Shown here in pieces: positions 1 to 64,000 of a stretch of 64,000 nt of DNA. The stretch covers positions 1,674,001-1,738,000 of the forward strand of contig NZ_CP117811.1 in NCBI RefSeq assembly GCF_028728065.1. Direction: 5' to 3'. Under the pieces are notes generated by a model. That model was not told where the DNA came from. It was given only the letters and a program-made list of their open reading frames with translations, and searched no databases. This stretch comes from Lentisphaera profundi. GTDB lineage: Bacteria; Verrucomicrobiota; Lentisphaeria; Lentisphaerales; Lentisphaeraceae. A program made the translations under genes and the position numbers. The stretch's first letter is position 1, and each line of letters starts with the position of its first letter.

Positions 1-1827
1 AATCAAGCTAGCCAAGCGGCCTATTTTGGTTGGCCCTATTTCGTGGGAGACCAAGCTTATAATGATCTTGATTTTTCTACTGCTAAGAGTGGTCAAAGTT
101 TTTCAAAGAAACTTATCAATGATTCTCCCAATAACACTGGTTTAAGTTCATTGCCAAAAGTTAATTTTCCCATTCTTCACTACCCATATAAAAAAATGGA
201 GTCTCATCCTGATTTAGGCAATGGTAGCCGCAACGCTATGGCGGGACCAGTCTATCATCAAGAAGGGCGAATAAATAGCTTTCCCGCGTACTTTGATGAC
301 ACCCTATTTTTCTATGATTGGTGTCGCTCCAAAATTCTACTTGTTAAATTTAACGAGCACAAAAAAATAAAATCATTAACTCCCTTTATGGAGTCACATA
401 AATTCATTCATCCCATCGATATCCAACAAGGTCCAAAAGGAGATCTCTATGTATTAACTTACGGTTCAGGCTGGTGGAATAATTCCGATGGAACACTTCA
501 AAAAATATCCTTTGAAGGATTTAATCGTCGTCCCACCCTTGTCATGCAAGCAGATAAAAATGATGGTAAGATCCCATTAAGAATACATTTCTCTAGCGAA
601 GGAACCATGGATAAAGATGGCGATAGCTTGAGCTATGCTTGGAGTTTTGGCGACGGTCGCATATCCAAGCAAAAGAACCCACAAATCACCTATACAAAAA
701 CAGGCCTTTACCAAGCTTCCTTAACCGTTAGCGATACTGCCGGACGCAGTTCGACTCAAAGCATGAAGATAATTGCTGGCAATGAGCGTCCAAAAATTCA
801 CCTAGATTTCAAATCGAAGCCCAGTGCTTTTATTTGGGGTGAAACTTTTGAGTATACCCTGACCGCAAGCGATGCCGAAGATGGAGTCATTGATCCGGCT
901 TTGGTAGATGTCACGGCTGAATATAGACCCGATACTTCCATTCCAAAAAAAGCTTCTCAGTCAGATAATACCGACCCACGTTTAAAGGGAATGAACGCCT
1001 TACATCAAGGCACTAAACTCATTGAAAAAAATAATTGTCTCGCCTGTCACCAATCCCAAGCGAAATCCATTGGCCCCTCTTATGCGGACATCGCAAAAAA
1101 ATATGTGGATAATGCAAAAAATCGCGAAACACTACTCAAAAAACTCAAACTGGGAGGCAATGGAGTTTGGGGTCACATGCCCATGCCCCCTCAAAGCCAT
1201 ATTGCTGATATTCAACTCAAATCAATGATTTCTGCTATCATGGCTATGGGTAAACAATCTAAACTCATCAGTAAGGGTGAAAATGGTAAAATCCGCTTCA
1301 TGGCTAAGCCTTCCGAGGCAAAAAATTCTCACGGAATTTACGTTATAAGGGCAAGCTATCGTGACCAAGGTGCCAATGGTCTCCCTGCTCTAGTCGGTGA
1401 ATCTAAAGCTATCATTCTTGAATCAACGATTGTTGTCGAAGGAGGAAAAGCTATTTTAAATACGGATAGAGCTCTTATTCACGGCATCAACGCCCGAAAA
1501 GAAGGTAGTAGTAACATTGGCTTTTATCGCAATATCGACACATCAGTTACTTGGAATACATACATAAAAGATCCTGGGGTATACGAAGTTTATATTTACC
1601 AAGCTTGTGCTGCCGATAAAGCTGGCAGTAAATTTGAGCTACACCTAGGAAGCCAACAACTCAAAGGTACGATTGTCGCCACAAGTGACTGGACTGATTT
1701 TACTCCCGTAAAACTCGGTTCAGTAAACTTCCCAAATCGTGGCTCACAAAGAGTTCACTTTAAACCAAAGCATATCCCTCATGGCGACTTGGGCAACATC
1801 AAGGGAATTATTCTCAAAAAGATGTAA
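1..1827 (+). CDS. PKD / cytochrome c / CBM6-like secreted protein, 5' truncated by window edge
   Basis: The frame is open from base 1, so only the C-terminal 608 codons are present; the GTG at 43 is not a convincing start. The first part (GWPYFVGD onward) resembles the end of a PQQ/sorbosone-dehydrogenase-like propeller, as in large planctomycete and lentisphaeral cytochrome proteins. A PKD domain follows (about residues 185-260, with DGDSLSYAWSFGDG), then a second Ig-like stretch. A class I cytochrome c domain has heme motif CLACH starting at residue 346 and a likely Met ligand in HMPMPP. The last ~150 residues look like a CBM6-type beta-sandwich. A role in periplasmic sugar oxidation linked to electron transfer is inference. 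Confidence 0.75.
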   Translation, partial: NQASQAAYFGWPYFVGDQAYNDLDFSTAKSGQSFSKKLINDSPNNTGLSSLPKVNFPILHYPYKKMESHPDLGNGSRNAMAGPVYHQEGRINSFPAYFDDTLFFYDWCRSKILLVKFNEHKKIKSLTPFMESHKFIHPIDIQQGPKGDLYVLTYGSGWWNNSDGTLQKISFEGFNRRPTLVMQADKNDGKIPLRIHFSSEGTMDKDGDSLSYAWSFGDGRISKQKNPQITYTKTGLYQASLTVSDTAGRSSTQSMKIIAGNERPKIHLDFKSKPSAFIWGETFEYTLTASDAEDGVIDPALVDVTAEYRPDTSIPKKASQSDNTDPRLKGMNALHQGTKLIEKNNCLACHQSQAKSIGPSYADIAKKYVDNAKNRETLLKKLKLGGNGVWGHMPMPPQSHIADIQLKSMISAIMAMGKQSKLISKGENGKIRFMAKPSEAKNSHGIYVIRASYRDQGANGLPALVGESKAIILESTIVVEGGKAILNTDRALIHGINARKEGSSNIGFYRNIDTSVTWNTYIKDPGVYEVYIYQACAADKAGSKFELHLGSQQLKGTIVATSDWTDFTPVKLGSVNFPNRGSQRVHFKPKHIPHGDLGNIKGIILKKM

Positions 1828-1851
1828 ATCGCGATGTAATAAAAGTTTACA

Positions 1852-2018
1852 CGATTACCCGTTACAAGGAGCAAAGCCCCTAATCGCCTGGTCAAGGGTC
1901 TTGCCAGACAGGCGGATAAAAAGCATTTGCCCATACGGCAGTATCTTGCTGGGGGAGATCGAGCGGGACAGCGTCCCTATCGAACGGGTCGCATCATGCC
2001 CTCTATTCTGGGTAATCG
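1852..2018. repeat. Structured dispersed repeat, family A, copy 1
   Basis: The ends form an inverted repeat (CGATTACCC ... GGGTAATCG). Inside are the family blocks TAATCGCCTGGTCAAGG, a GGGACAGCGTCCC hairpin and GCATCATGCCCT. The central hairpin is longer here than in the other copies. It starts 25 bases after the stop of the preceding gene. Related copies lie near 17837, 25402 and 52372. Confidence 0.8.
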
Positions 2019-2028
2019 TATATATTTT

Positions 2029-2146
2029 TAGTGCTGAAAGCACGCATTAACTTAGCCTAATTCGTGAGAGCTAGGTCCGAGAAATAATCGAAAATAGAGT
2101 TCTGCAGGAAGGGATAAATGCTCTAATCCATGCTTTCAGCATTCAT
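2029..2146. repeat. 124-bp family repeat (family B), single copy
   Basis: The sequence begins TAGTGCTGAAAGCACGCATTAA and ends ATGCTTTCAGCATTCAT, so the two ends pair over 11 bases. It matches the tandem units at 27173-27913 with some divergence, including an internal CCTA...TAGG hairpin. A further end fragment (CATGCTTTCAGCATTA) lies at 2201-2216. Confidence 0.8.
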
Positions 2147-2332
2147 AAGATCATTAGATATAATAACTCCCAAGGCTTACGCCATTGGGCTATATTCATT
2201 CATGCTTTCAGCATTAGCTGCTAACACTTTTTCACTCTAATTCATTGCGGATTAATAGTTTTGAGCTAAGGCCGAGCAGGTGCTCAGCTTTCCCAGGATT
2301 CAATTTGTGCCTTTGCTTGTAAGCGCTATTAA

Positions 2333-2367
2333 ATAAAAAACGTTCAAAGCTAGAACTTTTGAACGTA
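2333..2367 (-). terminator. Rho-independent terminator
   Basis: Read on the minus strand, ACGTTCAAAAG, a short loop and CTTTGAACGT form a stem with one bulge, followed by TTTTTT. It lies ~55 bases past the stop of the prepilin-like gene. Confidence 0.7.
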
Positions 2368-2419
2368 GAAAAATTTATACTGTGATTTTAAAGAGTGCTG
2401 CTGTGATGCTTGCTTAAAA

Positions 2420-3109
2420 TTACCAAGTAACGGTGAAATTTCCTTTTTTGAGACCAAAGGGTTTTATCGTTTCAACATGACCATCTGCAAAAACGACATT
2501 TGAGAAACTATCATTGACGTGAGGATAACGAATTCCCGAAGGCGCTCCTGGCCCATCTTCATCGGATTCAGAAATATAAATAGCCTGCTCCTTATCCAAA
2601 GATCCTGGGTTATCTCTCCATGATTCATAGCCTGACAATTGATCATGGCCATCTATTTGAATCCAAGCACCCCAGTGATTATTCATACGCCCATCAGCAC
2701 CTAAGACTGTTTCACTTGCATATGCTGCATCTGTAACTTTCCAACCAGAAGAGTCATCCCATGGTACAAATGCTTTGCTAAAGGTATAAGTAATGGGCTG
2801 TTCATCTGTTACAACGCCATTTTTTTTGCCATTACTGGCACCCGTTGGGCAAGTCCAGAATGAGTTTTGATTACCCAAATTTCCGCGATTACTCCAATCA
2901 GAGTCTCTATCGAGTTTATCTATGGTCGTAGAAAAGTTGCCCTCATCATTATCCATAAGAATCGACATACCAACTTGCTTTAAGTTACTTTTGCAAACTG
3001 TGGCATGAGCCTGTTGACGAGCACGACTTAAATTAGGTAATAAAAGAGAGGCTAAGATACCAATGATCGCAATTACCACTAGTAGTTCAATTAACGTGAA
3101 TTTTTTCAT
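2420..3109 (-). CDS. Prepilin-type N-terminal methylation domain protein
   Basis: This 229-residue protein starts with a class III (type IV prepilin-like) leader: [18 protein letters not shown], with cleavage expected just before the F and methylation of the new N-terminus, and Glu at mature position 5. The remainder is a pseudopilin-like globular domain ending in [11 protein letters not shown], the H/DG-type motif common in lentisphaeral and planctomycete surface proteins (DUF1559-like). It should be processed by a prepilin peptidase not seen here and be exposed at the cell envelope. A palindromic ATACTAGTAT lies ~25 bases upstream and matches the motif before the glycosidase genes, so co-regulation with glycan use is plausible. 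Its exact role is unknown. Confidence 0.85.
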
Positions 3110-3133
3110 GAAAACCTCAAGCTTATTATTTAT

Positions 3134-3143
3134 ATACTAGTAT
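3134..3143. promoter_or_regulatory. Candidate GntR/LacI-type operator
   Basis: ATACTAGTAT is a perfect 10-base palindrome 25 bases upstream of the prepilin-like start. Its core recurs upstream of the GH-A, GH3, symporter and regulator genes. Assignment to the regulator at 16589-17698 is inference. Confidence 0.5.
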
Positions 3144-3295
3144 AGTTCTGTGTTGTATATAAATCAAGTTCATGCTATTTGTTTTTGGATTTGATTCCTC
3201 ATTTTTTTAGCTGATCCACTAAAAATCTAGCCTAAATTCTCATTAGATATCACCCCTGCACGAATCTTTTATTTTTCTTAGCCATACATAGCCAC

Positions 3296-3328
3296 AAAAA
3301 AGGCCCGCTTATTAAGCGAGCCTTTTAG
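3296..3328 (-). terminator. Rho-independent terminator
   Basis: On the minus strand a ~12-bp stem (AAAGGCTCGCTT / AAGCGGGCCTTT, one mismatch) with a 3-base loop is followed by a T tract. It lies ~20 bases after the stop of the 3347-3802 gene. Confidence 0.8.
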
Positions 3329-3346
3329 TGAATCAAGAACTAAATT

Positions 3347-3802
3347 CTAAATTGATGTTTCAAACTCAAGTTCTACCAGTGTTTTTTTTGCGGCGCCCGC
3401 AGGTGACCAAAACCATCCATTTGTATCCCAGCACTGAGCGTATTTAAGTTCATCAACTAAAGTTTTAAAAGCCTTACTAGCAGCAGATTTCTCTCCGTTT
3501 TTCTGGAGTGATTGGCCTTGTATAAAAAAGCACGTCCCCACATCATTCAAAGCCCAAAACTTAGAGACTTCTTCTTGTGAACCAGTAGGCATGGCTGTTA
3601 GACCTGATTGCATTTCTTTTGCTTTAGCTAAATACATTTCAATACATTTATTGGTATAGCTCATGACTTTAGCGTGATCACCACTACTGAGAGCTTCCCA
3701 GGCTTTTGAAGTGAGAGTTGAAGAACTATGATCGCCAAAATCTTGGGCATTTACTGTAAGCATTGCGAAGATCGCAAACATTGTCATTATCATTTTTTTC
3801 AT
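3347..3802 (-). CDS. Small secreted helical (TPR-like) protein
   Basis: A 151-residue protein with a clear signal peptide ending near TVNAQ. The mature part is helical, with a pattern such as AWEALSSGDHAKVMSYTNKCIEMY that resembles a tetratricopeptide hairpin, and a Trp-rich end (CWDTNGWFWSPAGAAKKTL). It lies 17 bases downstream of the GH-A glycosidase on the same strand and ahead of a strong terminator, so the two are probably co-transcribed. No enzymatic motif is visible. A role as an accessory to the glycosidase is inferred from position only. Confidence 0.7.
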   Translation of the reverse strand: MKKMIMTMFAIFAMLTVNAQDFGDHSSSTLTSKAWEALSSGDHAKVMSYTNKCIEMYLAKAKEMQSGLTAMPTGSQEEVSKFWALNDVGTCFFIQGQSLQKNGEKSAASKAFKTLVDELKYAQCWDTNGWFWSPAGAAKKTLVELEFETSI

Positions 3803-3819
3803 TAGTACTGCTCCTGTTT

Positions 3820-5181
3820 TTATTTTACTTTAAAAGGGATATTTGCGGTAGCGGCGCCGCCTTTTCCATCACGAATAGTTAGAAAGAGGCGATAAGCACC
3901 AGGTTTAGAAGGACTCTGCATGACACAATCCTTCTCATTATTAATCAAAATTAAATTTGGATGAGATTTTGGAACTGGCTCTTTGTCCCCTCCAACACTT
4001 TGTACTGTGGCTTCTTCTGTAACTACCCATTCATAAGTCAATGAATCCTCATTGCGATCAAAAGCATCTACACGGGCAATATATTTTCTACCTGCCTCAA
4101 TTACTTTACCATCAAACTCAGCAGAAATACTTTTGATATTTGGGCAACGATTTTCAGGCCATTCACCCGTCCAAGCTTTAGTCATGGCATCTACTTGAGA
4201 AAGCTTTTCCATTGTTGGCAAACACATCCCAAACCACGTAGAGGTTTTTTCTTGCTTCCAGCCCCAGAGAAAGGCAAAGGTTCCCAAGCACATTTCTTTA
4301 CCTTCATTAATATCAAAAACGAGCTTATGAGATGAGTAATATGTTTTTGATTTTTCTGTACTATTTGGCTCAATGGGTGCTCCCCAAGAAGTTTTGGGAA
4401 CTTCCCAAAAACCCTGTACGCCAAACTCCGTAATCGCAAAAGGTTTCGTCCAGCCCAAAGCTTTTAAAGCTTCTCCAGTGCCTGCCGCCGAGCCATAGGC
4501 ATTCACTCCAAGTATATCTATACTAGGGTAGTATTGCATAATACTTTTTATTTTACCTGCACCTGAACCTGCAATCACCGACATTACAGGGTGGTGTGGA
4601 TCTTCTTCTTTGATAATCTTAGCAAGAATCTCAAGCTCTTTAATAACAGCAGGGTTTGGAGTTTGTTTAACTGGGTCTTCCATTTCATTGCCTAAGCCCC
4701 ACATAGCGATGGCAGGATGATTTTTCCATTTGCGTACAGATTGACGCACATGATCTCTTTGTTTTTTAAGCTGCTCTTCATTATTATAATCAACACCATG
4801 GCGTTCATGTCCTATCCACAGACCTGGTACAACGTGAATCCCTAGGCGCCAAGCGCGATCAATATAGCGTTCACCGCCTGCCACTTTATCTTCAAGAGTT
4901 CCTATTCCCCAAGTACGAGTAAAATTTCCACCTGCAAGTTTAAATTGCTCAAGCATACCAGGCTGAATAACGCCACCTGCACCGCGAATAGCCGTCTCTA
5001 CATTATTTATATACAGACGCCAGTCACCTTTCTCATTCTTTTTTAATTCAACTTTCGAAGGACTTGTAGGTAGCTGCCCCTTTTTCAATGCAACTTTATC
5101 AATGAGCTTTTGAAGAGGGTTGGCAGATAATAGAGTACTTATCATAAAGAAAGAGATTAATAAATTAAGGTTCATATACAT
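3820..5181 (-). CDS. Clan GH-A glycoside hydrolase (GH2-TIM or GH158-like) with C-terminal Ig/PKD domain
   Basis: This 453-residue secreted enzyme has a signal peptide of about 20 residues. The TIM barrel carries the clan GH-A pair: GLGNEMED with Glu166 as the probable acid/base and ITEFG with Glu252 as the probable nucleophile. From about residue 345 a C-terminal beta-sandwich has PKD-like features (DAFDRNEDSLTYEWVV ... RDGKGG). A barrel plus Ig-like domain of this length resembles GH158 endo-beta-1,3-glucanases, but GH2-type barrels cannot be excluded. With the adjoining GH3 and GH1 enzymes it suggests breakdown of a beta-glucan such as laminarin. An operator-like site lies ~35 bases upstream. 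Confidence 0.75.
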   Translation of the reverse strand: MYMNLNLLISFFMISTLLSANPLQKLIDKVALKKGQLPTSPSKVELKKNEKGDWRLYINNVETAIRGAGGVIQPGMLEQFKLAGGNFTRTWGIGTLEDKVAGGERYIDRAWRLGIHVVPGLWIGHERHGVDYNNEEQLKKQRDHVRQSVRKWKNHPAIAMWGLGNEMEDPVKQTPNPAVIKELEILAKIIKEEDPHHPVMSVIAGSGAGKIKSIMQYYPSIDILGVNAYGSAAGTGEALKALGWTKPFAITEFGVQGFWEVPKTSWGAPIEPNSTEKSKTYYSSHKLVFDINEGKEMCLGTFAFLWGWKQEKTSTWFGMCLPTMEKLSQVDAMTKAWTGEWPENRCPNIKSISAEFDGKVIEAGRKYIARVDAFDRNEDSLTYEWVVTEEATVQSVGGDKEPVPKSHPNLILINNEKDCVMQSPSKPGAYRLFLTIRDGKGGAATANIPFKVK

Positions 5182-5206
5182 TCCATATTTTTGATTTATA
5201 GAAAAC

Positions 5207-5224
5207 TATACTAGTAGTATACTA
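5207..5224. promoter_or_regulatory. Candidate operator upstream of GH-A enzyme
   Basis: Two overlapping motif copies occur: ATACTAGTAG and the palindrome AGTATACT (5216-5223). They lie 26-43 bases before the glycosidase start and share their core with sites at 3134, 9647, 17759, 17792 and 19539. Confidence 0.55.
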
Positions 5225-5414
5225 TTACTACAAGTGTTTTATGATAAGATTATATAGTTTTAATTAAAAGACAATTTTTCCTCAGATAGAATTATCACAA
5301 AATATATAAGAGAAGGCTTACTTGAACTAATATATACTCGGATACCTAAAGCTGAATCCCTTAGCCAACTTTAGAAGAATTACATAGCGATTTTGTGTTA
5401 TTTACGGGTGCCAT

Positions 5415-6158
5415 TTAGTCTAAAAAATCCATGGACTCTTGAACTAGTTTAAATAAGCAGCCCTCATATTCATCCAACTCAATAAAAACGTGTTCGCACT
5501 TAGCCATAAAGTCCGCCAATTCATTAAACGGCATGTTACCCTGGCCCAAGGCGCACATTTTTTCACCTTTTATTAAATTTCCATCCTTGAGATGAAGTAA
5601 AGAACAAATGGGCTCCAATATCTTCTGCACTTCGTGTAAATCTGCACCGGCGATCAGAGACCAATAGACATCCCATTCCCAGGCTAATGATCCCTCGCAT
5701 TCTTCAAGTAGATACTCGAAGGCATAACGCCCTTCAATTATTTTCATTTCCCAATCATGATTATGATAGCTCAAACGCAAGCCACGATCCGCCGCTTCTT
5801 GAGCTTCTCGGCTATAAAGTTTCGCCAATTTTTTGATAGCTTCAATATCCTTGAAGTCTTCGGCTCCATGGGGTGAACTACCCGTTACAATATAGTCCGC
5901 TCCTAAATCAAGTGCCATGGTATAATTTTTATCCATCTCTACACGTGAGCCCAATGCTAGGTGAACCGATGGGACCTCAAAATCCATAGCTTTCAAATGC
6001 TGTATAAGTTCATTATCTGCGCCCCCAAAACAGGCTTCGACTTTGGTAACACCCATTTTTCTCAAGCGCTTCAGAGTCCCTTCTAGGTCGTTTTCCATCT
6101 CGTCACGAAATGAAAATAACTGAACTCCCGGTGCACTTCTCAAAGTCAAGTTATTCAT
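5415..6158 (-). CDS. Sugar phosphate isomerase/epimerase family protein (xylose isomerase-like TIM barrel)
   Basis: A 247-residue cytosolic protein of the AP-endonuclease-2/xylose-isomerase-like barrel family. The N-terminus GVQLFSFRDEMENDLEGTL is typical, and acidic and His residues in the usual metal-site strands are visible (KVEACFGG, YHNHDWEM, WEWDVYW, LHLKDG, VFIELDEYEG). Its start codon overlaps the GH1 stop by four bases (ATGA), so it is translationally coupled as the last gene of a GH3-GH1-isomerase operon. The likely role is conversion of a sugar released by the glucosidases. The exact substrate cannot be read from sequence. Confidence 0.8.
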   Translation of the reverse strand: MNNLTLRSAPGVQLFSFRDEMENDLEGTLKRLRKMGVTKVEACFGGADNELIQHLKAMDFEVPSVHLALGSRVEMDKNYTMALDLGADYIVTGSSPHGAEDFKDIEAIKKLAKLYSREAQEAADRGLRLSYHNHDWEMKIIEGRYAFEYLLEECEGSLAWEWDVYWSLIAGADLHEVQKILEPICSLLHLKDGNLIKGEKMCALGQGNMPFNELADFMAKCEHVFIELDEYEGCLFKLVQESMDFLD

Positions 6159-7525
6159 ACAAGACTTGGGTCTTCTTGCTTCAAGAGATCACCATTTGAA
6201 GCAATTAATTTTTGATACCAAAAACCTGAATCTTTGATAATACGTTCACCCGTTTCATAATTAACATAAGTCAGGCCAAAGCGTTGAGTATAGCCTTCGC
6301 CCCACTCGAAATTATCCATCAATGACCAATGCATATAGCCTGTCACAGGAATACCTTCGCTCACAGCCCGCTCGAGACTCTGAAGGTATTTCCGAGTATA
6401 ATTAATGCGCTTTAAATCATGTACACAGCCATCTTCACTGACCACGTCCAATTGCGAAAAACCGTTCTCTGTAATCATCACTTCTTTGCCGTAACGCTCA
6501 TAGAGAAAACGGGGCCCCCAGTAAAGTAAACTTGGAGTTATTTTCCAATCAAAGGCCGTCCGTTCTTGCTCTGGATCTTCTGGCGTCAAAATCCAAGCAT
6601 CACCTTCAGCTCGAACTTCATCTCCCATATAAAAATTAGTTCCTAAAAAATCTGGCTCCGTGGCAATAATCTCCATATCGCCTTCTTGAATTTTAGGCGC
6701 ATCTTCACCGAATTCTTCTAAACCCTGCTGAGGATAATGCCCCAGGTAAATGGGATCATACCACCAAGAAGTCCAAAAACCATGATCACCATCCACATGA
6801 AAAGAGGCTTTTCTAGCGGCCTCTATATCTTCGGGACTTTCGCTAGCTGGCAACTTAAATAAACCCATGGGAGCACAGGCAATTTTGATAGTTTGAGAAA
6901 CGGAGCGCATCGCTAAGGTAGCCTTGCCATGGGCCAGCAAGGCATGGTGACCTGCTTGTAGACATTCACGTAGAGGCAATTGTAAACCTGGGGCATGTAC
7001 TCCTGCCGAATGACCCAAAAAGATAAAACATTGAGGCTCATTGAGTGTAATCCAATGCTTAATTCGATCAGCAAAAGACTCGACACAGACTTTCGCGTAT
7101 TCCGCAAAATCATCGGCTATATCGCGATTGAGCCACCCGCCCTTCATGAACAGTGCCTGGGGTAAATCCCAATGATACAAGGTGATTACTGGCTCAATTC
7201 CCGCAGTGAGTAGTTTGTCGATTAAGTCACTATAAAAATCTATTCCCGCTTGATTCACTTCTCCACGGCCATTGGGTATAATACGTGGCCAACTCAATGA
7301 TAAACGATAAGCTTTTATGCCAATTTTTTGCATGATGCGAATATCTTCATCAATGCGATGATAATGATCACAAGCCACTTTGCCATCACTTCCCTCCTTA
7401 ATGGCTCCCGACTTGCGACAGAACATATCCCAGATTGATTCACCCTTACCACCCTCCTTCCATGCTCCTTCAATCTGGTAAGATGCCGTGGCGGCACCCC
7501 ATAAAAAATCTTTGCTAAAACTCAT
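6155..7525 (-). CDS. GH1 beta-glucosidase
   Basis: A 456-residue protein of normal GH1 length with no signal peptide, so probably cytoplasmic. The N-terminus FLWGAATASYQIEGAW is diagnostic. The acid/base is Glu163 in TLNEP and the nucleophile Glu353 in ITENG. The C-terminal motif MHWSLMDNFEWGEGYTQRFG shapes the -1 sugar site. It hydrolyses beta-glucosides by a retaining mechanism. It starts 9 bases after the GH3 stop and overlaps the isomerase by four bases, giving a three-gene operon that would process imported oligosaccharides to glucose. Strict specificity (glucose, galactose or fucose) is not certain. Confidence 0.93.
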   Translation of the reverse strand: MSFSKDFLWGAATASYQIEGAWKEGGKGESIWDMFCRKSGAIKEGSDGKVACDHYHRIDEDIRIMQKIGIKAYRLSLSWPRIIPNGRGEVNQAGIDFYSDLIDKLLTAGIEPVITLYHWDLPQALFMKGGWLNRDIADDFAEYAKVCVESFADRIKHWITLNEPQCFIFLGHSAGVHAPGLQLPLRECLQAGHHALLAHGKATLAMRSVSQTIKIACAPMGLFKLPASESPEDIEAARKASFHVDGDHGFWTSWWYDPIYLGHYPQQGLEEFGEDAPKIQEGDMEIIATEPDFLGTNFYMGDEVRAEGDAWILTPEDPEQERTAFDWKITPSLLYWGPRFLYERYGKEVMITENGFSQLDVVSEDGCVHDLKRINYTRKYLQSLERAVSEGIPVTGYMHWSLMDNFEWGEGYTQRFGLTYVNYETGERIIKDSGFWYQKLIASNGDLLKQEDPSLV

Positions 7526-7534
7526 GCTCTCTCC

Positions 7535-9601
7535 TTAGACAATTGCAAAACTAGATTGCAAACTAGCCTTACTACTGGGACCGACCCAGATATTGAAGTC
7601 ACCGCTATCTACCTGGGGTTCATTGGACCAATTATAATAAGCCAAATCGGTCATCGAAAGTGTTAAACTGACGCAACGTTTTTCTCCCGCTTCTAAACTC
7701 ACCTTTTCAAAGGCCTTCAGCTCTTTCACTGGACGTGCGGTCTGAGCCACTAAATCTCGTATATAAAGCTGGACTATTTCACTACAAGCGCGATCACTTT
7801 TATTCTCTAGGCTTACTTCAATAAATAAGTGCTCCGACTTTTCTAAATGAGTCTTGCTCAATTGTAAATCCGAATACTCTACCGTAGAATAAGTCAGCCC
7901 AAAACCAAAAGGATATAAAGCTTCATTTGTCTGATCAATATAATTAGATTTGTACGCTTCAGAGAATTGCGTAATGCCCTGCCCCAATACAGGACGTCCC
8001 GTATTTCGGTGATTATAGTTCAAGGGAACCTGTCCTACTGAACGCGGGAAACTACATGTCAGACGACCACTGGGATTGAAATCACCTTTCAAAATCTCTG
8101 CAATGGCGCGACCCGCAAGTGTGCCTCCATGCCAAGCCAATAAAATCGCTTTGCAGTAGGGCTCAGCTTCGGTTAATATCAAAGGACGCCCACTTAAAAC
8201 CACTGCGATAACTTCCTTGCCACCCTCATGCAGTGCCTTCAGTAATTTCATTTGCTGCTGTGGTATATTGGGCTCACTTCGGGAATGGGCTTCTCCACTC
8301 ATGGTGGCTTCTTCACCAATAATCAATACCACTTTCTCGCAAGTGGAGGCTACCGCCAGGGTTTCTTCCAGATTCTCACCCGATTCATAGAGGATTGCCG
8401 TAGTATAAAAGGAAATTTCTAAGGCCTTGCGAATTGATTCCGTCTTTTCTGCTTGACCCAAAAAGCTCCAAGTTCCAAGCAATGTCGCAGCATCTTCTGC
8501 AAGCTCTCCAATCAAAGCAATAGATTCAATTTGATTGCCTAGTGGCAGTGAATTTTGTTCATTTTTGAGTAGGACACAGGATTCAAGAGCCGATTGTAAA
8601 GCGAGTTTCTCACCTTCTTTTTTTGAAGGACTTACCTTCTCGATTAATATATCCTGTTTGAGTTTAAGGATGCGCTCTACAGAAGCATCAATTAGACCCT
8701 CCTCTACACGACCTTCATTCACTAAGTCCACTAGGTGATCACTATAGGCATTAGACATCATATCCACATCTATACCTGCCTGAATTGCCAAATATGCAGC
8801 TTCCTTCAGATTCTCAGCCACACCATGATCCACCAATTCAAGAATCGCGTTATAATCACTGATAATCACACCTTCAAAGCCCCACTCCTCACGTAAAATC
8901 TTATAGAGCAAGGGATGTATTGATGCAGGTATTCCATTAAGGTCCTGAAAAGCCATCATGATGGTTTTACATCCCGCATCTAAAGCAGCTTTAAAAGGCG
9001 GAAGATAGACTTCACGCAATGCCCGCTCAGATATTTGTGCACTATTATAATCACGTCCACCTTCTGCTGCCCCATAGCCTGCAAAATGTTTCACACAGGC
9101 CGCTGTACCCACTTTTTGAATACCTTCGACCCATGCCTCTGAAAAAACACTATTGAGGTAAGTATCTTCTCCGGATGATTCCGCAATCCTTCCCCAACGA
9201 AGGTCGCGTGATACATCAACCATTGGAGCAAATATCCAATCCGTTGAATCCGCACTCGATTCACAAGCCGAAAATTCAGCGACTGCTTTAATGAGCGCTG
9301 GATTCCATGTGGATGAACAGGCTAGTGGAATTGGAAAAATTGTATGGTAACCATGAATAACATCTGTACTCACTAAAAGTGGTATTTCCGAATGGCTTTC
9401 ACAGAGTTCTTTTTGCTTCACACTGCGCGCAATATCTTCTTCATTAATGATAATGACCGAACCCACATCACCACCAGCAATCAAGTTCTCAATATTCTCA
9501 TGACTGACAATAACTTGATTCATTTGTCCCACTTTTTCTCTGAGAGTCATTTGAGATATCTGGGTCTGTAATTCTCTTTTACTACTTAATAAAAAACTCA
9601 T
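7535..9601 (-). CDS. GH3 beta-glucosidase
   Basis: This 688-residue protein has the three-part GH3 layout: a TIM-like domain (about 15-320) with KHFAGYG near 171 and the nucleophile Asp249 in GVIISDY, an alpha/beta sandwich (about 340-540) with the region around GEEATMSGEAHSRSEPN likely giving the acid/base, and a C-terminal fibronectin-like domain (about 580-688; PFGFGLTYSTVEYS). There is no signal peptide, unlike many BglX proteins, so cytoplasmic action is likely. It is the first gene of the GH3-GH1-isomerase operon. Its upstream region carries a sequence (AGTATGTTTTTATCAAGT) almost identical to one upstream of the sugar symporter. Confidence 0.93.
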   Translation of the reverse strand: MSFLLSSKRELQTQISQMTLREKVGQMNQVIVSHENIENLIAGGDVGSVIIINEEDIARSVKQKELCESHSEIPLLVSTDVIHGYHTIFPIPLACSSTWNPALIKAVAEFSACESSADSTDWIFAPMVDVSRDLRWGRIAESSGEDTYLNSVFSEAWVEGIQKVGTAACVKHFAGYGAAEGGRDYNSAQISERALREVYLPPFKAALDAGCKTIMMAFQDLNGIPASIHPLLYKILREEWGFEGVIISDYNAILELVDHGVAENLKEAAYLAIQAGIDVDMMSNAYSDHLVDLVNEGRVEEGLIDASVERILKLKQDILIEKVSPSKKEGEKLALQSALESCVLLKNEQNSLPLGNQIESIALIGELAEDAATLLGTWSFLGQAEKTESIRKALEISFYTTAILYESGENLEETLAVASTCEKVVLIIGEEATMSGEAHSRSEPNIPQQQMKLLKALHEGGKEVIAVVLSGRPLILTEAEPYCKAILLAWHGGTLAGRAIAEILKGDFNPSGRLTCSFPRSVGQVPLNYNHRNTGRPVLGQGITQFSEAYKSNYIDQTNEALYPFGFGLTYSTVEYSDLQLSKTHLEKSEHLFIEVSLENKSDRACSEIVQLYIRDLVAQTARPVKELKAFEKVSLEAGEKRCVSLTLSMTDLAYYNWSNEPQVDSGDFNIWVGPSSKASLQSSFAIV

Positions 9602-9645
9602 AAATAACCTAAAGATTAAAATAATATTTTAATACTATATCATAT

Positions 9646-9673
9646 CTAGTATGTTTTTATCAAGTCAGTATGA
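9646..9673. promoter_or_regulatory. Candidate operator/promoter of the GH3-GH1 operon
   Basis: The minus strand reads CTTGATAAAAACATACTAGA. A TTGATA -35-like box with TATAGT 18 bases further overlaps the ATACTAG motif, and a second CATACTGA lies just upstream. The same ~18-base string occurs before the symporter gene at 19539-19556. Confidence 0.55.
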
Positions 9674-9825
9674 TGGTTTATATGAAAAATCACTGGGTTT
9701 TAATAGCTTTAGTGTACTAGAATTCTTAGGAAACTAATCATTCAGAAATCCTAAGCCTCTTATCAAAAGCAGCTTATTCGCCAAATGAGAGAGTCATTAT
9801 AGTCAAAAATTATCCAGGATACTTT

Positions 9826-11505
9826 TTACTTAGTATTTCCAGATTTTAAAAAATCTGGAAGACTCTTCTCGGTTCCAAATATTTTTTCAAAATATTCATC
9901 GAAACGACTCGAATACATATAAGTAAGTCGATCCGTCCTATAGGGCTGTTCATGAATTTTCTGAGGCGGTGCTAAGCTTAAGATTGGCTTACTCCCGCGC
10001 CTAAGTTCAACTGAAACTGGCCCTACTTCCGATGGAAGCTTGACGGTCTGAAGTCCTGTAGCAATTTCACCGGCGAATTTCCCATTAATATAAATCTCCC
10101 CAGGCTTATCTAGAATACTTACTACCTCAATAAAATCTTCTAGTTGCTCTTCGCCAATCCTCTCTTTTGTATGGATTTTTACATCGTATTTTGGCACTAT
10201 ATCATGGCGGTATTTTTTGTAAAAAACTGAAATTGATTCCTTGATCTCTAGTTCTTTATCTTTCCATTGATTGCAGTAGTACTCCATCAACACCATCGGC
10301 ACAAAATTATGATTGATTTCTGGGGCAATGTGATGACCTTCGGGAAAATCATTCCATGTGGCTAGACTAATCCATTGTAGATCTTCAGCTAGTGCAAATT
10401 CAAATAGCTCTCGATAAAGTAGCGATAGAGCACAGTTTTGGTAATGGCGTTCTACTGCATCTACCTTTACAGTCTTTAAATCTTTATAAGAAAGCATACT
10501 GTGCCCTTTCGAGGAATCCTTCCAATAAAGTTTACTGGTATAGTAATCAGGATAAACCGTCAGACAAAAATCTCGCTTTTTAACACGACAGAGCTTATTG
10601 ATACGACGAAAATCATTGAGATGTTTCGTGCTATCCGTCCAAGTCCACACACCTGGAAAATATTCCAAAACCTTCGCACTCAAGTCATGATTAGCGGGGA
10701 ATCGCAAATCATACATATAGGCAATTTCCAAACCTATAGCTTGAGCGAGTTTTTCATGAGCCTCTGCAACGCTTTTTATACGGTCGGGAAATTGATCAAT
10801 TGACCAAGGTTTGTGATTCATATCATCCGCGAGAGCATCGTTATTCCAGAGATAAAAGATAGTGCGACCATCCGGAGTTTTGAGCCAGTGATCATAGCTA
10901 CGTACACTCTCTACTAGATTGCGGATTGACTCTGACCAGCGTTCAATTTTATCCTCTTCCAAACCTTCATTTGCATTGGATAAACATAGAGTGAACTTAA
11001 AATGAGGATAAGTTTTTGATGCGACCCTGAAAAAGCTCTCTACTACGGCATTATAATCAGCCATAAAACCCTTGTGATTCACTTCTGGATAATAAAAGTG
11101 AAAGGCCTCAATCCCCGCCACACTTGCCGCCCGTAATTCCTGACTCACCACTTCATCTAAACTACGCTCACCTCTTTTGTACAAAAACATATCCATCGGC
11201 GCTACTTGATTGACTCCGCCTAATTCACTAAATTCACCATCGTGTTTATACCAATCGAGATTACGGCTCAAACCACCCGGTCGACCACCAAAATCATAAT
11301 CTATATCTCCAGTCATAAAATGAGCCACGAGTGTTTTTTGTGATGCCATGGGTAAATCAAGGCGATTCATCAAAATGGGGACATCACTGATAACACTTGA
11401 GTTATGGGCCTGTTCTTGCTTGCTATTTTTCTCAAAATCGCATTGGCAACTCAATAAGGAAAATAATCCTAAAAGTATGAATTTAAACTGCTTCATATAC
11501 CGCAA
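9826..11505 (-). CDS. Lipoprotein glycoside hydrolase, GH71/GH99-like
   Basis: A 559-residue protein with a lipoprotein signal (GLFSLLSC, acylated Cys20), so anchored in a membrane facing out. The motif near residue 60 (KTLVAHFMTGD) and the barrel strand IEAFHFYYPEV with surrounding DW/GI patterns resemble GH71 alpha-1,3-glucanases and the related GH99-like group. A barrel to about residue 410 is followed by a beta-rich tail that may bind carbohydrate. The start could also be Met4. It lies 17 bases after the 11523-11996 gene on the same strand. The family call is moderate: catalytic acids cannot be assigned by eye. Confidence 0.6.
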   Translation of the reverse strand: MRYMKQFKFILLGLFSLLSCQCDFEKNSKQEQAHNSSVISDVPILMNRLDLPMASQKTLVAHFMTGDIDYDFGGRPGGLSRNLDWYKHDGEFSELGGVNQVAPMDMFLYKRGERSLDEVVSQELRAASVAGIEAFHFYYPEVNHKGFMADYNAVVESFFRVASKTYPHFKFTLCLSNANEGLEEDKIERWSESIRNLVESVRSYDHWLKTPDGRTIFYLWNNDALADDMNHKPWSIDQFPDRIKSVAEAHEKLAQAIGLEIAYMYDLRFPANHDLSAKVLEYFPGVWTWTDSTKHLNDFRRINKLCRVKKRDFCLTVYPDYYTSKLYWKDSSKGHSMLSYKDLKTVKVDAVERHYQNCALSLLYRELFEFALAEDLQWISLATWNDFPEGHHIAPEINHNFVPMVLMEYYCNQWKDKELEIKESISVFYKKYRHDIVPKYDVKIHTKERIGEEQLEDFIEVVSILDKPGEIYINGKFAGEIATGLQTVKLPSEVGPVSVELRRGSKPILSLAPPQKIHEQPYRTDRLTYMYSSRFDEYFEKIFGTEKSLPDFLKSGNTK

Positions 11506-11522
11506 TCTCCCTTGGCCTTTAA

Positions 11523-11996
11523 TTAAAGTTCACTCGCACGAAATGTATCCATGATTTTATACGCCTCTAGTAAATCCTGATGATCTGATCCTTTGATTTT
11601 TGACAAACGAAAATCATTCAATTTTGCTTGAGCCTTAGCCCATTGGTCATAGGACTCACTAAAACGCGAATCATTTTTAACTTCATTAATCAAGTAGTAC
11701 TCGAGTTCATTCTCGATAAGATAAAAGCGCTTCAATGCTTCTTTTTCTTTGTTTCCCGCGAGTTCATTACGTTGCGCCAGCATCATTCTAAAATGACTGT
11801 CTTCTACTGCAATTTCCTTCCATAATTCAAGGGCTTTGAGATGTTTCTCTATAGCTAATTTTTGACTCATTTTATAAATGCTCGAGTTCTTAGCTAAAAC
11901 CTTCACTACCGTATGCTTGGCCTTTTTGTAGGGAGCTAAACCGCCCTCTGCTACGAGATTGAAACTCATCATTATAAACAATAGTAAATACTTCAT
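11523..11996 (-). CDS. Small secreted helical protein of unknown function
   Basis: A 157-residue protein with a short signal peptide (MKYLLLFIMMSFNLVAEGG). The mature part is almost entirely charged helix with no Cys and no enzymatic motif. I do not recognise the family. It is the first gene of a pair with the GH71-like lipoprotein (17-base gap). Its promoter region has TTGTCA-N17-CGTAAT (12050-12078), shared with the prepilin-like gene at 12992-13654. Confidence 0.65.
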   Translation of the reverse strand: MKYLLLFIMMSFNLVAEGGLAPYKKAKHTVVKVLAKNSSIYKMSQKLAIEKHLKALELWKEIAVEDSHFRMMLAQRNELAGNKEKEALKRFYLIENELEYYLINEVKNDSRFSESYDQWAKAQAKLNDFRLSKIKGSDHQDLLEAYKIMDTFRASEL

Positions 11997-12049
11997 TTTT
12001 TATCCTTTTTAGTTTTCATGAAACCACTTAGTTTCACCTCTTGTTATTG

Positions 12050-12078
12050 ATTACGCAAGGAAAACTTAAAACTGACAA
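12050..12078 (-). promoter_or_regulatory. Candidate promoter (TTGTCA-N17-CGTAAT)
   Basis: On the minus strand TTGTCAGTT, a T-rich spacer and TTGCGTAAT lie 53 bases before the 11523-11996 gene. The same boxes with the same 17-base gap precede the prepilin-like gene at 12992-13654. Confidence 0.5.
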
Positions 12079-12089
12079 AAAGCGTGTTT

Positions 12090-12908
12090 TTATTTGAGAG
12101 TTCTATCTGACAAAACTTTCACTTGCTTAAGGATCAAGGGCAATGAAGGCTCTACAATGCCATGCCCATAACCATCTAACTCCAGTATTCGTGTATACTT
12201 GTGCCCCGCTACTTTCATCATGCGGTACATATAGGCATTCTCTTCATAACGTCCCAACATTTCAAGTTCGCGATCACCTGTAATCAGCAACAAGGGAGGC
12301 GCTTCTTTACGCACATAAAAAAGCGGTGCCATTTTATCGATTATTGGCTGTTCACCAGGAATCCCCATTTCTTTACGCACCGTAAAATGAGTAATCGTAT
12401 GCCCACTCAAAGGGATGAGGCCTGCAATTTTATCACTATCGACTGAGTGTTTTTTCAACCATGATTTATCCATACCAATCATACTGGCTAAATAGCCTCC
12501 TGCTGAATGACCGGAAAGGATAATCAAACGTTTTGAACCGCCGTATTTTTCAATATTATTAAAAGTCCACGCAACTGCGGCGGCCGCATCTTCTAGGCAT
12601 TGGCGAACCTTAACTTTGGGGCTTAAACGATAATTTACCGATACCAAGGCAATCCCTTTGTCTTGCAAACCTTTTGGCAATTGCTTTTTACCACTAGTTA
12701 AGCCACCTCCATGAAACCAAACGACGGTAGCAAAGTTCTTATGGCCTTTAGGGTAATAAAGGTCCAAAACACAACGCTCTTTTACATAAGCATCATTGGC
12801 TTGATCTGTTTTTGAGTAATAGCCAAGGTTTTTTAATGTCACATATTCGCTGGCTGTTAATGGTAGCAAAGCAAAAAAGGCCACTAAGGCCCATTGAATT
12901 CTTTTCAT
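12090..12908 (-). CDS. Secreted alpha/beta hydrolase (BD-FAE/esterase-like)
   Basis: A 272-residue protein with a signal peptide (about residues 1-20). It has an oxyanion-hole motif HGGG (66-69), the nucleophile elbow GHSAGG with Ser135, a probable acid Asp212 (TGDREL) and His249 (GYGHG). This is the hormone-sensitive-lipase-like group that includes carbohydrate and feruloyl esterases. In this setting it may remove acyl groups from a polysaccharide. It has the same direction as its neighbours but a ~90-base gap before the next gene, so an operon link is uncertain. Confidence 0.85.
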   Translation of the reverse strand: MKRIQWALVAFFALLPLTASEYVTLKNLGYYSKTDQANDAYVKERCVLDLYYPKGHKNFATVVWFHGGGLTSGKKQLPKGLQDKGIALVSVNYRLSPKVKVRQCLEDAAAAVAWTFNNIEKYGGSKRLIILSGHSAGGYLASMIGMDKSWLKKHSVDSDKIAGLIPLSGHTITHFTVRKEMGIPGEQPIIDKMAPLFYVRKEAPPLLLITGDRELEMLGRYEENAYMYRMMKVAGHKYTRILELDGYGHGIVEPSLPLILKQVKVLSDRTLK

Positions 12909-12991
12909 TTATTTATTCCATTTTATTTCATTTTAAAAAATACAAAAACCTCTACGTACACATTTCTGTATTAAGCATTACTGGAAGCTTT

Positions 12992-13654
12992 TTAGTCCTC
13001 ACCATCGCGTGTAAACATGGCTTGTACATAACTGGTATGAACACGACTACCGACGCTACCATCTAATAATAAATAATTAGGGCGACCATCATGCAGATCA
13101 TTGATACGATCTGTCCAGTTGCTGAGATAACTCCAATAAGCCCAAGTCATATCTGCTCGAGCCCAACCATGGGCATAATTAATATTTTCCCATAACTCAG
13201 TTAATAGTAAGGTATCCGAGGCAATTTCATTGTAGCCAATATTATTGTAAGCCGCCATGCGACTGGGTCCATCACAGTCAGCATCAGTCTCTGGCGTATC
13301 TGCTCCAGTAAAAGTACTGGAGCTCCCTGTGTTCAGTGAATAGCTACGTGTAGCCCTATCATTATTCCTAACAACATCATCTAATGCACAGGCAAAAACC
13401 CTATCATTCATACCATAATCTTCGCTCAGCTGCTTCGAATAAGTAATACTTCCACTTACAGCCGCAGTGATAACTTTATTATCATTATCATCGCTGTAGA
13501 TATACATAGCCACAGAAAGTTGCTTCATATTATTTACACAGACAGTTTTCTGAGCCGCCTGACGCGCCTTTCCTAACACCGGCAACAAGAGTGATGCTAA
13601 AATTCCTATAATTGCTATAACAACAAGTAGTTCTATTAATGTAAACTTTTTCAT
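12992..13654 (-). CDS. Prepilin-type N-terminal methylation domain protein
   Basis: I place the start at 13654 (220 residues), because this ATG follows GAGG and begins directly with the class III leader [18 protein letters not shown]; an in-frame Met 13 codons upstream adds an unlikely extension. The mature helix is followed by a globular domain with paired Cys ([16 protein letters not shown]) and a C-terminal stretch [14 protein letters not shown], the DG-type motif seen in related surface proteins. It resembles the product of 2420-3109 only in leader and general plan. A promoter-like pair (13699-13727) is identical in spacing to that of the 11523-11996 gene. Confidence 0.85.
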
Positions 13655-13698
13655 TACGAGCCTCAATGGTCTATAATTAAAATATATCTTCATAGTTT

Positions 13699-13727
13699 AT
13701 TACGCAAGAAAAAAGAAGAACTGACAA
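13699..13727 (-). promoter_or_regulatory. Candidate promoter (TTGTCA-N17-CGTAAT)
   Basis: The minus strand has TTGTCAGTT, a 17-base interval and CGTAAT, 44 bases before the prepilin-like start. It matches the site at 12050-12078, including the TTGCGTAAT end and the pyrimidine-rich spacer. Confidence 0.5.
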
Positions 13728-13792
13728 ATTTCATAATCTTTTTGCATTTTTTTAGAAAAACACACAATTAGCCATCCTAAGTCTACAAAAAT

Positions 13793-15808
13793 TCACGGAA
13801 TATTTTTAATTTTATACTGAAGTTTAGGTAGATCTCTTTTTATATCTGTTTCCTGACTGGCATCAATGATCAAAAGTTTAAGTTTTTTGAGTTCTTTAAA
13901 GCCCAACATATTGTGTATACGTGTACTCGATATATCCAATTCCTCTAGATTAGGCATTCCCATAAACTGATAGGAGTCATTGCTACTTGTTTGACTTATA
14001 TTGAGTTTCTTTAAATTTTTCATCTGTAAATTCCCCGCACCCAAAACTCCCGTTTTTTGCAAGGAAAGCTCTTCTAGTGAAGAGCAAATATTTAAACTCT
14101 CAGGGTAAATAATACCACTATTAAACAAATCGACTTTTAATGGCTTCAGCAAGTATAAGGGCCCTGGATTTTTTATCCCCAATTCATCGCGTAAAATCAC
14201 TTCCTTGCCTGTTTTATAAGTATTCACTTTCAAATTAGGTAAATGAGCTAAGCCGCGGTGAGATACTTTTAAATACCAACGGTAACACTGAACTCTCTCT
14301 TCTAATGTTATTTCATTTTTCATAAGGCTTAAGAGTAAATATTCGCTAAAGGCATAATCCAGATGGCTTACAATTTCATCCATGTGTTGCAATAACTCTA
14401 AAATATCTAAGCCTTGTAAAACCTTAACTAAACTCATCGCTTTTTCGTGCTTCATTTTTTGAAAGGTGCTCGTCGCTTCCGCCCAGTTCCTTTCTGCTAT
14501 GTACAGTCTTCCCTGAAAATAAAGAACTCCGGAGCTATTTGGGTCAAATTGACGAGCCACACTAAAGGCCTTGTTCATCTCCGAAAAATCTTTTTTAGCG
14601 AGGCTATTATAGGCAATCATCAGCTGCCGCTTAGATTCTAATTTTAATAATTCTTGACGCGCAAGTTCTTTCTCTTGAAGGTTTTTATTGAGCCGTTCAA
14701 CTTGCTTACGAGCTCTTACTGCACTCTCCTTTTCTTGAACGGCTAGCTGACGACTTTCTTCTATTTGAATAACTGAGTACAAGATTAACATCGCCAAACA
14801 GCTCAATGAGCTAAACAGTAAAAGGCAAAAACTCTTATTTCGTAAATACATGAGCTTTAATAACCGTAACAAAGATGCCTTCTCAGCATTTGTAGCATAA
14901 CCTTGTACATAACGTTTGAGATCCTCCAGCATTTCAGACATGCTCAAGTAACGTTGACTAGCTTGTGAAGAAAGGCCCTTATTGCAAATAGCCACAAGTC
15001 CATGAGGCAAAAAATTTGCCCCCAGCTTATCTGGACAAGACAAACTACGTTCACTTGTTGAACGCAATTGTACCGGCCGTTGACCGCTAAGTATTTCATA
15101 GAGCATGGCCGCCAAGGCATAAATATCATTAGATGCCTGAGGCGACTGCTTTTCAAAGCGTTCGGGTGCTATATAACCCGGCGTACCTTTTATATTTTCG
15201 TTGGTCCCTTTGCGAATATACTTTAATACCTTAGATAAATCCTTATCCAAAAAACACTCATGCGCGGTGCTAACTCCCTGCCCCAATTCTGCTATCCCCC
15301 AATCACAGATTACGACCTCGCCAAAATTCCCTATTCTTATATTAGCCGGTTTCAAATCTAAGTGCACCACACCTAGTGAATGCGCATAATTCACACCTTC
15401 ACATATCTTCACAAATATGTCAATCATATTCGCCAGCAGGTAATCTTGAGTCATAACTTTATTCATATCTTCACCTAGAACTTCTTTCATGGTGAAGAAG
15501 GGTTCATTCTCCTTAATCAATCCAACATCGTAAACTGGCATAATATTAGGATGTTGTAAAAATGAATTCAGCCGGCCTTCTCTTACAAAAAGCTCATTGA
15601 TCTCCTCGCTCTTGGGTTTAACCATAACGACTTCGCGATCCGTGTGACTATCGAGACAACGATAGACGTATTTCATGCCACCTTCGCAGATGAGCTCTAA
15701 ATTCTTATAACGTTCACCACATAGCTCCAAGTCTTGCATCAAAGCAAGTTCTTCTTGTCGCAAAATCTCGGTTTGATCATATATCTCATCTAAAAGATCT
15801 GAATTCAT
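13793..15808 (-). CDS. Membrane Ser/Thr protein kinase with TPR-like and leucine-rich C-terminal domain
   Basis: A 671-residue protein. The kinase domain (about 34-300) has a glycine loop CEGGMKYVY, Lys64 (VMVKP), catalytic Asp151 in HLDLKPAN (Leu replaces the usual Arg of HRD), DWG in place of DFG at 169-171, and an APE motif in GTPGYIAPERF. One transmembrane helix lies near residue 330-350 (LLLFSSLSCLAMLILYSVIQ), then a coiled coil, TPR-like helices and a leucine-rich segment (LEELDISSTRIHNMLGF). It is divergent from an ECF sigma gene 111 bases away, an arrangement frequent in this phylum. The kinase should be active. Confidence 0.88.
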   Translation of the reverse strand: MNSDLLDEIYDQTEILRQEELALMQDLELCGERYKNLELICEGGMKYVYRCLDSHTDREVVMVKPKSEEINELFVREGRLNSFLQHPNIMPVYDVGLIKENEPFFTMKEVLGEDMNKVMTQDYLLANMIDIFVKICEGVNYAHSLGVVHLDLKPANIRIGNFGEVVICDWGIAELGQGVSTAHECFLDKDLSKVLKYIRKGTNENIKGTPGYIAPERFEKQSPQASNDIYALAAMLYEILSGQRPVQLRSTSERSLSCPDKLGANFLPHGLVAICNKGLSSQASQRYLSMSEMLEDLKRYVQGYATNAEKASLLRLLKLMYLRNKSFCLLLFSSLSCLAMLILYSVIQIEESRQLAVQEKESAVRARKQVERLNKNLQEKELARQELLKLESKRQLMIAYNSLAKKDFSEMNKAFSVARQFDPNSSGVLYFQGRLYIAERNWAEATSTFQKMKHEKAMSLVKVLQGLDILELLQHMDEIVSHLDYAFSEYLLLSLMKNEITLEERVQCYRWYLKVSHRGLAHLPNLKVNTYKTGKEVILRDELGIKNPGPLYLLKPLKVDLFNSGIIYPESLNICSSLEELSLQKTGVLGAGNLQMKNLKKLNISQTSSNDSYQFMGMPNLEELDISSTRIHNMLGFKELKKLKLLIIDASQETDIKRDLPKLQYKIKNIP

Positions 15809-15919
15809 GAAACTATATTCCCAGGCGACTCAAAAGTCGTCATCATTGTGTTAGTACTTGAACTACAAGTAAGTTAAGTTTAATATAGATAAGTTGTCAT
15901 TTTCAAACAAGGATTGTCC

Positions 15920-16501
15920 ATGCCTCAAAACTACAATACCCGCGAAACCTTGCTGCATAAACTCAAGAATAGTCACGACGACCAGGCTTGGCAAGAGTTC
16001 AATAGTATTTATCAAGGCTTCATCTGGTCCATCCTAATCAAAATGAGTGTACCTCAAGCTGATCAGAGCGATTTGGTTCAAGATGTACTCATCAAAGCCT
16101 GGAAAGCCCTTCCCGAATTTGACTACGATCGTGGCCGCGGAAAATTCCGTTCTTGGCTTAGTCTCGTGACCAGTAATGTCGCACGATCTTATTTCAGAAT
16201 TCATAATCGTCACTCACAAGTCTTTGTCAACGAAGAATCTGACCAAAAAGTACCGGCCGAAATCGAAGCTATAAGCCTCGCCGAATGGAAAAAATTCATT
16301 GCCGAAAAAGCTTGGGAAAACATTAAACCTCATCTTAATGATACCCTCTGCCAATGTTTTGAACTCATTTCAAAGGGCGTCGACATGCATCAAATCGCAG
16401 AACAAATGGCTATCCCCTATAACACCGTATGCGTCTATAAAAAACGCGTTATTAATAGAATTGCCAAGGAAATTGCCGAGCTCGAAGAACAACTCGGTTA
16501 A
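15920..16501 (+). CDS. ECF-type RNA polymerase sigma factor
   Basis: I place the start at the ATG at 15920 (193 residues), because AAGGA lies six bases upstream; an in-frame TTG at 15914 abuts that site. Region 2 (about 20-90) has DLVQDVLIKAWKALPEFDYDRGRGKFRSWL, and region 4 (about 130-185) has a helix-turn-helix with MHQIAEQMAIPYNTVCVYKKRV. It directs transcription of a specific gene set. It is transcribed divergently from the Ser/Thr kinase at 13793-15808, which may regulate it. No anti-sigma factor is seen beside it. Confidence 0.9.
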   Translation: MPQNYNTRETLLHKLKNSHDDQAWQEFNSIYQGFIWSILIKMSVPQADQSDLVQDVLIKAWKALPEFDYDRGRGKFRSWLSLVTSNVARSYFRIHNRHSQVFVNEESDQKVPAEIEAISLAEWKKFIAEKAWENIKPHLNDTLCQCFELISKGVDMHQIAEQMAIPYNTVCVYKKRVINRIAKEIAELEEQLG

Positions 16502-16588
16502 TGGCTAAGCACTGAATTATCCTGGTCATGAAGACAAAGCTGTATTCACTCGGAATAATCGACTAAGTCAATCTTCTTTAAATCATTT

Positions 16589-17698
16589 TTATAGCGTTTC
16601 TCGTGAAATAAACGATGGTGGCATCAACGTTACACACCTAGGTATTTCAGGATTTTCAATACGCTCAAATAATCTTTTAGCAATGATTCGTCCCATCGCT
16701 TCTTTATCAATTGATACGGTACTCAAAGCTGGATGAACTAAGGGCGCCCAATTGATATCATCGAAGCCCACGACCGAAACCTTATCAATAAAGTTATCAC
16801 CTAATGATTCTTTCAAGAAACGGCAAGCACCCAAGGCCATCTCATCATTCATACAAAAAACACCATCAGGCATATCTGATGCAAGCTTAGACATGGCTTC
16901 ATAACCACCGTTAATCTGAAAATCTGAGTACTCAACTGGCACAGTATCTACTCCAATACCAAAAGCATTTAATGCCGCTTTAACTCCATCGAGGCGATCA
17001 TGAGTTGCCGACTGTTCTCTATCACCAGCAATAATGGCAATTTTCTTACAACCTTTATCAATTAGTGCCTTCAAAGCAATAAAACCACCTTCACGATTAT
17101 CGGCTTGTACTACATCCGCTGCTAATCCATGAAAATGATAATCCACGACAATCGAGGGTGGGCCATCTTTGATAAGTTGCTCCAAGAATGACTGAGGAAC
17201 TGGACCCATATAAATAACACCAGATAAATTAGCTCCATGAATCATTTTCAAGATTTCTTTACGCTCGCGACTCCCCGGTGCAGGCAATAAAATAAAGTTG
17301 GCATCATGACGACCAATTTCTGAGCGGATCCCCTCTAAAACTGACATGTGATAGGGCCCCGTCGATCCAGGAATAAGTACATTAGAAATGAGACCTATAT
17401 TGAGGATATCAGAAGATTGTGCAGTCTCTGATAGTTTTGTTGCTCCGCTAAATTCGGAAACAAAAGTGCCCTGCGCTGGAACTGAATAGAGTAATCCTGC
17501 ATCTGCCAATTCTTGAAGAGAGCGTCGTACAGTGATTTTATTAAGGTTATAGCGTACTGATAAATCATCCATCGATGGCAAGCGTTCACCAGGCAAGTAT
17601 TTACCATCTTCTATTTCTTTGCGAATGATATCGGCAAACTGCCTATATAAAAATGTTTTCTTACCACGTCCACGGGCTAATTCACTATCTTTACTCAT
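16589..17698 (-). CDS. GntR-type regulator with LacI-like sugar-binding domain
   Basis: A 369-residue regulator. Residues about 17-82 form a GntR winged helix (LPGERLPSMDDLSVRYNLNKITVRRSLQELADAGLL). Residues about 95-369 are a periplasmic-binding-protein-like effector domain of the LacI/GalR group (NIGLISNVLIP ... VVGFDDINWAPLVHPALSTV). This AraR-like architecture usually represses sugar genes until a sugar is bound. Its own upstream region holds two AGTATACT palindromes, and the same core precedes the adjoining symporter and several glycosidase genes, which supports a local regulon including autoregulation. Confidence 0.92.
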   Translation of the reverse strand: MSKDSELARGRGKKTFLYRQFADIIRKEIEDGKYLPGERLPSMDDLSVRYNLNKITVRRSLQELADAGLLYSVPAQGTFVSEFSGATKLSETAQSSDILNIGLISNVLIPGSTGPYHMSVLEGIRSEIGRHDANFILLPAPGSRERKEILKMIHGANLSGVIYMGPVPQSFLEQLIKDGPPSIVVDYHFHGLAADVVQADNREGGFIALKALIDKGCKKIAIIAGDREQSATHDRLDGVKAALNAFGIGVDTVPVEYSDFQINGGYEAMSKLASDMPDGVFCMNDEMALGACRFLKESLGDNFIDKVSVVGFDDINWAPLVHPALSTVSIDKEAMGRIIAKRLFERIENPEIPRCVTLMPPSFISRETL

Positions 17699-17758
17699 GA
17701 TTTTTCATCCTAGATTATTTTCCTTAAGATAACTGATCACCCTCACACTGCCAGCCCT

Positions 17759-17799
17759 AGTATACTTTTGTATGCCAAAAACCATCACTCCAGTATACT
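17759..17799. promoter_or_regulatory. Paired operator-like palindromes upstream of the regulator
   Basis: AGTATACT occurs at 17759-17766 and 17792-17799, 33 bases (about three helical turns) apart. On the minus strand they read AAAAGTATACTAGG and AAAAAGTATACTGG. Their position 60-100 bases before the regulator start suits autoregulation. Confidence 0.6.
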
Positions 17800-17836
17800 T
17801 TTTGTGATTTAACTACTTAAAGTAGTATTGAAATCT

Positions 17837-17972
17837 CACGCTTATCCATATAAAAGGGGCAACTCCCCTTAATCGCCTGGTCAAGGATTGGCAAATCCTT
17901 GCTGGGGGAGCTCGAGGGGGACAGCGTCCCTCTCGTATGCAAAGCATCATACCCTTTCTCTCGTTAATCGTG
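17837..17972. repeat. Structured dispersed repeat, family A, copy 2
   Basis: Hairpins AAGGGG...CCCCTT, AAGGATTGGCAAATCCTT, GAGGGGGACAGCGTCCCTCTC and ATGCAAAGCAT lie in series between imperfectly paired ends (CACG ... CGTG). It sits 38 bases past the 3' end of the symporter gene. Confidence 0.8.
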
Positions 17973-18009
17973 TAAAAGTCTATACTAGACTTTTAAGTCT
18001 CTCATCAAT

Positions 18010-19491
18010 TTACGATGCTTTTAAGGCTCGGCGCTTTTCTAACTGCGCACGAATATCATGAGCCTTCTGCTCTGTGATTTTATAAGACCAGATTGCCCAA
18101 ATAGCTATAATTGTGGCCACTAAGGGAATTGCGACATCAAAGATACGCAATAAAAACAAAGCCCGATCACTTTGATTGGCTCCCAATTCTACGTCGAATC
18201 CACTGATATTTAAAAGCATGCCTGAAAGGGCAAGTGCTAAGGCTAAACCCAGTTTGATCACCCACCAAAAAATAGAGCCAAACATTCCTTCTCGGCGTTC
18301 ATAGGATTGCAATTCATCTAAATCACAGACATCTGCTACCATTGAATTAATCAGGGTGAATAGTGAGCCCATACCAAAAGCTACTAAGGGGGCGGGTAAA
18401 AACATTAACCAAGGCATGTTTTTTGAATAACAAAACCATCTTAGAATATAACCCACAACAGAACAGCTCATGCAGATAAAAAACGCTTTTCTCTTGCCTA
18501 CCTTAGTCGCCATCCATGTCGCAAAAAGAATCACGATATAGGTAGATACCGTGGTGATCACACCGATCATCCCCATGTAATAGGCTCCTTGTTTCATATC
18601 CCCTGCAAATAGGTAATAAGTCGCAATATAGGTTTGGAAACTCATTATCAGCATGAAGCTGTTGAAAATTAAAAAAGCAGCCATGCACAAGAGTAAAAAA
18701 GGGCGAAACTTCAGTGTCGAAATAAAACCTTTAAAAAATCCGCTAAGGACTTTTAAAAGACTCGTTTTTTCTTTCGAGCATGGCTCGATAAATTCCACCT
18801 TCCTCTCTTTTAAAAAAATAGCTGGTATCAGACCCAAAACAATTGTTATTCCACCAATGATTAAGCCCAAAACAAAGGCGGCATCAGCCATGGTATCAAA
18901 CCATTGATCATTTTTCATGAAAGAGAAAAACCATGGAGTGGCAAAATAAACTAAATTACCTGCTACACTCGTAAATCCCATCAATCGCGTACGTTCGTGA
19001 TAATCCGGTGTCATTTCATAACCGAGCGCTACTAAGGGAGTCGCAAAAATAGTATAGGCCCCATAAAAAATAACCGAGCCAATTAAAAAGTACCACCATA
19101 CATAATCCAAGCCCTGATCCACAGGAAGACGCCACAAGAGCATAAATAATAAGCCCGTGGCGATTGAACCGAAAAATATAAAGGGACGTCGGCGTCCCCA
19201 TTTCGAACTAAAGTTATCACTTATATAACCCATCAAGGGATCGGTAAAGGCATCGCACAAACGCGGTAAGGCCGCCAATAAACCTGCTTTAAAGGGATCC
19301 ATACCCAAGCCCAAATTAAAGACAATCATCATCGCCCCGATGGCTGTACCTAGTAAATTATTTACAATGATACCACTACTGTAAGCACATTTATTGGCAA
19401 AGCTAATTCTATCTTCGTCTTTGGTATTGTAATGAACTGACTCAAGAACTTCATCTATGCCGCTTTCACTCTTCTCGCTCACAACTTCCAT
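18010..19491 (-). CDS. GPH-family sugar:cation symporter (MFS)
   Basis: A 493-residue membrane protein with about 11-12 hydrophobic helices. The loop motif LPRLCDAFTDPLMGYISDNFSSKWGRRRPFIF is diagnostic of glycoside-pentoside-hexuronide:cation symporters (MelB-like). It should import a mono- or disaccharide with Na+ or H+. It lies beside the GntR/LacI regulator, and its promoter region shares an 18-base string with that of GH3, so it is the likely importer feeding the GH3/GH1 enzymes. Confidence 0.92.
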   Translation of the reverse strand: MEVVSEKSESGIDEVLESVHYNTKDEDRISFANKCAYSSGIIVNNLLGTAIGAMMIVFNLGLGMDPFKAGLLAALPRLCDAFTDPLMGYISDNFSSKWGRRRPFIFFGSIATGLLFMLLWRLPVDQGLDYVWWYFLIGSVIFYGAYTIFATPLVALGYEMTPDYHERTRLMGFTSVAGNLVYFATPWFFSFMKNDQWFDTMADAAFVLGLIIGGITIVLGLIPAIFLKERKVEFIEPCSKEKTSLLKVLSGFFKGFISTLKFRPFLLLCMAAFLIFNSFMLIMSFQTYIATYYLFAGDMKQGAYYMGMIGVITTVSTYIVILFATWMATKVGKRKAFFICMSCSVVGYILRWFCYSKNMPWLMFLPAPLVAFGMGSLFTLINSMVADVCDLDELQSYERREGMFGSIFWWVIKLGLALALALSGMLLNISGFDVELGANQSDRALFLLRIFDVAIPLVATIIAIWAIWSYKITEQKAHDIRAQLEKRRALKAS

Positions 19492-19530
19492 TTTAAAACG
19501 GCCTCTTTATATGTTTATATATATCTAGGT

Positions 19531-19556
19531 TAGTACCAGTATGTTTTTATTCAAGT
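19531..19556. promoter_or_regulatory. Candidate operator upstream of the sugar symporter
   Basis: CAGTATGTTTTTATTCAAGT matches the GH3 upstream site (TAGTATGTTTTTATCAAGT) with one inserted base and one change. On the minus strand it is TTGAATAAAAACATACTGG. Confidence 0.55.
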
Positions 19557-19648
19557 TCGTCTGATCAAGCTTTGTATGATCTCTATTGCGCCATACTCAA
19601 TAAGGCATCAAGCCCTAATAGATCACACAACAATGATGAAGCTGATAG

Positions 19649-20242
19649 CTATTCAGCCTTACGAAGGCCTGAGCCATCATCTTTCATACTTTTTATAAAA
19701 CCCACAAAAATTAAAATAATCGAAAAACTTTCAAGCGTTTTTAAAAAATAGGGGATATCTATAAAATAAAATCGCTCCGGTACTAAGTGATAAATTGAAA
19801 TAATCTTAAGTATCATAAAACTAAGTGAAAGAACAAAACCAATAAATAGATATCTATTAAAATAGACCCATCGATCCTTCTTTGAGATCATCTTTTTTAC
19901 AATAACGATAAACATCATTATCCACAAAACCATAACAATAAGGACCATTTGAGTTTTAAATTGCCTGAGTTCAAATAAGCGAATGAAGTTAGATCCGATA
20001 TCGTTTAAGAGAATTTGAAAATCAAGCTGTTTATTTAAGCCCAGAAAAAATAACATCCCTGTACTTAACTGATATAATAGTGCACTCTTTTTGGGAAAAC
20101 TGTTCTTGATTTTTGCGAGAGCTTTTAGATTTATATAAAAACACAGAAAGTAAGCCAAGGTAATAAGCCAACTCCAAATATCGGGGTCACCAACCTTAAA
20201 AATCCACCTAAATTGCAATTCACTTAATATAACCCAAGTCAT
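19649..20242 (-). CDS. Integral membrane protein of unknown function
   Basis: A 197-residue protein with about five hydrophobic helices (for example IWSWLITLAYFLCFYINL, MVLIVMVLWIMMFIVIV, YLFIGFVLSLSFMILKIIS) separated by short basic loops. I do not recognise the family. No strong ribosome binding site is seen. It stands alone between the symporter and the sulfatase cluster. Confidence 0.6.
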   Translation of the reverse strand: MTWVILSELQFRWIFKVGDPDIWSWLITLAYFLCFYINLKALAKIKNSFPKKSALLYQLSTGMLFFLGLNKQLDFQILLNDIGSNFIRLFELRQFKTQMVLIVMVLWIMMFIVIVKKMISKKDRWVYFNRYLFIGFVLSLSFMILKIISIYHLVPERFYFIDIPYFLKTLESFSIILIFVGFIKSMKDDGSGLRKAE

Positions 20243-20594
20243 TTATCTCTGTCCGTAAGCTTATTCATTCCAAATATGGCTACAATATATGCTGCAAATA
20301 ATATGAATGGTCAGAATTCTATTAAATTTAGTACTTATGAATATTCTCATCATAGAAATACTACTTGCACATTACAAAATAAACTTATCAAGCTGTTGAC
20401 GATATCCCCTTAAATTTTTATCCCTTCACTTAGGGGAATCTAAAATAGATTTTTATTAGAAGGCCTTCTCAGTTGCGTTTTTCATGTACTAATCATCTTT
20501 ATTTCGTATTTTGAACTTTTTTTTCGTAATTTGGCTCATGAATATTTAAAGATGAGACTATAGAATCTAATACAATTAAATATTAAGGTCCCTC
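20243..20594. other. Intergenic region with the left end of the sulfatase duplication
   Basis: This 352-bp region is AT-rich and has no gene. From 20452 its right part (TTTATTAGAAGGCCTTCT onward) is repeated before the second sulfatase, so the duplication includes the leader region of the gene. Confidence 0.7.
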
Positions 20595-22108
20595 ATGAAG
20601 TTCATTTTCCTTTCTTTCTTCATCTTTTTAAATCTTTTTTCCGCAGAAAAACCCAATATCGTTTTTATCCTCGTTGATGATATGGGCTATTCAGATCTCG
20701 GATGTTATGGAAGTGAAATCTCTACACCGAATATTGATTCACTAGCTGAAAATGGTTTGCGTTTCACTCAAATGTATAATACCTCTAAGTGCTTCCCTTC
20801 GCGTGCTTGTTTACTCACCGGTGTCTACGCTCAACAATCGGGCATGGATAAAAAACATGCTGCCATGCTAAATGCGGTCACTCTAGGTGAAGTTCTCAAA
20901 ACGGCTGGCTATCGCACATTGGCTTCAGGCAAACATCATGGTACCGAAAATCTTTTTGAACGTGGCTTTGATCATTACTACGGTTTACGCGATGGAGCTT
21001 CAAACATGTGGAACCCCGGCAATAAACGAGACGGTGAAGCCTCTCCAGGAAATAAGGGTCTAAATCGCTATTGGTGTGATGATGAAAAAACTTATGCGCC
21101 CTACACTCCCGAAGACAAAAACTTTCATGCGACAGATGCTTTTACCCATAAAGCCCTAGAATGGCTCGATGAAAAAGAACTTGATTCTCAACCATTCTTT
21201 CTCTACCTTTCTTACACTGCGCCCCACTACCCCCTTCACGCTTGGCCAGAAGATATCGCTAAACAGAAAGGCAAATATGATCGAGGTTATGAAGTCATTC
21301 AGAATGAACGTTATCAACGCATGGTGAAAATGGGCGTCATTGATCCCCATAAGAGTCCTCTGGCAAAATGGCCGGGGAAAAATTGGACTCAAAACAAAGG
21401 TGTGGAACTTGAAAAAGAAAAACGCCGCATGGAAATTTATGCCGCCATGATTGAGCAGCTTGATCACAATGTGGGCAAAGTCATTTCCAAACTTAAAGCT
21501 TTAGCTAAGTACAAAAATACTCTCATCATGTTTGCTTCAGATAACGGTGCCTGGTCAGGCCGTAGCGGTGCTAAAACTCAATCCACTAAGCTCGAAGACT
21601 TCGGAACTGTCGCAAGTTATGAGACCGTAGGCAAGTCCTGGGCGACAGTTCAAAATACTCCCTTACGCAATTGGAAACACTATTCCCACGAAGGGGGTAT
21701 TCGCACTCCCTTTATCGTTCACTGGCCGGGAAAAATATCTTCCCCCGGAACTTTCAATCGCGAGCCTAGTCATTTTATTGATATCATGGCCACTTATGTT
21801 GATCTAACTCAAGCTCAATACCCTTCCAATATCACCCCTATGCAAGGCATCAGTCTTTTACCCGCCCTTCAAAATAAAAGCCTTCAACGAACTCAGCCCT
21901 TGTTTTGGCAATGGCTAAGAGGTGGTGGTGTACGAGATCAAAACTGGAAAGCCGTTTACTGGAGTAATCAGTGGGAACTCTTTGATATGTCTAAAGATCA
22001 AAATGAATCCAATAACCTCGCATCTCAATATCCAGAAAAGCTCGAAGCCATGAAAAAATCTTATCATGCTTGGTACAAAGAAGCTAAGCAAAAATGAAAA
22101 AAACGTCC
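20452..22108 (+). repeat. Tandem duplication unit 1 (leader plus sulfatase)
   Basis: The unit begins at TTTATTAG (20452-20459) and recurs 1657 bp later starting at 22109. The two leaders and genes are nearly identical in long blocks. Confidence 0.85.
20595..22097 (+). CDS. Secreted arylsulfatase-family sulfatase, copy 1
   Basis: A 500-residue protein with a signal peptide (about residues 1-17). The alkaline-phosphatase-fold sulfatase motifs are present: metal site VDDMGYSDLGCYG (Asp28/29), Cys66 in CFPSR for conversion to formylglycine, and a second metal site FASDNGAWSG. It should hydrolyse sulfate esters of a polysaccharide after export. The formylglycine-generating enzyme is not in this window. 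It differs from copy 2 mainly near residues 140-165, around CFPSR and in the last ~110 residues. Confidence 0.93.
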   Translation: MKFIFLSFFIFLNLFSAEKPNIVFILVDDMGYSDLGCYGSEISTPNIDSLAENGLRFTQMYNTSKCFPSRACLLTGVYAQQSGMDKKHAAMLNAVTLGEVLKTAGYRTLASGKHHGTENLFERGFDHYYGLRDGASNMWNPGNKRDGEASPGNKGLNRYWCDDEKTYAPYTPEDKNFHATDAFTHKALEWLDEKELDSQPFFLYLSYTAPHYPLHAWPEDIAKQKGKYDRGYEVIQNERYQRMVKMGVIDPHKSPLAKWPGKNWTQNKGVELEKEKRRMEIYAAMIEQLDHNVGKVISKLKALAKYKNTLIMFASDNGAWSGRSGAKTQSTKLEDFGTVASYETVGKSWATVQNTPLRNWKHYSHEGGIRTPFIVHWPGKISSPGTFNREPSHFIDIMATYVDLTQAQYPSNITPMQGISLLPALQNKSLQRTQPLFWQWLRGGGVRDQNWKAVYWSNQWELFDMSKDQNESNNLASQYPEKLEAMKKSYHAWYKEAKQK

Positions 22109-22116
22109 TTTATTAG
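22097..22116 (+). other. Duplication junction scar
   Basis: After the stop of sulfatase 1 there is A7-CGTCCTTTATTAG, which copies an internal piece of the downstream hydrolase gene (23905-23925), directly fused to AAGGCCTTCT from the leader of sulfatase 1. TTTATTAG is the 8-base microhomology common to all three places. Confidence 0.8.
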
Positions 22117-22251
22117 AAGGCCTTCTCAGTTGCGTTTTTGATATATTAACTCTATTAATTTCGTGTTTTGAACTTTTTTTTCGTAATTTGGCTCATGAAT
22201 ATTTAAAGATGAGACTATAGAATCTAATACAATTAAATATTAAGGTCCCTC

Positions 22252-23754
22252 ATGAAGTTCATTTTCCTTTCTTTCTTCATCTTTTTAAATCTTTTTTCCG
22301 CAGAAAAACCCAACATCGTTTTTATCCTCGTTGATGATATGGGCTATTCAGATCTCGGATGTTATGGAAGTGAAATCTCTACACCGAATATTGATTCACT
22401 AGCTCAAAATGGATTGCGCTATACGCAAATGTATAATACATCTAAGTGCTTCCCTTCGCGTGCTTGTTTACTCACCGGTGTCTACGCTCAACAATCTGGC
22501 ATGGATAAAAAACATGCTGCCATGCTAAATGCGGTCACTCTAGGTGAAGTTCTCAAAACGGCTGGCTATCGTACTCTTGCTGCCGGCAAACATCATGGTA
22601 CTGAAAATCTTTACGAACGAGGCTTTGATCATTACTATGGCCTCAGAGATGGTGCCTCAAATATGTGGAATCCTGGGAAGCAACGTTCAGGCGAAGCTAC
22701 ACCCGGTAATAAGGGTCGCACTCGTTATTGGTGTGATGACGAAAAAACTATCCCCAACTACACTCCCGAAGATCGCAATTTCCATGTAACAGATGCTTTT
22801 ACCCATAAAGCCTTAGAATGGCTCGATGAAAAAGAACTTGATTCTCAACCATTCTTTCTCTACCTTTCTTACACTGCACCTCATTACCCTCTTCATGCTT
22901 GGCCAGAAGATATCGCTAAACAGAAAGGCAAATATGATCGAGGCTACGAAGTCATTCAGAATGAACGTTATAATCGTATGGTGGAAATGGGAATTATTGA
23001 TCCCCATAAGAGTCCTCTGGCAAAATGGCCAGGGAAAAATTGGACTCAAAACAAAGGCATTGAACTCGAAAAAGAAAAACGTCGCATGGAAATTTATGCC
23101 GCCATGATTGAGCAGCTTGATCACAATGTGGGCAAAGTCATTTCCAAACTTAAAGCTTTAGGAAAGTACAAAAATACTCTCATCATGTTTGCTTCAGATA
23201 ACGGTGCCTGCTCAGAAGGTAGCGGTGCTAAAACTCAATCCACTAAGCTCGAAGACTTCGGAACTGTCGCAAGTTATGAGACCGTAGGCAAGTCCTGGGC
23301 GTCGGTTCAAAATACTCCTCTTCGCAATTGGAAAAACTATTCCCACGAAGGGGGCATTCGCACTCCTTTTATCGTTCACTGGCCGGGAAAAATATCTTCA
23401 CCCGGAACTTTCAATCGTGAGCCTGTACACTTCATCGATATCATGAGTACTTATGTCGAACTGACAGCAGCGACTTATCCAACAGATGTCACTCCCATGC
23501 AGGGAACGAGTCTACTTCCCACATTTAAAGGAAAAGAAATAAAGCGGAGCAAGTCACTCTTCTGGCAATGGCAAAGAGGCGGTGCCATCCGTGACAAAAA
23601 CTGGAAAGCTGTTTTCTGGAATAAGAATTGGGAACTCTTTGATATGTCTAAAGATCAAAATGAGGCTCATGACCTTGCATCTCAATATCCAGAAAAGCTC
23701 CAAGCCATGAAAAAATCTTATCATGCTTGGTACAAAGAAGCGAAGCAAAAATGA
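22252..23754 (+). CDS. Secreted arylsulfatase-family sulfatase, copy 2
   Basis: A 500-residue near-duplicate of the preceding sulfatase with the same signal peptide, VDDMGYSD metal site, Cys66 in CFPSR and FASDNGACSE second metal site. Changes cluster near residues 140-165 (GKQRSGEATPGNKGRTRYW) and 415-470, surface or substrate-pocket regions, so specificity may have shifted. Its stop overlaps the start of the next gene (ATGA), so it is co-translated with the alpha/beta hydrolase. This copy keeps the ancestral link to the downstream genes. Confidence 0.93.
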   Translation: MKFIFLSFFIFLNLFSAEKPNIVFILVDDMGYSDLGCYGSEISTPNIDSLAQNGLRYTQMYNTSKCFPSRACLLTGVYAQQSGMDKKHAAMLNAVTLGEVLKTAGYRTLAAGKHHGTENLYERGFDHYYGLRDGASNMWNPGKQRSGEATPGNKGRTRYWCDDEKTIPNYTPEDRNFHVTDAFTHKALEWLDEKELDSQPFFLYLSYTAPHYPLHAWPEDIAKQKGKYDRGYEVIQNERYNRMVEMGIIDPHKSPLAKWPGKNWTQNKGIELEKEKRRMEIYAAMIEQLDHNVGKVISKLKALGKYKNTLIMFASDNGACSEGSGAKTQSTKLEDFGTVASYETVGKSWASVQNTPLRNWKNYSHEGGIRTPFIVHWPGKISSPGTFNREPVHFIDIMSTYVELTAATYPTDVTPMQGTSLLPTFKGKEIKRSKSLFWQWQRGGAIRDKNWKAVFWNKNWELFDMSKDQNEAHDLASQYPEKLQAMKKSYHAWYKEAKQK

Positions 23755-24782
23755 AATTTTTTTTCCTCATAGCTATCTTATTAATACTTCTGCCGCAAGA
23801 CCTTTTGTCTCGAGAGAAATGGCCGACTTATGCTCAGGATATTAAGTATAAGACTAGCATCGATCAGAGCTTACAAGCTATGATGATCTACAAAGCCAAA
23901 GCTCAAAAAAAACGTCCTTTATTAGTCGCTCTACATTCATGGTCAGGCAACTATAGACAAACAGGATGGCAAAACGATGCTCTACAGTGGTGCCATGAGA
24001 ATGACTGGAATTTCATACATCCCAATTTTCGCGGAGCTAACTCAAATCCAGATGCCTGTGGATCGGAAAAAGCTGTGCAAGATATAATAGATGCCGTCAA
24101 ATACATGCAACATGATTCTCTAGTAGATTCGGATAGGATTTACTTAATCGGAAGTTCTGGCGGTGGTCACGCAGCCTTGCTTCTAGCGGGTCGTGCTCCG
24201 CAAATCTGGGCAGGTGTTTCTGCTTGGGTTCCCATTTCTGATCTCAACGCATGGTGGGCTCAAAAAAATAAACAAAAATCCAAATATGCTCGTAATATCG
24301 AGAAAGTTGCGGGTGGCAAACCTGATAATGATGCAAGCGCTCATGAGCAAGCTCGCTTACGTTCGCCTCTAAGTTATTTACACTTAGCCAAGAAAGTCAA
24401 TATCGATATTAGTGCGGGCATTAGCGATGGACACAAAGGTGGCAGCGTACCTTTTACTCATTCATTGTATGCCTTTAATCAAGTCGTTCCCGATAAAGAA
24501 AAAATCCCTGAAGCTATCATCGAGAAATTTTATCGAACTCAATCATTACCTGTAGAACTTAAAGCGCCTCAAGCTGATCCTTTATATGGTAAAAAACATC
24601 TGATTTATCGCCAAGAAAGTCTCCACGCAAGAATCAATATCTTTCAGGGTGGTCACGAAATAATCTCTCATGCAGCACTCAACTGGCTCAAAGAACAAAG
24701 GAAAAACAAAGACGCCGTATGGCACAGTAAACACATTCACACCTTGCGATCCTCGCAAAAAAATCATCCATCAGGACTTTAA
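23751..24782 (+). CDS. Secreted alpha/beta hydrolase (S9-like/prolyl oligopeptidase fold)
   Basis: I place the start at the ATG at 23751 (343 residues), where a signal peptide begins (KFFFLIAILLILLPQ) and overlaps the sulfatase stop by four bases. The nucleophile elbow is GSSGG with Ser136, and a late His lies in GGHEI. The nearest fold group is S9/acetyl-xylan-esterase-like enzymes. In context it may be an esterase acting on the sulfated glycan. An internal 21-base stretch of this gene is copied at the duplication junction after sulfatase 1. Confidence 0.8.
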   Translation: MKFFFLIAILLILLPQDLLSREKWPTYAQDIKYKTSIDQSLQAMMIYKAKAQKKRPLLVALHSWSGNYRQTGWQNDALQWCHENDWNFIHPNFRGANSNPDACGSEKAVQDIIDAVKYMQHDSLVDSDRIYLIGSSGGGHAALLLAGRAPQIWAGVSAWVPISDLNAWWAQKNKQKSKYARNIEKVAGGKPDNDASAHEQARLRSPLSYLHLAKKVNIDISAGISDGHKGGSVPFTHSLYAFNQVVPDKEKIPEAIIEKFYRTQSLPVELKAPQADPLYGKKHLIYRQESLHARINIFQGGHEIISHAALNWLKEQRKNKDAVWHSKHIHTLRSSQKNHPSGL

Positions 24783-24800
24783 TAAAATAAAGGATATAAT

Positions 24801-25364
24801 ATGAAAAAATTATTTCTCACTCTCTTCACTCTATGCTCATCTGCATTCGCACTAGAAAATGCGGGCCAAGAATGGCAAGAAAAAACGAAGAAATCTTATT
24901 GGTCGACTCAAGACAAAGTCATCATCGGTGAAAATGCTGATAAGAAAAAATCGGTTCTCTGGACCTCTAAAAAATTCTCTGATTACGAACTGGTGGTCAA
25001 ATTCAAAACTGAGTCAAAAGACTATGACTCAGGCGTCTTTCTCCGCGGCCCGAGCCATCAGGTCCAAATTGGTGTTTCGCGCTCACTAAAAAAAGACCTC
25101 ACTGCCTGTATATATGCGCCCGTGGACAAAAAAGGAAAGTATCCTGCAGCTAGTGATCAAGTCAAAGAACTTCACAAACTCGGTGAATGGAACGAAATGA
25201 AAATCACTGTGAAAGGCAAAAATATCCAAGTCACCCTCAATGGAACTCAGACAGTCAATTATGATGCCGTAAAACTAAAAGAAAGTGGCCCCATTGGCCT
25301 TCAGCTTCATCCTGGCGTTCACCAAAAAATAGAGTTCGAAATCCTCTCATTAAAAGAACTATAA
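24801..25364 (+). CDS. Secreted DUF1080 (3-keto-disaccharide hydrolase-like) protein
   Basis: A 187-residue protein with a signal peptide (about residues 1-18). The rest is a jelly-roll of the DUF1080/concanavalin type, seen in the order SDYELVVKFKTE, DSGVFLRG, WNEMKITVKGKNIQVTLNG and GPIGLQLHPG. Members of this family act on or bind sugars; some are 3-keto-glycoside hydrolases. It lies 18 bases after the hydrolase, closing the sulfatase-hydrolase-DUF1080 transcription unit. Confidence 0.85.
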   Translation: MKKLFLTLFTLCSSAFALENAGQEWQEKTKKSYWSTQDKVIIGENADKKKSVLWTSKKFSDYELVVKFKTESKDYDSGVFLRGPSHQVQIGVSRSLKKDLTACIYAPVDKKGKYPAASDQVKELHKLGEWNEMKITVKGKNIQVTLNGTQTVNYDAVKLKESGPIGLQLHPGVHQKIEFEILSLKEL

Positions 25365-25369
25365 TACCT

Positions 25370-25392
25370 GGGAGCGCAGGCATCTTGCCTGC
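25370..25392. repeat. REP-like palindrome (GGGAGCGCAGGC type)
   Basis: GGGAGCGCAGGCATCTTGCCTGC contains the hairpin GCAGGC/GCCTGC. A second copy, GGGAGCGCAGGCGTCCCGCCTGC, lies in the decayed island near 43521, where the arm pairing is preserved. Confidence 0.6.
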
Positions 25393-25401
25393 ATAAAACT
25401 T

Positions 25402-25534
25402 CACGATTACCCATAAAGCGGGGCACAGCCCCTAATCGCCTGGTCAAGGAATGGCAATTCCTTGCAGGGGGTGTTTGAGGGGGACAGAGTCACCCTCATA
25501 TGCGAAGCATCATGCCCTTTATTCTGCTTAATCG
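25402..25534. repeat. Structured dispersed repeat, family A, copy 3
   Basis: CACGATTACCC begins it. Hairpins GGGGCACAGCCCC, AAGGAATGGCAATTCCTT and GAGGGGGACAGAGTCACCCTC follow, then GCATCATGCCCT and TTAATCGC. Compared with copy 2, stem bases change on both sides (GGATT/AATCC versus GGAAT/ATTCC), which keeps the hairpin. It lies 38 bases past a gene's stop. Confidence 0.8.
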
Positions 25535-25624
25535 CATAAAAATTTATCTCCAACTGGATCGCGTAGCCCCCTGTTACGCACAAAACCTCCTCTAACACAC
25601 TTAAACGCACAACAAAAGATCCTT

Positions 25625-27115
25625 ATGAATAAACTACTGAAATACTATTTTTATAGCCTCCTCCCTCTGCTCTCCTTGCTACCCCTTTTTGCCGCCGATA
25701 AAAAGCCAAATATCCTCTACATCTTTACTGATGACCAAAGTCATCGCTCGGTATCTTCTTATGAAGAGGCTCATGATTGGGTACAAACTCCCCATATTGA
25801 TAAGTTAGCAGAATCTGGCATGAGCTTCACTCATTGCTACACGGGAACCTGGTGTCAGCCTTCACGACTCAGTGCACTTACCGGCTTGCTTCAACATGCG
25901 GCCAATAGTTTTAAAATCACTAAGTACCCCATGGCTAGCTATGACCCAAAAAAGCTTCCTTTTTTCCCTGCTGTCTTAAGAAAAAATGGCTACGAAACTG
26001 CCTGTATCGGCAAATGGCACCTCGGTGAAGATGTGGGCCATGGTCGCGACTGGGATTACTCCGTCATTTGGGATCGTGGTGGTCCTAGAAAGAATATATC
26101 CGCCTACTTTCACAACACCTTGGTTCGCACTAATGGTGGTGAACGCAAAGCTCTGGGAGGCTATAGCACAGACCGCTACACAGAATTAGCTGTAGATTAT
26201 ATCGAAGATAAAAAAGACTCCCCAAAGCCTTGGTATTTGTGGCTATGTTATGGCGGTGTCCATGGGCCTTACACTCCAGCCGATCGCCACAAAGATATTT
26301 ATACTGATGTGAAAGTTGATGTCCCCTCAGATGTTTTTGGACCTCGCCCCACTAAACCTGAACATTTGAAAAATATGACTCGTTGGAAAAAAGGTGAAGA
26401 TGGAGTGCCAAAAGGCTTTGATAAACAAGTTAAAAAATATCACAGAGCCGTAAAATCTTTGGATGATGGTGTGGGAAAACTTATGCAGGCACTCAAAGAA
26501 AGTGGGCAGCTAGAAAACACTATTGTTATCTTCACCTCTGATCAAGGCTTTGCTTGGGGTCAGCACGGCTCCAAAGAAAAGTGGTTGCCCTATGACGCCA
26601 ATATTCGCGCCCCCTTAATCATCAAAGCACCAGGCTTAACTCAAGCGGGTACAATTAGCTCAGAAGCCGTGAATGGCGTTGATATAGTCAGTACAATCCA
26701 TGACTTATCTACTGTGCAAACTGAATGGAAGATGCACGGACGAAGTCTCATGCCTTTGCTGAAAGAGCCAGAACATAAGCTCGAGTCTCCGATGCTGCTC
26801 ATCAATACCACTTACCAATATGGCCAGATGATTAATGACGAACTGAAAAAGAAAAACTATGATGCCTTCAAACGCCGAGGACTCTATGCTTGGATGATGA
26901 TGCGCGACGGCAAATATAAATACATTCGTCATTTTAAAGATAATGTCATTGAGGAACTCTATGACCTCGAAAAAGACCCCGAAGAACTCAATAACCTCGC
27001 CGTCAATCCAGAGTACAAAACTTTACTCAAAAAACTACGCGCTAAAAATATCGAAGAATTCAAAAAGAAAGACGCCTCTTTTTTAGAATTATTACCCCCG
27101 CCTAAAAGTATATAA
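25625..27115 (+). CDS. Secreted sulfatase (different subfamily)
   Basis: A 496-residue protein with a signal peptide ending near LFAAD. Asp36/37 (TDDQSHRS) form the first metal site, Cys77 in CQPSR is the formylglycine precursor, and FTSDQGFAWGQHG is the second metal site. It is only distantly related to the duplicated pair and probably cleaves a different sulfate position. It begins ~90 bases after family A repeat copy 3 and is followed by the tandem repeat array. Confidence 0.93.
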   Translation: MNKLLKYYFYSLLPLLSLLPLFAADKKPNILYIFTDDQSHRSVSSYEEAHDWVQTPHIDKLAESGMSFTHCYTGTWCQPSRLSALTGLLQHAANSFKITKYPMASYDPKKLPFFPAVLRKNGYETACIGKWHLGEDVGHGRDWDYSVIWDRGGPRKNISAYFHNTLVRTNGGERKALGGYSTDRYTELAVDYIEDKKDSPKPWYLWLCYGGVHGPYTPADRHKDIYTDVKVDVPSDVFGPRPTKPEHLKNMTRWKKGEDGVPKGFDKQVKKYHRAVKSLDDGVGKLMQALKESGQLENTIVIFTSDQGFAWGQHGSKEKWLPYDANIRAPLIIKAPGLTQAGTISSEAVNGVDIVSTIHDLSTVQTEWKMHGRSLMPLLKEPEHKLESPMLLINTTYQYGQMINDELKKKNYDAFKRRGLYAWMMMRDGKYKYIRHFKDNVIEELYDLEKDPEELNNLAVNPEYKTLLKKLRAKNIEEFKKKDASFLELLPPPKSI

Positions 27116-27172
27116 AAAAGTGATCAAATTATTCTTGCTCTATTAGTCGGACAAGGAATTAGATTTACTTTT

Positions 27173-27913
27173 TAGTGCTGAAAGTACGCATTAACTTAGC
27201 CTAGTTCGTCAGAGCTAGGAAAAACGAGTACATGAAGAATGAGTGAGTTCTGTAGGAACGCATTAAAGCTCTAATCCATGCTTACAGCATTCATTTTAGT
27301 GCTGAAAGTACGCATTAACTTAGCCTAGTTCGTCAGCGCTAGGGAAAACGAGTACATGAAGAATGAGTGAGTTCTGTAGGAACGTATTAAAGCTCTAACA
27401 CATGCTTACAGCATTCATTTTAGTGCTGAAAGTACGCATTAACTTAGCCTAGTTCGTCAGAGCTAGGAAAACGAGTACATGAAGAATGAGTGAGTTCTGT
27501 AGGAACGCATTAAAGCTCTAATCCATGCTTACAGCATTCATTTTAGTGCTGAAAGTACGCATTAACTTAGCCTAGTTCGTCAGAGCTAGGAAAAACGAGT
27601 ACATGAAGAATGCGTGAGTTCTGTAGGAACGCATTAAAACTCTAAACCACGCTTACAGCATTCATTTTAGTGCTGAAAGTACGCATTAACTTAGCCTAGT
27701 TCGTCAGAGCTAGGGAAAACGAGTACATGAAGAACGAGTGAGTTCTGTAGGAACGCATTAAAGCTCTAATCCATGCTTACAGCATTCATTTTAGTGCTGA
27801 AAGTACGCATTAACTTAGCCTAGTTCGTCAGAGCTAGGGAAAACGAGTACATGAAGAATGAGTGAGTTCTGTAGGAACGCATTAAAGCTCTAATCCATGC
27901 TTACAGCATTCAT
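27173..27913. repeat. Tandem array of six ~124-bp repeats (family B)
   Basis: Units start at 27173, 27297, 27421, 27544, 27668 and 27792 (periods 124, 124, 123, 124, 124). Each has CCTAGTTC-GTCA-GAGCTAGG (8-bp stem, one G-U), GTTCTGTAGGAAC, and ends that pair imperfectly (TGCTGAAAG ... CTTACAGCA). Units differ at only a few positions. There are no variable spacers, so this is not a CRISPR array. Confidence 0.92.
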
Positions 27914-28015
27914 GATGGTTTTATATCTCCATGGCACATTGATCTGCCCTGGCTCCACAAAAGAGCTAAGCAGCAAACAGGCTTTAATGTTCACTTTGAA
28001 AAAGAGGATTATTAA
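27911..28015 (+). pseudogene. Possible 3' remnant of a gene cut by the repeat array
   Basis: Directly after the last repeat, an open frame without a start encodes HDGFISPWHIDLPWLHKRAK and about 14 further residues to a TAA at 28013. Its composition looks like a real protein end (several Trp, His and Pro). The upstream part is missing and replaced by repeats. I do not recognise the family. Confidence 0.4.
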
Positions 28016-28274
28016 ACAAGTTAGTATTTAACTTATTTGTAGCGCAGCTGGGCTCGGCAATTTTATCGCGCCTTTTCCTTTGTTTGTACCTATTTATTCA
28101 TATTTTCTCAATAATTCCTCATAGCTTGCACATGATTTCTATCATCTACACTCTAGTTTAGAATCGAAAAGTATTGAACGTCGCTTTTTTATGGATAAAG
28201 ATATATATAATATAGTTTCAGCATAAGGTTGCGAGGGAAGTCACCTGTTTTAAGATTTTCGAGGGAAGGGAAAT
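28016..28274 (+). promoter_or_regulatory. Upstream region of the hsd island
   Basis: About 260 bp, AT-rich. TATATATAATATAG near 28200 is a reasonable -10 area for the restriction operon. CGAGGGAAG occurs twice (near 28232 and 28260), the second forming a strong ribosome binding site for the leader ORF. No other feature is seen. Confidence 0.35.
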
Positions 28275-28343
28275 ATGTGTATTCAGATTGAAGCAACTAT
28301 AGATAAAAAGCTTATTGGCCACGCTACAGAGAGTGAGTCATGA
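28275..28343 (+). CDS. Small leader ORF (22 codons) coupled to hsdR
   Basis: ATG at 28275 follows GGGAAGGGAA and encodes MCIQIEATIDKKLIGHATES plus two residues. Its stop overlaps the hsdR ATG in an ATGA junction. The hsdR start itself has no good ribosome binding site, so translation by re-initiation from this ORF is likely. Whether the peptide has its own function is unknown. Confidence 0.45.
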   Translation: MCIQIEATIDKKLIGHATESES

Positions 28344-31300
28344 GTGACCGGGTGAAATCCCCTAACTTTGAGTTCTTGAAAAGTGAAGATGAGTTACTTT
28401 TTAATTATGCACTACGTGCTGAACGCTATGTGTTCGACGACCCCAATTCATGTCTCATTAAACTTCGTCAACTTGCTGAACATATGGCACAACAAGTTGC
28501 AACAGCTTTCCGTATTGAGTTCAATAGCGAAACTCGTCAACTAGACCTACTAAATGATCTCTATTATCATCGCATAATATCTTCAGATATATCACAAATT
28601 TTTCATAGTCTTCGTAAAGAAGGTAACCTTGCTGTTCACGACCACGGCATGTCGGAAAAGCGCCAATCCCTCTACCAACTCAAACTCGCGCATCACCTAG
28701 CATCTTGGTATCACAAAACAGTCAATGATAGTCGCTTCAAGTTGCAGCCTTTTGTTCCACCACCGCGTCAAGAGGATCAGGAAGAGCAACTCAAAGAGAC
28801 CCTAGACAATCTTACTAGCGACTTAATCGAAAAAGAACAAGCGATCAAACTTGCTCAAAGTAGTGCTGAAGAACAAGCACGCCTCAAACTAGAAGCCGAG
28901 CAAGCCGCGAAGCAGGCCTACGCAGACCTCAACGCCGCACTCGAGATGGCCGAAGAGAGCTCTTTATTATTAGAACAACAAAAAGCTGACTTCGCCCTTC
29001 AACTTCAAAAAATGAAAACCGAGGCCAACAAGCGCTCAAATTCTGACCAAGAATCATTATTAGCCCGCTCCGCTAGCGCCGCCGCCGAAATCGAAAAAAC
29101 CGAAAAGACCACGCGCATTTTTATTGATGAACAACTCCGCGAACATGGCTGGGAAGTCGATTCAGACTTCATTCGTTATTCTAAAGGCGCACGCCCGCAG
29201 AAAGGCAAAAATATCGCCATCTCCGAGTGGCCAACCGCCTCAGGTCCTGCCGACTACGTTTTGTTTTGTGGTCTCCAGCCCATAGCGATAGTAGAAGCCA
29301 AGCGCGAAATCAAAAATATCTCTGGCTCCATCGTTCAGGCCAAACGCTATAGCCGCGACTTCAAAGAGAACGACGTTCAACTCGCTGGAGCTTGGGGCGA
29401 ATACAAAGTCCCCTTCCTTTTCTCCACTAATGGCAGTCCCTATCACGAACAACTCAAGCACGCTAGCGGAACCTGGTTCCTTGATTGTCGCAAAAGCACC
29501 AATATCCCCCGCGCTTTTGATGGCTGGTATACTCCCGATGGACTCAAGCAACTCTTTAAACAAGATGTCGAAGCAGCCGACAAAAAACTTGAACTCGAGC
29601 CTAACGACTTACCCCTGCGCGATTATCAAAAAGACGCTGTGAAATCTGTAGAGCAAGCTATTGCCAAGGGACAACGTGAAATCATGCTCGCCATGGCTAC
29701 CGGCACCGGTAAAACCCGAACCTGTATTGGCCTTGTCTACCGCCTCGTCAAGACCCGTCGCTTTAGACGCGTACTCTTCTTAGTTGATAGGACCTCACTT
29801 GGTGAACAAGCCCTCAACGCCTTCAAAGACCTGCAAATCGACAACCTACAGACCTTTGCGGATATCTTTGATATCAAAGGCATGGGTGACAAAAATGTCG
29901 ATGATACCACCCGCCTGCATATCACTACTGTACAAGGAGTCATGCAGCGTATTCTTTATCCATCAAAAGATAGCCTGCCTCTACCCGTAGATATGTACGA
30001 CTGTATTGTTGTAGATGAATGTCACCGTGGTTATAACCTCGACAAAGAGATGAGTGAAGTTGAACTCGGCTTTCGCTCCGAGAAAGACTATATCTCCAAG
30101 TATCGCCGTGTTATCGAACATTTCGACGCCATCAAAGTTGGTCTCACCGCTACACCAGCATTACATACCACCGATATCTTCGGTATACCCGTTTATAATT
30201 ACTCCTATCGCCAGGCGGTCATCGATGGTTATCTTGTTGATCACGATGTGCCCTTTCAAATCAAAACAGCGCTTTCAAATGCTGGGATCAAATACGAAGT
30301 TGGCGAGACCGTCACCACCTATGATGTGAAAAAGAAACAAATCGACAATTTTACCACTCCAGATGAAGTCAACTTCGAAATTGAAGGCTTCAACAAAAAG
30401 GTTATCAACGATAATTTTAACCGTGTCGTTTGCCAACAACTCGTACAAGAGATCGACCCCGAACTTCCAGGTAAGACACTTATCTTTTGCGCGACTGACC
30501 TCCATGCTGATACGGTGGTTGATATTCTCAAACAAGAATTCACCAAATTTTATGGTGAGATCGACGATGATGCCGTAGTCAAAATCACTGGTAGTAGCGA
30601 TAAACCGCTAACGCTTATTCGCCGTTACAAAAACGAAAGCCTACCCAAGGTTGCCGTCACCGTAGATCTACTCACCACCGGCATCGATGTCCCTGAAATC
30701 ACCAACATTGTATTCATTCGTCTCGTTCGCAGTCGTATTCTCTATGATCAAATGCTTGGTCGTGCGACTAGACTCTGTCCTGATATAGATAAAGAGAGCT
30801 TTCGCATTTTTGATGCTGTTGACCTCTACAAATACATGGCCGATCATAGTGACATGAAACCCATCGTTTCAGCACCTACCACCACCTTTACCCAGCTCGC
30901 CCAGGAAATGGCCACGAATCAAGATGAAGAGCAACTCCAGCTCAGTCGCGATCAATTCGTCGCTAAGCTGCAACGCGTCAAGAAAAAACTCGAGACCATG
31001 CACTCCGAAAACTTCAAGATCACCACTGGTATGAGTATAGATGATTTTATCAAGACTATAAAAAATGCCGACGGCCCCCAAATCCAAATCATGGCCACGA
31101 CCTGTATCAAACTCGCCACCTGGCTCGAATCACTGCAGCTCTACCCAGGACGTAAAGTCATTATCTCTGATCATGAAGATGAATTCATCGAGACCGTGCG
31201 TGGTTACGGCGATTCTCAAAAGCCCGAAGATTACCTCGAATCCTTCAAAGAATATCTCAATACCAATATCAACAAGATCGATGCCTTGCGTATCATTGCT

Positions 31301-31723
31301 CAGAGCCCGCGCGACCTCACCCGCAAAGACCTACGCGAAGTTCAGCTACTCTTGGATCAAGCCGGCTTTAGCGAGAACTACCTGCGCACCGCCTGGAAAG
31401 AAGCCAAACAAGTCGATGTTGCCGCCTCCATTATTGGCTTTGTACGCGCCATGACTATAGGCAGCGAACTCATACCCTATGAAGAACGCCTCAATCGTGC
31501 CATGAAAAAAATCATGTCTTCCCGTCAATGGACACAACCACAAGAAGGCTGGCTCAAACGCATCAAACAAACACTGCAGGATCAACGCATCATCGATCAA
31601 GACACACTCAATAGTGGAGCCTTCAAAACCAAAGGCGGCTTCAATCGTATCAATAAAATATTCCAAGGCCAGCTTGATCAAGTACTGCACGACATCAACG
31701 AAGCCATCTGGGCAAGCGCTTAA
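28340..31723 (+). CDS. hsdR: Type I restriction enzyme, R subunit
   Basis: A 1127-residue motor/nuclease subunit. The N-terminus (about 8-120) is DUF4145-like, then an Ala/Glu-rich coiled coil (about 140-250). The nuclease domain has a PD-(D/E)xK core with Asp305 and Glu319-x-Lys321 (IVEAK). The SF2 helicase has Walker A TGTGKT (about 454-459), DECH at 559-562 and motif VI QMLGRATR. The C-terminal ~200 residues match the EcoEI-type R-subunit tail. It translocates DNA and cuts unmodified DNA with HsdM and HsdS. It is separated from hsdM by two AT-rich genes. Confidence 0.95.
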   Translation: MSDRVKSPNFEFLKSEDELLFNYALRAERYVFDDPNSCLIKLRQLAEHMAQQVATAFRIEFNSETRQLDLLNDLYYHRIISSDISQIFHSLRKEGNLAVHDHGMSEKRQSLYQLKLAHHLASWYHKTVNDSRFKLQPFVPPPRQEDQEEQLKETLDNLTSDLIEKEQAIKLAQSSAEEQARLKLEAEQAAKQAYADLNAALEMAEESSLLLEQQKADFALQLQKMKTEANKRSNSDQESLLARSASAAAEIEKTEKTTRIFIDEQLREHGWEVDSDFIRYSKGARPQKGKNIAISEWPTASGPADYVLFCGLQPIAIVEAKREIKNISGSIVQAKRYSRDFKENDVQLAGAWGEYKVPFLFSTNGSPYHEQLKHASGTWFLDCRKSTNIPRAFDGWYTPDGLKQLFKQDVEAADKKLELEPNDLPLRDYQKDAVKSVEQAIAKGQREIMLAMATGTGKTRTCIGLVYRLVKTRRFRRVLFLVDRTSLGEQALNAFKDLQIDNLQTFADIFDIKGMGDKNVDDTTRLHITTVQGVMQRILYPSKDSLPLPVDMYDCIVVDECHRGYNLDKEMSEVELGFRSEKDYISKYRRVIEHFDAIKVGLTATPALHTTDIFGIPVYNYSYRQAVIDGYLVDHDVPFQIKTALSNAGIKYEVGETVTTYDVKKKQIDNFTTPDEVNFEIEGFNKKVINDNFNRVVCQQLVQEIDPELPGKTLIFCATDLHADTVVDILKQEFTKFYGEIDDDAVVKITGSSDKPLTLIRRYKNESLPKVAVTVDLLTTGIDVPEITNIVFIRLVRSRILYDQMLGRATRLCPDIDKESFRIFDAVDLYKYMADHSDMKPIVSAPTTTFTQLAQEMATNQDEEQLQLSRDQFVAKLQRVKKKLETMHSENFKITTGMSIDDFIKTIKNADGPQIQIMATTCIKLATWLESLQLYPGRKVIISDHEDEFIETVRGYGDSQKPEDYLESFKEYLNTNINKIDALRIIAQSPRDLTRKDLREVQLLLDQAGFSENYLRTAWKEAKQVDVAASIIGFVRAMTIGSELIPYEERLNRAMKKIMSSRQWTQPQEGWLKRIKQTLQDQRIIDQDTLNSGAFKTKGGFNRINKIFQGQLDQVLHDINEAIWASA

Positions 31724-31741
31724 TAAACTAGGATAAAATAT

Positions 31742-33196
31742 ATGTATAAAATCATCCTCTGGATACTAAAAACTTTTAAATATTGGCTTATCAACTTCAT
31801 CTTGATAATCACTGCCATAGTTGCCTTTGTCTGGATTAAAACAGCGATTAATAACATTGTAGAAAATGAACAAAGAACCGCTGTAATTGAAAATAAACTC
31901 ACTGAGCTTAAGAATGAAAAAGGCGGCTTCGAGAAGTCTATTGCTAATCAGCAGAAAAAAATTCTGGCAATAAGAGCAAACATTCAGGATTCAAAAAAAA
32001 TAATTACGAAACACAGCCTTTCGGTACAAATGATCGATTTGAAAATCGAGGCTATCAAAGATGAATATACTATTAAAGATCTAATACCCGGAACCAATGC
32101 TTACCTAAAATTGACAACACTGAAAACAACTAAAAAAACCACTGAAAATATTATCAGTAGACAACGTGAGCTACAGAATAAATATAGAGAATGGGCTATA
32201 AATTCACCTGAAGCTAAAGCTATCAAAAAACTACGTAAGCAAATCACTAGTCTCGAAAATTCTATTAATGGTGAGCAAAAGAATCTTGCTACTAATAAAA
32301 AAGAAATCGCGGATGATGTTGTAGCTAAACTTCATCACAAATACGGTGAACAATTTCAATCAGCACTTCTTATACTTCTGGGCACTATCTTATCTCCTGT
32401 ATTAATACGTTTCTTTCTTTATTATATACTTGCCGCAGGTGCGGGACGTTGTAGACCTATCACACTCTTGAAAGACAGCGCTGCCATTACCGACTTCAGT
32501 GAATCACAAGAAACTCTAGAAATAACCCTCGACGACCAAGAGGAACTTCTAATAAATCCTGAATATCTCCAGTCATCCAACATGAATTTTAGTTGTAAAA
32601 CTCAATATTTTTTGAACAAGAAATTCTTTATAACTTGTATTGTTGCCAATCTTTTCACTCTAACTAGAATTAGAGATACCACAAAGACTCCTATTTCAAT
32701 TTCCTCCACCAAAAATCCATTTATCAAAACAGCTACTGCTACCTTGCCTAAAGGAAGTGCTATGATTTGTCACCCGCGATCTTTAATTGGTGTGATAAAA
32801 AAACAAAGCGACAATGTCGTTATATCTCGCCATTGGAGAATACTTTACTTACACAGCTGGTGCACGCTTCAGTTCCGTTATTTAGCTTTTCATGGTGAAT
32901 GCACACTTATCTTCAAAGGCTGCCGAGGTGTTAAAATCAAGAAAGCTACAGATGGTACCTTAATAGGTCAATCATCAACTCTCGCCTTTTCTGCAAATGC
33001 TCTCTACTCCAATAAACGTTGTGAAACATTTATCTCATACTTTACCGGGAAAGACGATTTATTTAATGATTGTATTGCTGGATCTGAGAGTCACTACGTC
33101 CAAGAAGAGATTGCTAGTGACGGAAACGGATCCGGTGTTAAAAGCAAAGGTCTTGAAGGCTTTGTCGATGCTTGTTTAAAAGTATTTGGAATGTAA
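31742..33196 (+). CDS. Membrane coiled-coil protein embedded in the hsd operon
   Basis: A 484-residue protein, 18 bases after hsdR. It has a transmembrane helix near residues 11-35 (YWLINFILIITAIVAFVWI), a long coiled coil (about 40-200) and a second hydrophobic segment (about 205-232, ALLILLGTILSPVLIRFFLYYIL). A soluble, beta-rich, Cys-containing C-terminal half (about 280-470) follows, with AIM24-like strands such as GECTLIFKGCRGVKI (weak resemblance). It is more AT-rich than hsdR and hsdM, so it looks inserted. No catalytic motif is visible. A membrane sensor or effector tied to the restriction system is inference. Confidence 0.75.
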   Translation: MYKIILWILKTFKYWLINFILIITAIVAFVWIKTAINNIVENEQRTAVIENKLTELKNEKGGFEKSIANQQKKILAIRANIQDSKKIITKHSLSVQMIDLKIEAIKDEYTIKDLIPGTNAYLKLTTLKTTKKTTENIISRQRELQNKYREWAINSPEAKAIKKLRKQITSLENSINGEQKNLATNKKEIADDVVAKLHHKYGEQFQSALLILLGTILSPVLIRFFLYYILAAGAGRCRPITLLKDSAAITDFSESQETLEITLDDQEELLINPEYLQSSNMNFSCKTQYFLNKKFFITCIVANLFTLTRIRDTTKTPISISSTKNPFIKTATATLPKGSAMICHPRSLIGVIKKQSDNVVISRHWRILYLHSWCTLQFRYLAFHGECTLIFKGCRGVKIKKATDGTLIGQSSTLAFSANALYSNKRCETFISYFTGKDDLFNDCIAGSESHYVQEEIASDGNGSGVKSKGLEGFVDACLKVFGM

Positions 33197-33212
33197 TTAA
33201 CAGGAAATACTC

Positions 33213-33434
33213 ATGTATAAATATCTAATTCTCCTCCAGCTAATCCTACTGACTTCTTGTGGTGAGCCATCACAAATAAGCCCTCGAGATGTCGATTCAA
33301 AAAACCAGACGGTTCAAGAGTCTGTGCTCCGAGAAATTGAACAAGAAGTAAAAGCGGAAGAAGCTAAAAAAAATGCTGCAGCCAAGGCAGCTAAACAGGA
33401 TAAAGAAATTGAAGAACTACTAAAATCTCCTTAG
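33213..33434 (+). CDS. Small lipoprotein in the hsd operon
   Basis: A 73-residue protein with a lipobox LLTSC (acyl Cys16). The mature ~58 residues are charged helix rich in Lys, Glu and Ala (KAEEAKKNAAAKAAKQDKE). It starts 16 bases after the membrane coiled-coil gene, with CAGGAAATA before its ATG, so the two are probably made together. Its function is unknown; it may be the anchored partner of that protein. Confidence 0.65.
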   Translation: MYKYLILLQLILLTSCGEPSQISPRDVDSKNQTVQESVLREIEQEVKAEEAKKNAAAKAAKQDKEIEELLKSP

Positions 33435-33538
33435 CCTTCCAAACCCCCAGCCAAGAGCTCCCATTTTAGTCTTTTCCCTAAAACCTTCCGTCGCCCGTGT
33501 GGCAACACCTTAAATCCTTTTACCTGAAACCTTCTCTT

Positions 33539-34966
33539 ATGAATACCACTACCCAAGGCATCGTACAAAAACTCTGGAATCTCTGCAACGTCCTCAAAGA
33601 TGACGGCATCACCTATCATCAATACGTCTCCGAGCTCACCTATATCCTCTTCCTCAAAATGGCCAAGGAGACCGAGACCGAGAGCCAGCTACCCGAAGGC
33701 TACCGCTGGGACGACCTCATGGAAAACGACGGCGTCGAGCAACTCACCTTCTACCGTGAGCTACTCGTTCACTTGGGTACCAACGGCTCCCAACGCGTAC
33801 AAGAGATTTTTGCCAACGCCAACACCATCCTCAAACACGCCAAGAACCTCGCCAAGCTCGTCAATGATATCGACGCCCTCGATTGGTACGCCGCTCGTGA
33901 AGAAGGCCTCGGCGACCTCTATGAGGGACTCTTAGAGAAAAATGCCAATGAGAAAAAATCTGGCGCGGGTCAGTACTTCACCCCACGCGTACTCATCGAC
34001 TCCATCGTCTCCATCGTCAAACCCCAAGCTGGTGAAACAATTGAGGACCCAGCGTGCGGCACGGGCGGATTCATTCGCTCAGCCGATGCCTACATCAAAA
34101 ATGAAACCGATGATCTTTTTGAACTGAGTCCAGATAAACAAGAATTCCAAAAACACCAAGCTTATTGCGGCGTCGAACTCGTTCAGGATACCCACCGACT
34201 CCTACTCATGAACCTCATGCTACACGGCATCGAATCTCATATCACCCTGGGCGATACCCTCTCACCCAGCGGTGCCAATATGCCTAAAGTTGATATCATC
34301 ATGGCGAATCCTCCCTTCGGTGCTAAGAAGGGCGGCGATCAAGCCACGCGCGACGACTTCACTTACCCAACGGGCAATAAGCAACTCGCTTTCCTGCAAC
34401 ACATCTACCGTGGCCTCAAACCCGGTGGTCGCGCTGCCGTAGTCCTGCCCGATAATGTTTTATTCGAAGCAGGCGTGGGGGCTGATATTCGCCGCGACCT
34501 CATGAATAAATGCAATCTCCACACCATCCTGCGCTTACCCACAGGTATCTTCTACGCTCAGGGCGTCAAAACCAACGTTCTCTTCTTCTCGCGGGGCACC
34601 ACTGATAAAGACAATACCAAGGATACTTGGGTCTACGATATGCGCTCCAACATGCCCAACTTCGGCAAGCGCACGCCCTTCACCCGCTCTTACTTCGAGG
34701 AATTTGAAAAGCTCTATGGCGCAGACGCCTATGGGTCTTCGCCAAGAACCGAGATGGAGGAAGATGAACGCTGGCGTAAGTTCTCACGTGAATGGATTCG
34801 CGACTCTAAGGGCGACTCACTCGATATCTCCTGGATCAAGGATGACGATGCCATAGATGCCGCCGATTTACCCGCTCCCGAAGTTCTCGCCTCCGAGGCC
34901 ATGAACGAACTCAGCTCCGCACTCACCGACCTCCAAAAACTCATCTCATCTCTCGAGGAAGCTTAG
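33539..34966 (+). CDS. hsdM: Type I DNA methyltransferase, M subunit
   Basis: I place the start at the ATG at 33539 (475 residues) because family members begin NTTTQGIVQKLWNLCNVLKDDG; a GTG 14 codons upstream is in frame but has no support. The AdoMet motif DPACGTGGF starts at residue 170 and the catalytic NPPF at residue 257, as in N6-adenine methylases. An N-terminal helical HsdM_N domain and a C-terminal extension are present. It is GC-richer than the preceding two genes. It ends two bases before hsdS. Confidence 0.95.
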   Translation: MNTTTQGIVQKLWNLCNVLKDDGITYHQYVSELTYILFLKMAKETETESQLPEGYRWDDLMENDGVEQLTFYRELLVHLGTNGSQRVQEIFANANTILKHAKNLAKLVNDIDALDWYAAREEGLGDLYEGLLEKNANEKKSGAGQYFTPRVLIDSIVSIVKPQAGETIEDPACGTGGFIRSADAYIKNETDDLFELSPDKQEFQKHQAYCGVELVQDTHRLLLMNLMLHGIESHITLGDTLSPSGANMPKVDIIMANPPFGAKKGGDQATRDDFTYPTGNKQLAFLQHIYRGLKPGGRAAVVLPDNVLFEAGVGADIRRDLMNKCNLHTILRLPTGIFYAQGVKTNVLFFSRGTTDKDNTKDTWVYDMRSNMPNFGKRTPFTRSYFEEFEKLYGADAYGSSPRTEMEEDERWRKFSREWIRDSKGDSLDISWIKDDDAIDAADLPAPEVLASEAMNELSSALTDLQKLISSLEEA

Positions 34967-34968
34967 TA

Positions 34969-36321
34969 ATGAGTGAACTCTCCATACCTCAAAACTGGGT
35001 ACTTACCACTCTTGGAAGTATCCTTTCAGTTAGTTCAGGAAAAGGACTTCCCCAATCAAAAATGGTTGAAGGGAATATACCTGTTTATGGTGGCAATGGA
35101 GTGACTGGACAACATAACACACACAGTATAGAACAAGTAACTATTGTTATAGGCCGTGAAGGGTTTTATTGTGGTTCCGTTCACCTAACTCCATCAAAAT
35201 CCTGGGTAACGGATAATGCTTTTATTACCAAGTATTCTGATAGCAATATAGATCAAATGTTTTTATATTGGCTATTAAAATCCACCGACCTTAGAAAAAA
35301 TGATAGCTCTACGGCCCAACCTGTAATTTCTGGTAAAAAACTATATCCAACAGATGTTTTATTGCCCCCACTAGCTGAGCAGGAAGAAATCGCCCGCCGC
35401 TTGGATGATTTATTGAGCCAAGTTGATAGTATAAAAACCCGCCTCGACAAAGTCCCCGGCACCCTCAAAACCTTCCGCCAAAGCGTACTCGCCGCCGCCG
35501 TCTCCGGCCAACTCACCGAATCCTGGCGCAAAGAAAATACTCCTATAAAGATAAATGAAACTAATAATACATACAGCCTATCTGAAGAATTCGATTATTA
35601 CGAGATTCCAGATACTTGGAGTTTTACACCCATAGGAAATATTGCAGCTTTTCAGCAAGGGATGCAAATCGCAAAATCTAGTAGACATGAGGCCGATGGA
35701 CCTAATAGACTTCCTATTTTAAGAATAGGAAATTACTCCAGTCAATTCACCAAGGACGTTGATTATATTGATGTAGATTCCAGTTCATTAATTGCCGAAA
35801 AGGACGATATAATACTTACTAGAACTGGCGAGAGTCGAGGGGGTGTATTAACAGGTTACCGTGGGGTATTCCATAACAACACTTTTAGAATTAATTTTAA
35901 TGAGTCTGCTATTTTAAGAGAATATTTAATCATTTCATTAAAAAATGAGCAAACACAAAATTTTATAAAAGAAGTTTCTGGCCGATCTGCTCAACCAGAC
36001 CTTACACATAAAAAATTTGGCCCTTGTCCAATTTCATTACCCTCCCTCGAAGAACAAGCCGAAATCGTTCGTCGAGTCGAAGAACTCTTTGCCTATGCCG
36101 ATAAAGTCGAAGCCCAAGTCAAAGTCGCCCAAGAACGCGTCAACAAGCTCACCCAGAGCATACTCGCCAAAGCCTTCCGCGGCGAACTCACCGAAGCCTG
36201 GCGCGCCACAAATCCCGAACTCATCACCGGCCCCAACTCCGCCGCAGCCCTCCTAGCCCGCATCCAAGCCGAACGCGAAGCCGCCCAACCCAAAAAGAAA
36301 CCCCGCAAGAAAAAGGCCTAA
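34969..36321 (+). CDS. hsdS: Type I restriction specificity subunit
   Basis: A 450-residue protein with two target recognition domains, about residues 1-135 (IPQNWVLTTLGSIL) and 215-355 (IPDTWSFTPIGNIA). Two conserved helical regions carry LPPLAEQEEIARRLDDLL (about 136-190) and LPSLEEQAEIVRRVEELF (about 355-450). The recognition domains are AT-rich, while the conserved helices are GC-rich with Arg/Ala-rich codons, a mosaic that suggests domain swapping. The end is basic (KKKPRKKKA). It sets the DNA target of the complex. Confidence 0.95.
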   Translation: MSELSIPQNWVLTTLGSILSVSSGKGLPQSKMVEGNIPVYGGNGVTGQHNTHSIEQVTIVIGREGFYCGSVHLTPSKSWVTDNAFITKYSDSNIDQMFLYWLLKSTDLRKNDSSTAQPVISGKKLYPTDVLLPPLAEQEEIARRLDDLLSQVDSIKTRLDKVPGTLKTFRQSVLAAAVSGQLTESWRKENTPIKINETNNTYSLSEEFDYYEIPDTWSFTPIGNIAAFQQGMQIAKSSRHEADGPNRLPILRIGNYSSQFTKDVDYIDVDSSSLIAEKDDIILTRTGESRGGVLTGYRGVFHNNTFRINFNESAILREYLIISLKNEQTQNFIKEVSGRSAQPDLTHKKFGPCPISLPSLEEQAEIVRRVEELFAYADKVEAQVKVAQERVNKLTQSILAKAFRGELTEAWRATNPELITGPNSAAALLARIQAEREAAQPKKKPRKKKA

Positions 36322-36333
36322 GGAGAATAAGGT

Positions 36334-39300
36334 ATGGAGAAATTCGATGGCACATTAACGAAAGAATATAGAAACCTAATCGTTCAGGCTTTTGTTGATG
36401 CCGATATAGATCTTAAGAAGTTCAAAGACACCCAAGGTAGGATTGAAGGTGACATAGATTCCATAGTATATTCCTATGTGGGTAGTGAGAAGTTCCTTTT
36501 CTCAATATCTTATCATGAAAAGTATTTATGTGTCCTTAGATCACATAGTCTTGTCGAAATTATAATCCAAGATGAATTTCATTTTGTGCCAGAGCTCGTC
36601 AGAATTCTAAAATCATTAAAAGAGAAGATTTATAACGATTTCAAAGATGATATTTCATCGACTGTAGAGGCATTTTTGGAGACACCACAGAACATGTCTC
36701 CTCTAATACTTGTAACTGGCTCAGTTCAAATTGAGGATGACAACATAAGGCTTCTTGCCAAAAGAATAGGTCGAGAGTTAGCTGATTCGGGTTACAATTT
36801 GTTAGTCAGTGATTATGCAGGTGTGGACCAGACTGTACTAAAAAGTTTTGCTCATACATGTGAAGCAAAGAACTTACAGAATAAAATATTGCTTTATTTG
36901 GGGCCTAAGAGAGGTTTAAATGAGTATCATAATTTTTTAGAACAATCTGGCCGACTTAATGTAGTGCTTTATGAATCAAATAATGAGTCTTTTGAAGAAC
37001 CTCTATTAAATGCAGATGCAATTGTAGTTATTGAAGGTAAAAAAGTTCCTTATGATCGCTATAAATATTGCGTTAAAAAGAATTTCAATAAACCATTTTT
37101 TGCCTTTACTCAAACAGGTGGTTCAGGGTTTAACGTGCATCAAGATATTTGTAATAATTGGTCTGAGCGTAGAAAAGATTTTAAAAGCAAAGTTAATTAC
37201 TTTGACTATAGCCTCCTTAGTGAAGCATTTATTGACCATCAAGGTCCCCAAGTTTTAGCGCAGTATACAGTCAGCCTCATTACTCAGGTATTATTTTCTA
37301 AAGTAACTGACTTTAAATTCAGAGATATTCACTTTTCTAAATCATTACGGGAGTTCTTAAATTACGCTTATTCCGTGTCGAAAAAATGTACGCCAGCTCT
37401 TTTAACTCCAGAGTTAGTATTTGATTGTTTGCACCAAAGACAAATAGACCCGTATGGCAAAGGGATTGGTAAAGCTGTTAGAGCATATAATGCTCATGTT
37501 GTTCATACAGTTGCAGGCTTATTTTTAACCAAAAATAGTTTAGATATTTTTAAAGAAAATGGCAAACAACTAACCTTCATCGAAGAAGTTCCCATACCTA
37601 ATAATTTACAGTTGATACTCTGGCAATCTCAACTTATTAGCCGTGTGACTCTTAATGATGGTAAAATACACCAAAGGCATTTTTTACTCGCATTATTAAC
37701 TTATTTACTGAGCTACTACACCAAAGGCTCTAAAGAATATTCAACTATTTATCAACTTACGGAAAAGCTAGTTCATGATTCTTCTAAACTAGAAAGTGAT
37801 TCCGAAGAGGCATGGAATGGTCTGTGGGAGCGCGTTAACGCTAATGTATATTCACCACCAAACAATAAAAATTCATTTAATCGTTTCCTCAATGACGGCT
37901 TATCCACTGATGATGCATTAGGCGTTCAACCGGATGCTCAAGGCATGGCTCGCCTCATCATGGACAAGGGTTTTAAAGGCTCTCTGGCTATTGGTGTATT
38001 TGGCCCATGGGGTTCAGGTAAAAGTAATTTCTTTAACTTCATGAGACAAGAAATAAACCTAATCTCGGGTGAGGTCTCACAATCAGATAAAGAGCAATTA
38101 TTTTGCAGCGAAGTCTGCCATATCACTTTTAATGCCTGGCATTACCATGATTCGAATCTTTGGGCATCCATCTTGGTTCAAATCTATGATAATCTAGCCC
38201 GTTTTTATGCTATTAAAGCAAAGGGCGACAAGACCGAAGAGAAGCTCAAAAAATTGGCTGTAGGTGAATATGTTGACATCTCAGATGAAGAACTAGCAGA
38301 ATCTTCTAAGTTCTTAGACTCCGAACTATTATCCAATAAGTCTAAAGTAGTGACTTTAAATAAAAAAATTAATGAAACTACACTAAAGCTAGAGCAATTG
38401 GCTTCTGATATTGAACAAAAAGAAAAGACACTCGGGGCCGCTTTTAATTTCACATCGATTAGCTCAATAGCCCAAACTACTTTAAAAAACAACAAAACAG
38501 TAGCAGCTGCATGTGATGAATTAGGCATCGAAAAAACTCTGGAGGATTTAGAAAAAGCTAAAAGCGAATTGATAGATAGTTCAAAATATTTATTTTCCCC
38601 AATAAAAAAAATTCCCGAATTGATCAAGAAAAAGCAAATAAACTGGTTCTATCATGCAATTCTTGCGTTAGTTGTTTTTTATATAGTGACCTTTGCATTG
38701 AAGCACATTGTACCTGATACTTCATCGATAAAAAATACGTTTGAGCCTATTCTATCATTTTTTAGTACTACTGTGGCATTGATAAGCTTATGGTCAAAAA
38801 AGCTAAAGGATTTGACATTGAAAGCGTCTGAAGCTATCACGCTTATTAAGTCTGAAGTTGATCAAGTCAGGACCAAGGAGACTATTCATTTTAATGAAGA
38901 AAAAGAAACATTACAATCCGAAATTCATGAGCTATACGCGGAAAAAGAAAAGTTAGTTCAGAATCAGGAACGCCTGTTACTTGGTAAGCAAAATATAAAC
39001 CCGCATAGACATTTATATCAATTTATAGAAGATCGTTTGAACTCAGATAAATTTCGTAACGAATTAGGCTTTGTTTCTGAGGTTCGACATGAATTAGAAA
39101 GATTAGAAAAATTAGTTTCGCGATCTAAAAAAGAGGACTCTTCTGAATTCATTGATGGTGATAAAAAATTCAAAAAACTAGATCGTATCATTCTCTATAT
39201 TGATGACCTAGATCGCTGTGATAAAAAAATTGTTATGGAAGTATTACAGGCGGTTCATTTATTACTCGGGTTTGATCTATTTATAGCAGTTGTTGGGGTT

Positions 39301-40116
39301 GATACACGCTGGGTTATAGATGCCTGGAATCAGACATATAAAACAACGGAAAGTCTGTCTGAAAATAAAGTTTCGCATGACACAGAAGCCTTGCAAATCA
39401 GCCCCCATAACTACCTTGAGAAAATCTTCCAAATCCCCTATTGCTTACCTCAACTCAATGAAAACACTTTGGATATCCTCACCAAAGATATTCAGGTAGC
39501 GTCTAGAATAACTTCTAGTAATGAAAGTGACATTGAATCTACTCAAGATTCAGCAGAAGAAGCGGAACCTATAGATTTGGATGATTCGCCTATCTCTAAC
39601 ATGATTGAAAAAATACGTCATGAAATCCTATTGGATTTAGAAGACACTATTAAAGCGGTGGAGATAACTGAAGACGAACTGAATTACATTCGTTCAATAG
39701 CATGGACAGAGATCACTCCACGAGTATTTAAACGCATGCTTAATGTGTATCGCATAATACGGGCCTCTTTTACCCCAACACAATTAGATCAATTTGTGAT
39801 GGGTGAATTCAAAATCCTGTGGTTCCTACTTTGTCTACAAGCTAGATACCCGAAGAGTTATGATACTATTTTTATCGACATGAAGAACAGTTCGCATATG
39901 AATGTAGGTTTCTCAAATTGGTTGATAATAACTGAAGATGATTCAACTTTATTAGCAAATAATCAAATAGATCTCACACTTGACACTAAGCTACTGGGTC
40001 GTGAATTATGCGAAGAGAAATGCTCTAAGGACGCACTATGGCTCTATATTGATAAAGTCTGTCAATTTAGTTTCGATACTAAAAAACAACGAATCATCGG
40101 GGCCGTATCTAAATGA
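36334..40116 (+). CDS. SLOG domain - Clp-N-like - KAP family P-loop ATPase with membrane helices
   Basis: A 1260-residue protein. Residues about 122-280 are a SLOG/LOG-like Rossmann domain (ILVTGSVQ, LLVSDYAGVDQTV, ADAIVVIEG, KPFFAFTQTGGSG), a fold linked to nucleotide sensing in immunity. Residues about 335-500 contain two repeats resembling the Clp N-domain (LNYAYSVSK...TPELVFDCL and RVTL...RHFLLALL). The KAP NTPase has Walker A GPWGSGKS at 557-564 and Walker B ILYIDDLDRC near 953-962, with ITPRVFKRMLNVYR near the end. Two hydrophobic helices (about 770-830) and coiled coils are inserted between the Walker motifs, as in other KAP proteins. It starts 12 bases after hsdS and overlaps the nuclease gene by four bases. 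Confidence 0.85.
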   Translation: MEKFDGTLTKEYRNLIVQAFVDADIDLKKFKDTQGRIEGDIDSIVYSYVGSEKFLFSISYHEKYLCVLRSHSLVEIIIQDEFHFVPELVRILKSLKEKIYNDFKDDISSTVEAFLETPQNMSPLILVTGSVQIEDDNIRLLAKRIGRELADSGYNLLVSDYAGVDQTVLKSFAHTCEAKNLQNKILLYLGPKRGLNEYHNFLEQSGRLNVVLYESNNESFEEPLLNADAIVVIEGKKVPYDRYKYCVKKNFNKPFFAFTQTGGSGFNVHQDICNNWSERRKDFKSKVNYFDYSLLSEAFIDHQGPQVLAQYTVSLITQVLFSKVTDFKFRDIHFSKSLREFLNYAYSVSKKCTPALLTPELVFDCLHQRQIDPYGKGIGKAVRAYNAHVVHTVAGLFLTKNSLDIFKENGKQLTFIEEVPIPNNLQLILWQSQLISRVTLNDGKIHQRHFLLALLTYLLSYYTKGSKEYSTIYQLTEKLVHDSSKLESDSEEAWNGLWERVNANVYSPPNNKNSFNRFLNDGLSTDDALGVQPDAQGMARLIMDKGFKGSLAIGVFGPWGSGKSNFFNFMRQEINLISGEVSQSDKEQLFCSEVCHITFNAWHYHDSNLWASILVQIYDNLARFYAIKAKGDKTEEKLKKLAVGEYVDISDEELAESSKFLDSELLSNKSKVVTLNKKINETTLKLEQLASDIEQKEKTLGAAFNFTSISSIAQTTLKNNKTVAAACDELGIEKTLEDLEKAKSELIDSSKYLFSPIKKIPELIKKKQINWFYHAILALVVFYIVTFALKHIVPDTSSIKNTFEPILSFFSTTVALISLWSKKLKDLTLKASEAITLIKSEVDQVRTKETIHFNEEKETLQSEIHELYAEKEKLVQNQERLLLGKQNINPHRHLYQFIEDRLNSDKFRNELGFVSEVRHELERLEKLVSRSKKEDSSEFIDGDKKFKKLDRIILYIDDLDRCDKKIVMEVLQAVHLLLGFDLFIAVVGVDTRWVIDAWNQTYKTTESLSENKVSHDTEALQISPHNYLEKIFQIPYCLPQLNENTLDILTKDIQVASRITSSNESDIESTQDSAEEAEPIDLDDSPISNMIEKIRHEILLDLEDTIKAVEITEDELNYIRSIAWTEITPRVFKRMLNVYRIIRASFTPTQLDQFVMGEFKILWFLLCLQARYPKSYDTIFIDMKNSSHMNVGFSNWLIITEDDSTLLANNQIDLTLDTKLLGRELCEEKCSKDALWLYIDKVCQFSFDTKKQRIIGAVSK

Positions 40117-40934
40117 TGACTCTGTTCTCTGTACTCAACTTACACTTACACTTACCAGATGTAGCTCCTGAGCTATGTAAAATTCATTTGGCTCAAAGTA
40201 ACAATGATTCAGTATTAGATCATTTTTATGCAGGTACGTTTCAATCTTGGCAAGAGGGTCAAACTCAAAAGAATTTTGGGCAAGCCTATATCATCTCATT
40301 GATTCAATTACCTCAAAAGAACAAGTGGCTCTTTGCAGGCTGCTTTCGTAGTCTCAGTGTATCTTCAGAGAAGATAAATGGCTACTGGAAGTATGAAACT
40401 GAAGAACTAACCGAGTGTAGTGAATTAGAGGGTCGTTTGATTATTGATTTTCAGCGCACCGGCCGCGCCTCATACTTACGAGCGGAGAATTGGGCTGAGC
40501 AACTCACGGTAGCAGAATTCAAAGCCCAACGTATGTCCGTACAAGAATTTCCTGGCTATAACCAAACCTCAATCAGCAAATCCACGCTCGATATCATCAT
40601 CAGCCAACAGATTCAATCATGGCGCGGTGCCTTATCGAATATTGCGGGTATCTACCTCATTACCGACACCAACACCGGCAAGCTCTATGTCGGTTCTGCA
40701 ACAGGAAGTGAAGGCATCTGGCAACGCTGGTCAGATTATTCAGTAAATGTCCACGGCGGCAACAAAGACCTCAAAGAGGCTCTTAAACTTAATGGCTCCG
40801 ACTACAGCAGGCATTTTCAATACAGTATCCTCGAAATTGCCGACACCCACGCCAGCGACCAAGACATTCTCACCCGCGAGTCCTACTGGAAACAGGTCCT
40901 CCGCACCCGCGAATTCGGCTACAACGCCAACTAA
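40113..40934 (+). CDS. GIY-YIG nuclease family protein coupled to the KAP ATPase
   Basis: A 273-residue protein whose ATG overlaps the KAP stop (ATGATGA). The C-terminal domain (about 175-273) has GIYLI at 179-183, KLYVG at 190-194, Arg205 and a late Glu256 (LTRESYW), the residues used for DNA hydrolysis in GIY-YIG enzymes, and ends GYNAN. The N-terminal ~170 residues (with WLFAGCFR and RASYLRAENW) have no clear family and may recognise the target. Coupled translation with a SLOG-KAP ATPase makes it the probable effector of a two-gene defence module. Confidence 0.85.
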   Translation: MMTLFSVLNLHLHLPDVAPELCKIHLAQSNNDSVLDHFYAGTFQSWQEGQTQKNFGQAYIISLIQLPQKNKWLFAGCFRSLSVSSEKINGYWKYETEELTECSELEGRLIIDFQRTGRASYLRAENWAEQLTVAEFKAQRMSVQEFPGYNQTSISKSTLDIIISQQIQSWRGALSNIAGIYLITDTNTGKLYVGSATGSEGIWQRWSDYSVNVHGGNKDLKEALKLNGSDYSRHFQYSILEIADTHASDQDILTRESYWKQVLRTREFGYNAN

Positions 40935-40990
40935 AAAGCTTTTATCTTGTCTGTGATATATCGCCTCACTCCGGTGGGGAGGTGTTGCCA

Positions 40991-41022
40991 GTGCTGCCAC
41001 ACGGGCGGTGCTGCCACACGCG
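40991..41022. repeat. Short direct repeat GTGCTGCCACACG, two copies
   Basis: GTGCTGCCACACG occurs twice 20 bases apart, just after the nuclease gene and just before the 109-bp repeats. A near-palindrome CCTCACTCCGGTGGGGAGG at 40971-40989 may serve as a terminator. Confidence 0.5.
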
Positions 41023-41380
41023 ATTTCACTTGTCTGCGATTTCACTTGTCTGAGACGCGAAAATAACGATTTCACTTGTCTGAGACGCGAAAATAAAAAC
41101 TATATTTAACTGATAATCAAGTCTTTATACAAAAAGAATAAGCGCCAATTCAGCTGATACATTTGCTTAATAAAAAGATTTCACTTGTCTGAGACGCGAA
41201 AATAAAAACTATATTTAACTGATAATCAAGTCTTTACACAAAAAGAATAAGAGCCAATTCAGCTGATACATTTGCCTAACAAAAACTATATTTAACTTAT
41301 AATCAAGTCTTTACACAAAAAAAACAAGAGCCAATTCAGCTGATACATTTGCCTAACAAAAAAGATTTCACTTGTCTGAG
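41023..41380. repeat. Cluster of ~109-bp repeats (family C)
   Basis: The head GATTTCACTTGTCTGAGACGCG begins at 41039, 41068 and 41177, with head fragments at 41023 and 41364. Two full units (41068, 41177; period 109) and one headless unit (about 41280-41363) carry the body AAAACTATATTTAACTGATAATC ... CAGCTGATACATTTGC. A further full copy is at 43988. Confidence 0.88.
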
Positions 41381-41397
41381 GCTTTGGGAGAATAGTT

Positions 41398-41544
41398 ATG
41401 GCTGATTTATCTCAGACCATGAACTTGTTTTCTTTGCTGGGAGCGCCGATTGTTAATCGGCTCAAAGCGAAGCGCCTTAATGCTGAAGAAAATGAAAGCG
41501 TGACAAATTGTCACCAGTTGAAAATTCTCGCTCGTGATGGCTAG
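41398..41544 (+). pseudogene. Short ORF of 48 codons, probable gene fragment
   Basis: It encodes MADLSQTMNLFSLLGAPIVN and 28 more residues, then TAG. It directly follows a repeat head (41364-41380). I do not recognise it. In this eroded area a truncated gene start is more likely than a working small protein. Confidence 0.3.
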
Positions 41545-41689
41545 ATGCGCAGGACTAATCTTGCTGAATTTTATAGGAGAATTGCCTAAGATGAAGCTTA
41601 TGCACAGGTGAGATCCCTCCTGAAGAAAGATTTTTGGGAGAAGGGACTTGCAGTTGTTGTGAGAAATTACGATTAAATAGAGATTGATT

Positions 41690-41854
41690 ATGACTAACTT
41701 CACCTTCATAAAAGACACTTTACCCGAAGTCTACGAACTTGGGTTCAAGACCGAAGAGCATTTAAAGCAGGACAAGCGTGCTTGTGCCTTTTACTGCCGT
41801 CTCACACTCGAAGTCGCAGTGAATAATTTTGTTCCACGGGTGAAATCGACGTAG
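41690..41854 (+). pseudogene. hsdR 5' fragment 1 (DUF4145 region)
   Basis: Fifty-four codons from ATG: MTNFTFIKDTLPEVYELGFK, then TEEHLKQDKRACAFYCRLTLEVAVN, a pattern typical of the N-terminus of a type I R subunit different from the intact hsdR here. It breaks after VAVN and ends at TAG. Its first 82 bases recur at 43329 with two mismatches. Confidence 0.7.
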
Positions 41855-42188
41855 CGTTGGATTTACTTAAATTCATTATTCATAAAATGAATAAGAGATA
41901 TATTTCTATTTGATGTCAGTAATGAGACTCATGAAAATGATGTTGTTACATTTATGTTTACAGTAGTGTTACTTTATTCAATCTTGAGGGTGTATTTCAT
42001 ACGGAAAGGCATATTGCCTCAAAACACTACATCTAGTATATAGACGTTTCTCCAGTCACTACATCTAGTGCTTTACTAAGTATACCTGTTACTTCTTGAT
42101 AGATAAAAGTGTTACTTTATTTGTATTTTTTGTGTTACTTTTTAAGCTTGAGATGTTACTTTGTTTGAATTATTTAGAGGAAGTACTT
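41855..42188 (+). promoter_or_regulatory. Fic upstream region with phased direct repeats
   Basis: TGTTACTT boxes lie at 42087, 42110, 42133 and 42154 (spacings 23, 23, 21), with another at 41967. CACTACATCTAGT occurs at 42025 and 42057 (32 apart). The spacing near two and three helical turns puts the boxes on one face of the DNA, as expected for a cooperative regulator. A GAGGAAG ribosome binding site follows at 42177. Confidence 0.5.
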
Positions 42189-43328
42189 ATGGAATTAAAA
42201 TTACTGCAACCCGGCTTTGATTCATCTTTGACGGACTTGATCATTGATTTAGAGCATTTGAGGCAAAAGCGCTTGACTGGAACAACCCACCCAGCGGTGT
42301 TTTTCCAGCTTAAGCAAATTTTTCACATGCTGGAGAGTATTGGTTCGGCCAGAATTGAAGGCAATAATACAACGGTCGCGGCCTTTGTGGAGACGCGAAT
42401 TGAGGAACGCCCTTTTATTAATGAAGATATTCAAGAAATTCGTAATATTGAAGAAGCTATTGAGTTTATCGATGAGTGTATTGAAGCGAGAGGGATCACT
42501 AAAAGTTTCCTTAAAGAACTTCATCAATATATCGTCAAAGGTCTTACACCGCCACCACATGGAGAAGGTGACCATACCGCTGGAGCATTAAGGAATCATG
42601 GGGTTGAAATCACGGGGTCGTCACATACTCCGCCAGAAACTTTTCAGGAAGTCGAAGCTTATATTGATGAATTAGTGAATTTCATCAACGAGGAGCATGC
42701 GGCTAAGTATGACCTGCTAAAAGTGGCTATTGCTCATCATCGCTTTATGTGGATTCACCCTTTCGGTAACGGCAATGGCCGTACCGGCAGACTTTTAACT
42801 TATGCAATGTTGGTAAATCAGGGATTTAAGGTTGATCAAGCAAGGATACTGAACCCGACGGCCATTTTCTGTATTAATCGCGACCAATATAATGAACAAC
42901 TGGCACTCGCCGATACGGGTGATAACGCGGGGTTAGAATCCTGGTGTGAATATGTTTTATCAGGCCTCAAGGATGAAATAGGTAAGATAGATCGATTGAC
43001 AGATTATCAGTATCTATCTAAAGAGATTTTATTGCCGGCCTTGAAGTATGCCCACACTCAAAAAATTGTAACTGATAATGAATTTAAGATTTTATGTTTG
43101 GCTATTGGTAAACAATCTCTGCAAAATAGTGATATTCGCGATCTCTTTCCGAGCCAAAAATCACAAGCGATTTCTCGTATGATTAAACGGTTGAAAGACA
43201 AGAAAATGTTAGCTTCGGAGCCGGGGAATCAACGCCGTTATCACATCTGTTTTTCCAATAACCTTTTGATAAGGGGGGTTATACCTCAACTAGCTGATCA
43301 CGGTTTTATCCCGGTAAAGGATGATTGA
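42189..43328 (+). CDS. Fic family AMP-transferase with inhibitory motif and C-terminal winged helix
   Basis: I place the start at the ATG at 42189 (379 residues), eight bases after AGAGGAAG. The N-terminal inhibitory helix motif (S/T)xxxE(G/N) is present as SARIEG (53-58), so it is a class II, self-inhibited Fic protein. The active motif is HPFGNGNGRTGR from His190, complete for AMP transfer. The C-terminal ~90 residues look like a winged helix (SDIRDLFPSQKSQAISRMIKRLKDK), which could allow autoregulation through the phased boxes upstream. Such genes often accompany type I restriction loci. It is flanked by two copies of an hsdR 5' fragment. Confidence 0.93.
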   Translation: MELKLLQPGFDSSLTDLIIDLEHLRQKRLTGTTHPAVFFQLKQIFHMLESIGSARIEGNNTTVAAFVETRIEERPFINEDIQEIRNIEEAIEFIDECIEARGITKSFLKELHQYIVKGLTPPPHGEGDHTAGALRNHGVEITGSSHTPPETFQEVEAYIDELVNFINEEHAAKYDLLKVAIAHHRFMWIHPFGNGNGRTGRLLTYAMLVNQGFKVDQARILNPTAIFCINRDQYNEQLALADTGDNAGLESWCEYVLSGLKDEIGKIDRLTDYQYLSKEILLPALKYAHTQKIVTDNEFKILCLAIGKQSLQNSDIRDLFPSQKSQAISRMIKRLKDKKMLASEPGNQRRYHICFSNNLLIRGVIPQLADHGFIPVKDD

Positions 43329-43411
43329 ATGACTAACTTCACCTTCATAAAAGACGTTTTACCCGAAGTCTACGAACTTGGGTTCAAGACCGAAGAGCAT
43401 TTAAAGCAGGC
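43329..43411 (+). pseudogene. hsdR 5' fragment 2
   Basis: The 82 bases from ATG match 41690-41771 with two mismatches, then break off into unrelated AT-rich sequence after HLKQ. The ATG overlaps the Fic stop region (TGAATGA). The pair are direct repeats flanking the Fic gene. Confidence 0.75.
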
Positions 43412-43817
43412 TTTGATAATTTTGAATTCTCAATTTTTAATTTTGAATGGTGGTGTGTCTGATGCGTGAAAGTTTTTCATTCGTAATTATTAATTTTAAA
43501 TTGGTAATTAACTCTTGGCTGGGAGCGCAGGCGTCCCGCCTGCAGGATTGCACTAGGGAGAGTCAAAACATATGGGGTTTTAATTATGGCAGAAATGCCA
43601 CAATTAAAAATGCTTTTTATAAGGGGTATAAACGAGGATTATTGGGTGTATGGAAGCAATTATACAATAAGGGTTTTAAACGAGGATTATTGGGTGTATT
43701 GAAGCGCGTGTTTAAATCCGTGGAATTCGACGGGTTTAAAACAAGGAGAGACTTTTGTCAAGTTTATCCAGGTACTGAACTTAGTGAGGTTAATTTTTGG
43801 GATAAGGAAGGGAAAGC
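43412..43817. other. Degenerate region with short repeats
   Basis: It contains a REP-like palindrome (GGGAGCGCAGGCGTCCCGCCTGC near 43521) and a ~37-bp direct repeat: TAAACGAGGATTATTGGGTGTAT at about 43629 and 43679. A 124-codon frame spans it but reads through the REP element, so I do not accept it as a gene. Confidence 0.5.
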
Positions 43818-43987
43818 ATGAAAGAAGAAGAAAATATTATTATCTACGCCAGTAAAGATGGCAAAGCTACAGTGAGCCTTTTTGCGCAGGATGATCAGGT
43901 GTGGATGACGCAAAATCAGCTCGCAGAACTTTTTTCCACCTCGAAGCAAAATGTCGGTCAGCACATCGCAAGTATATTCAGTGATAA
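43818..43987 (+). pseudogene. RhuM-family gene, truncated by repeat insertion
   Basis: Fifty-six codons remain: IIIYASKDGKATVSLFAQDD then QVWMTQNQLAELFSTSKQNVG, the typical start of RhuM virulence-type proteins, which often sit in type I restriction loci. A family C repeat begins at 43988, and the frame ends four codons into it. The rest of the gene is absent. Confidence 0.75.
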
Positions 43988-44096
43988 GATTTCACTTGTC
44001 TGAGACGCGAAAATAAAAACTATATTTAACTGATAATCAAGTCTTTATACAAAAAGAATAAGAGCCAATTCAGCTGATACATTTGCTTAATAAAAA
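43988..44096. repeat. Family C repeat, isolated full copy
   Basis: It matches the units at 41068 and 41177 from GATTTCACTTGTCTGAGACGCG to TACATTTGCTTAATAAAAA. It interrupts the RhuM-like frame. Confidence 0.85.
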
Positions 44097-44195
44097 TAAA
44101 TATATCTAAGATCTTTTACCCTACTTTTTCTACTTTTCTTACAGGAACTAAGTAGAAACTTGATGATTTATGAATCCTCAAGTTTCTGTTTAGTT

Positions 44196-45107
44196 TTATT
44201 TTTGCTCCATAAACCACTTCAAGATTTTGTCATCCGAGTTCACGGCCGAAGATATATTGTGACCTAGCCCCTCAAGAAGTGTAAACTTTGGCTGAGCTCC
44301 CAAGCTCTTTATTTCTTTAAGCAGGCTTTCAATTTTGCGGTAATCGCAAGCGCCATCTTTAGAACCATGAAAAGCCCAAATAGGCACCTTTACAAAATTC
44401 TTAGCTTGCACTGGAAGTTCCCCTTTCGGACTCTCTGCTCCACCGGCTGATCTTGGCACTAAGCCCGCAAATAATTCGGGATATTTATTGCCCCACATCA
44501 GTGTCCCTGCACCGCCCATACTATGGCCCGTCAAGAATACGCGTTTAGCATCAATATTGTACTCATTAATGATGAATTTGAGTAAGCGAGTCAAGTCATC
44601 TGGGTTCCAGCCATTGGGCATCCCCTCAGCTTTCTGAAACACGGGAATGAGCAAGTTAAAAGGATATTTTCCCTTGCTTATCAATGAGGCTGTCGGGTTG
44701 CTCAAATGTCTTGATGTAGGGCCATTATGAGCCCCACCTCCATGAAGATAGATTATCAGTGGTGTTTTTTCCGTTTGATTGACTTGTTTAAAGAAGACAA
44801 ATTCATTGCGAAGAGTTTTTGTTTCTGCATCCAAAGAACTCGGCATACTCACCACCGCTCCCTTTATAAAGGACTCATCCACTTTGGGTTTTGGCGTACG
44901 CTTTTTATCCGTTTGACTCGTTTTCTTCCTTGAATCACGCTCTTTCTCGAAACTTGCCCGTACTGCTTCATGTTCTTCTTTTGAGAGACGGCCATCACCA
45001 TCCTTATCAAACTTCTCTAAGATTTCCTTACGTCTCTGCTCACGATCCTGAGCACAAAGATTGCTCACGCACAAAGTTGTTAATAGTACTAATAAAACAT
45101 ATTTCAT
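44196..45107 (-). CDS. Secreted EF-hand / esterase fusion (PHB-depolymerase-like alpha/beta hydrolase)
   Basis: A 303-residue protein with a signal peptide (about 1-20). An EF-hand loop DKDGDGRLSKEE lies at 34-45. The hydrolase part has LHGGG (121-125), GHSMGG with nucleophile Ser196, and late Asp and His (FHGSKDG, GLGHNI). This matches the esterase/depolymerase group that releases acyl or feruloyl groups. Calcium binding through the EF-hand may tune stability in sea water. AGGAGTG lies seven bases before the start. It is a single-gene unit. Confidence 0.88.
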   Translation of the reverse strand: MKYVLLVLLTTLCVSNLCAQDREQRRKEILEKFDKDGDGRLSKEEHEAVRASFEKERDSRKKTSQTDKKRTPKPKVDESFIKGAVVSMPSSLDAETKTLRNEFVFFKQVNQTEKTPLIIYLHGGGAHNGPTSRHLSNPTASLISKGKYPFNLLIPVFQKAEGMPNGWNPDDLTRLLKFIINEYNIDAKRVFLTGHSMGGAGTLMWGNKYPELFAGLVPRSAGGAESPKGELPVQAKNFVKVPIWAFHGSKDGACDYRKIESLLKEIKSLGAQPKFTLLEGLGHNISSAVNSDDKILKWFMEQK

Positions 45108-45522
45108 ATAATCACTCCTAAATAAGGTTTATACATAACAATACGAACGAAGATCTATAGATCTAACATCTCTGAGCATATTTAAAAATTTTGCCGTACT
45201 TGAGGTCGTACTTGGATAATAAGCTGTCTTATTTGGACATTGATACCCTCCCCGCTTTCACTTAACTTTAAAGAGTGATGGCTTCAAAAAAGATGCTTTC
45301 ATTTATATCGAGTGGTACGCAAGTTCAATCACTCAAGTTTCCAATCGAGCAAGAATACACAGAAATTGAAATCAAATTTAAAATCAGCTAAATCGAATCT
45401 TTTAAGTTCTAATAATTTTCATGAATAATCTCATGTTTTTGTTACCATCTTCTGATAAAGACGTTAATTATATATAGAGTCTCTCGATATAGATAGTTTT
45501 TAATTTTATTTGGAAGAATTTC
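45108..45522. other. Intergenic region with a possible short gene remnant
   Basis: This 415-bp gap separates divergent genes. A 37-codon frame at 45278-45391 encodes ...SLKFPIEQEYTEIEIKFKIS, which looks like a protein C-terminus and may be a remnant. I see no other feature. Confidence 0.35.
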
Positions 45523-45813
45523 ATGATTAACCATGGCGTAGTTTTCACACTTAAGAAGGACTCAGCTCTGAGTCGAGAAGAATTTTTTGCTGAAGCACTC
45601 AAGCTCAAAAAAATTAACCCCGTTATTAAATTTAAAATTGTTCGAGAGACGAGTTCAAAAAACACCTTCGAATTTGGTTTATTCATGAAATTCCAAAACC
45701 CCGAAGCCTACGCCTTATATAACAATCACCCCGATCATTTGCACTTTATCCAGAACATCTGGATCCCCAATATTGAAGACTTCATGGAAATCGATTTCGA
45801 AAAAATCCTCTAA
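45523..45813 (+). CDS. Dabb (stress-responsive alpha/beta barrel) domain protein
   Basis: A 96-residue protein made of a single ferredoxin-like Dabb domain: NHGVVFTLKKD at the start, the Dabb-type FEFGLFMKFQNPEAYALYNNHPDHL and a final IEDFMEIDFE. Members dimerise into a barrel, and most have no assigned reaction. No signal peptide is present. It stands 73 bases before a sulfatase on the same strand. Confidence 0.85.
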   Translation: MINHGVVFTLKKDSALSREEFFAEALKLKKINPVIKFKIVRETSSKNTFEFGLFMKFQNPEAYALYNNHPDHLHFIQNIWIPNIEDFMEIDFEKIL

Positions 45814-45886
45814 AAATTTTAATTAAGTGTAAGCCTTAGTTTTTCGTGGTGTATTTTATATAACACGAATTTTAACTAAGGATTTC

Positions 45887-47302
45887 ATGAGACTTCCCCT
45901 TTTAGCATTTTTCTTTTTTTGTACCACACTTTTATACGCTCAAAACCCTAATATTGTCTTTATTCTTGGCGATGATATGAACCGCGATAGCTGGGGAATC
46001 TATGGCAACCCCGATTGCAAGACCCCTAATATTGATCGTATAGGAGCTGATGGGCTCGTCTTTGAAAATCTTTACGCAAGTGCAGCAATGTGCTCGCCAT
46101 TTCGCCAAGAACTCTATAGCGGTCGATCTCCTTGGCGCACGGGAACCCTAGCCAATCATTCGAAATCCATCGAAGGTACCAAGAGCCTGCCCCACTATCT
46201 CAAACCACTCGGCTACCGAGTCGCTTTACTTGGAAAAAGTCATATAGGACCCAAACAGGCCTATCCCTTTGAGTATCTAAAAGGTGATTCAAAGAGTAAA
46301 AATGCCAATGAGAAATTTCTTGCGAGTTCCGCACAATTCATTGAGTCCGCCATCGAAGAGAAAAAGCCTTTCTGCCTTTTTATTGCCTCCAGTGATTCAC
46401 ATGCGCCCTTTACCACTGGCGACCGCTCGGCTTATTCTGCCGATGAATTAACTGTGCCGCCCTACTGGATTGATACTCCAGAAATGCGGCAAATACTTGT
46501 TCAATACTATGCCGAAGTCAGTAATTTTGATTCCTTAGTAGGTCGAGTAGAAAAAATGCTCAAAGATAAAAACCTTTGGAATAATACGATTTTTATTGTT
46601 TGTAGTGAACAGGGATCCCAGTTCCCTTTTAGTAAATGGACCTGCTATAATACCGGCTTACACTCGGGAATGATTGCCCACTGGCCGACGAGCTCTACAA
46701 AAACAATTAATCAACTACTCTCCATTTCAGATATTGCCCCTACTCTTGCGGAGGCCGCACATTATACGACTAAAGAAAATGATTTTGATGGCTTTAGTTT
46801 TCTTAATGCCATTAAAGGTGACAATAAAGAAATTCGCCCATTCGTCTACGGTGCTTTCACCAATTGTAATATTATCGATAATCATGAAAGAGTTTACCCC
46901 ATTCGCGTTATTCGCAACAAAGATTATTCATTCATTTACAATGCTAACTATCAGCAAATCACCTCGAATACCACTCTCTCATCTGCATTGAATATAATAA
47001 ATAAGAGTAAAGCTAAGAAAAAATCTAAGCCTGATATAGCGTCTTCATGGCTCGCACTTTCTAAAACTGACCCTCAATATGCTTCGCGAGTCAAACAATT
47101 GTATCACCGTCCTCAATACGAACTCTACAATCGCAGAGTCGATCCCTATGAACTGCAAAACCAAATTTCTAACCCAGAATACGCTTCCATTATCAAACAA
47201 CTAAAATCGGCATTAGAACAGCAACTCTATCAACTTGGGGATTCCGATCCCATTGCTACCGAAAAATCTCTTATCAAACATAAAAATAAAAAACGGAAAT
47301 AA
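45887..47302 (+). CDS. Secreted sulfatase with CSPFR active motif
   Basis: A 471-residue protein with a signal peptide ending near LYAQN. The first metal site is GDDMNRD (Asp29/30). Cys69 lies in CSPFR: the CxPxR core for formylglycine is kept, but Phe replaces the usual Ser/Thr. The second metal-site area is less canonical (FIVCSEQGSQFPFSKWTCYN instead of a TSDNG motif). It resembles heparan N-sulfatase-like enzymes. It ends two bases before the next sulfatase, so they are co-transcribed. Confidence 0.88.
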   Translation: MRLPLLAFFFFCTTLLYAQNPNIVFILGDDMNRDSWGIYGNPDCKTPNIDRIGADGLVFENLYASAAMCSPFRQELYSGRSPWRTGTLANHSKSIEGTKSLPHYLKPLGYRVALLGKSHIGPKQAYPFEYLKGDSKSKNANEKFLASSAQFIESAIEEKKPFCLFIASSDSHAPFTTGDRSAYSADELTVPPYWIDTPEMRQILVQYYAEVSNFDSLVGRVEKMLKDKNLWNNTIFIVCSEQGSQFPFSKWTCYNTGLHSGMIAHWPTSSTKTINQLLSISDIAPTLAEAAHYTTKENDFDGFSFLNAIKGDNKEIRPFVYGAFTNCNIIDNHERVYPIRVIRNKDYSFIYNANYQQITSNTTLSSALNIINKSKAKKKSKPDIASSWLALSKTDPQYASRVKQLYHRPQYELYNRRVDPYELQNQISNPEYASIIKQLKSALEQQLYQLGDSDPIATEKSLIKHKNKKRK

Positions 47303-47304
47303 AC

Positions 47305-48699
47305 ATGAAACTATTAAGTTTACTCACCTTGTTCTCCCTAAATCTTATCTTAGCTGCTAGTGACAAACCCAATATCATTATCATTATGGCTGATGACCAA
47401 GGTTATAACGACCTCTCCTGTTATGGCTCAAAAACTATCAAAAGCCCTCGTATTGATCAATTGGCAAAAGAGGGTTTAAAGCTCACGAGTTATTACGTTG
47501 CCTCACCCGTCTGTTCGGCTTCTAGAGCAGCCTTACTTACTGGGCGCTACCCAAGGTCTGTAGGCGTTCCAGGTGTCTTCTTTCCCAATCGCAATAAGCA
47601 CAGTGGCTTAGCGCCTAAATACCAAACCATTGCCGAACTCCTCAAATCAGTGGGTTACGCAACAAAAGCAGTAGGTAAATGGCATTTGGGCGATGAACTC
47701 GAATTCCTCCCCACAAACCAGGGCTTCGAGTCTTATTATGGCATCCCTTATAGCAATGACATGTTCCCCGCTTTTAGTATGAAATATTCAGATGATTGCC
47801 TTTATCTCGAAGGCATGAATCAAGAGACTATAGAAAAGGCTTTTGCTAAAAATAAACAACGACCTGCTGGCATGAAAGACAAAGTACCTCTCATGCGCAA
47901 TGATGAGTGTATAGAATTCCCTACTGATCAAAGAACCATTACCAAGAGGTTCACTGATGAGAGTCTTAAATTTATTGATGAAAGTTTAAAGAATGATAAA
48001 CCATTTTTTCTTTACCTAGCTCATAGCATGCCACACACACCTCTCTATGTTTCCAAAGATTTTGAAGGTAAAAGTGCCGGAGGAATTTACGGTGATGTCA
48101 TTGAAGAAATTGATTATAATGTAGGACGTATCATCGATCACTTGGATCAAAAAAACATCGCCAAAAACACTCTATTCATCTATACGAGCGATAATGGTCC
48201 GTGGTTAGTAAAGAAAAGTCATGGTGGTTCGGCGCTCCCCCTTTTCGAAGGGAAAATGACGAGTTTCGAGGGTGGCCAACGGGTTCCCGCAATTATTAGA
48301 TGGCCTGCGAAAATCCCCAAAGGCACAGTATCAGATGCCATGACACTCTCCATGGATATCTTCCCCACTCTTGCTAAAATCACTGGCGCCACAGCTCAAG
48401 ACGCGGATTTACTCAATGGTAAGAATGCCCTCGGACTTTATGAGGATCCTGCAAATTTTAAAACTCAGCACGATTACTTTTTTTACAGCCCACGTGCAGT
48501 TCGTCACAAAAACTGGAAGTATCATCAAGTAGAAACTTTTAAACTCAAGAGTACTGCTCGAAAAACTAAGGGGCCCAGTCTTTACAATTTGAGTTCCGAT
48601 ATAGGCGAAAGTAAAAACCTCATCAATGATTATCCAGAAGTCGCTGCACAGTTAAAAAATGCCCTTATGGAACACAATAAAAATATAAACAAGAAATAG
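47305..48699 (+). CDS. Secreted sulfatase with CSASR active motif
   Basis: A 464-residue protein with a signal peptide ending near LAASD. The metal site is ADDQGYNDLSCYG (Asp30/31). Cys70 lies in CSASR, where Ala replaces the usual Pro of CxPxR; this is a known minor variant. The second metal site is TSDNGPW. It resembles the arylsulfatase A/GalNAc-6-sulfatase group. It forms a two-gene unit with the preceding sulfatase. Confidence 0.9.
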   Translation: MKLLSLLTLFSLNLILAASDKPNIIIIMADDQGYNDLSCYGSKTIKSPRIDQLAKEGLKLTSYYVASPVCSASRAALLTGRYPRSVGVPGVFFPNRNKHSGLAPKYQTIAELLKSVGYATKAVGKWHLGDELEFLPTNQGFESYYGIPYSNDMFPAFSMKYSDDCLYLEGMNQETIEKAFAKNKQRPAGMKDKVPLMRNDECIEFPTDQRTITKRFTDESLKFIDESLKNDKPFFLYLAHSMPHTPLYVSKDFEGKSAGGIYGDVIEEIDYNVGRIIDHLDQKNIAKNTLFIYTSDNGPWLVKKSHGGSALPLFEGKMTSFEGGQRVPAIIRWPAKIPKGTVSDAMTLSMDIFPTLAKITGATAQDADLLNGKNALGLYEDPANFKTQHDYFFYSPRAVRHKNWKYHQVETFKLKSTARKTKGPSLYNLSSDIGESKNLINDYPEVAAQLKNALMEHNKNINKK

Positions 48700-49082
48700 G
48701 TTATTTTCTTAGCTTTATACCTGAATCATCATTATGATTTAGGTATAAATTTTCTCTTATTAAATCAAATCTCAAAGACTTACTTGAATCCAGGGGCATT
48801 AGCTCACAACATATTCACCCTTATGAGGACCCTGGATATCAGTACTATTATTATCAAAGCCAATCAATTTCTTAAAGTAGCGTTAAATAATTTGCCACCT
48901 GCAGTCCTCATCATAGAAAAGCAATAAGAACGACTTCTCTTACGACTAAATCCAAAAAGCTGAATATTTTATATTCACAAAGAGTTTTATTTTAAACTCG
49001 CATCCAGTAAGTTTTTAGAGGCCTTTTAACTTCCATCTTGAATTCAGTTCGTTTAACGCAATATAATCTTTGAGAATTAGAT
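48700..49082. other. Intergenic region
   Basis: The 383 bp hold a terminator-like hairpin at the left end (48716-48747). The rest is AT-rich, and I see no gene or repeat of the families described here. Confidence 0.6.
48716..48752 (+). terminator. Terminator-like hairpin
   Basis: TATACCTGAATCAT and ATGATTTAGGTATA pair over 14 bases (one G-U) around a 4-base loop, then AATTTT. It follows the sulfatase pair by 17 bases. The T tract is weak. Confidence 0.5.
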
Positions 49083-50981
49083 ATGAGTACAGAAAATAAT
49101 ACTAGCACTATTAATGATGATTCTGAACTTAGCCTATGGAAAAAAAACAATCTCAATTCTACAAAGGACGATTCACGTTACAGCGATATTTCTCTGATTT
49201 CATCACGCAAAAATAAAAACATATACTCTGCACATGATAAGAAGTTTAATCGTACCATTACACTCGTGGAACCTAATGATGACAATGAAGATCAACTAGA
49301 CTTCATCAACGAAATCTTAATTACTTCATCTTTTGAGCATCCCAACATAATTCAAATTCTTGATTTTGGTGTTTGGAAAGAAGACATTCCTTACTACACC
49401 ATGCAGGAGACTGATAGCTTAGCTTTTAAAGATTATATCAGTAATGAAAATTCTTCCGAGAGTCAAAATCTTACGATATTTTTAAAAACCTGCGAGGCCT
49501 TGTCCTACGCTCATTCAAAACACATCACCCACAACACTCTCGACACGACAAATATTCATATAAGTCCCAGTGGTGAAGTCACCATCTCTGGATGGAAACA
49601 AATTAATAAAGTTGAAGTTCAAACTCAATCTACGCCTCCAGAGAATCAAGATAAAACGAAAGGTACTGCTTCAGAAGAAAATGAGGAAGCAGATCAAGAG
49701 AAAGCTTCAGAAGAAAATGAGGAAGCAGATCAGGAAAATAAAGATACGGAAGTGCCCCTCAATATAAACGCTGATATTTCCAGCCTCGGGTCTATCCTTA
49801 AAATACTCTATTCGCAAGATCCGGAAAAAAATCCTCCAGAAGCTATCAGTGTTGCTATTACAAAAACTCTAACTAGCGCTCTAACTAATAATCCCGAGCA
49901 AAGCTACCAAAATGTTAATGAGCTAAAAGGAGAAATCGAGGATTTCCTTAAAAGTCAGACCTCAAATACACAAGAAGCCGGATTCTTTAAGAGCATTAAT
50001 TTACTGTTTCAAGAAAATCAAAGTATCTGCTCAGTACTTTTACTGACCCTTGGTCTTCTTATCGCTTTTTCGGTTTATTCATTGATGGAGATATATGATA
50101 AAAATATCGTCCTAAAAAAGTCTGTCGAACAAGTAAAAAAAGACAATCGTAAGCTTAAAAAATCACTTAAAGTAGAAGCCACAATAAATGCGAAATTCCT
50201 GAAGTCAGAACTTCAAAAAACTGAAAAACTCATGAGCTACCCACTCTATTTTCAATCACCAAATAGCTCATCAAAACAAGCTTTAGATATTTACTTCAGT
50301 CAAAGAGATCAAAAAAAGCATCATAAAGAAAAATTTATGATCCTAATGATAAGACAGGATTTTGAGTCAATAGTGAAACGAAAGATCAAAGCTCCACAAG
50401 CGCTGATAAGAATTGCTCGAAATTTCGCAAAAAAACCAAAAGCTGAGAATGGTCTACTAAAGGAAGAAAAAGATTTTAACCTGCTTCTTATACTCGTCAA
50501 TAAACTACCTTTTGCCATGCAGGAATTTAAAGAGCAATTTATCGAAAGAGCTATTTGCTATAGAAATGAAATTGAACAAAAGACGACCGTATCACCAAAT
50601 ATAGTCAGACAACTAATAAAAGTTTGGAACCCCGATTGGTCCACTAAAAACTTTTCTTACAATCCCGATAAAATGAATTCCAGACTAAAAGGGTCTGAGG
50701 TCAAAATACTTTTAGATGATACGCCCTACTCCTCTGGAAAATCTTTTTTGCGCTTTCTCAAAATTAACAATCTTGATTTGAGACAATCCGGCATAGAATC
50801 TTTAGATCAGATAAATGGTCTAAAGCTACAAAACCTGGATATCAGAGCTACAAATATTCAAAACTTTCCCACACACGAAACTGCACTAAAGATAGATACT
50901 CTTCTTCTTAATCCAGATCAATTTGATGATGAGGCTTTAAAGAATGTCCCTGCTACTGTAAATATCATAAAGAGAAAATAA
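49083..50981 (+). CDS. Membrane pseudokinase (degenerate Ser/Thr kinase) with leucine-rich C-terminus
   Basis: A 632-residue protein with the same plan as the kinase at 13793-15808: kinase-like domain (about 30-280), one membrane helix (about 317-338, SVLLLTLGLLIAFSVYS), coiled coil and a leucine-rich tail. By alignment with that kinase, Lys64 is Glu63, the HxD Asp is Thr152 (HNTLDTTN) and DWG is SGW (169-171). All three key catalytic residues are lost, so it should not phosphorylate. An acidic insert (about 195-220) repeats KASEENEEADQE. The intact length argues for a kept scaffold or binding role. Confidence 0.85.
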   Translation: MSTENNTSTINDDSELSLWKKNNLNSTKDDSRYSDISLISSRKNKNIYSAHDKKFNRTITLVEPNDDNEDQLDFINEILITSSFEHPNIIQILDFGVWKEDIPYYTMQETDSLAFKDYISNENSSESQNLTIFLKTCEALSYAHSKHITHNTLDTTNIHISPSGEVTISGWKQINKVEVQTQSTPPENQDKTKGTASEENEEADQEKASEENEEADQENKDTEVPLNINADISSLGSILKILYSQDPEKNPPEAISVAITKTLTSALTNNPEQSYQNVNELKGEIEDFLKSQTSNTQEAGFFKSINLLFQENQSICSVLLLTLGLLIAFSVYSLMEIYDKNIVLKKSVEQVKKDNRKLKKSLKVEATINAKFLKSELQKTEKLMSYPLYFQSPNSSSKQALDIYFSQRDQKKHHKEKFMILMIRQDFESIVKRKIKAPQALIRIARNFAKKPKAENGLLKEEKDFNLLLILVNKLPFAMQEFKEQFIERAICYRNEIEQKTTVSPNIVRQLIKVWNPDWSTKNFSYNPDKMNSRLKGSEVKILLDDTPYSSGKSFLRFLKINNLDLRQSGIESLDQINGLKLQNLDIRATNIQNFPTHETALKIDTLLLNPDQFDDEALKNVPATVNIIKRK

Positions 50982-51008
50982 TCTTTTATTATCCGCTAAC
51001 AAAAGAAA

Positions 51009-51028
51009 AGAAGCTCCGGAGCTTATTT
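51009..51028. terminator. Possible weak terminator
   Basis: AAGCTCCGGAGCTT is a perfect 14-base palindrome followed by ATTT, 28 bases after the pseudokinase stop. The stem is short, so confidence is low. Confidence 0.35.
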
Positions 51029-51105
51029 ACACTGTTTACCTCCAGTCATTTTATGCATACTGTGGTGTATGATAATAAGCTAAACTATAATCACTCGAGA
51101 TCTTC

Positions 51106-52263
51106 ATGAATAAGTTTTTAAACCTGCTGATTCCCTTTGCTCTACTTAGTACGCCTTGCTTTGCAGATAAAAAGCCACCGCAAAAGCCAAAAGAAGTCAA
51201 AATTCAAAAAAAGAAACGTCCCACACCGCCTACTCGATTTTACCAAGATCCGGCTGCACCAGAATTCACTTTATTGACAGCATCAACTGAACTCAAATCC
51301 TTGCTTAATCAAAACGGAAATTTTGTCACTAAAGCTCCCTACCGCCAAGCTCCGGAAATGAAAAAAAATGCACATATTCCTCAAGGAAAAATTCATCAAT
51401 TTAAACTCTTTTCTAAAGATGGCAGTATCTATAATCCTGGCATTGCTAGGAAAGTTTTTGGCACTCCTGATCCCAACAACCCCAATACCCTCATTGTCGA
51501 CACCCATGAAATTGATTTTGAGAGAGTTATTACTGTTTATATCCCAGCTCAAAAAAGCCTCACGGCAGAATACCCCTTTATGATTGTTCATGATAGTACT
51601 AAATCGATGAATGCTAATCTAAAGAGTTTGAATATTATATGCGATAATCTAATAGCGCAAAAACGCATTCCACCGATGATGATTATTGGCGTAGCTAATG
51701 GTGGTGGCGATGCCCAAGGACATCAGCGAGGAAAAGAATACGATACTATGTCAGGCCTCTTAGCCGAATATATCGAGACTCATGTTTTACCTGAAGTCGA
51801 AAAACGCTATGAACTCAAATTAACGGAAGACCCCAATGCCCGTGCCGTCATCGGTGTTAGCTCTGGTGCTTCTGCGGCTCTCGCAATGGCTTGGTACCGC
51901 AATGACCTCTACACCCGCGTTGTCAGCTTTTCGGGAACTTTTGTTAATCAGCAATGGCCCTATAATCCAGAAACTCCTGGTGGGGCTTGGGAATTCCACA
52001 AGAGTATTATCCCCAATAGCCCAAAGAAAAACATCCGCATTTGGCTCGCAGTTGGTGATCGCGACCTGCTCAATCCCAATGTGATGCGAGATGGCATGCA
52101 TGACTGGGTCGAAGCCAATCACCATATGGCTAAAGTCCTCAAAGTAAAAAACTATGACTACCAATATTTTTTCTGTGAAGAAAACAAGCACGGTATGGGT
52201 CCTGCAAAAAATCAGTTCATGCCCCACGCCATTGAATGGGTCTGGAAAGACTACATGAAATAA
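51106..52263 (+). CDS. Secreted putative esterase (esterase D / enterochelin esterase-like)
   Basis: A 385-residue protein with a signal peptide (about 1-20) and a basic, Pro-rich linker (KKPPQKPKEVKIQKKKRP). The alpha/beta hydrolase core has the elbow GVSSG with Ser252, a strand WLAVGDRD with a probable Asp, and His in ENKHG. It belongs to the esterase D/Fes-like group, whose members include carbohydrate acetyl- and feruloyl-esterases. Its location after the sulfatases suits glycan de-esterification. The structured repeat region follows. Confidence 0.85.
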   Translation: MNKFLNLLIPFALLSTPCFADKKPPQKPKEVKIQKKKRPTPPTRFYQDPAAPEFTLLTASTELKSLLNQNGNFVTKAPYRQAPEMKKNAHIPQGKIHQFKLFSKDGSIYNPGIARKVFGTPDPNNPNTLIVDTHEIDFERVITVYIPAQKSLTAEYPFMIVHDSTKSMNANLKSLNIICDNLIAQKRIPPMMIIGVANGGGDAQGHQRGKEYDTMSGLLAEYIETHVLPEVEKRYELKLTEDPNARAVIGVSSGASAALAMAWYRNDLYTRVVSFSGTFVNQQWPYNPETPGGAWEFHKSIIPNSPKKNIRIWLAVGDRDLLNPNVMRDGMHDWVEANHHMAKVLKVKNYDYQYFFCEENKHGMGPAKNQFMPHAIEWVWKDYMK

Positions 52264-52718
52264 GTCATCCCATCGCGTATTAACCTAACAAGAGTTCTTC
52301 CATTAAACGGAGTTTGGGGCGAAGCCCCGATAAATTAAAATATATAAATGCCTCCGGCGGATAAAAATATATGGGGCTCCGCACCAGTCGCCGGGTCAAC
52401 GGTTGGCAAGTCCTTGGTGGGAGTGTGAGGGACTCGTCCCTCATTTAGTCAAACTTGGGGCTCCGCCCCAGTATAAATACCTCCGGTGGCCGAGAAGCCC
52501 TCGGTGCCACACTAACAAACGTAGCAACACGCTTAAATATCCTTAAGTCCCCTTCCACTGAGTCGGTGCCACGATAAATGCCTCCGGCGGACGGAGAGCC
52601 TCCGCAGGTGGACTAGCTTCGCAAAGACTCCGCTAAAAGACCTTAAGTTTCCTATCTTTAAAGGGAGTTAACTCCCTTTCCAACAAAGAAAAATCATCCT
52701 TCGAAAATTGAACTTAAA
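52264..52718. repeat. GC-rich palindromic repeat region
   Basis: ATAAATGCCTCCGGCGG occurs at 52344, 52473 (one changed pair) and 52574. GGGGC-hairpins lie at 52316-52328 (GGGGCGAAGCCCC) and 52457-52469 (GGGGCTCCGCCCC). TCGGTGCCAC occurs twice. A partial family A repeat is at 52372-52445. The region is markedly GC-richer than its neighbours and has no gene. Confidence 0.75.
52372..52445. repeat. Structured dispersed repeat, family A, copy 4 (partial, divergent)
   Basis: It keeps the order GGGGC hairpin, TCGCCGGGTCAACGG, a GGCAAGTCC loop, TTGGTGGGAG and GAGGGACTCGTCCCTC. The terminal arms and the GCATCATGCCCT block are missing. Confidence 0.65.
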
Positions 52719-53165
52719 TTAAGCTAAGGCTGCTTTCACTAAGCCTGAAAGTTTACCGCCGTTAACTAAATAACCTGCCGCTTCAACTTCTGATTTAACT
52801 GCGGCAATTGTACGGCCCATACTTTTCATTGATTTTTCTTCTAAGGCCTCAACAAATTTTTCGACGACAGCTTTTAAGTCAGCTTCATCCATTTCTTTGG
52901 GTAGGTAAGTAGCAACCAGTACTAAACGCGCTTTGAGTTCAGCTACTTGCTCAGCATTTTCAGCCTTTTCAAAAGCGTCGAGTGATTCATGCATTTCTTT
53001 TTGGATTTTTTGAACCAAGACAATAATTTGGGCATCAGAAACTTCAATTTTCTCATTGATTTCTTTGTTCTTAATGGCTCCACGAATTTCCGCAACTACA
53101 GCTTTTCTCGTACTATCTTTGGCTTTCATTGATTCTTTAAAATCATTCATCAAACGTGCTTTCAT
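52719..53165 (-). CDS. GatB/YqeY domain protein
   Basis: A 148-residue protein spanning the whole YqeY family: N-terminal helices LMNDFKESMKAKDSTRKAVV AEIRGAIKNKEI and the C-terminal GatB-like tail GRTIAAVKSEVEAAGYLVNGGKLS. This domain is related to the tRNA-binding tail of the Asp/Glu-tRNA amidotransferase B subunit. The stand-alone protein's role is not settled. It is a typical conserved housekeeping gene of full length. Confidence 0.92.
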   Translation of the reverse strand: MKARLMNDFKESMKAKDSTRKAVVAEIRGAIKNKEINEKIEVSDAQIIVLVQKIQKEMHESLDAFEKAENAEQVAELKARLVLVATYLPKEMDEADLKAVVEKFVEALEEKSMKSMGRTIAAVKSEVEAAGYLVNGGKLSGLVKAALA

Positions 53166-53260
53166 TCTAGCTCCTACTTTTAAATTTATGAGCGTAACGC
53201 TACTCTACATAGGTATCTTTAAAAGCTTTGGCCAATCAACAAATGCTAAAGTCAATGACT

Positions 53261-53977
53261 TTATTCTGTGAGTGCCGCTGGTTCAACCATTTTTTTCAAT
53301 GCTTGACGCGAGACTTTGCCTATAATTGCCAAGCTCACTAAGGTTGCCGTTATCCCCAGTATAAATACTGAGCGATCAGCTCCTTGACCCAAGTCTAAAC
53401 TTGAGAGATTGGATCCCGCAATTGTCACCAAAATAACTCTTGGTGCCAAGCCGATTGCCGAGCCTAAAATATACTCGCGCTTACGTACTTTCCCCGCAGC
53501 AAGCAATACATTGGTCCCTGCAAAAGGCATAACGGGTGAGAGTCTAATCAAAATCACCATACTCAAGGTCTTCAAGCCTGTGCTTTTTAGCAATTCATTA
53601 TAGATCAAATAAGCTTTAGGTTTTTTCTCTAAAAGACTTAGCAGTTGGTCATCTAAAAAGCGACTAAATAAACTATAGGAAACAATTGAGGCCGAGGTAA
53701 TAGTTAGGATCGCATATGCGGGCCCTACGATCGCACCAAACAAAATTCCCGCAACTAAGGATACCGCATGTGTAGGGATTAAGGATACCCCGGTGAGACT
53801 TACTCCGCAGAGAAAAAATATAAGTAAGCTATAAGGTTGTGACCTTAGAGCTTCCAACCAATGATCCGCACTTGTCGTCAGAGCGATGGCCCCTAGTCCT
53901 GGTCCCACAACTGAAAAGGCCAAGAGTGGTCCAAAATTACCCAAGTCTTGAATAAAAGATTTGATTTTATTAATCAT
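53261..53977 (-). CDS. TVP38/TMEM64 (VTT domain) membrane protein
   Basis: A 238-residue protein with about six hydrophobic segments. The VTT/SNARE-associated domain is seen in LIPTHAVSLVAGILFGAIVGPAYAI and in RLSPVMPFAGTNVLLAAGKVRKREYILGSAIGLAPRVI, the family's re-entrant segments. Members are DedA-like and are linked to lipid scrambling or ion handling in the inner membrane. It stands alone with the same strand as yqeY. Confidence 0.88.
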   Translation of the reverse strand: MINKIKSFIQDLGNFGPLLAFSVVGPGLGAIALTTSADHWLEALRSQPYSLLIFFLCGVSLTGVSLIPTHAVSLVAGILFGAIVGPAYAILTITSASIVSYSLFSRFLDDQLLSLLEKKPKAYLIYNELLKSTGLKTLSMVILIRLSPVMPFAGTNVLLAAGKVRKREYILGSAIGLAPRVILVTIAGSNLSSLDLGQGADRSVFILGITATLVSLAIIGKVSRQALKKMVEPAALTE

Positions 53978-54249
53978 ATTTTCCCGGTATTTCTCGCATT
54001 AAATCCCCCTAACAAAAATGAGGATCACATATATACTGCCTATTGAACAGAAATAAACTCAATGTCACAAAATACTGATCGACTTTACTTTACACAATTA
54101 CTCATGGTCTCATTATTTTAATTAAGCAAGGTAAAGGGCTAACGACCATTAAGTTATTATATATTTATATTCAGTGCAGAGCTAAGAGACTTCAAACTCA
54201 CAGCATTTCTATCAAAATGCTTGAGAAAACAATGCTCTGGGGGACAAAT
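53978..54249. other. Intergenic region, nothing recognised
   Basis: The region up to the terminator and tRNA is AT-rich, with no repeat, RNA or ORF that I can support. Confidence 0.6.
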
Positions 54250-54288
54250 AAAAAGCCTCACTAACTTGATAAGTTAGTGAGGCTTTTT
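54250..54288 (-). terminator. Strong terminator hairpin after tRNA-Arg
   Basis: AAAAAGCCTCACTAACTT and its exact complement form an 18-bp stem with a GAT loop. The A/T flanks let it work in both directions. It lies five bases from the tRNA 3' end on the minus strand. Confidence 0.92.
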
Positions 54289-54292
54289 GAAG

Positions 54293-54366
54293 TACGCCCA
54301 ATAGGATTCGAACCTATGACCTGCTCATTAGAAGTGAGCTGCTCTATCCAGCTGAGCTATGAGCGC
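54293..54366 (-). tRNA. tRNA-Arg (anticodon TCT)
   Basis: The minus strand begins GCGCTCATAGCTCAGCTGG and ends TGGGCGTA. The acceptor arm pairs over seven bases with two wobbles. The D loop has AGCTGGATAG. The anticodon arm is GCTCA-CTTCTAA-TGAGC, anticodon TCT reading AGA. The T loop is TTCGAAT. CCA is not encoded. Confidence 0.95.
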
Positions 54367-54551
54367 TTATGGGCATGAATGTGCAACGAGATGAAAAAAA
54401 AGCAAATCGTAAAAAGTGCTTTTTTGACTTTAAGTTAAGCTTTTTTTGGCTTGAGTAAATCTAGTCAAGCATATTCTTGCTTTTTGCGATTGCTGAGATT
54501 TGAAGCTCTGCTATCTTAGCGGCAATTAATAAGATAATTTTTGAGATAGAA

Positions 54552-54995
54552 ATGGCTATAGAAGATAAAGATAGAATCATTGCAGATCTAGGTAAAATCG
54601 AAGATATTGATGATCGTTTCACTTGGTTAATTAAGTATGGTCGCCAAGCAGGTGATCTCAATGAAGAGACTCGTATTGATAAATTTAAAATTTCTGGTTG
54701 TACTTCGCAGCTATGGCTAGTTCCTGAACTCAAAGCTGGAAAGGTCATTTTTCTAGCTGATAGTGATGCCGCCATCCCCAAAGGTTTAGGTGTGGTCTTT
54801 GCAAAGGTTTACTCGGGCCTGACTCCTGCTGAAGCCATGAGCTTAGATGCGAGTTTCCTTGAAACGGCGGGCCTCAGTGATCATTTATCGATGAATCGCC
54901 GTAATGGTCTAAGTAGCTTGCATAAACAAATTATGCTTTACTGCGCTACTTTTTCTGCTTTGGCCTCACAAGGAATCAACGATTACTCTATTTAG
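54552..54995 (+). CDS. sufE: SufE-family sulfur acceptor
   Basis: A 147-residue protein of usual SufE length. The sulfur-accepting Cys50 lies in KISGCTSQLWL. Upstream DRFTWLIKYGRQ and downstream SLDASFLETAGLSDHLSMNRRNGL are also family-typical. It takes persulfide sulfur from a SufS-type cysteine desulfurase for Fe-S cluster assembly in the cytosol. No other suf gene is in the window, so it is a stand-alone gene here. The start lies soon after the tRNA region. Confidence 0.93.
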   Translation: MAIEDKDRIIADLGKIEDIDDRFTWLIKYGRQAGDLNEETRIDKFKISGCTSQLWLVPELKAGKVIFLADSDAAIPKGLGVVFAKVYSGLTPAEAMSLDASFLETAGLSDHLSMNRRNGLSSLHKQIMLYCATFSALASQGINDYSI

Positions 54996-55018
54996 TTCTT
55001 GCTTTATTAAAGAAGAAC

Positions 55019-55519
55019 TTAGCCTTCTGGGTATTGGCGACAATATTCGTAAACGGCTAATGATGTAGCTGAGGCGACATTATAAGAGTATGGCAAGCCC
55101 CAAACAGGTATTTCCACGGTGTAATCAAGTTGATCGAGACAATCTTGAGAGAGACCTTCGCGTTCCGCTCCCACCACAAGTACACATTTATGAGGGAAGT
55201 CAAAAGTGTGGAGGTTATTAGAATTAGTGGTTTGTTCTAAGCCCACCAATGTGTAACCATCTTGCTTCAACTTCTTGAGTACAGGTGGAAGACTATTTTT
55301 TGTCGTAAGTTGAACTTCCTCAGCGCCATCTCTTGCGATCTTCGCATTAACTTTGGCATTGCCCGTTGCAATCACCTGGGTCACACCTGAACAACCCGCC
55401 ATGCGCATAATTGTAGAAAGGTTGACATGACTACGCAGTGGCGAACAAGCTATTATAAAGGGACGCTCTTGCTTCAGTTCTGTAGGTGGCTTGTGGCGAA
55501 CATGTTCAAATTTTGGCAT
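55019..55519 (-). CDS. SpoU/TrmH-family RNA 2'-O-methyltransferase
   Basis: A 166-residue protein with the SPOUT knot: motif 1 around SPLRSHVNLSTIMRMAGCSG, motif 2 VVGAEREGLS, motif 3 IPVWGLPYSYNVASATSLAVYE. It should methylate a ribose in tRNA or rRNA with AdoMet. There is no extra N-terminal RNA-binding domain, so it is a minimal form. The exact target cannot be told. Confidence 0.92.
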   Translation of the reverse strand: MPKFEHVRHKPPTELKQERPFIIACSPLRSHVNLSTIMRMAGCSGVTQVIATGNAKVNAKIARDGAEEVQLTTKNSLPPVLKKLKQDGYTLVGLEQTTNSNNLHTFDFPHKCVLVVGAEREGLSQDCLDQLDYTVEIPVWGLPYSYNVASATSLAVYEYCRQYPEG

Positions 55520-55549
55520 AGGGTTTCTCGAAAAAGTTGTTGAGTTTAA

Positions 55550-56062
55550 TTATAGTTCTTGATCACAGAGTATTTTCTGTTTCTCTAATTGTTCATTTGC
55601 ATGGCTATATAAATCAAAATAAGCTTTTTTTTCTATTTGTGAAAGAGTTTTATAGTTATCAATCAATTCTCCCCATTGCTTATTTTGTCGACACAAATTT
55701 AAAATCAATTTAAGTTCTGCCGCATTTCCGTAGCTTAACTGAGGTAAGTCTTTATCATCATTCATTAAAGTTGAGCTCAGTAAATAGCCAAGTCTTTTTT
55801 TATCAAAGCCTAAAAAATTCATAAAACGACAGAGGCTCAAAGCCAAACAGTATAAGCCTGTACTTATGGACTGCGAAATCAGTAAAGAACAAAGATAAGG
55901 CATTAGCAAGAAACTGTATAAATAGACAAAAGACGACTGCCTAGAGATAAAAAACATAAGTAAAGATAAAATAAAAAGACCTAAAGCGTAGCTAGAGCTC
56001 TGTTTTCGCAAAGGTAAAAAAACTAATAATAGATAAAAGATTGCGTAAAGAAGGTAGATCAT
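55550..56062 (-). CDS. Small membrane protein of unknown function
   Basis: A 170-residue protein with about three to four N-terminal hydrophobic helices (IYLLYAIFYLLLVFLPL, LGLFILSLLMFFI, FVYLYSFLLMPYLCSLL) and a charged helical C-terminus (NLCRQNKQWGELIDNYKTLSQIEKKAYF). The soluble part is TPR-like in pattern. The family is not recognised. It is divergent from the next gene by 80 bases. Confidence 0.6.
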   Translation of the reverse strand: MIYLLYAIFYLLLVFLPLRKQSSSYALGLFILSLLMFFISRQSSFVYLYSFLLMPYLCSLLISQSISTGLYCLALSLCRFMNFLGFDKKRLGYLLSSTLMNDDKDLPQLSYGNAAELKLILNLCRQNKQWGELIDNYKTLSQIEKKAYFDLYSHANEQLEKQKILCDQEL

Positions 56063-56142
56063 CTTTAAGTTCCGGGTTTTCTGCTTAAGATATAGGGATT
56101 GCCATATTGGCCAATACTAAATCAATTAAACAAAAAGAAAAG

Positions 56143-56691
56143 ATGAAAAACACGGAAAAATCACAGATGGTCTTAGTCAACCCATCTCATCGAATCCTCT
56201 CAGGCTTAGGACTAAGCGCTCTAGGAATGGTCTTAATACAGTTCTGGCGTGAACGCAACCTCAATTTATCTGGTCCTGATTTTATATTATTTTTAGTTAT
56301 ATGCTTCTTCTTTATCACCGCGGCTTATTGCATGTTTTCATGGTCAAAAACCACTTTCATCAAGGGACATAAGAACTTTCACCAAGAGACTTTTCATTTT
56401 GGCTTTTATAAAAAAGTCCGTGAAGGTATTTGTTCTAGCGTTTTCTTTCAACAAACTCCTCAGCTTCGTCCTTCCTATACACTTTTCCTTACTGTCAAAG
56501 GTTCTGATGACCTCATTATTCGCGAAGGACTCAAGAGATCTGACGCTAGAAAGATCGGCAATAATGTTGCCTCCATCTGCGGTCTGCCCAGTCTCCCTGA
56601 CGATCCCGTGGAAGAAGTTCAAAAAACTATCCACAACTTTGATGATGACATTGAGGAAGATGAGTTGGACGAAGACAAATTAGACAATTAA
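56143..56691 (+). CDS. Membrane protein of unknown function, first of a plus-strand gene series
   Basis: I prefer the ATG at 56143 (182 residues) to the in-frame TTG at 56107, because neither has a strong ribosome binding site and ATG is the commoner start. Two hydrophobic helices near residues 20-60 (ILSGLGLSALGMVLIQFW, FILFLVICFFFITAAYCMF) precede a PH-like soluble domain (TLFLTVKGSDDLIIREGL) and a very acidic tail. It is followed within 30 bases by a lipoprotein gene. The family is not recognised. Confidence 0.65.
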   Translation: MKNTEKSQMVLVNPSHRILSGLGLSALGMVLIQFWRERNLNLSGPDFILFLVICFFFITAAYCMFSWSKTTFIKGHKNFHQETFHFGFYKKVREGICSSVFFQQTPQLRPSYTLFLTVKGSDDLIIREGLKRSDARKIGNNVASICGLPSLPDDPVEEVQKTIHNFDDDIEEDELDEDKLDN

Positions 56692-56719
56692 ATTTGAACA
56701 AATAATTTAGGAATAATCA

Positions 56720-57103
56720 ATGATCAAAAACTTTTTACTTTTTACCCTTTTAGCCGCCCTAAGTTTTAGCTGCGTACAAACGCCTGCCAACTTAAAAGAT
56801 GAGAATGGCCAATACATGGCCCGTAATGGCAATATCAATATCCATCTTGATAAGCAGGCCAAAGATTTATTCTATCCCTCACTTCAATATTTAGCTGATG
56901 ATCTTGGAGCGCAGATAACTCACAGCTCTAAAACAAGCTTATCGATCAAGGGTAAATTTGGAAAAGGTTACGAAGTTTCTCTAGAACTTGAACAGAAATT
57001 AGATAACGTTTGCGAGATCCGCATTTATTCGACTCGTCATAAACGACCAGATAATCAATTGAGTGATAAAGTAGCAGCTGAGCTCTTACCCCTACTCCAG
57101 TAA
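56720..57103 (+). CDS. Small lipoprotein (DUF3568-like)
   Basis: A 127-residue protein with lipobox LSFSC (Cys18). The mature ~110 residues alternate in a beta pattern (KTSLSIKGKFGKGYEVSLELEQ ... CEIRIYSTRHKR) like DUF3568 and related envelope lipoproteins. It lies six bases before the kinase, so it is very likely in the same transcript. Its function is unknown. Confidence 0.7.
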   Translation: MIKNFLLFTLLAALSFSCVQTPANLKDENGQYMARNGNINIHLDKQAKDLFYPSLQYLADDLGAQITHSSKTSLSIKGKFGKGYEVSLELEQKLDNVCEIRIYSTRHKRPDNQLSDKVAAELLPLLQ

Positions 57104-57109
57104 TCTTTA

Positions 57110-58429
57110 ATGGAAGCTGTTAAAACAATCTATAACAAAGAACTGGCGGAAGACGACTTCCACAGCAGCTCCCAAGATCATGACTATCTAGATATCTTTG
57201 ACAAGCTCCCCGATTTAAACGATCGTTATCGCGTACGTAAGATCATTGGTCGTGGCGGGAATTCAACGATTGTCAAAGCACGTGACCTGCAACTCGGACG
57301 TAGTGTTGCTTTAAAGATCCTCAAAGACCAATATAAAAAGAAAGTAAAGGTCTCTCAGCGTTTCATCAACGAAGCGCTCATCATGGCCTACATGCAACAC
57401 CCCGGCATCATCCCCGTTTACAACTTGGGGAAAATCGGTAATAATGATGTTTTTTACTCAATGCCTATCATTAGTGGAAAAACCTTACGTGAAATTTATG
57501 ACGAAAAGAATCTAAAAGATCTTTTAAAAATATTCAAAACCACTTGTCATACCTTAGCTTATGCTCATGAGCATAATATAATTCATCGCGATATAAAACC
57601 AGAAAACATCATGGTTGATGAATACGAGCGTGTTTTACTCTTGGACTGGGGCTTAGCTAGGAACCTCAATGAGCAGGAACCACAAGATGACCCTATGCCT
57701 GAAGAAAAGGAACTTAGCCGTTTTGAGGATAAAGGCGATATTCGCTTAACTATGAATGGTGAAATCAGTGGGACTCCGGCCTACATGGCTCCTGAACAAA
57801 CTCTTGGGCTTGGACGCAGCACCAATCGTGGTACAGATGTATTTGCGATGGGAATCATTCTCTACGAGATCCTTTACGGCACCCATCCTTTCACCAATTC
57901 AAACTCGACAAATTTTCGACAAATTTTTAACGAAATCAAAAATACCACGCCTTCTTTTCCTAAACGTGGTCGCGGAGGGAGCTTAATTCACCCTACGCTC
58001 GCGAAAATATGTCGTCGTTGCCTTCATAAAATACCCGACAATCGTTATCAAGACGCGATTCATTTAAGTGAAGAATTAGACAATTTCCACAAAAAAGTAA
58101 AAAAGAATGCACTTATAAAAGCCTTAGTTCTAGTTTGTCTATTTGCGCTTTGCTCATCCGTGACTATTTTCCTTTATCTTAATAGTTACAAATCTGAAGT
58201 AGTGAATAAAGATATGCAAATGCTGTGTATGCTATTGAATCGCTCCAATCCCTCTGATGAGGCTTTAAATGCGGTCCGATTGAAGTTGCAAATGCATAAA
58301 AATGATTTACATAAAGCTGATAAAAACAATTTAAAATTTATTGTTGGCCGACTGCAAGACCTAAGTTCAAAGGGAATTCAGTTTGAGTCATCATTAAAAA
58401 TACTGGAAAAAGGAGCCTCGTTGCCGTGA
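57110..58429 (+). CDS. Membrane Ser/Thr protein kinase (PknB-like)
   Basis: A 439-residue protein with a canonical kinase domain (about 40-330): glycine loop IGRGGNSTIVKA, Lys69 in VALKIL, HRDIKPEN with Asp161, DWG at 179-181 and GTPAYMAPEQ. One transmembrane helix follows (about 335-360, ALVLVCLFALCSSVTIFLYL), with a short ~75-residue periplasmic or external tail and no PASTA repeats. It overlaps the TPR gene by four bases (GTGA). It probably controls envelope-related steps encoded with it. Confidence 0.93.
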   Translation: MEAVKTIYNKELAEDDFHSSSQDHDYLDIFDKLPDLNDRYRVRKIIGRGGNSTIVKARDLQLGRSVALKILKDQYKKKVKVSQRFINEALIMAYMQHPGIIPVYNLGKIGNNDVFYSMPIISGKTLREIYDEKNLKDLLKIFKTTCHTLAYAHEHNIIHRDIKPENIMVDEYERVLLLDWGLARNLNEQEPQDDPMPEEKELSRFEDKGDIRLTMNGEISGTPAYMAPEQTLGLGRSTNRGTDVFAMGIILYEILYGTHPFTNSNSTNFRQIFNEIKNTTPSFPKRGRGGSLIHPTLAKICRRCLHKIPDNRYQDAIHLSEELDNFHKKVKKNALIKALVLVCLFALCSSVTIFLYLNSYKSEVVNKDMQMLCMLLNRSNPSDEALNAVRLKLQMHKNDLHKADKNNLKFIVGRLQDLSSKGIQFESSLKILEKGASLP

Positions 58430-59517
58430 AAAAAATTCTCTTATTGATTCTTATGAGCCATGTAATTTTTGCTCAAACAGTCAATAAAAAAATAGAAGAG
58501 CACTTAGCTTTTGAAAAATACGACCAAGTCATTACCGACGTCGATAATGCTCTTTTGACTGAAACTAATCGTAAACAAATTGCCTCTCTTAAATATTTCA
58601 AAGCGAAAGCCCTCTACCATCAAGGGGAACTCGAAGATGCTTTTAATATTTTAAAAGAATTAGTTGAGGACTACAACTTTGACATTGATTACGAAAAAGT
58701 TCTCAACTTACAGTTTGAGATTTCTAATGCTCGTTATGAAAAAAGTGGTAATTCAAATTTCTTTGGTTCTTCAGCAGAAGCCATACAATTCTATGAAGAC
58801 CTGATTGCTCAAGCCCCCTATTCTAAAGGCGCGGCTACTTCTATGTTGCGCATTGGCATGCTTCAACAAGATGATGACGATGAGATTGCTGCTATGAGTA
58901 CTTACCACAAACTGATCGCGACCTACCCCAAATCTGATGAAGCTGGCTATGCACGAATTTATATTGCTCAGTTTAATATTCGTAGCATGCGAGGCATCTA
59001 TGGTGATCTTGAACTTATGCGAGAAGCTAGAACACAACTTAGGCTCTTTATAAACCAATATAACAAGCACCCTTTATTAACAGAAGCTAAAGATCAAATA
59101 AAAAGCCTTGATGAAGTGGAAGCTGAGCGAACTTTTAATCTTGCTTTATTTTATTTAGATCCAGTTCATTCACGCCCTGCCGCTGCGAAGCGTTATTTAT
59201 ACCGAGTCATTGTTGACTTCCCTGATACAGAAGCCGCTATTGCTGCCGAAGAAAAATTAGCTAAAATTGATAGTAACTACAAAGGTGAACTCAAAACTAA
59301 GCAAATAAGTAGAAAAAAGAATACTGCTCTTCAGAAGACACTTGAACAACAAATTTTCTCACCTTTAGCACCACAAGCTAAGGATCGCTCAACACGACGT
59401 ACAATAGTTCGTCCAGAAGATAGTAACGGTAAATATCTTGTCCCTGTGGAAGATCTAGGCTTGGATTTAGTTCCTCTAGAGAACACTGATACAACAAAGA
59501 AAAAGGATGATAAATAA
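58426..59517 (+). CDS. Secreted TPR protein (BamD/CpoB-like outer membrane assembly type)
   Basis: A 363-residue protein starting with GTG, overlapping the kinase stop. It has a signal peptide (IFAQ near residue 17) with no lipobox Cys. Several TPR-like helical pairs occur, for example AIQFYEDLIAQAPYSKGAATSMLRIGM and AMSTYHKLIATYPKSDEAGYARIYIA, as in BamD/CpoB-type envelope proteins. The C-terminal ~80 residues are basic and disordered. Its stop overlaps the LptE-like start by one base. Confidence 0.75.
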   Translation: MKKILLLILMSHVIFAQTVNKKIEEHLAFEKYDQVITDVDNALLTETNRKQIASLKYFKAKALYHQGELEDAFNILKELVEDYNFDIDYEKVLNLQFEISNARYEKSGNSNFFGSSAEAIQFYEDLIAQAPYSKGAATSMLRIGMLQQDDDDEIAAMSTYHKLIATYPKSDEAGYARIYIAQFNIRSMRGIYGDLELMREARTQLRLFINQYNKHPLLTEAKDQIKSLDEVEAERTFNLALFYLDPVHSRPAAAKRYLYRVIVDFPDTEAAIAAEEKLAKIDSNYKGELKTKQISRKKNTALQKTLEQQIFSPLAPQAKDRSTRRTIVRPEDSNGKYLVPVEDLGLDLVPLENTDTTKKKDDK

Positions 59518-60032
59518 TGATCAAGCGTGTATTCCTAAGTCTTTTATTCGCTCTTATCTTGAGTTCGTGTTCTGGCTATCAAATTGGCGATATTGGGCAC
59601 CCCCAAATTAAGAAAGTCAGTATTGGCAAGATAACAAATTTAAGTAATGAACCAAGACTCTCATTATTTATGATGGCTAAATTAAAAGAAGCTATCCTCC
59701 AAGATGGCACCTATGAATTAGTCAACGCAGGGGAAGGCAAGGCTCACGCCATCATTCAAGGAACTGTCCCCCAATTCACTTATCAGCAACGAGGTTTTTC
59801 TAGAAACGACGATGACAAGGATAACTATCGCGTCGACAACTATCGTGTCACTGTCTCTTTTGACTACGAAGTCGTCACACCAAAAAAACTGCTTATACAA
59901 AAATTCAAACTTAGTGGCCACGGCGAATTCTCGGAAGGCTTAAGTATTGACCAAGATAGAAGAGAAGGCTTGGAAAGAGCTTGTTACAACCTTTCGACAA
60001 AGGTGATCACCCAACTCTCTGAAGGTTGGTAA
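59517..60032 (+). CDS. LptE-like lipoprotein
   Basis: A 171-residue protein with lipobox LILSSCSGY (Cys18), then the pattern IKKVSIGKITNLSNEPRLS and a long beta-rich stretch (NYRVTVSFDYEVV) typical of LptE-family LPS-assembly proteins that plug the LptD barrel. LptD is not in the window. It overlaps ispF by one base (TAATG). The assignment is by pattern, so moderately sure. Confidence 0.75.
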   Translation: MIKRVFLSLLFALILSSCSGYQIGDIGHPQIKKVSIGKITNLSNEPRLSLFMMAKLKEAILQDGTYELVNAGEGKAHAIIQGTVPQFTYQQRGFSRNDDDKDNYRVDNYRVTVSFDYEVVTPKKLLIQKFKLSGHGEFSEGLSIDQDRREGLERACYNLSTKVITQLSEGW

Positions 60033-60520
60033 TGTACCGAGTTGGAACTGGTTTCGATGTCCATCAACTTGTTAGCGGACGTGATTTAATTATTGGTGGA
60101 ATTAAAGTTCCCCATAGCAAAGGCCTCTTGGGCCATTCTGATGCTGATGTTTTGTTGCACGCTATTACGGATGCCGTCTTAGGTGCTCTAGCACTGGGAG
60201 ATATCGGCCAATGGTTTCCTGACACCAAGCAAGAATTTAAGGGCGCTAATAGTGTCGAACTTTTACGATATGTTCTTGAGTCTAAATATTTAGCCCCCTG
60301 GTCCTTAGTGAATCTGGACTGTACGATCATTGCTCAAGAGCCAAAACTAGCTGCCTATATCCCTTCTATGAGACAAGTTGTGGCTAAACTATTTAATGTT
60401 ACTATCAATGATATCTCTATCAAAGCTACCACTTTTGAAAAGATGGGCTCTTTAGGGCGCGCAGAAGGTATTGCTGCACAAGCTAACCTTATGCTACAAA
60501 AAACACCTACGGAGAAATAA
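60032..60520 (+). CDS. ispF: 2-C-methyl-D-erythritol 2,4-cyclodiphosphate synthase
   Basis: I place the start at the ATG at 60032 (162 residues), which begins YRVGTGFDVHQ as in other IspF proteins; a TTG two codons earlier is not needed. Asp9 and His11 bind the metal, HSDADVLLHAITDA is the second conserved block, and KATTFEKMGSLGRAEGIAAQA closes the active site of the trimer. It makes the cyclodiphosphate in the non-mevalonate isoprenoid pathway. It has full length and no fusion to IspD. Confidence 0.96.
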   Translation: MYRVGTGFDVHQLVSGRDLIIGGIKVPHSKGLLGHSDADVLLHAITDAVLGALALGDIGQWFPDTKQEFKGANSVELLRYVLESKYLAPWSLVNLDCTIIAQEPKLAAYIPSMRQVVAKLFNVTINDISIKATTFEKMGSLGRAEGIAAQANLMLQKTPTEK

Positions 60521-60522
60521 TA

Positions 60523-61608
60523 GTGAAAGATTGGTGGACTATATATTTAGCTGCTATGGCGCTGTCTTTTATACTTGCATTAGTCTTCACTGCCATTTGC
60601 CGTAAACTTGCGTGGAAGCTTAATATTCTTGATAAACCTCTCTCGGAAGGCCACAAAATGCATAGTGACGCCACGCCTTTATTAGGTGGTACAGCTGTCT
60701 GCTTGGCCTGGCTCAGCACTTTGCTTGTAGGTCTTTTTGTTGCTCGGAATAAATTGGACTTACTCCCTTCTTCTTATTCAGATATTTTCAGTCGTGGAAA
60801 TCCCGCTCTCAATCAATTTTTTGTTATTGCTTTTTGTGCTGTAAGCTTTGTCATTGTTGGCTTAATAGATGATCGCAAACCCATGTCGGCTAAATTCAAA
60901 CTTTTTCTTCAAGCTCTACTTTGTTTTGGCACTGCATTTGCAGGCTTAAGAGTTTCATTTATCCCAGAACCCTTTTCAGCAAGTTTAGTTACTGGTTTTA
61001 TACTCCTCACTATTCTCAATGCCGTAAACTTCTTAGATAACATGGATGGCCTTTGCTGTGGCGTAGGGGCTATTTGCGCTGGTGCCTTTGCGCTATCGGC
61101 TGGTTTACAAGAGCAATATCTCGTTTCAATTTTAGCTACTGTAACCTGTGGTTCATGCCTCGGCTTCTATCTCTTCAACTGTAATCCAGCAAGTATATTC
61201 TTAGGTGATTCGGGAAGTCATTTCGTGGGCTACATGCTCGGAGTATGCGGTGTCCTAGTGACTTACACATCTGGTGAAGTTCATCAAAGCGGCTATCCCT
61301 TTATTATCCCTTTACTCATTTTAGCTATTCCAATTTTTGATTTAGCATCAGTAATAGTTATTCGTACACGACAAGGCATGCCTGTATATATTGGTGACCA
61401 CAACCATATCTCTCACCGCTTTGTTAAAATGGGTTTTTCTCGTCGCTCATCCGTTTTACTCGTTCACGCTCTCTGTCTGATTATTTGCCTTTCAGGCATC
61501 GCTTTAATCAAGGCCAATATCGCTGTCATGGTGCTCATCCTAAGTCAAGTCATTGCACTTCTTATATTTATGACTATTTTGCACAGCAGACAAAAATTCA
61601 GGAAATAA
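60523..61608 (+). CDS. Undecaprenyl-phosphate sugar-phosphate transferase (WecA/TagO, MraY family)
   Basis: A 361-residue protein with GTG start and about 10-11 membrane helices. Family motifs are visible: the first Asp pair in VGLIDDRKPMSAKFK, NFLDNMDGL, GDSGSHFVGYMLG and the loop GDHNHISHRFV with the HxxH group. It transfers a sugar phosphate (usually GlcNAc-1-phosphate) to undecaprenyl phosphate to start a surface polysaccharide. The gene order, isoprenoid then lipid carrier enzyme, suits cell-envelope synthesis. Confidence 0.92.
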   Translation: MKDWWTIYLAAMALSFILALVFTAICRKLAWKLNILDKPLSEGHKMHSDATPLLGGTAVCLAWLSTLLVGLFVARNKLDLLPSSYSDIFSRGNPALNQFFVIAFCAVSFVIVGLIDDRKPMSAKFKLFLQALLCFGTAFAGLRVSFIPEPFSASLVTGFILLTILNAVNFLDNMDGLCCGVGAICAGAFALSAGLQEQYLVSILATVTCGSCLGFYLFNCNPASIFLGDSGSHFVGYMLGVCGVLVTYTSGEVHQSGYPFIIPLLILAIPIFDLASVIVIRTRQGMPVYIGDHNHISHRFVKMGFSRRSSVLLVHALCLIICLSGIALIKANIAVMVLILSQVIALLIFMTILHSRQKFRK

Positions 61609-61610
61609 AC

Positions 61611-62474
61611 ATGATTACTGACAAGTTAAAAATCGAAATCCAAACGGCTGTCCGAACCGCTCTCATTGAAGATGTTGGTAGTGGTGATGCTACCACTTTA
61701 GGCTGTATTCCCACTGACCTCCATTGCACCGCAAATTTCCTCGCCAAGCAAGATTGTACAATTGCGGGCCTTACAGTGGCTGAAGCTGTATTCAAAGAAC
61801 TCGACGCTTCCTCTAGCTTTGAAATCATCCTCAAGGAAGGTGAGCAATGTAAAAAGGGCGAAATCATGGCCATCGCTAAAGGCAATGCTCGCGCACTCAT
61901 CACTGGTGAGCGTGTCGCCCTTAACTTCCTACAGCACCTTTGTGCGATTGCGACTACAACACATTCTTTTGTTAAAGAGACAGCCGGTAGCAAGGCAAAA
62001 ATTTTAGATACACGAAAAACGACTCCGGGCTTACGCGCACTAGAAAAGTACGCCGTTCTTTGTGGCGGTGGCACGAACCACCGATTTGGCCTTTATGACC
62101 GTATCATGATTAAAGATAATCACCGCGAATTAGCGGCTGCCGAAGGTGCAGGTGGCATTCTACGTTCGGTGCGTTCTTGCCGATTAGCCTTCCCAGAAAT
62201 CGAGATTGAAGTTGAAGCTGACACGCTAGAAGAAGTACAAGAAGCCTTAGACGCCAAAGCTGACTATATTCTTTTAGATAATATGTCAAACGAAGACATG
62301 AAAACGGCTGTTTCAATGACGGGAAACAAATGCATCTTAGAAGCAAGCGGTGGCATCACTCAAGAAAGAGTTGCTGAAGTTGCTGCTACGGGCGTAGATT
62401 ACATTTCTGTGGGCGCCGTAACTCATTCTGCTGGCTCAATTGATATCTCTTTAGAAATCAAACCAGGCGTTTAA
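61611..62474 (+). CDS. nadC: Nicotinate-nucleotide diphosphorylase (carboxylating)
   Basis: A 287-residue protein with ATG at 61611, two bases after the preceding stop. Conserved blocks are ALIEDVGSGDATT at the N-terminus, GERVALNFLQHLCAIATTT, DTRKTTPGLRALEKYAVLCGGGTNHRFGLYDRIMIKDNH and a phosphate-binding barrel end EASGGITQERVAEVAATGVDYISVGAVTHS. It converts quinolinate and PRPP to nicotinate mononucleotide in NAD synthesis. Full length, with no oddities. Confidence 0.97.
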   Translation: MITDKLKIEIQTAVRTALIEDVGSGDATTLGCIPTDLHCTANFLAKQDCTIAGLTVAEAVFKELDASSSFEIILKEGEQCKKGEIMAIAKGNARALITGERVALNFLQHLCAIATTTHSFVKETAGSKAKILDTRKTTPGLRALEKYAVLCGGGTNHRFGLYDRIMIKDNHRELAAAEGAGGILRSVRSCRLAFPEIEIEVEADTLEEVQEALDAKADYILLDNMSNEDMKTAVSMTGNKCILEASGGITQERVAEVAATGVDYISVGAVTHSAGSIDISLEIKPGV

Positions 62475-62475
62475 A

Positions 62476-63114
62476 TTGCTTTATATCACCGAGATTTACA
62501 AAAGTTTACAAGGCGAATCCACCTGGTCGGGCTTGCCCTGTACCTTTATTCGCCTTTCAGGATGTAACCTTCGTTGCTCGTGGTGCGATACTGAATATAG
62601 CTTTTCAAGTGGTGATCAGATCTCAATAGAAAATATTATTGAACAAGTCAAAGACCTTGACTGTGACTTAGTTGAGGTCACTGGTGGCGAACCCCTCGCC
62701 CAAGATGATGCGGGCTTACTAGTCCAAGCATTACTTGATCTCGGTAAAACCGTACTCGTCGAAACAGGGGGCCACATGGATATTGATCTTGTCTCAAATC
62801 AATCATTTCGAATCATGGATCTCAAATGTCCCGCGAGTAAGATGACACATAGAAATGACCTTAACAACATAGCTAAACTCACCTCTAAGGATGAAGTTAA
62901 GTTTGTTATCCAAAATAAAGACGACTTTTTATGGGCTGAGAAAACAATTCGCGAATACAAAATTGAAAAAAAATGTAATGTAATCATGTCTACAGTTTTT
63001 GGCGTCATGTGCCGCAAAGAATTGGCGACGTTGATTTTGCAATCTGGCCTTAACATTCGTATGCAAATCCAACTACATAAACTCATCTGGAGTGAAGACA
63101 CTCAAGGCGTATAA
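62476..63114 (+). CDS. queE: 7-carboxy-7-deazaguanine synthase (radical SAM)
   Basis: A 212-residue protein starting with TTG at 62476, right after nadC; family members begin at this point with the pattern xLYITEIYKSLQGEST. The radical SAM cluster is Cys30-x3-Cys34-x2-Cys37 (GCNLRCSWCD). VEVTGGEPLAQ is the AdoMet-binding GGE motif. It makes the 7-deazaguanine ring for queuosine, or for modified DNA if the pathway is so used. queC, queD and tgt are not in the window. Confidence 0.95.
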   Translation: MLYITEIYKSLQGESTWSGLPCTFIRLSGCNLRCSWCDTEYSFSSGDQISIENIIEQVKDLDCDLVEVTGGEPLAQDDAGLLVQALLDLGKTVLVETGGHMDIDLVSNQSFRIMDLKCPASKMTHRNDLNNIAKLTSKDEVKFVIQNKDDFLWAEKTIREYKIEKKCNVIMSTVFGVMCRKELATLILQSGLNIRMQIQLHKLIWSEDTQGV

Positions 63115-63129
63115 TATTAAGAGGAATTC

Positions 63130-64000
63130 ATGAGCACCTTAAAAGATAATTTAATTAAAATCGGTTTTAAGGAAGATGAAACCGATACGATTCTTGAGAA
63201 AATGCCTGATGCTGATCAGCAAAACTACGAAGAATTTTCCATGCCCGAGTTAGCACTCAAATCTGGCACACTTAGAAATCAGTATTTAAAAAAAGCACCT
63301 GTTCTAAAAAACAAGCTTAGTATCCCTAGTCCATCCAAGGATGATGATAATACAAATACGATGGTATTTAAACGCTCTGCACTCCCCGCGTCTGTAATAG
63401 ATACAGCTGCAGCTACAAGTAAAGACAAACCCACAATAGATATGAATGCTACGGGTATTGTCTCTCCTGGTTCCAAACTACAAAAAGCGGGTAGCTCCAT
63501 TAATTTACAAAAACCTGGTGGATCCTTACTCGATGCTAAAATTGCCCCAGCTAAACCTGTCTCCAACTTAAATAAACCCGGCTCAAATTTAAAAAAACCA
63601 AGTCCTGCCAGTAATTCTCCTAGTTCCAATCACATGGACGCCGATATGGGTGTCCCCACTATGGCTTTCAAAAGAACTACTTTACCTGGAGCCGCTCAAG
63701 AACTCGATCAAGCAACGAAAAGCTTATCAAAAACACCTGGAAGTAGTTTATCAAGCCTTAGTGGTGCAACTCCTGCTCCTAGCCCTGCTAAAAGTGATTT
63801 TAAACTCAAAGGGAGTTCGCTTAAAAAACCAGCTGATAACAAAGCGTCTGCTGACGACCCATTAGCTTCTATGGATCTAAATACAATGACACTCTCAAAA
63901 AGTGCCATACTGGGTAATGCCATCGATATTTCTTCAAGTGCTCCCTCTAGCAAGCCTGGCAGCTCTCTTCCAAGTGACGCTGTCATCGATAAAACTAATA
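63130..64000 (+). CDS. Ser/Pro/Lys-rich low-complexity protein with repeated TMxF/L motif, 3' truncated by window edge
   Basis: ATG at 63130 follows AGAGGAAT, and the frame stays open for 290 codons to the end of the window. The first ~55 residues look folded and helical (LKDNLIKIGFKEDETDTILEK). The rest is disordered and rich in Ser, Pro, Lys and Ala. A motif recurs: NTMVFKRSALPAS, PTMAFKRTTLPGA, NTMTLSKSAILGN. Such a linker would suit a kinase substrate or an adaptor to a later domain. The family is not recognised, and the missing C-terminus may identify it. Confidence 0.75.
   Translation, partial: MSTLKDNLIKIGFKEDETDTILEKMPDADQQNYEEFSMPELALKSGTLRNQYLKKAPVLKNKLSIPSPSKDDDNTNTMVFKRSALPASVIDTAAATSKDKPTIDMNATGIVSPGSKLQKAGSSINLQKPGGSLLDAKIAPAKPVSNLNKPGSNLKKPSPASNSPSSNHMDADMGVPTMAFKRTTLPGAAQELDQATKSLSKTPGSSLSSLSGATPAPSPAKSDFKLKGSSLKKPADNKASADDPLASMDLNTMTLSKSAILGNAIDISSSAPSSKPGSSLPSDAVIDKTN

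Follow-up and report, generated by a model that had tools for sequence, protein, structure and literature searches.

The hairpin-rich repeat that recurs along this window (the whole stretch of Lentisphaera DNA analysed here, 64,000 nucleotides long) is very probably a non-coding MITE, moved in trans by an IS1595-family transposase and carrying a folded core that is kept in those lineages that spread. Its identity as a MITE is strongly supported, since it has inverted ends, 8-bp target duplications and a resident transposase gene with matching ends, and is absent from the orthologous alaS site of related genomes; every property of a MITE that could be tested was found in it. An earlier note on this DNA had offered three identities for the repeat, namely a REP-like element, a MITE-like element or a 3′ RNA element affecting transcript ends, and it is the second that was borne out.

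The full element measures ~135 bp, is multicopy and lacks coding capacity. It runs from a left end CACGATTACCCA through four hairpins to a right end TGGGTAATCGTG, these ends forming 12-bp terminal inverted repeats. In the consensus, hairpin 1 reads GGGGCAAAGCCCC, hairpin 2 CAAGGnnn GGCA nnnCCTTG and hairpin 3 CGAGGGGGAC AGC GTCCCTCTCG, with hairpin 4 being ATGCGAAGCAT in most copies; a long form of ~170 bp carries an additional segment in the tip of hairpin 2. The four window copies with shared hairpins that had been reported earlier turned out to be three full-length elements, each within 2 bp of its reported place, and one fragment of the core that lacks the ends. Copy 2 (17837..17972, + strand, 136 bp; covariance model E 3e-30) has its left inverted end at 17837..17848 (+; CACGCTTATCCA, family consensus CACGATTACCCA), its right inverted end at 17961..17972 (+; TCGTTAATCGTG, family consensus TGGGTAATCGTG) and its folded core at 17874..17948 (+), which comprises hairpin 2 with the GGCA loop, hairpin 3 as CGAGGGGGAC AGC GTCCCTCTCG and hairpin 4 as ATGC AAA GCAT. 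Copy 3 (25402..25536, +, 135 bp; covariance model E 1e-33) lies within a target duplication, TAAAACTT/TAAAAATT, that is identical at 7/8 positions. Copy 1 (1850..2020, +; covariance model E 7e-25), with ends CACGATTACCCG / TGGGTAATCGTA, belongs to the long form and reaches 171 bp because its hairpin 2 bears a segment of ~45 additional bp at the tip (approximately 1898..1944, +; GTCTTGCCAGACAGGCGGATAAAAAGCATTTGCCCATACGGCAGTAT). The same segment is present in copies L036, L110, L111, L118 and others and is inverted in copy L168, so both orientations occur among copies. Neither copy 1 nor copy 2 has a clean duplication: the flanking 8-mers of copy 1 are identical at 4/8 positions, leaving the duplication unclear, and the duplication of copy 2 is eroded to 4/8. 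Copy 4 (52373..52447, +; E 0.004) is a degenerate core fragment without inverted ends that matches model positions 19-99 only, and is a marginal relative. Around it, at 52310-52620, lie short palindromic modules of other kinds, of the GGGGCTCCGCCCC and CCTCCGGCGG types, and some of these are found again at other places in the genome.

Beyond the window, the host genome (5.46 Mb in two contigs, genus Lentisphaera) gave 41 matches by blastn and 90 in the covariance-model search that the earlier note had recommended, with 24 and 60 further matches in the two congeners and 0 in three genomes of other genera of the same family. A 17-mer motif allowing up to 3 mismatches matched 3 times where 0.09 matches were expected, which is not chance. 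When a degenerate core pattern was run over 84,980 species genomes, repeated matches were found in L. marina, and outside Lentisphaera the scan returned three single matches, about the chance level; viral contigs scanned with the core pattern gave 0 matches. A literature search found no description of such an element in Lentisphaera. Rfam covariance models likewise gave no match, either over the whole window at the gathering score or at the four loci at E values up to 1, and a known Rfam RNA was rejected as the identity of the repeat. The same genome does hold another structured dispersed repeat, Acido-Lenti-1 RNA (Rfam RF01687), whose sequence is unrelated to the MITE: one match at 2030-2075 lies 10 bp from MITE copy 1, another is at 2169-2215, and a 124-bp unit repeated in tandem at 27170-27913 contains one in each of its six copies. 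Other duplications in the window include two adjacent sulfatase genes (20595-22097 and 22252-23754) whose proteins are 89% identical, a tandem duplication, and a set of nested tandem repeats at 41020-41362 with units of 16, 30, 109 and 77 bp.

Evidence for mobility comes from the flanks. Among the 32 copies with both ends recognisable, 24 are bordered by 8-mers identical at 7-8 of 8 positions, compared with 1.0% when the flanks of different copies were cross-paired as a control; the target duplication is AT-rich and of a constant length of 8 bp. Searching the genome with the end sequence revealed five sites at which two inverted ends lie ~1,039 bp apart, and these bound an IS of 1,039 bp with one transposase ORF of 316 aa. 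This transposase contains the domains PF12762 (DDE_Tnp_IS1595; 1.2e-29) and PF12760 (zinc-ribbon; 2.5e-13), which places the IS in the IS1595 family, among the ISXO2-like members. The IS1595 family is known for an 8-bp duplication and for zinc-ribbon and DDE_Tnp_IS1595 domains (PMC8101967). The IS is present in all three Lentisphaera genomes. Its ends in the five host-genome copies, CACGATTAACCA, match those of the MITE at 11/12 bases, a single mismatch in 12 bp, and in L. marina both of them are CACGATTACCCA, the same as in the MITE at 12/12. Each of the seven IS copies examined is flanked by an 8-bp duplication, and their target sites, mostly YA-8 bp-TR, are close to the target profile of the MITE. 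Judging from ends, duplications and target, the mover of the MITE is likely the co-resident IS1595-family transposase, acting in trans. Unlike the IS, the MITE has no gene, and when the two were aligned nothing lined up beyond the 12-bp ends; a derivation of its interior from the IS was therefore rejected, the shared sequence being the ends only.

The same ends and duplications bear on the proposal that the family is of the REP type and owes its spread to a RAYT/Y1 tyrosine transposase that works on single-stranded hairpins. The REP repeats that go with RAYT transposases carry GTAG/CGTC tags (PMC3733652), and our family resembles them as a set of intergenic palindromic repeats, sometimes grouped, in a genome with Y1 transposases; its hairpins have a conserved loop, and some copies and arrays consist of the core without inverted ends. 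However, the search for a REP-associated tyrosine transposase, also suggested earlier, led away from this reading: there are 17 Y1-transposase matches in the host genome, yet by their listed coordinates no copy lies within 2 kb of any of them, the nearest being about 2.1 kb away, and in the copies that were read neither end carries a GTAG/CGTC tag. Copies that bear ends have 12-bp inverted ends with 8-bp duplications, which tyrosine transposases are not known to make. For these copies the REP reading is already largely refuted, and we regard it as very improbable altogether.

Comparison with related genomes adds to the case for insertion. At the alaS locus, the MITE is absent from the orthologous site in both congeners; the alaS flank in the host genome also holds a duplicated terminator hairpin, which means that this is not a clean empty site. 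Locus L005 was considered as a second empty site, and no clear orthologous locus spanning the insertion was found for it.

Where the copies sit is far from random, random placement having been named beforehand as the outcome that would speak against a link to genes. To assess placement, genes were called by a simple codon-based method that had been trained on 464 kb from the host genome, and the element and one duplication were removed. On this basis, a gene 3′ end is found within 100 bp for 35 of 46 sites, the corresponding share among AT-rich intergenic positions being 22.8% (p = 3e-14), and divergent intergenic regions are under-used (6/46 vs 34.8%, p = 0.002); an earlier tally over all copies gave the same picture. 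The window copies had been described as standing just after genes, and by position all four do. Copy 1 starts 22 bp past the stop of ORF 43-1827 (+) and copy 3 lies 37 bp past that of ORF 24801-25364 (+), but copy 2 runs antisense to its 3′-end neighbour, ORF 18010-19491 (-), whose 3′ end is 37 bp away; the start of ORF 16589-17698 (-) is at a distance of 138 bp from this copy.

Such placement would suit a host-adapted 3′ untranslated RNA element, either a terminator or a structure for mRNA stability, on which selection acts site by site on behalf of the adjacent gene, and so would the strong covariation and the G-U character of the group-level wobbles described below, which fits an RNA of the strand shown. 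Against this stand the orientations: in tandem gene pairs the element is sense in 17 cases and antisense in 11, a bias that is not significant (p = 0.34), which leaves an obligate 3′ RNA element of the sense strand without support, and the fixed orientation to the transcript expected of a cis-acting 3′ RNA element was not found. Pairing, moreover, is preserved in stem changes private to single copies at a rate near the neutral one, and the element is missing from the tested orthologous locus, alaS, in both congeners. The earlier proposal of a 3′ RNA element thus fits as far as placement goes, with the wobbles hinting at an RNA fold, and falters on orientation; as a full explanation we hold it to be improbable. 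The IS offers a further comparison, as none of its 4 intergenic copies with assignable neighbours lies within 100 bp of a 3′ end. Because the IS copies do not share the 3′-end placement of the MITE, this contrast favours selective survival over a choice of target, with the proviso that the IS copies are few and younger-looking.

We then come to the fold itself. Across 94 distinct core copies from three species, standard pairs occupy 93.3% of cells compared with 86.3% after shuffling (0/500 shuffles as high), and 18/25 stem pairs show two-sided changes, whereas a lack of compensatory changes in a larger alignment had been put forward as the result that would count against a structured element. 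The covariation score of 0.255 exceeds both the shuffled value of 0.127 and the slid-partner controls (at most 0.092), part of the excess over the slid versions being expected given that the fold had been worked out on sequences of this very family; compensatory changes exceed chance, as would be expected of a structured RNA. The double change GGATT/AATCC versus GGAAT/ATTCC, first noticed between copies 2 and 3, is real and recurs genome-wide as several inner-stem types of hairpin 2 (ATT/AAT, AAT/ATT, AAA/TTT, ACT/AGT and GCC/GGT), over which the GGCA loop stays nearly constant while the stems vary. Both strands fold well. Group-level wobble cells comprise 120 G-U against 55 A-C, concentrated in four pairs, and this G-U excess suggests an RNA fold of the strand shown, the number of independent events being few.

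When changes are separated by how widely they are shared, a sharp difference appears. Those common to at least 10 copies keep pairing in 17/20 cases, and those private to one copy do so in 6/28 stem cases, where the neutral expectation is 15%; the difference between private and group changes has p = 2e-5, an optimistic figure in that the two sides of each pair are counted separately. Since group changes keep pairing and private ones break the stems at near the neutral rate, our reading is that the fold is maintained in spreading lineages and not copy by copy. Could the paired changes instead be a by-product of hairpin-templated mutation (quasi-palindrome correction), with no selection on the fold? 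The perfect inverted arms at hairpin 2 and its several interchangeable stem types are what such a process might leave behind, but the GGCA loop remains constant while the stems vary, shared wobbles are mostly G-U rather than A-C, and 22 of the 28 private changes are uncorrected mismatches. As private changes stay uncorrected, templated mutation was rejected as the main cause of the paired changes, and we give it little chance as an account of the covariation. An inversion of the hairpin tip as the source of the ATT/AAT flip was also rejected, for the loop would then read TGCC, yet it stays GGCA.

The history of the core is not wholly that of the MITE, because there are end-less copies with sharp core boundaries as well as tandem arrays. 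In 64 of the 143 model matches, inverted ends were judged absent or unclear. Some core copies begin at (C/T)GCC and finish near GCATC/GCACC in unrelated flanks, tandem core arrays occur in three species, and two species have a core copy conserved downstream of one and the same gene. The arrays without MITE ends include one with a period of about 111 in L. marina and others in the host genome and the second congener; places with such arrays are C2:1109559-1109912 of L. marina and loci L124, L129 and L187. At locus L071, a core copy at 1466-1599 (the same place as L076) is flanked by two similar direct repeats of ~60 bp. These boundaries, arrays and the conserved copy raise the prospect that hairpins 2-4 are a repeat or RNA unit in their own right, one that was captured by IS1595-type ends and has a second means of spread. 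Many end-less copies, however, retain hairpin 1 and remnants of the ends and look like decayed MITEs, and neither duplications nor ends of its own have been established for core-only copies. We judge this reading unlikely, if still one to take seriously; its fullest version, in which the ~75-nt core (hairpins 2-4) would be a Lentisphaera-only RNA or hairpin unit with its own spread and arrays, captured into an IS1595-driven MITE that disperses it to gene 3′ ends, is somewhat more doubtful again.

Returning to the IS1595-driven MITE, how might such an element come to lie where it does? The transposase of the resident ISXO2-like IS would recognise the shared 12-bp ends, CACGATTA(C/A)CCA, and insertion of the element would take place at AT-rich targets of the approximate form YA-8 bp-TR, with 8 bp duplicated. 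Copies landing in promoters or genes would be lost, and the old copies that persist would mainly be those just past the 3′ end of a gene, the position at which they are least harmful; we infer this loss and persistence from where the copies sit and from how the IS differs in that respect. Pairing in the core would be preserved in lineages that are still spreading, and single inserted copies would decay with little or no regard to it. Perhaps hairpins at the end of a transcript make an insertion harmless or even mildly useful, and this in either orientation, given that both strands fold well. That the fold serves the spread of the element, and does so above all by making a 3′ untranslated insertion tolerable, is the least certain step, which we put forward tentatively and at somewhat less than even confidence; alternatively, the fold may have a direct role in transposition.

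Amongst the closest known systems is the IS1595 family itself, with its ISXO2-like DDE transposases, with which the MITE has in common matching 12-bp ends, the 8-bp duplication and a similar target, and from which it departs in having no gene and an interior without similarity beyond the ends. The likeness to REP/RAYT systems stops at the missing terminal tag, the missing adjacent Y1 gene, and the presence of inverted ends and 8-bp duplications. Structured bacterial MITEs are short and intergenic, with robust hairpins, lie next to genes and can be moved by a transposase that recognises their ends (PMC3733652). Compared by description alone, our element has these general traits in common with bcr1 (Bacillus cereus), NEMIS/Correia (Neisseria), RUP (Streptococcus), ERIC and Nezha, and differs from them in that its core is also found without ends and in arrays. 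They also differ from it in their ends, duplication length, sequence and host phylum.

To conclude, the element is a MITE with an IS1595-family partner that resembles, by description, structured MITEs such as bcr1 or NEMIS, and its end-less core might be something more. It provides a clear case within the little-studied Lentisphaerota, in which the sequence reveals the partner transposase as well as the ends, the target and the folded interior. It also separates compensatory changes kept in spreading lineages from selection acting on each inserted copy, two things that are easily confused; and because lineage-level changes can be told apart from copy-level selection in this way, the role of a MITE's fold becomes testable.

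Follow-up and report, generated by a model that had tools for sequence, protein, structure and literature searches.

A predicted pseudokinase conserved in Lentisphaera and its likely descent from sigma-paired, WNK-like bacterial membrane kinases

Introduction

Several groups of ECF sigma factors (ECF59, ECF61, ECF62, ECF217, and ECF283) are described as kinase-paired on the grounds of synteny (PMC13147305; PMC8999054). Among eukaryotic protein kinases (ePKs), Kannan et al. (2007) describe Wnk as the sole functional family without Lys72 (PKA numbering) and report for it the same lysine shift as the one presented below; a similar shift, to Arg55, was suggested by these authors for the CAK-chloro family (PMC1821047). 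Bacterial pseudokinases have also been reviewed, and the pseudokinase domains of MviN, for example, are reported to dimerize back to back, while the terms Lentisphaer, Planctomyc, and Verrucomicrob are absent from the main text of that review (PMC12599244). For the PVC superphylum, a survey of kinases requires the K, D, and D sites for a kinase to be called functional (PMC11032199).

Here, we describe a gene (P0001) of Lentisphaera profundi and the kinase family to which it belongs. The window analyzed is a stretch of 64,000 nucleotides (NZ_CP117811.1, positions 1,674,001 to 1,738,000), and an initial annotation of it had presented P0001 as a pseudokinase with all three catalytic residues replaced. 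Judging from sequence comparison, P0001 is almost certainly a conserved pseudokinase that has been selected rather than left to decay, and the relocation of a lysine across its widespread, mostly sigma-paired family is of more interest than the pseudokinase claim itself.

The Target Gene and Its Predicted Fold

P0001 is a 632-residue protein (Table 1) on which the Pfam Pkinase profile scores 37.6 bits and covers residues 65–170 only, compared with 100.9 bits for the kinase encoded at 13793 (P0002). Structure prediction, one of the checks proposed by the initial annotation, bore out a retained kinase fold: the AlphaFold2 (AF2) model of P0001 has a mean pLDDT of 84.6, and its top matches in the PDB are PknB chains (VIA-align to PknB 1o6y: Z 24.4, 216 aligned, rmsd 2.9). 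The P0002 model has the same best structural matches, with Z of about 27 versus about 24 for P0001. WNK1 was absent among the 50 structural matches listed for the two models, which excludes nothing. The architecture outside the catalytic residues had been described as whole, and this holds for the membrane helix, the long coil, and the folded C-terminal part, but not for the GTPGYxAPE segment, which is gone. In the model, a single continuous 71-residue helix spans residues 313–383, and from residue 391 onward the 10-residue pLDDT means lie mostly at 93–98 (lowest 78), while a Pfam search of the protein returned no match in this C-terminal tail. Residues 338–632 probably lie outside the membrane, according to the topology that we infer. 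The acidic repeat that had been regarded as an insertion in the kinase domain is real, but it stands where GTPGYxAPE belongs and does not interrupt a whole domain; residues 176–223 are unstructured in the model (pLDDT below 50). Tandem Repeats Finder reports an imperfect array at 49675–49739, a poor description of this repeat, in which two 36-bp units can be read.

Table 1. Features of the window discussed in the text, with positions counted from its first nucleotide.
Feature	Position	Strand	Basis
P0002, intact member of the WNK-like family (G-loop K46, HxD D151, DWG D169)	13793..15808	-	AF2 model
ECF-type sigma gene, divergent from P0002	15914..16501	+	PF04542, 5.8e-13
Dabb (stress-responsive A/B barrel) gene, head of the cassette	45523..45813	+	PF07876, 1e-12
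Short, imperfect, AT-rich inverted repeat GTGTATTTTATATAACAC upstream of the sulfatase genes	45849..45866	+	pattern search; conservation
Sulfatase A, 471 aa	45887..47302	+	PF00884, 4.8e-39
Sulfatase B, 464 aa, first gene upstream of P0001	47305..48699	+	PF00884, 3e-58
P0001, predicted pseudokinase gene, 632 aa	49083..50981	+	intact ORF; Pkinase match; AF2 kinase fold
N-lobe, residues 30–110 (with K45, V62, E63, and αC Glu77)	49170..49412	+	family alignment
K45, WNK-type G-loop Lys	49215-49217	+	alignment
V62, position of PKA Lys72	49266-49268	+	alignment
E63, PKA position 73	49269-49271	+	alignment
T152, where the HxD Asp is expected	49536..49538	+	alignment to P0002 and family
G170, where the DFG/DWG Asp is expected	49590..49592	+	alignment to P0002 and family
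Acidic disordered stretch, residues 173–228, in place of the activation segment	49599..49766	+	composition; pLDDT
Two 36-bp repeat units in the acidic stretch	49668-49703, 49704-49739	+	read from sequence
Putative membrane helix, about residues 311–337	50013..50093	+	hydrophobic run read by eye; helix in model
Coil, helical repeats, and beta/leucine-rich tail, residues 338–632	50094..50978	+	AF2

The claim that all three catalytic residues are replaced stood for both aspartates and failed for the lysine, because this family carries its lysine in the G loop instead, where P0001 retains it as K45. Alignment to P0002 and to the family confirmed Thr152 in place of the HxD Asp and also the loss of the DFG Asp, but the residue now at the latter site is G170, with S169, the one first named, preceding it. 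Glu63, which had been taken for the lost ATP-binding lysine, is rejected as such: the position of PKA Lys72 is occupied by V62, and E63 falls on position 73, where the three closest intact paralogs also carry Glu and where residues vary freely (14 different ones among 76 family proteins). The misreading probably arose because P0002 happens to carry Lys at position 73. P0001 thus combines a kinase fold in the AF2 model and the loss of the HxD and DFG aspartates with a retained lysine. Loss of the lysine is a usual but not a required mark of pseudokinases, and the loss of one or more motifs suffices. The protein would be expected to lack phosphotransfer.

A Bacterial Kinase Family with a Relocated Lysine

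The family was characterized through alignment A1, whose 76 intact proteins are the whole-frame members among the best 80 of 417 confirmed relatives. These were picked by similarity to the relatives of the target, so the 80 loci are a family by choice and no sample of all kinases; three of the named loci (L187, L197, and L208) were left out for broken frames. The AF2 alignments took in 57 of the 77 other loci together with P0001 and P0002, and the N-lobe profile was built with 24 of 29 fragments. PKA position 55, the third glycine of the G loop and the position of K45 in the target, is Lys in all 76 intact relatives, and position 72 is Ala in 75 and Thr in one, with Lys in none. The αC Glu, HxD Asp, Asn171, DWG Asp, Trp185, and αF Asp are invariant in this set. 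An independent profile alignment to Mycobacterium tuberculosis PknA likewise places the family Lys on the third glycine of PknA and the family Ala on its Lys72. Records of these relatives come from Verrucomicrobiota, Kiritimatiellota, and Planctomycetota, and from Armatimonadota by one 3.7-kb MAG contig; many are MAGs, and the isolates among them include Lentisphaera marina, Pontiella sulfatireligans, Rhodopirellula sallentina, and Pelagicoccus mobilis.

The genome that holds the target (G000; 5.46 Mb, two contigs) yielded 107 Pkinase hits, of which 103 ORFs were classed and four lacked a complete ORF in the stretches examined. The WNK-like class, defined by Lys55 without Lys72, has 58 members (59 minus one spurious 1049-aa row), and the Lys72 class has 35, including a few poorly aligned proteins. 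Lys55 and Lys72 never occur together (0/103), and neither is present in nine of the 103, mostly gapped or non-Hanks proteins. Position 72 in the 58 WNK-like kinases is Ala in 56 and Val in two, the target and P0002. Both aspartates are kept in 56/58; the exceptions are the target, the only one to have lost the HxD Asp, and L145 (G000:C2:1238696-1239805), a 369-aa kinase that keeps its HxD Asp and has Glu at the DWG Asp. Three further loci of this genome were observed in passing. L147:1174-2108 (G000:C2:736673-737607, minus strand) encodes a WNK-like kinase of 248 aa, is followed closely on the same strand by another Pkinase hit, and is, from its sequence, a truncated or frameshifted copy; L015 (G000:C2:2453137-2455224) encodes a 695-aa ordinary-lysine kinase with Ser at the HxD Asp, an unrelated pseudokinase candidate; and L093 (G000:C2:2570896-2571696) is a degenerate kinase gene whose kinase match crosses four stop codons.

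Elsewhere in the phylum, 31 loci were examined outside this genome, with Lys55 and Ala72 in 19, Lys72 in 12, and both lysines in none; at one of them, L042, the profile alignment is shifted by a single position, and Lys72 was read from the sequence. In another family of the class (f5), genomes encode shorter WNK-like kinases (366–418 aa; L037, L039, L043, L051, L052, L055, L058, and L059), and Lys55 and Ala72 are found in all eight. A first tree was built with every third WNK-like kinase of G000 and the better-scoring Lys72 kinases, and a second left out four long-branched Lys72 rows, one shortened WNK-like row, and the two trait columns. With those columns removed, a single branch sets the Lys72 rows apart (97/75, in 95% of bootstrap trees, so that support is not full), and one change therefore explains the lysine trait. 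Given that Lys72 is the general kinase state, we infer that the change ran from Lys72 to Lys55.

Shared Losses and Retained Residues in Three Species

Orthologs of P0001 occur in two other species of the same genus, L. marina (G001; L032/L156; 53% identity) and the species of G002 (L033; 48%). A survey of orthologs for shared loss had been set beforehand as the refuting test, and these two species proved to lack both aspartates, APE, and the glycines of the G loop as well. Across the three orthologs, the HxD Asp has become Thr, Lys, and Lys, the DFG Asp Gly, Glu, and Gly, and the Gly-Gly of the G loop RK, CD, and NE; all three have also lost the Lys of the catalytic loop, the DWG Gly, and GTPGYxAPE. 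The same two aspartates, absent in 3/3 pseudokinases, are present in 76/76 intact relatives. Since the losses recur in the orthologs of two further species, they are not due to chance. Residues retained in 3/3 comprise the αC Glu77, His150 of HxD, Asn157, Trp171, and Asp231, and the relocated G-loop lysine is Lys in the target (K45), Lys in L. marina, and Arg in G002.

The persistence of this last residue as K/K/R could point to an active unconventional enzyme, acting by metal-independent or non-kinase transfer through Lys45, but that is very unlikely given that none of the three orthologs keeps either aspartate, the glycines of the G loop, or the Lys of the catalytic loop. To our knowledge, kinase-fold enzymes with unusual chemistry keep at least one metal-binding acid, which speaks further against such an activity. 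The activation segment has diverged in charge as well: acidic and basic residues number 17/5, 9/4, and 22/5 in the pseudokinases and 2–3/4–6 in three intact sisters, which corresponds to net charges of -12, -5, and -17 versus +2 to +4.

Whole-gene dN between the orthologs is 0.35–0.44 and dS is saturated (1.84, 1.93, and one value not computable), so dN/dS ratios are rough. For the matched species pair G001–G002, dN over the whole gene is 0.44 for the pseudokinase versus 0.13 for the intact sisters IN1–IN2b, and over the kinase part 0.52 versus 0.10, that is, 3.4-fold and about fivefold higher, respectively; the kinase-part range among all pseudokinases is 0.38–0.52. This faster protein change would fit a gene in decay or a null allele of recent origin. 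Such decay is nevertheless scarcely credible against an intact frame and a syntenic place in three species, a dN well below dS, and a confident fold model, and the recent null allele in particular is rejected, as syntenic orthologs in two other Lentisphaera species share the same losses with dN far below dS. The open frame also speaks against drift, because simulated neutral copies lose theirs: frames stayed open in 3/300 copies at 0.05 substitutions per site and in 0/300 at 0.1.

Conservation is uneven along the selected pseudokinase. The N-lobe is 56–62% identical between orthologs versus 42–47% for the C-lobe core (81 and 62 positions, respectively), a contrast absent from the intact sisters of G001 and G002 (N-lobe 88%, C-lobe 87%), and this weakly supports pairing with intact family kinases through the coil and N-lobe. 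The C-terminal parts of the orthologs are 53–60% identical, about as conserved as the N-lobe and more so than the C-lobe core. This pattern, together with the tight linkage to two sulfatase genes described below, could mean that the C-terminal domain alone matters, for example as a sulfatase scaffold or glycan receptor outside the inner membrane, and that the kinase fold is a leftover anchor. We consider this improbable, as E77, H150, N157, W171, and D231 are kept in 3/3 while the catalytic residues vary, which argues for a selected intracellular domain.

Sigma Factor Pairing and the Closest Intact Relatives

In G000, where 86 sigma70 region-2 matches were found in 5.46 Mb, such a match lies within 3 kb of 46/58 WNK-like kinases (5.4 expected by rotation, with none of 2000 rotations as high) versus 3/35 Lys72 kinases (3.3 expected). 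The target is one of the 12 unpaired WNK-like kinases; the 11 others have no sigma gene within 4 kb, and no sigma gene missed by Pfam was seen among ORFs of at least 100 aa in the 2.5–7 kb stretches around them. The lack of a sigma gene at P0001 is thus unusual but not unique. Among the named loci, a sigma homolog lies within 1.5 kb at 73/77, and the four without one are L156 (the L. marina ortholog of the target), L231, L163, and L235, of which the last two are cut on one side by the end of a contig or stretch. No sigma homolog was found among ORFs of at least 100 aa in a 17-kb stretch around P0001, and the nearest sigma70_r2 match is about 27 kb away.

P0002, which has a divergent sigma gene beside it, is a distant family member with 22% identity to P0001, and the window's third kinase, encoded at 57110, is an ordinary Lys72 kinase; sequence comparison revealed no link of P0001 to either. 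A hypothetical regulator or decoy role, as the initial annotation had suggested, would fit the data. The sigma factor beside P0002 reads DQSDLVQD in region 2.2 (from the translation), and ECF43-type activation is consequently not implied for it.

The closest intact relatives of P0001 are one copy in L. marina and two in G002, each following an overlapping sigma gene. One sigma-kinase pair is shared by the two species (sigma 83% and kinase 78% identical); in L. marina it is located downstream of the pseudokinase at a distance of about 3.6 kb, and in G002 it is on another contig. Neither an intact sister kinase nor an ortholog of the sigma was found in G000 (one genome, 96% complete): its best sigma by score is 41% identical to that of the sister pair, its best match to the sister kinase is the pseudokinase itself (44%), and the next intact kinase reaches 35% over most of its length, with others at 32–45%. 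A sigma gene also immediately precedes the kinase gene in each of eight further close relatives (in G004, G005, and G008), which brings the total to 11/11 of the closest intact relatives examined versus 0/3 pseudokinases. Pairing is therefore likely to be ancestral and its absence derived. In the tree, the intact sisters and the pseudokinases form a group at 100/100 and the three pseudokinases one clade within it, also at 100/100; the intact sisters may or may not form a clade of their own, and the letter make-up of the pseudokinases departs from the rest. P0001 likely arose by duplication from sigma-paired WNK-like membrane kinases.

Its place in this lineage raises the question of whether P0001 is a membrane-tethered, anti-sigma-like trap, in which the dead kinase domain would still bind an ECF sigma factor and, unable to phosphorylate it, keep it at the membrane until the C-terminal domain senses a ligand. 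The acidic activation segment present in 3/3 orthologs could contact basic sigma surfaces. On the other side, the pseudokinase has no paired sigma gene in any of the three species, the only one nearby is that of the intact L. marina pair at a distance of 3.6 kb, and the C-lobe, where substrates dock, is among the least conserved folded parts. A trap of this kind is accordingly unlikely.

A Conserved Sulfatase Cassette

In 3/3 species, the pseudokinase gene stands directly after the same two sulfatase genes. Sulfatase B is 87–91% identical to its copies in L. marina and G002, and sulfatase A is 73–78% identical, with the same gene order throughout. Upstream of sulfatase A, all three species share a conserved 3' part of the Dabb gene, which is the part that the comparison covered. 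L. marina and G002 each carry the inverted repeat of 45849–45866 at the same place with a one-base difference, and it is the single match in the window at up to three mismatches (0.12 expected; 12/100 shuffles have one). It is possible that this repeat is an operator. The gap of 294–383 bp before the pseudokinase, compared by eye in the three species, contains no clear conserved promoter.

At the level of the genome, at least 151 sulfatase matches were counted in the 5.46 Mb of G000. WNK-like kinases lie within 3 kb of a sulfatase in 14/58 cases (7.5 expected; 34/2000 rotations as high) and within 5 kb in 17/58 (11.1 expected; 81/2000), based on a sulfatase list that is a lower bound, as 150 of 251 candidates were scored. 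A strong family-wide link to sulfatases was rejected, the enrichment being weak.

Discussion

A possible mechanism follows from these comparisons, to which as a whole we give slightly less than even credence. P0001 would act as a non-catalytic co-receptor or decoy whose C-terminal domain, outside the membrane, would read a signal tied to the sulfated polymer attacked by both sulfatases. Its coil and N-lobe would bring it together with those family members that have intact catalytic residues and a sigma partner, and this pairing would alter, most likely damp or gate, the switching on of sigma factors by those kinases. The losses shared by 3/3 orthologs, the structural residues kept, synteny, dN below dS, the fold model, the sister group at 100/100, and the sigma pairing of the sisters all speak for such a role. 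Against it, the absence of the intact sister pair from G000 means that the partner there would be a more distant paralog, with an intact sigma-kinase pair near the pseudokinase only in L. marina. The contrast between N- and C-lobe is also modest, being a plain comparison of identities over 81 and 62 positions, respectively, and the raised dN (3.4-fold, and about fivefold in the kinase part) fits relaxed constraint too. The tie to a sulfated polymer, finally, comes from the gene neighborhood alone, and the sulfatase enrichment of the family is weak.

On a broader scale, we think it probable that the WNK-like family is a second large lineage of with-no-lysine kinases that arose in bacteria without descent from the eukaryotic one and was coupled to ECF-type sigma factors as a much expanded system of signaling at the cell surface, with 58 copies in one genome, and that the target is its selected dead co-receptor without a sigma partner. 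Under the K, D, and D rule of the PVC survey (PMC11032199), the family would be scored inactive, with its true pseudokinases concealed by dozens of false ones. Should the G-loop lysine function as it does in WNK, kinase evolution would have arrived at this solution repeatedly, and the sigma factors paired with these kinases provide an easy read-out for testing this lysine. The pseudokinase with its syntenic orthologs, in turn, offers a clean natural experiment that shows which features a bacterial receptor kinase retains once catalysis is gone. WNK kinases are anion-sensitive, and as a bolder and speculative extension, the pocket left by the moved lysine may make these marine kinases anion-sensitive as well. 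The literature matches listed (title and start of abstract) include no publication on a WNK-like bacterial kinase family, and an earlier description is possible.

Comparison with Known Systems

The family resembles eukaryotic WNK kinases in lacking the β3 lysine (PKA Lys72) and in carrying a lysine at the third G-loop glycine (PKA Gly55). It differs from them at position 72, which is Ala in the family (Val in the target and P0002) and Cys in WNK (according to PMC12599244). Its best PDB sequence matches are bacterial PknA and PknB, with WNK1 far lower amid other eukaryotic kinases, and its members are bacterial, membrane-anchored, and usually sigma-paired. The resemblance is likelier to reflect convergence than descent.

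In having a membrane kinase beside an ECF sigma gene, the family is like the described sigma-Ser/Thr kinase pairs, such as PknS-EcfK, PknT-EcfP, and those of ECF43 (PMC13147305; PMC8999054). P0001 itself departs from these pairs, as it has no adjacent sigma gene and would not be expected to phosphorylate, whereas its intact sisters do have such a gene. With the bacterial pseudokinases ActPs1-3, GLW, CP1, DYD, DLHK, EssB/YukC, and MviN, some of which are described as membrane-tethered dead kinases, P0001 shares degraded motifs and an altered activation loop (PMC12599244). In this comparison, which was made by shared traits and not by profile, P0001 is set apart from them by its two-sulfatase setting and its WNK-like ancestry.
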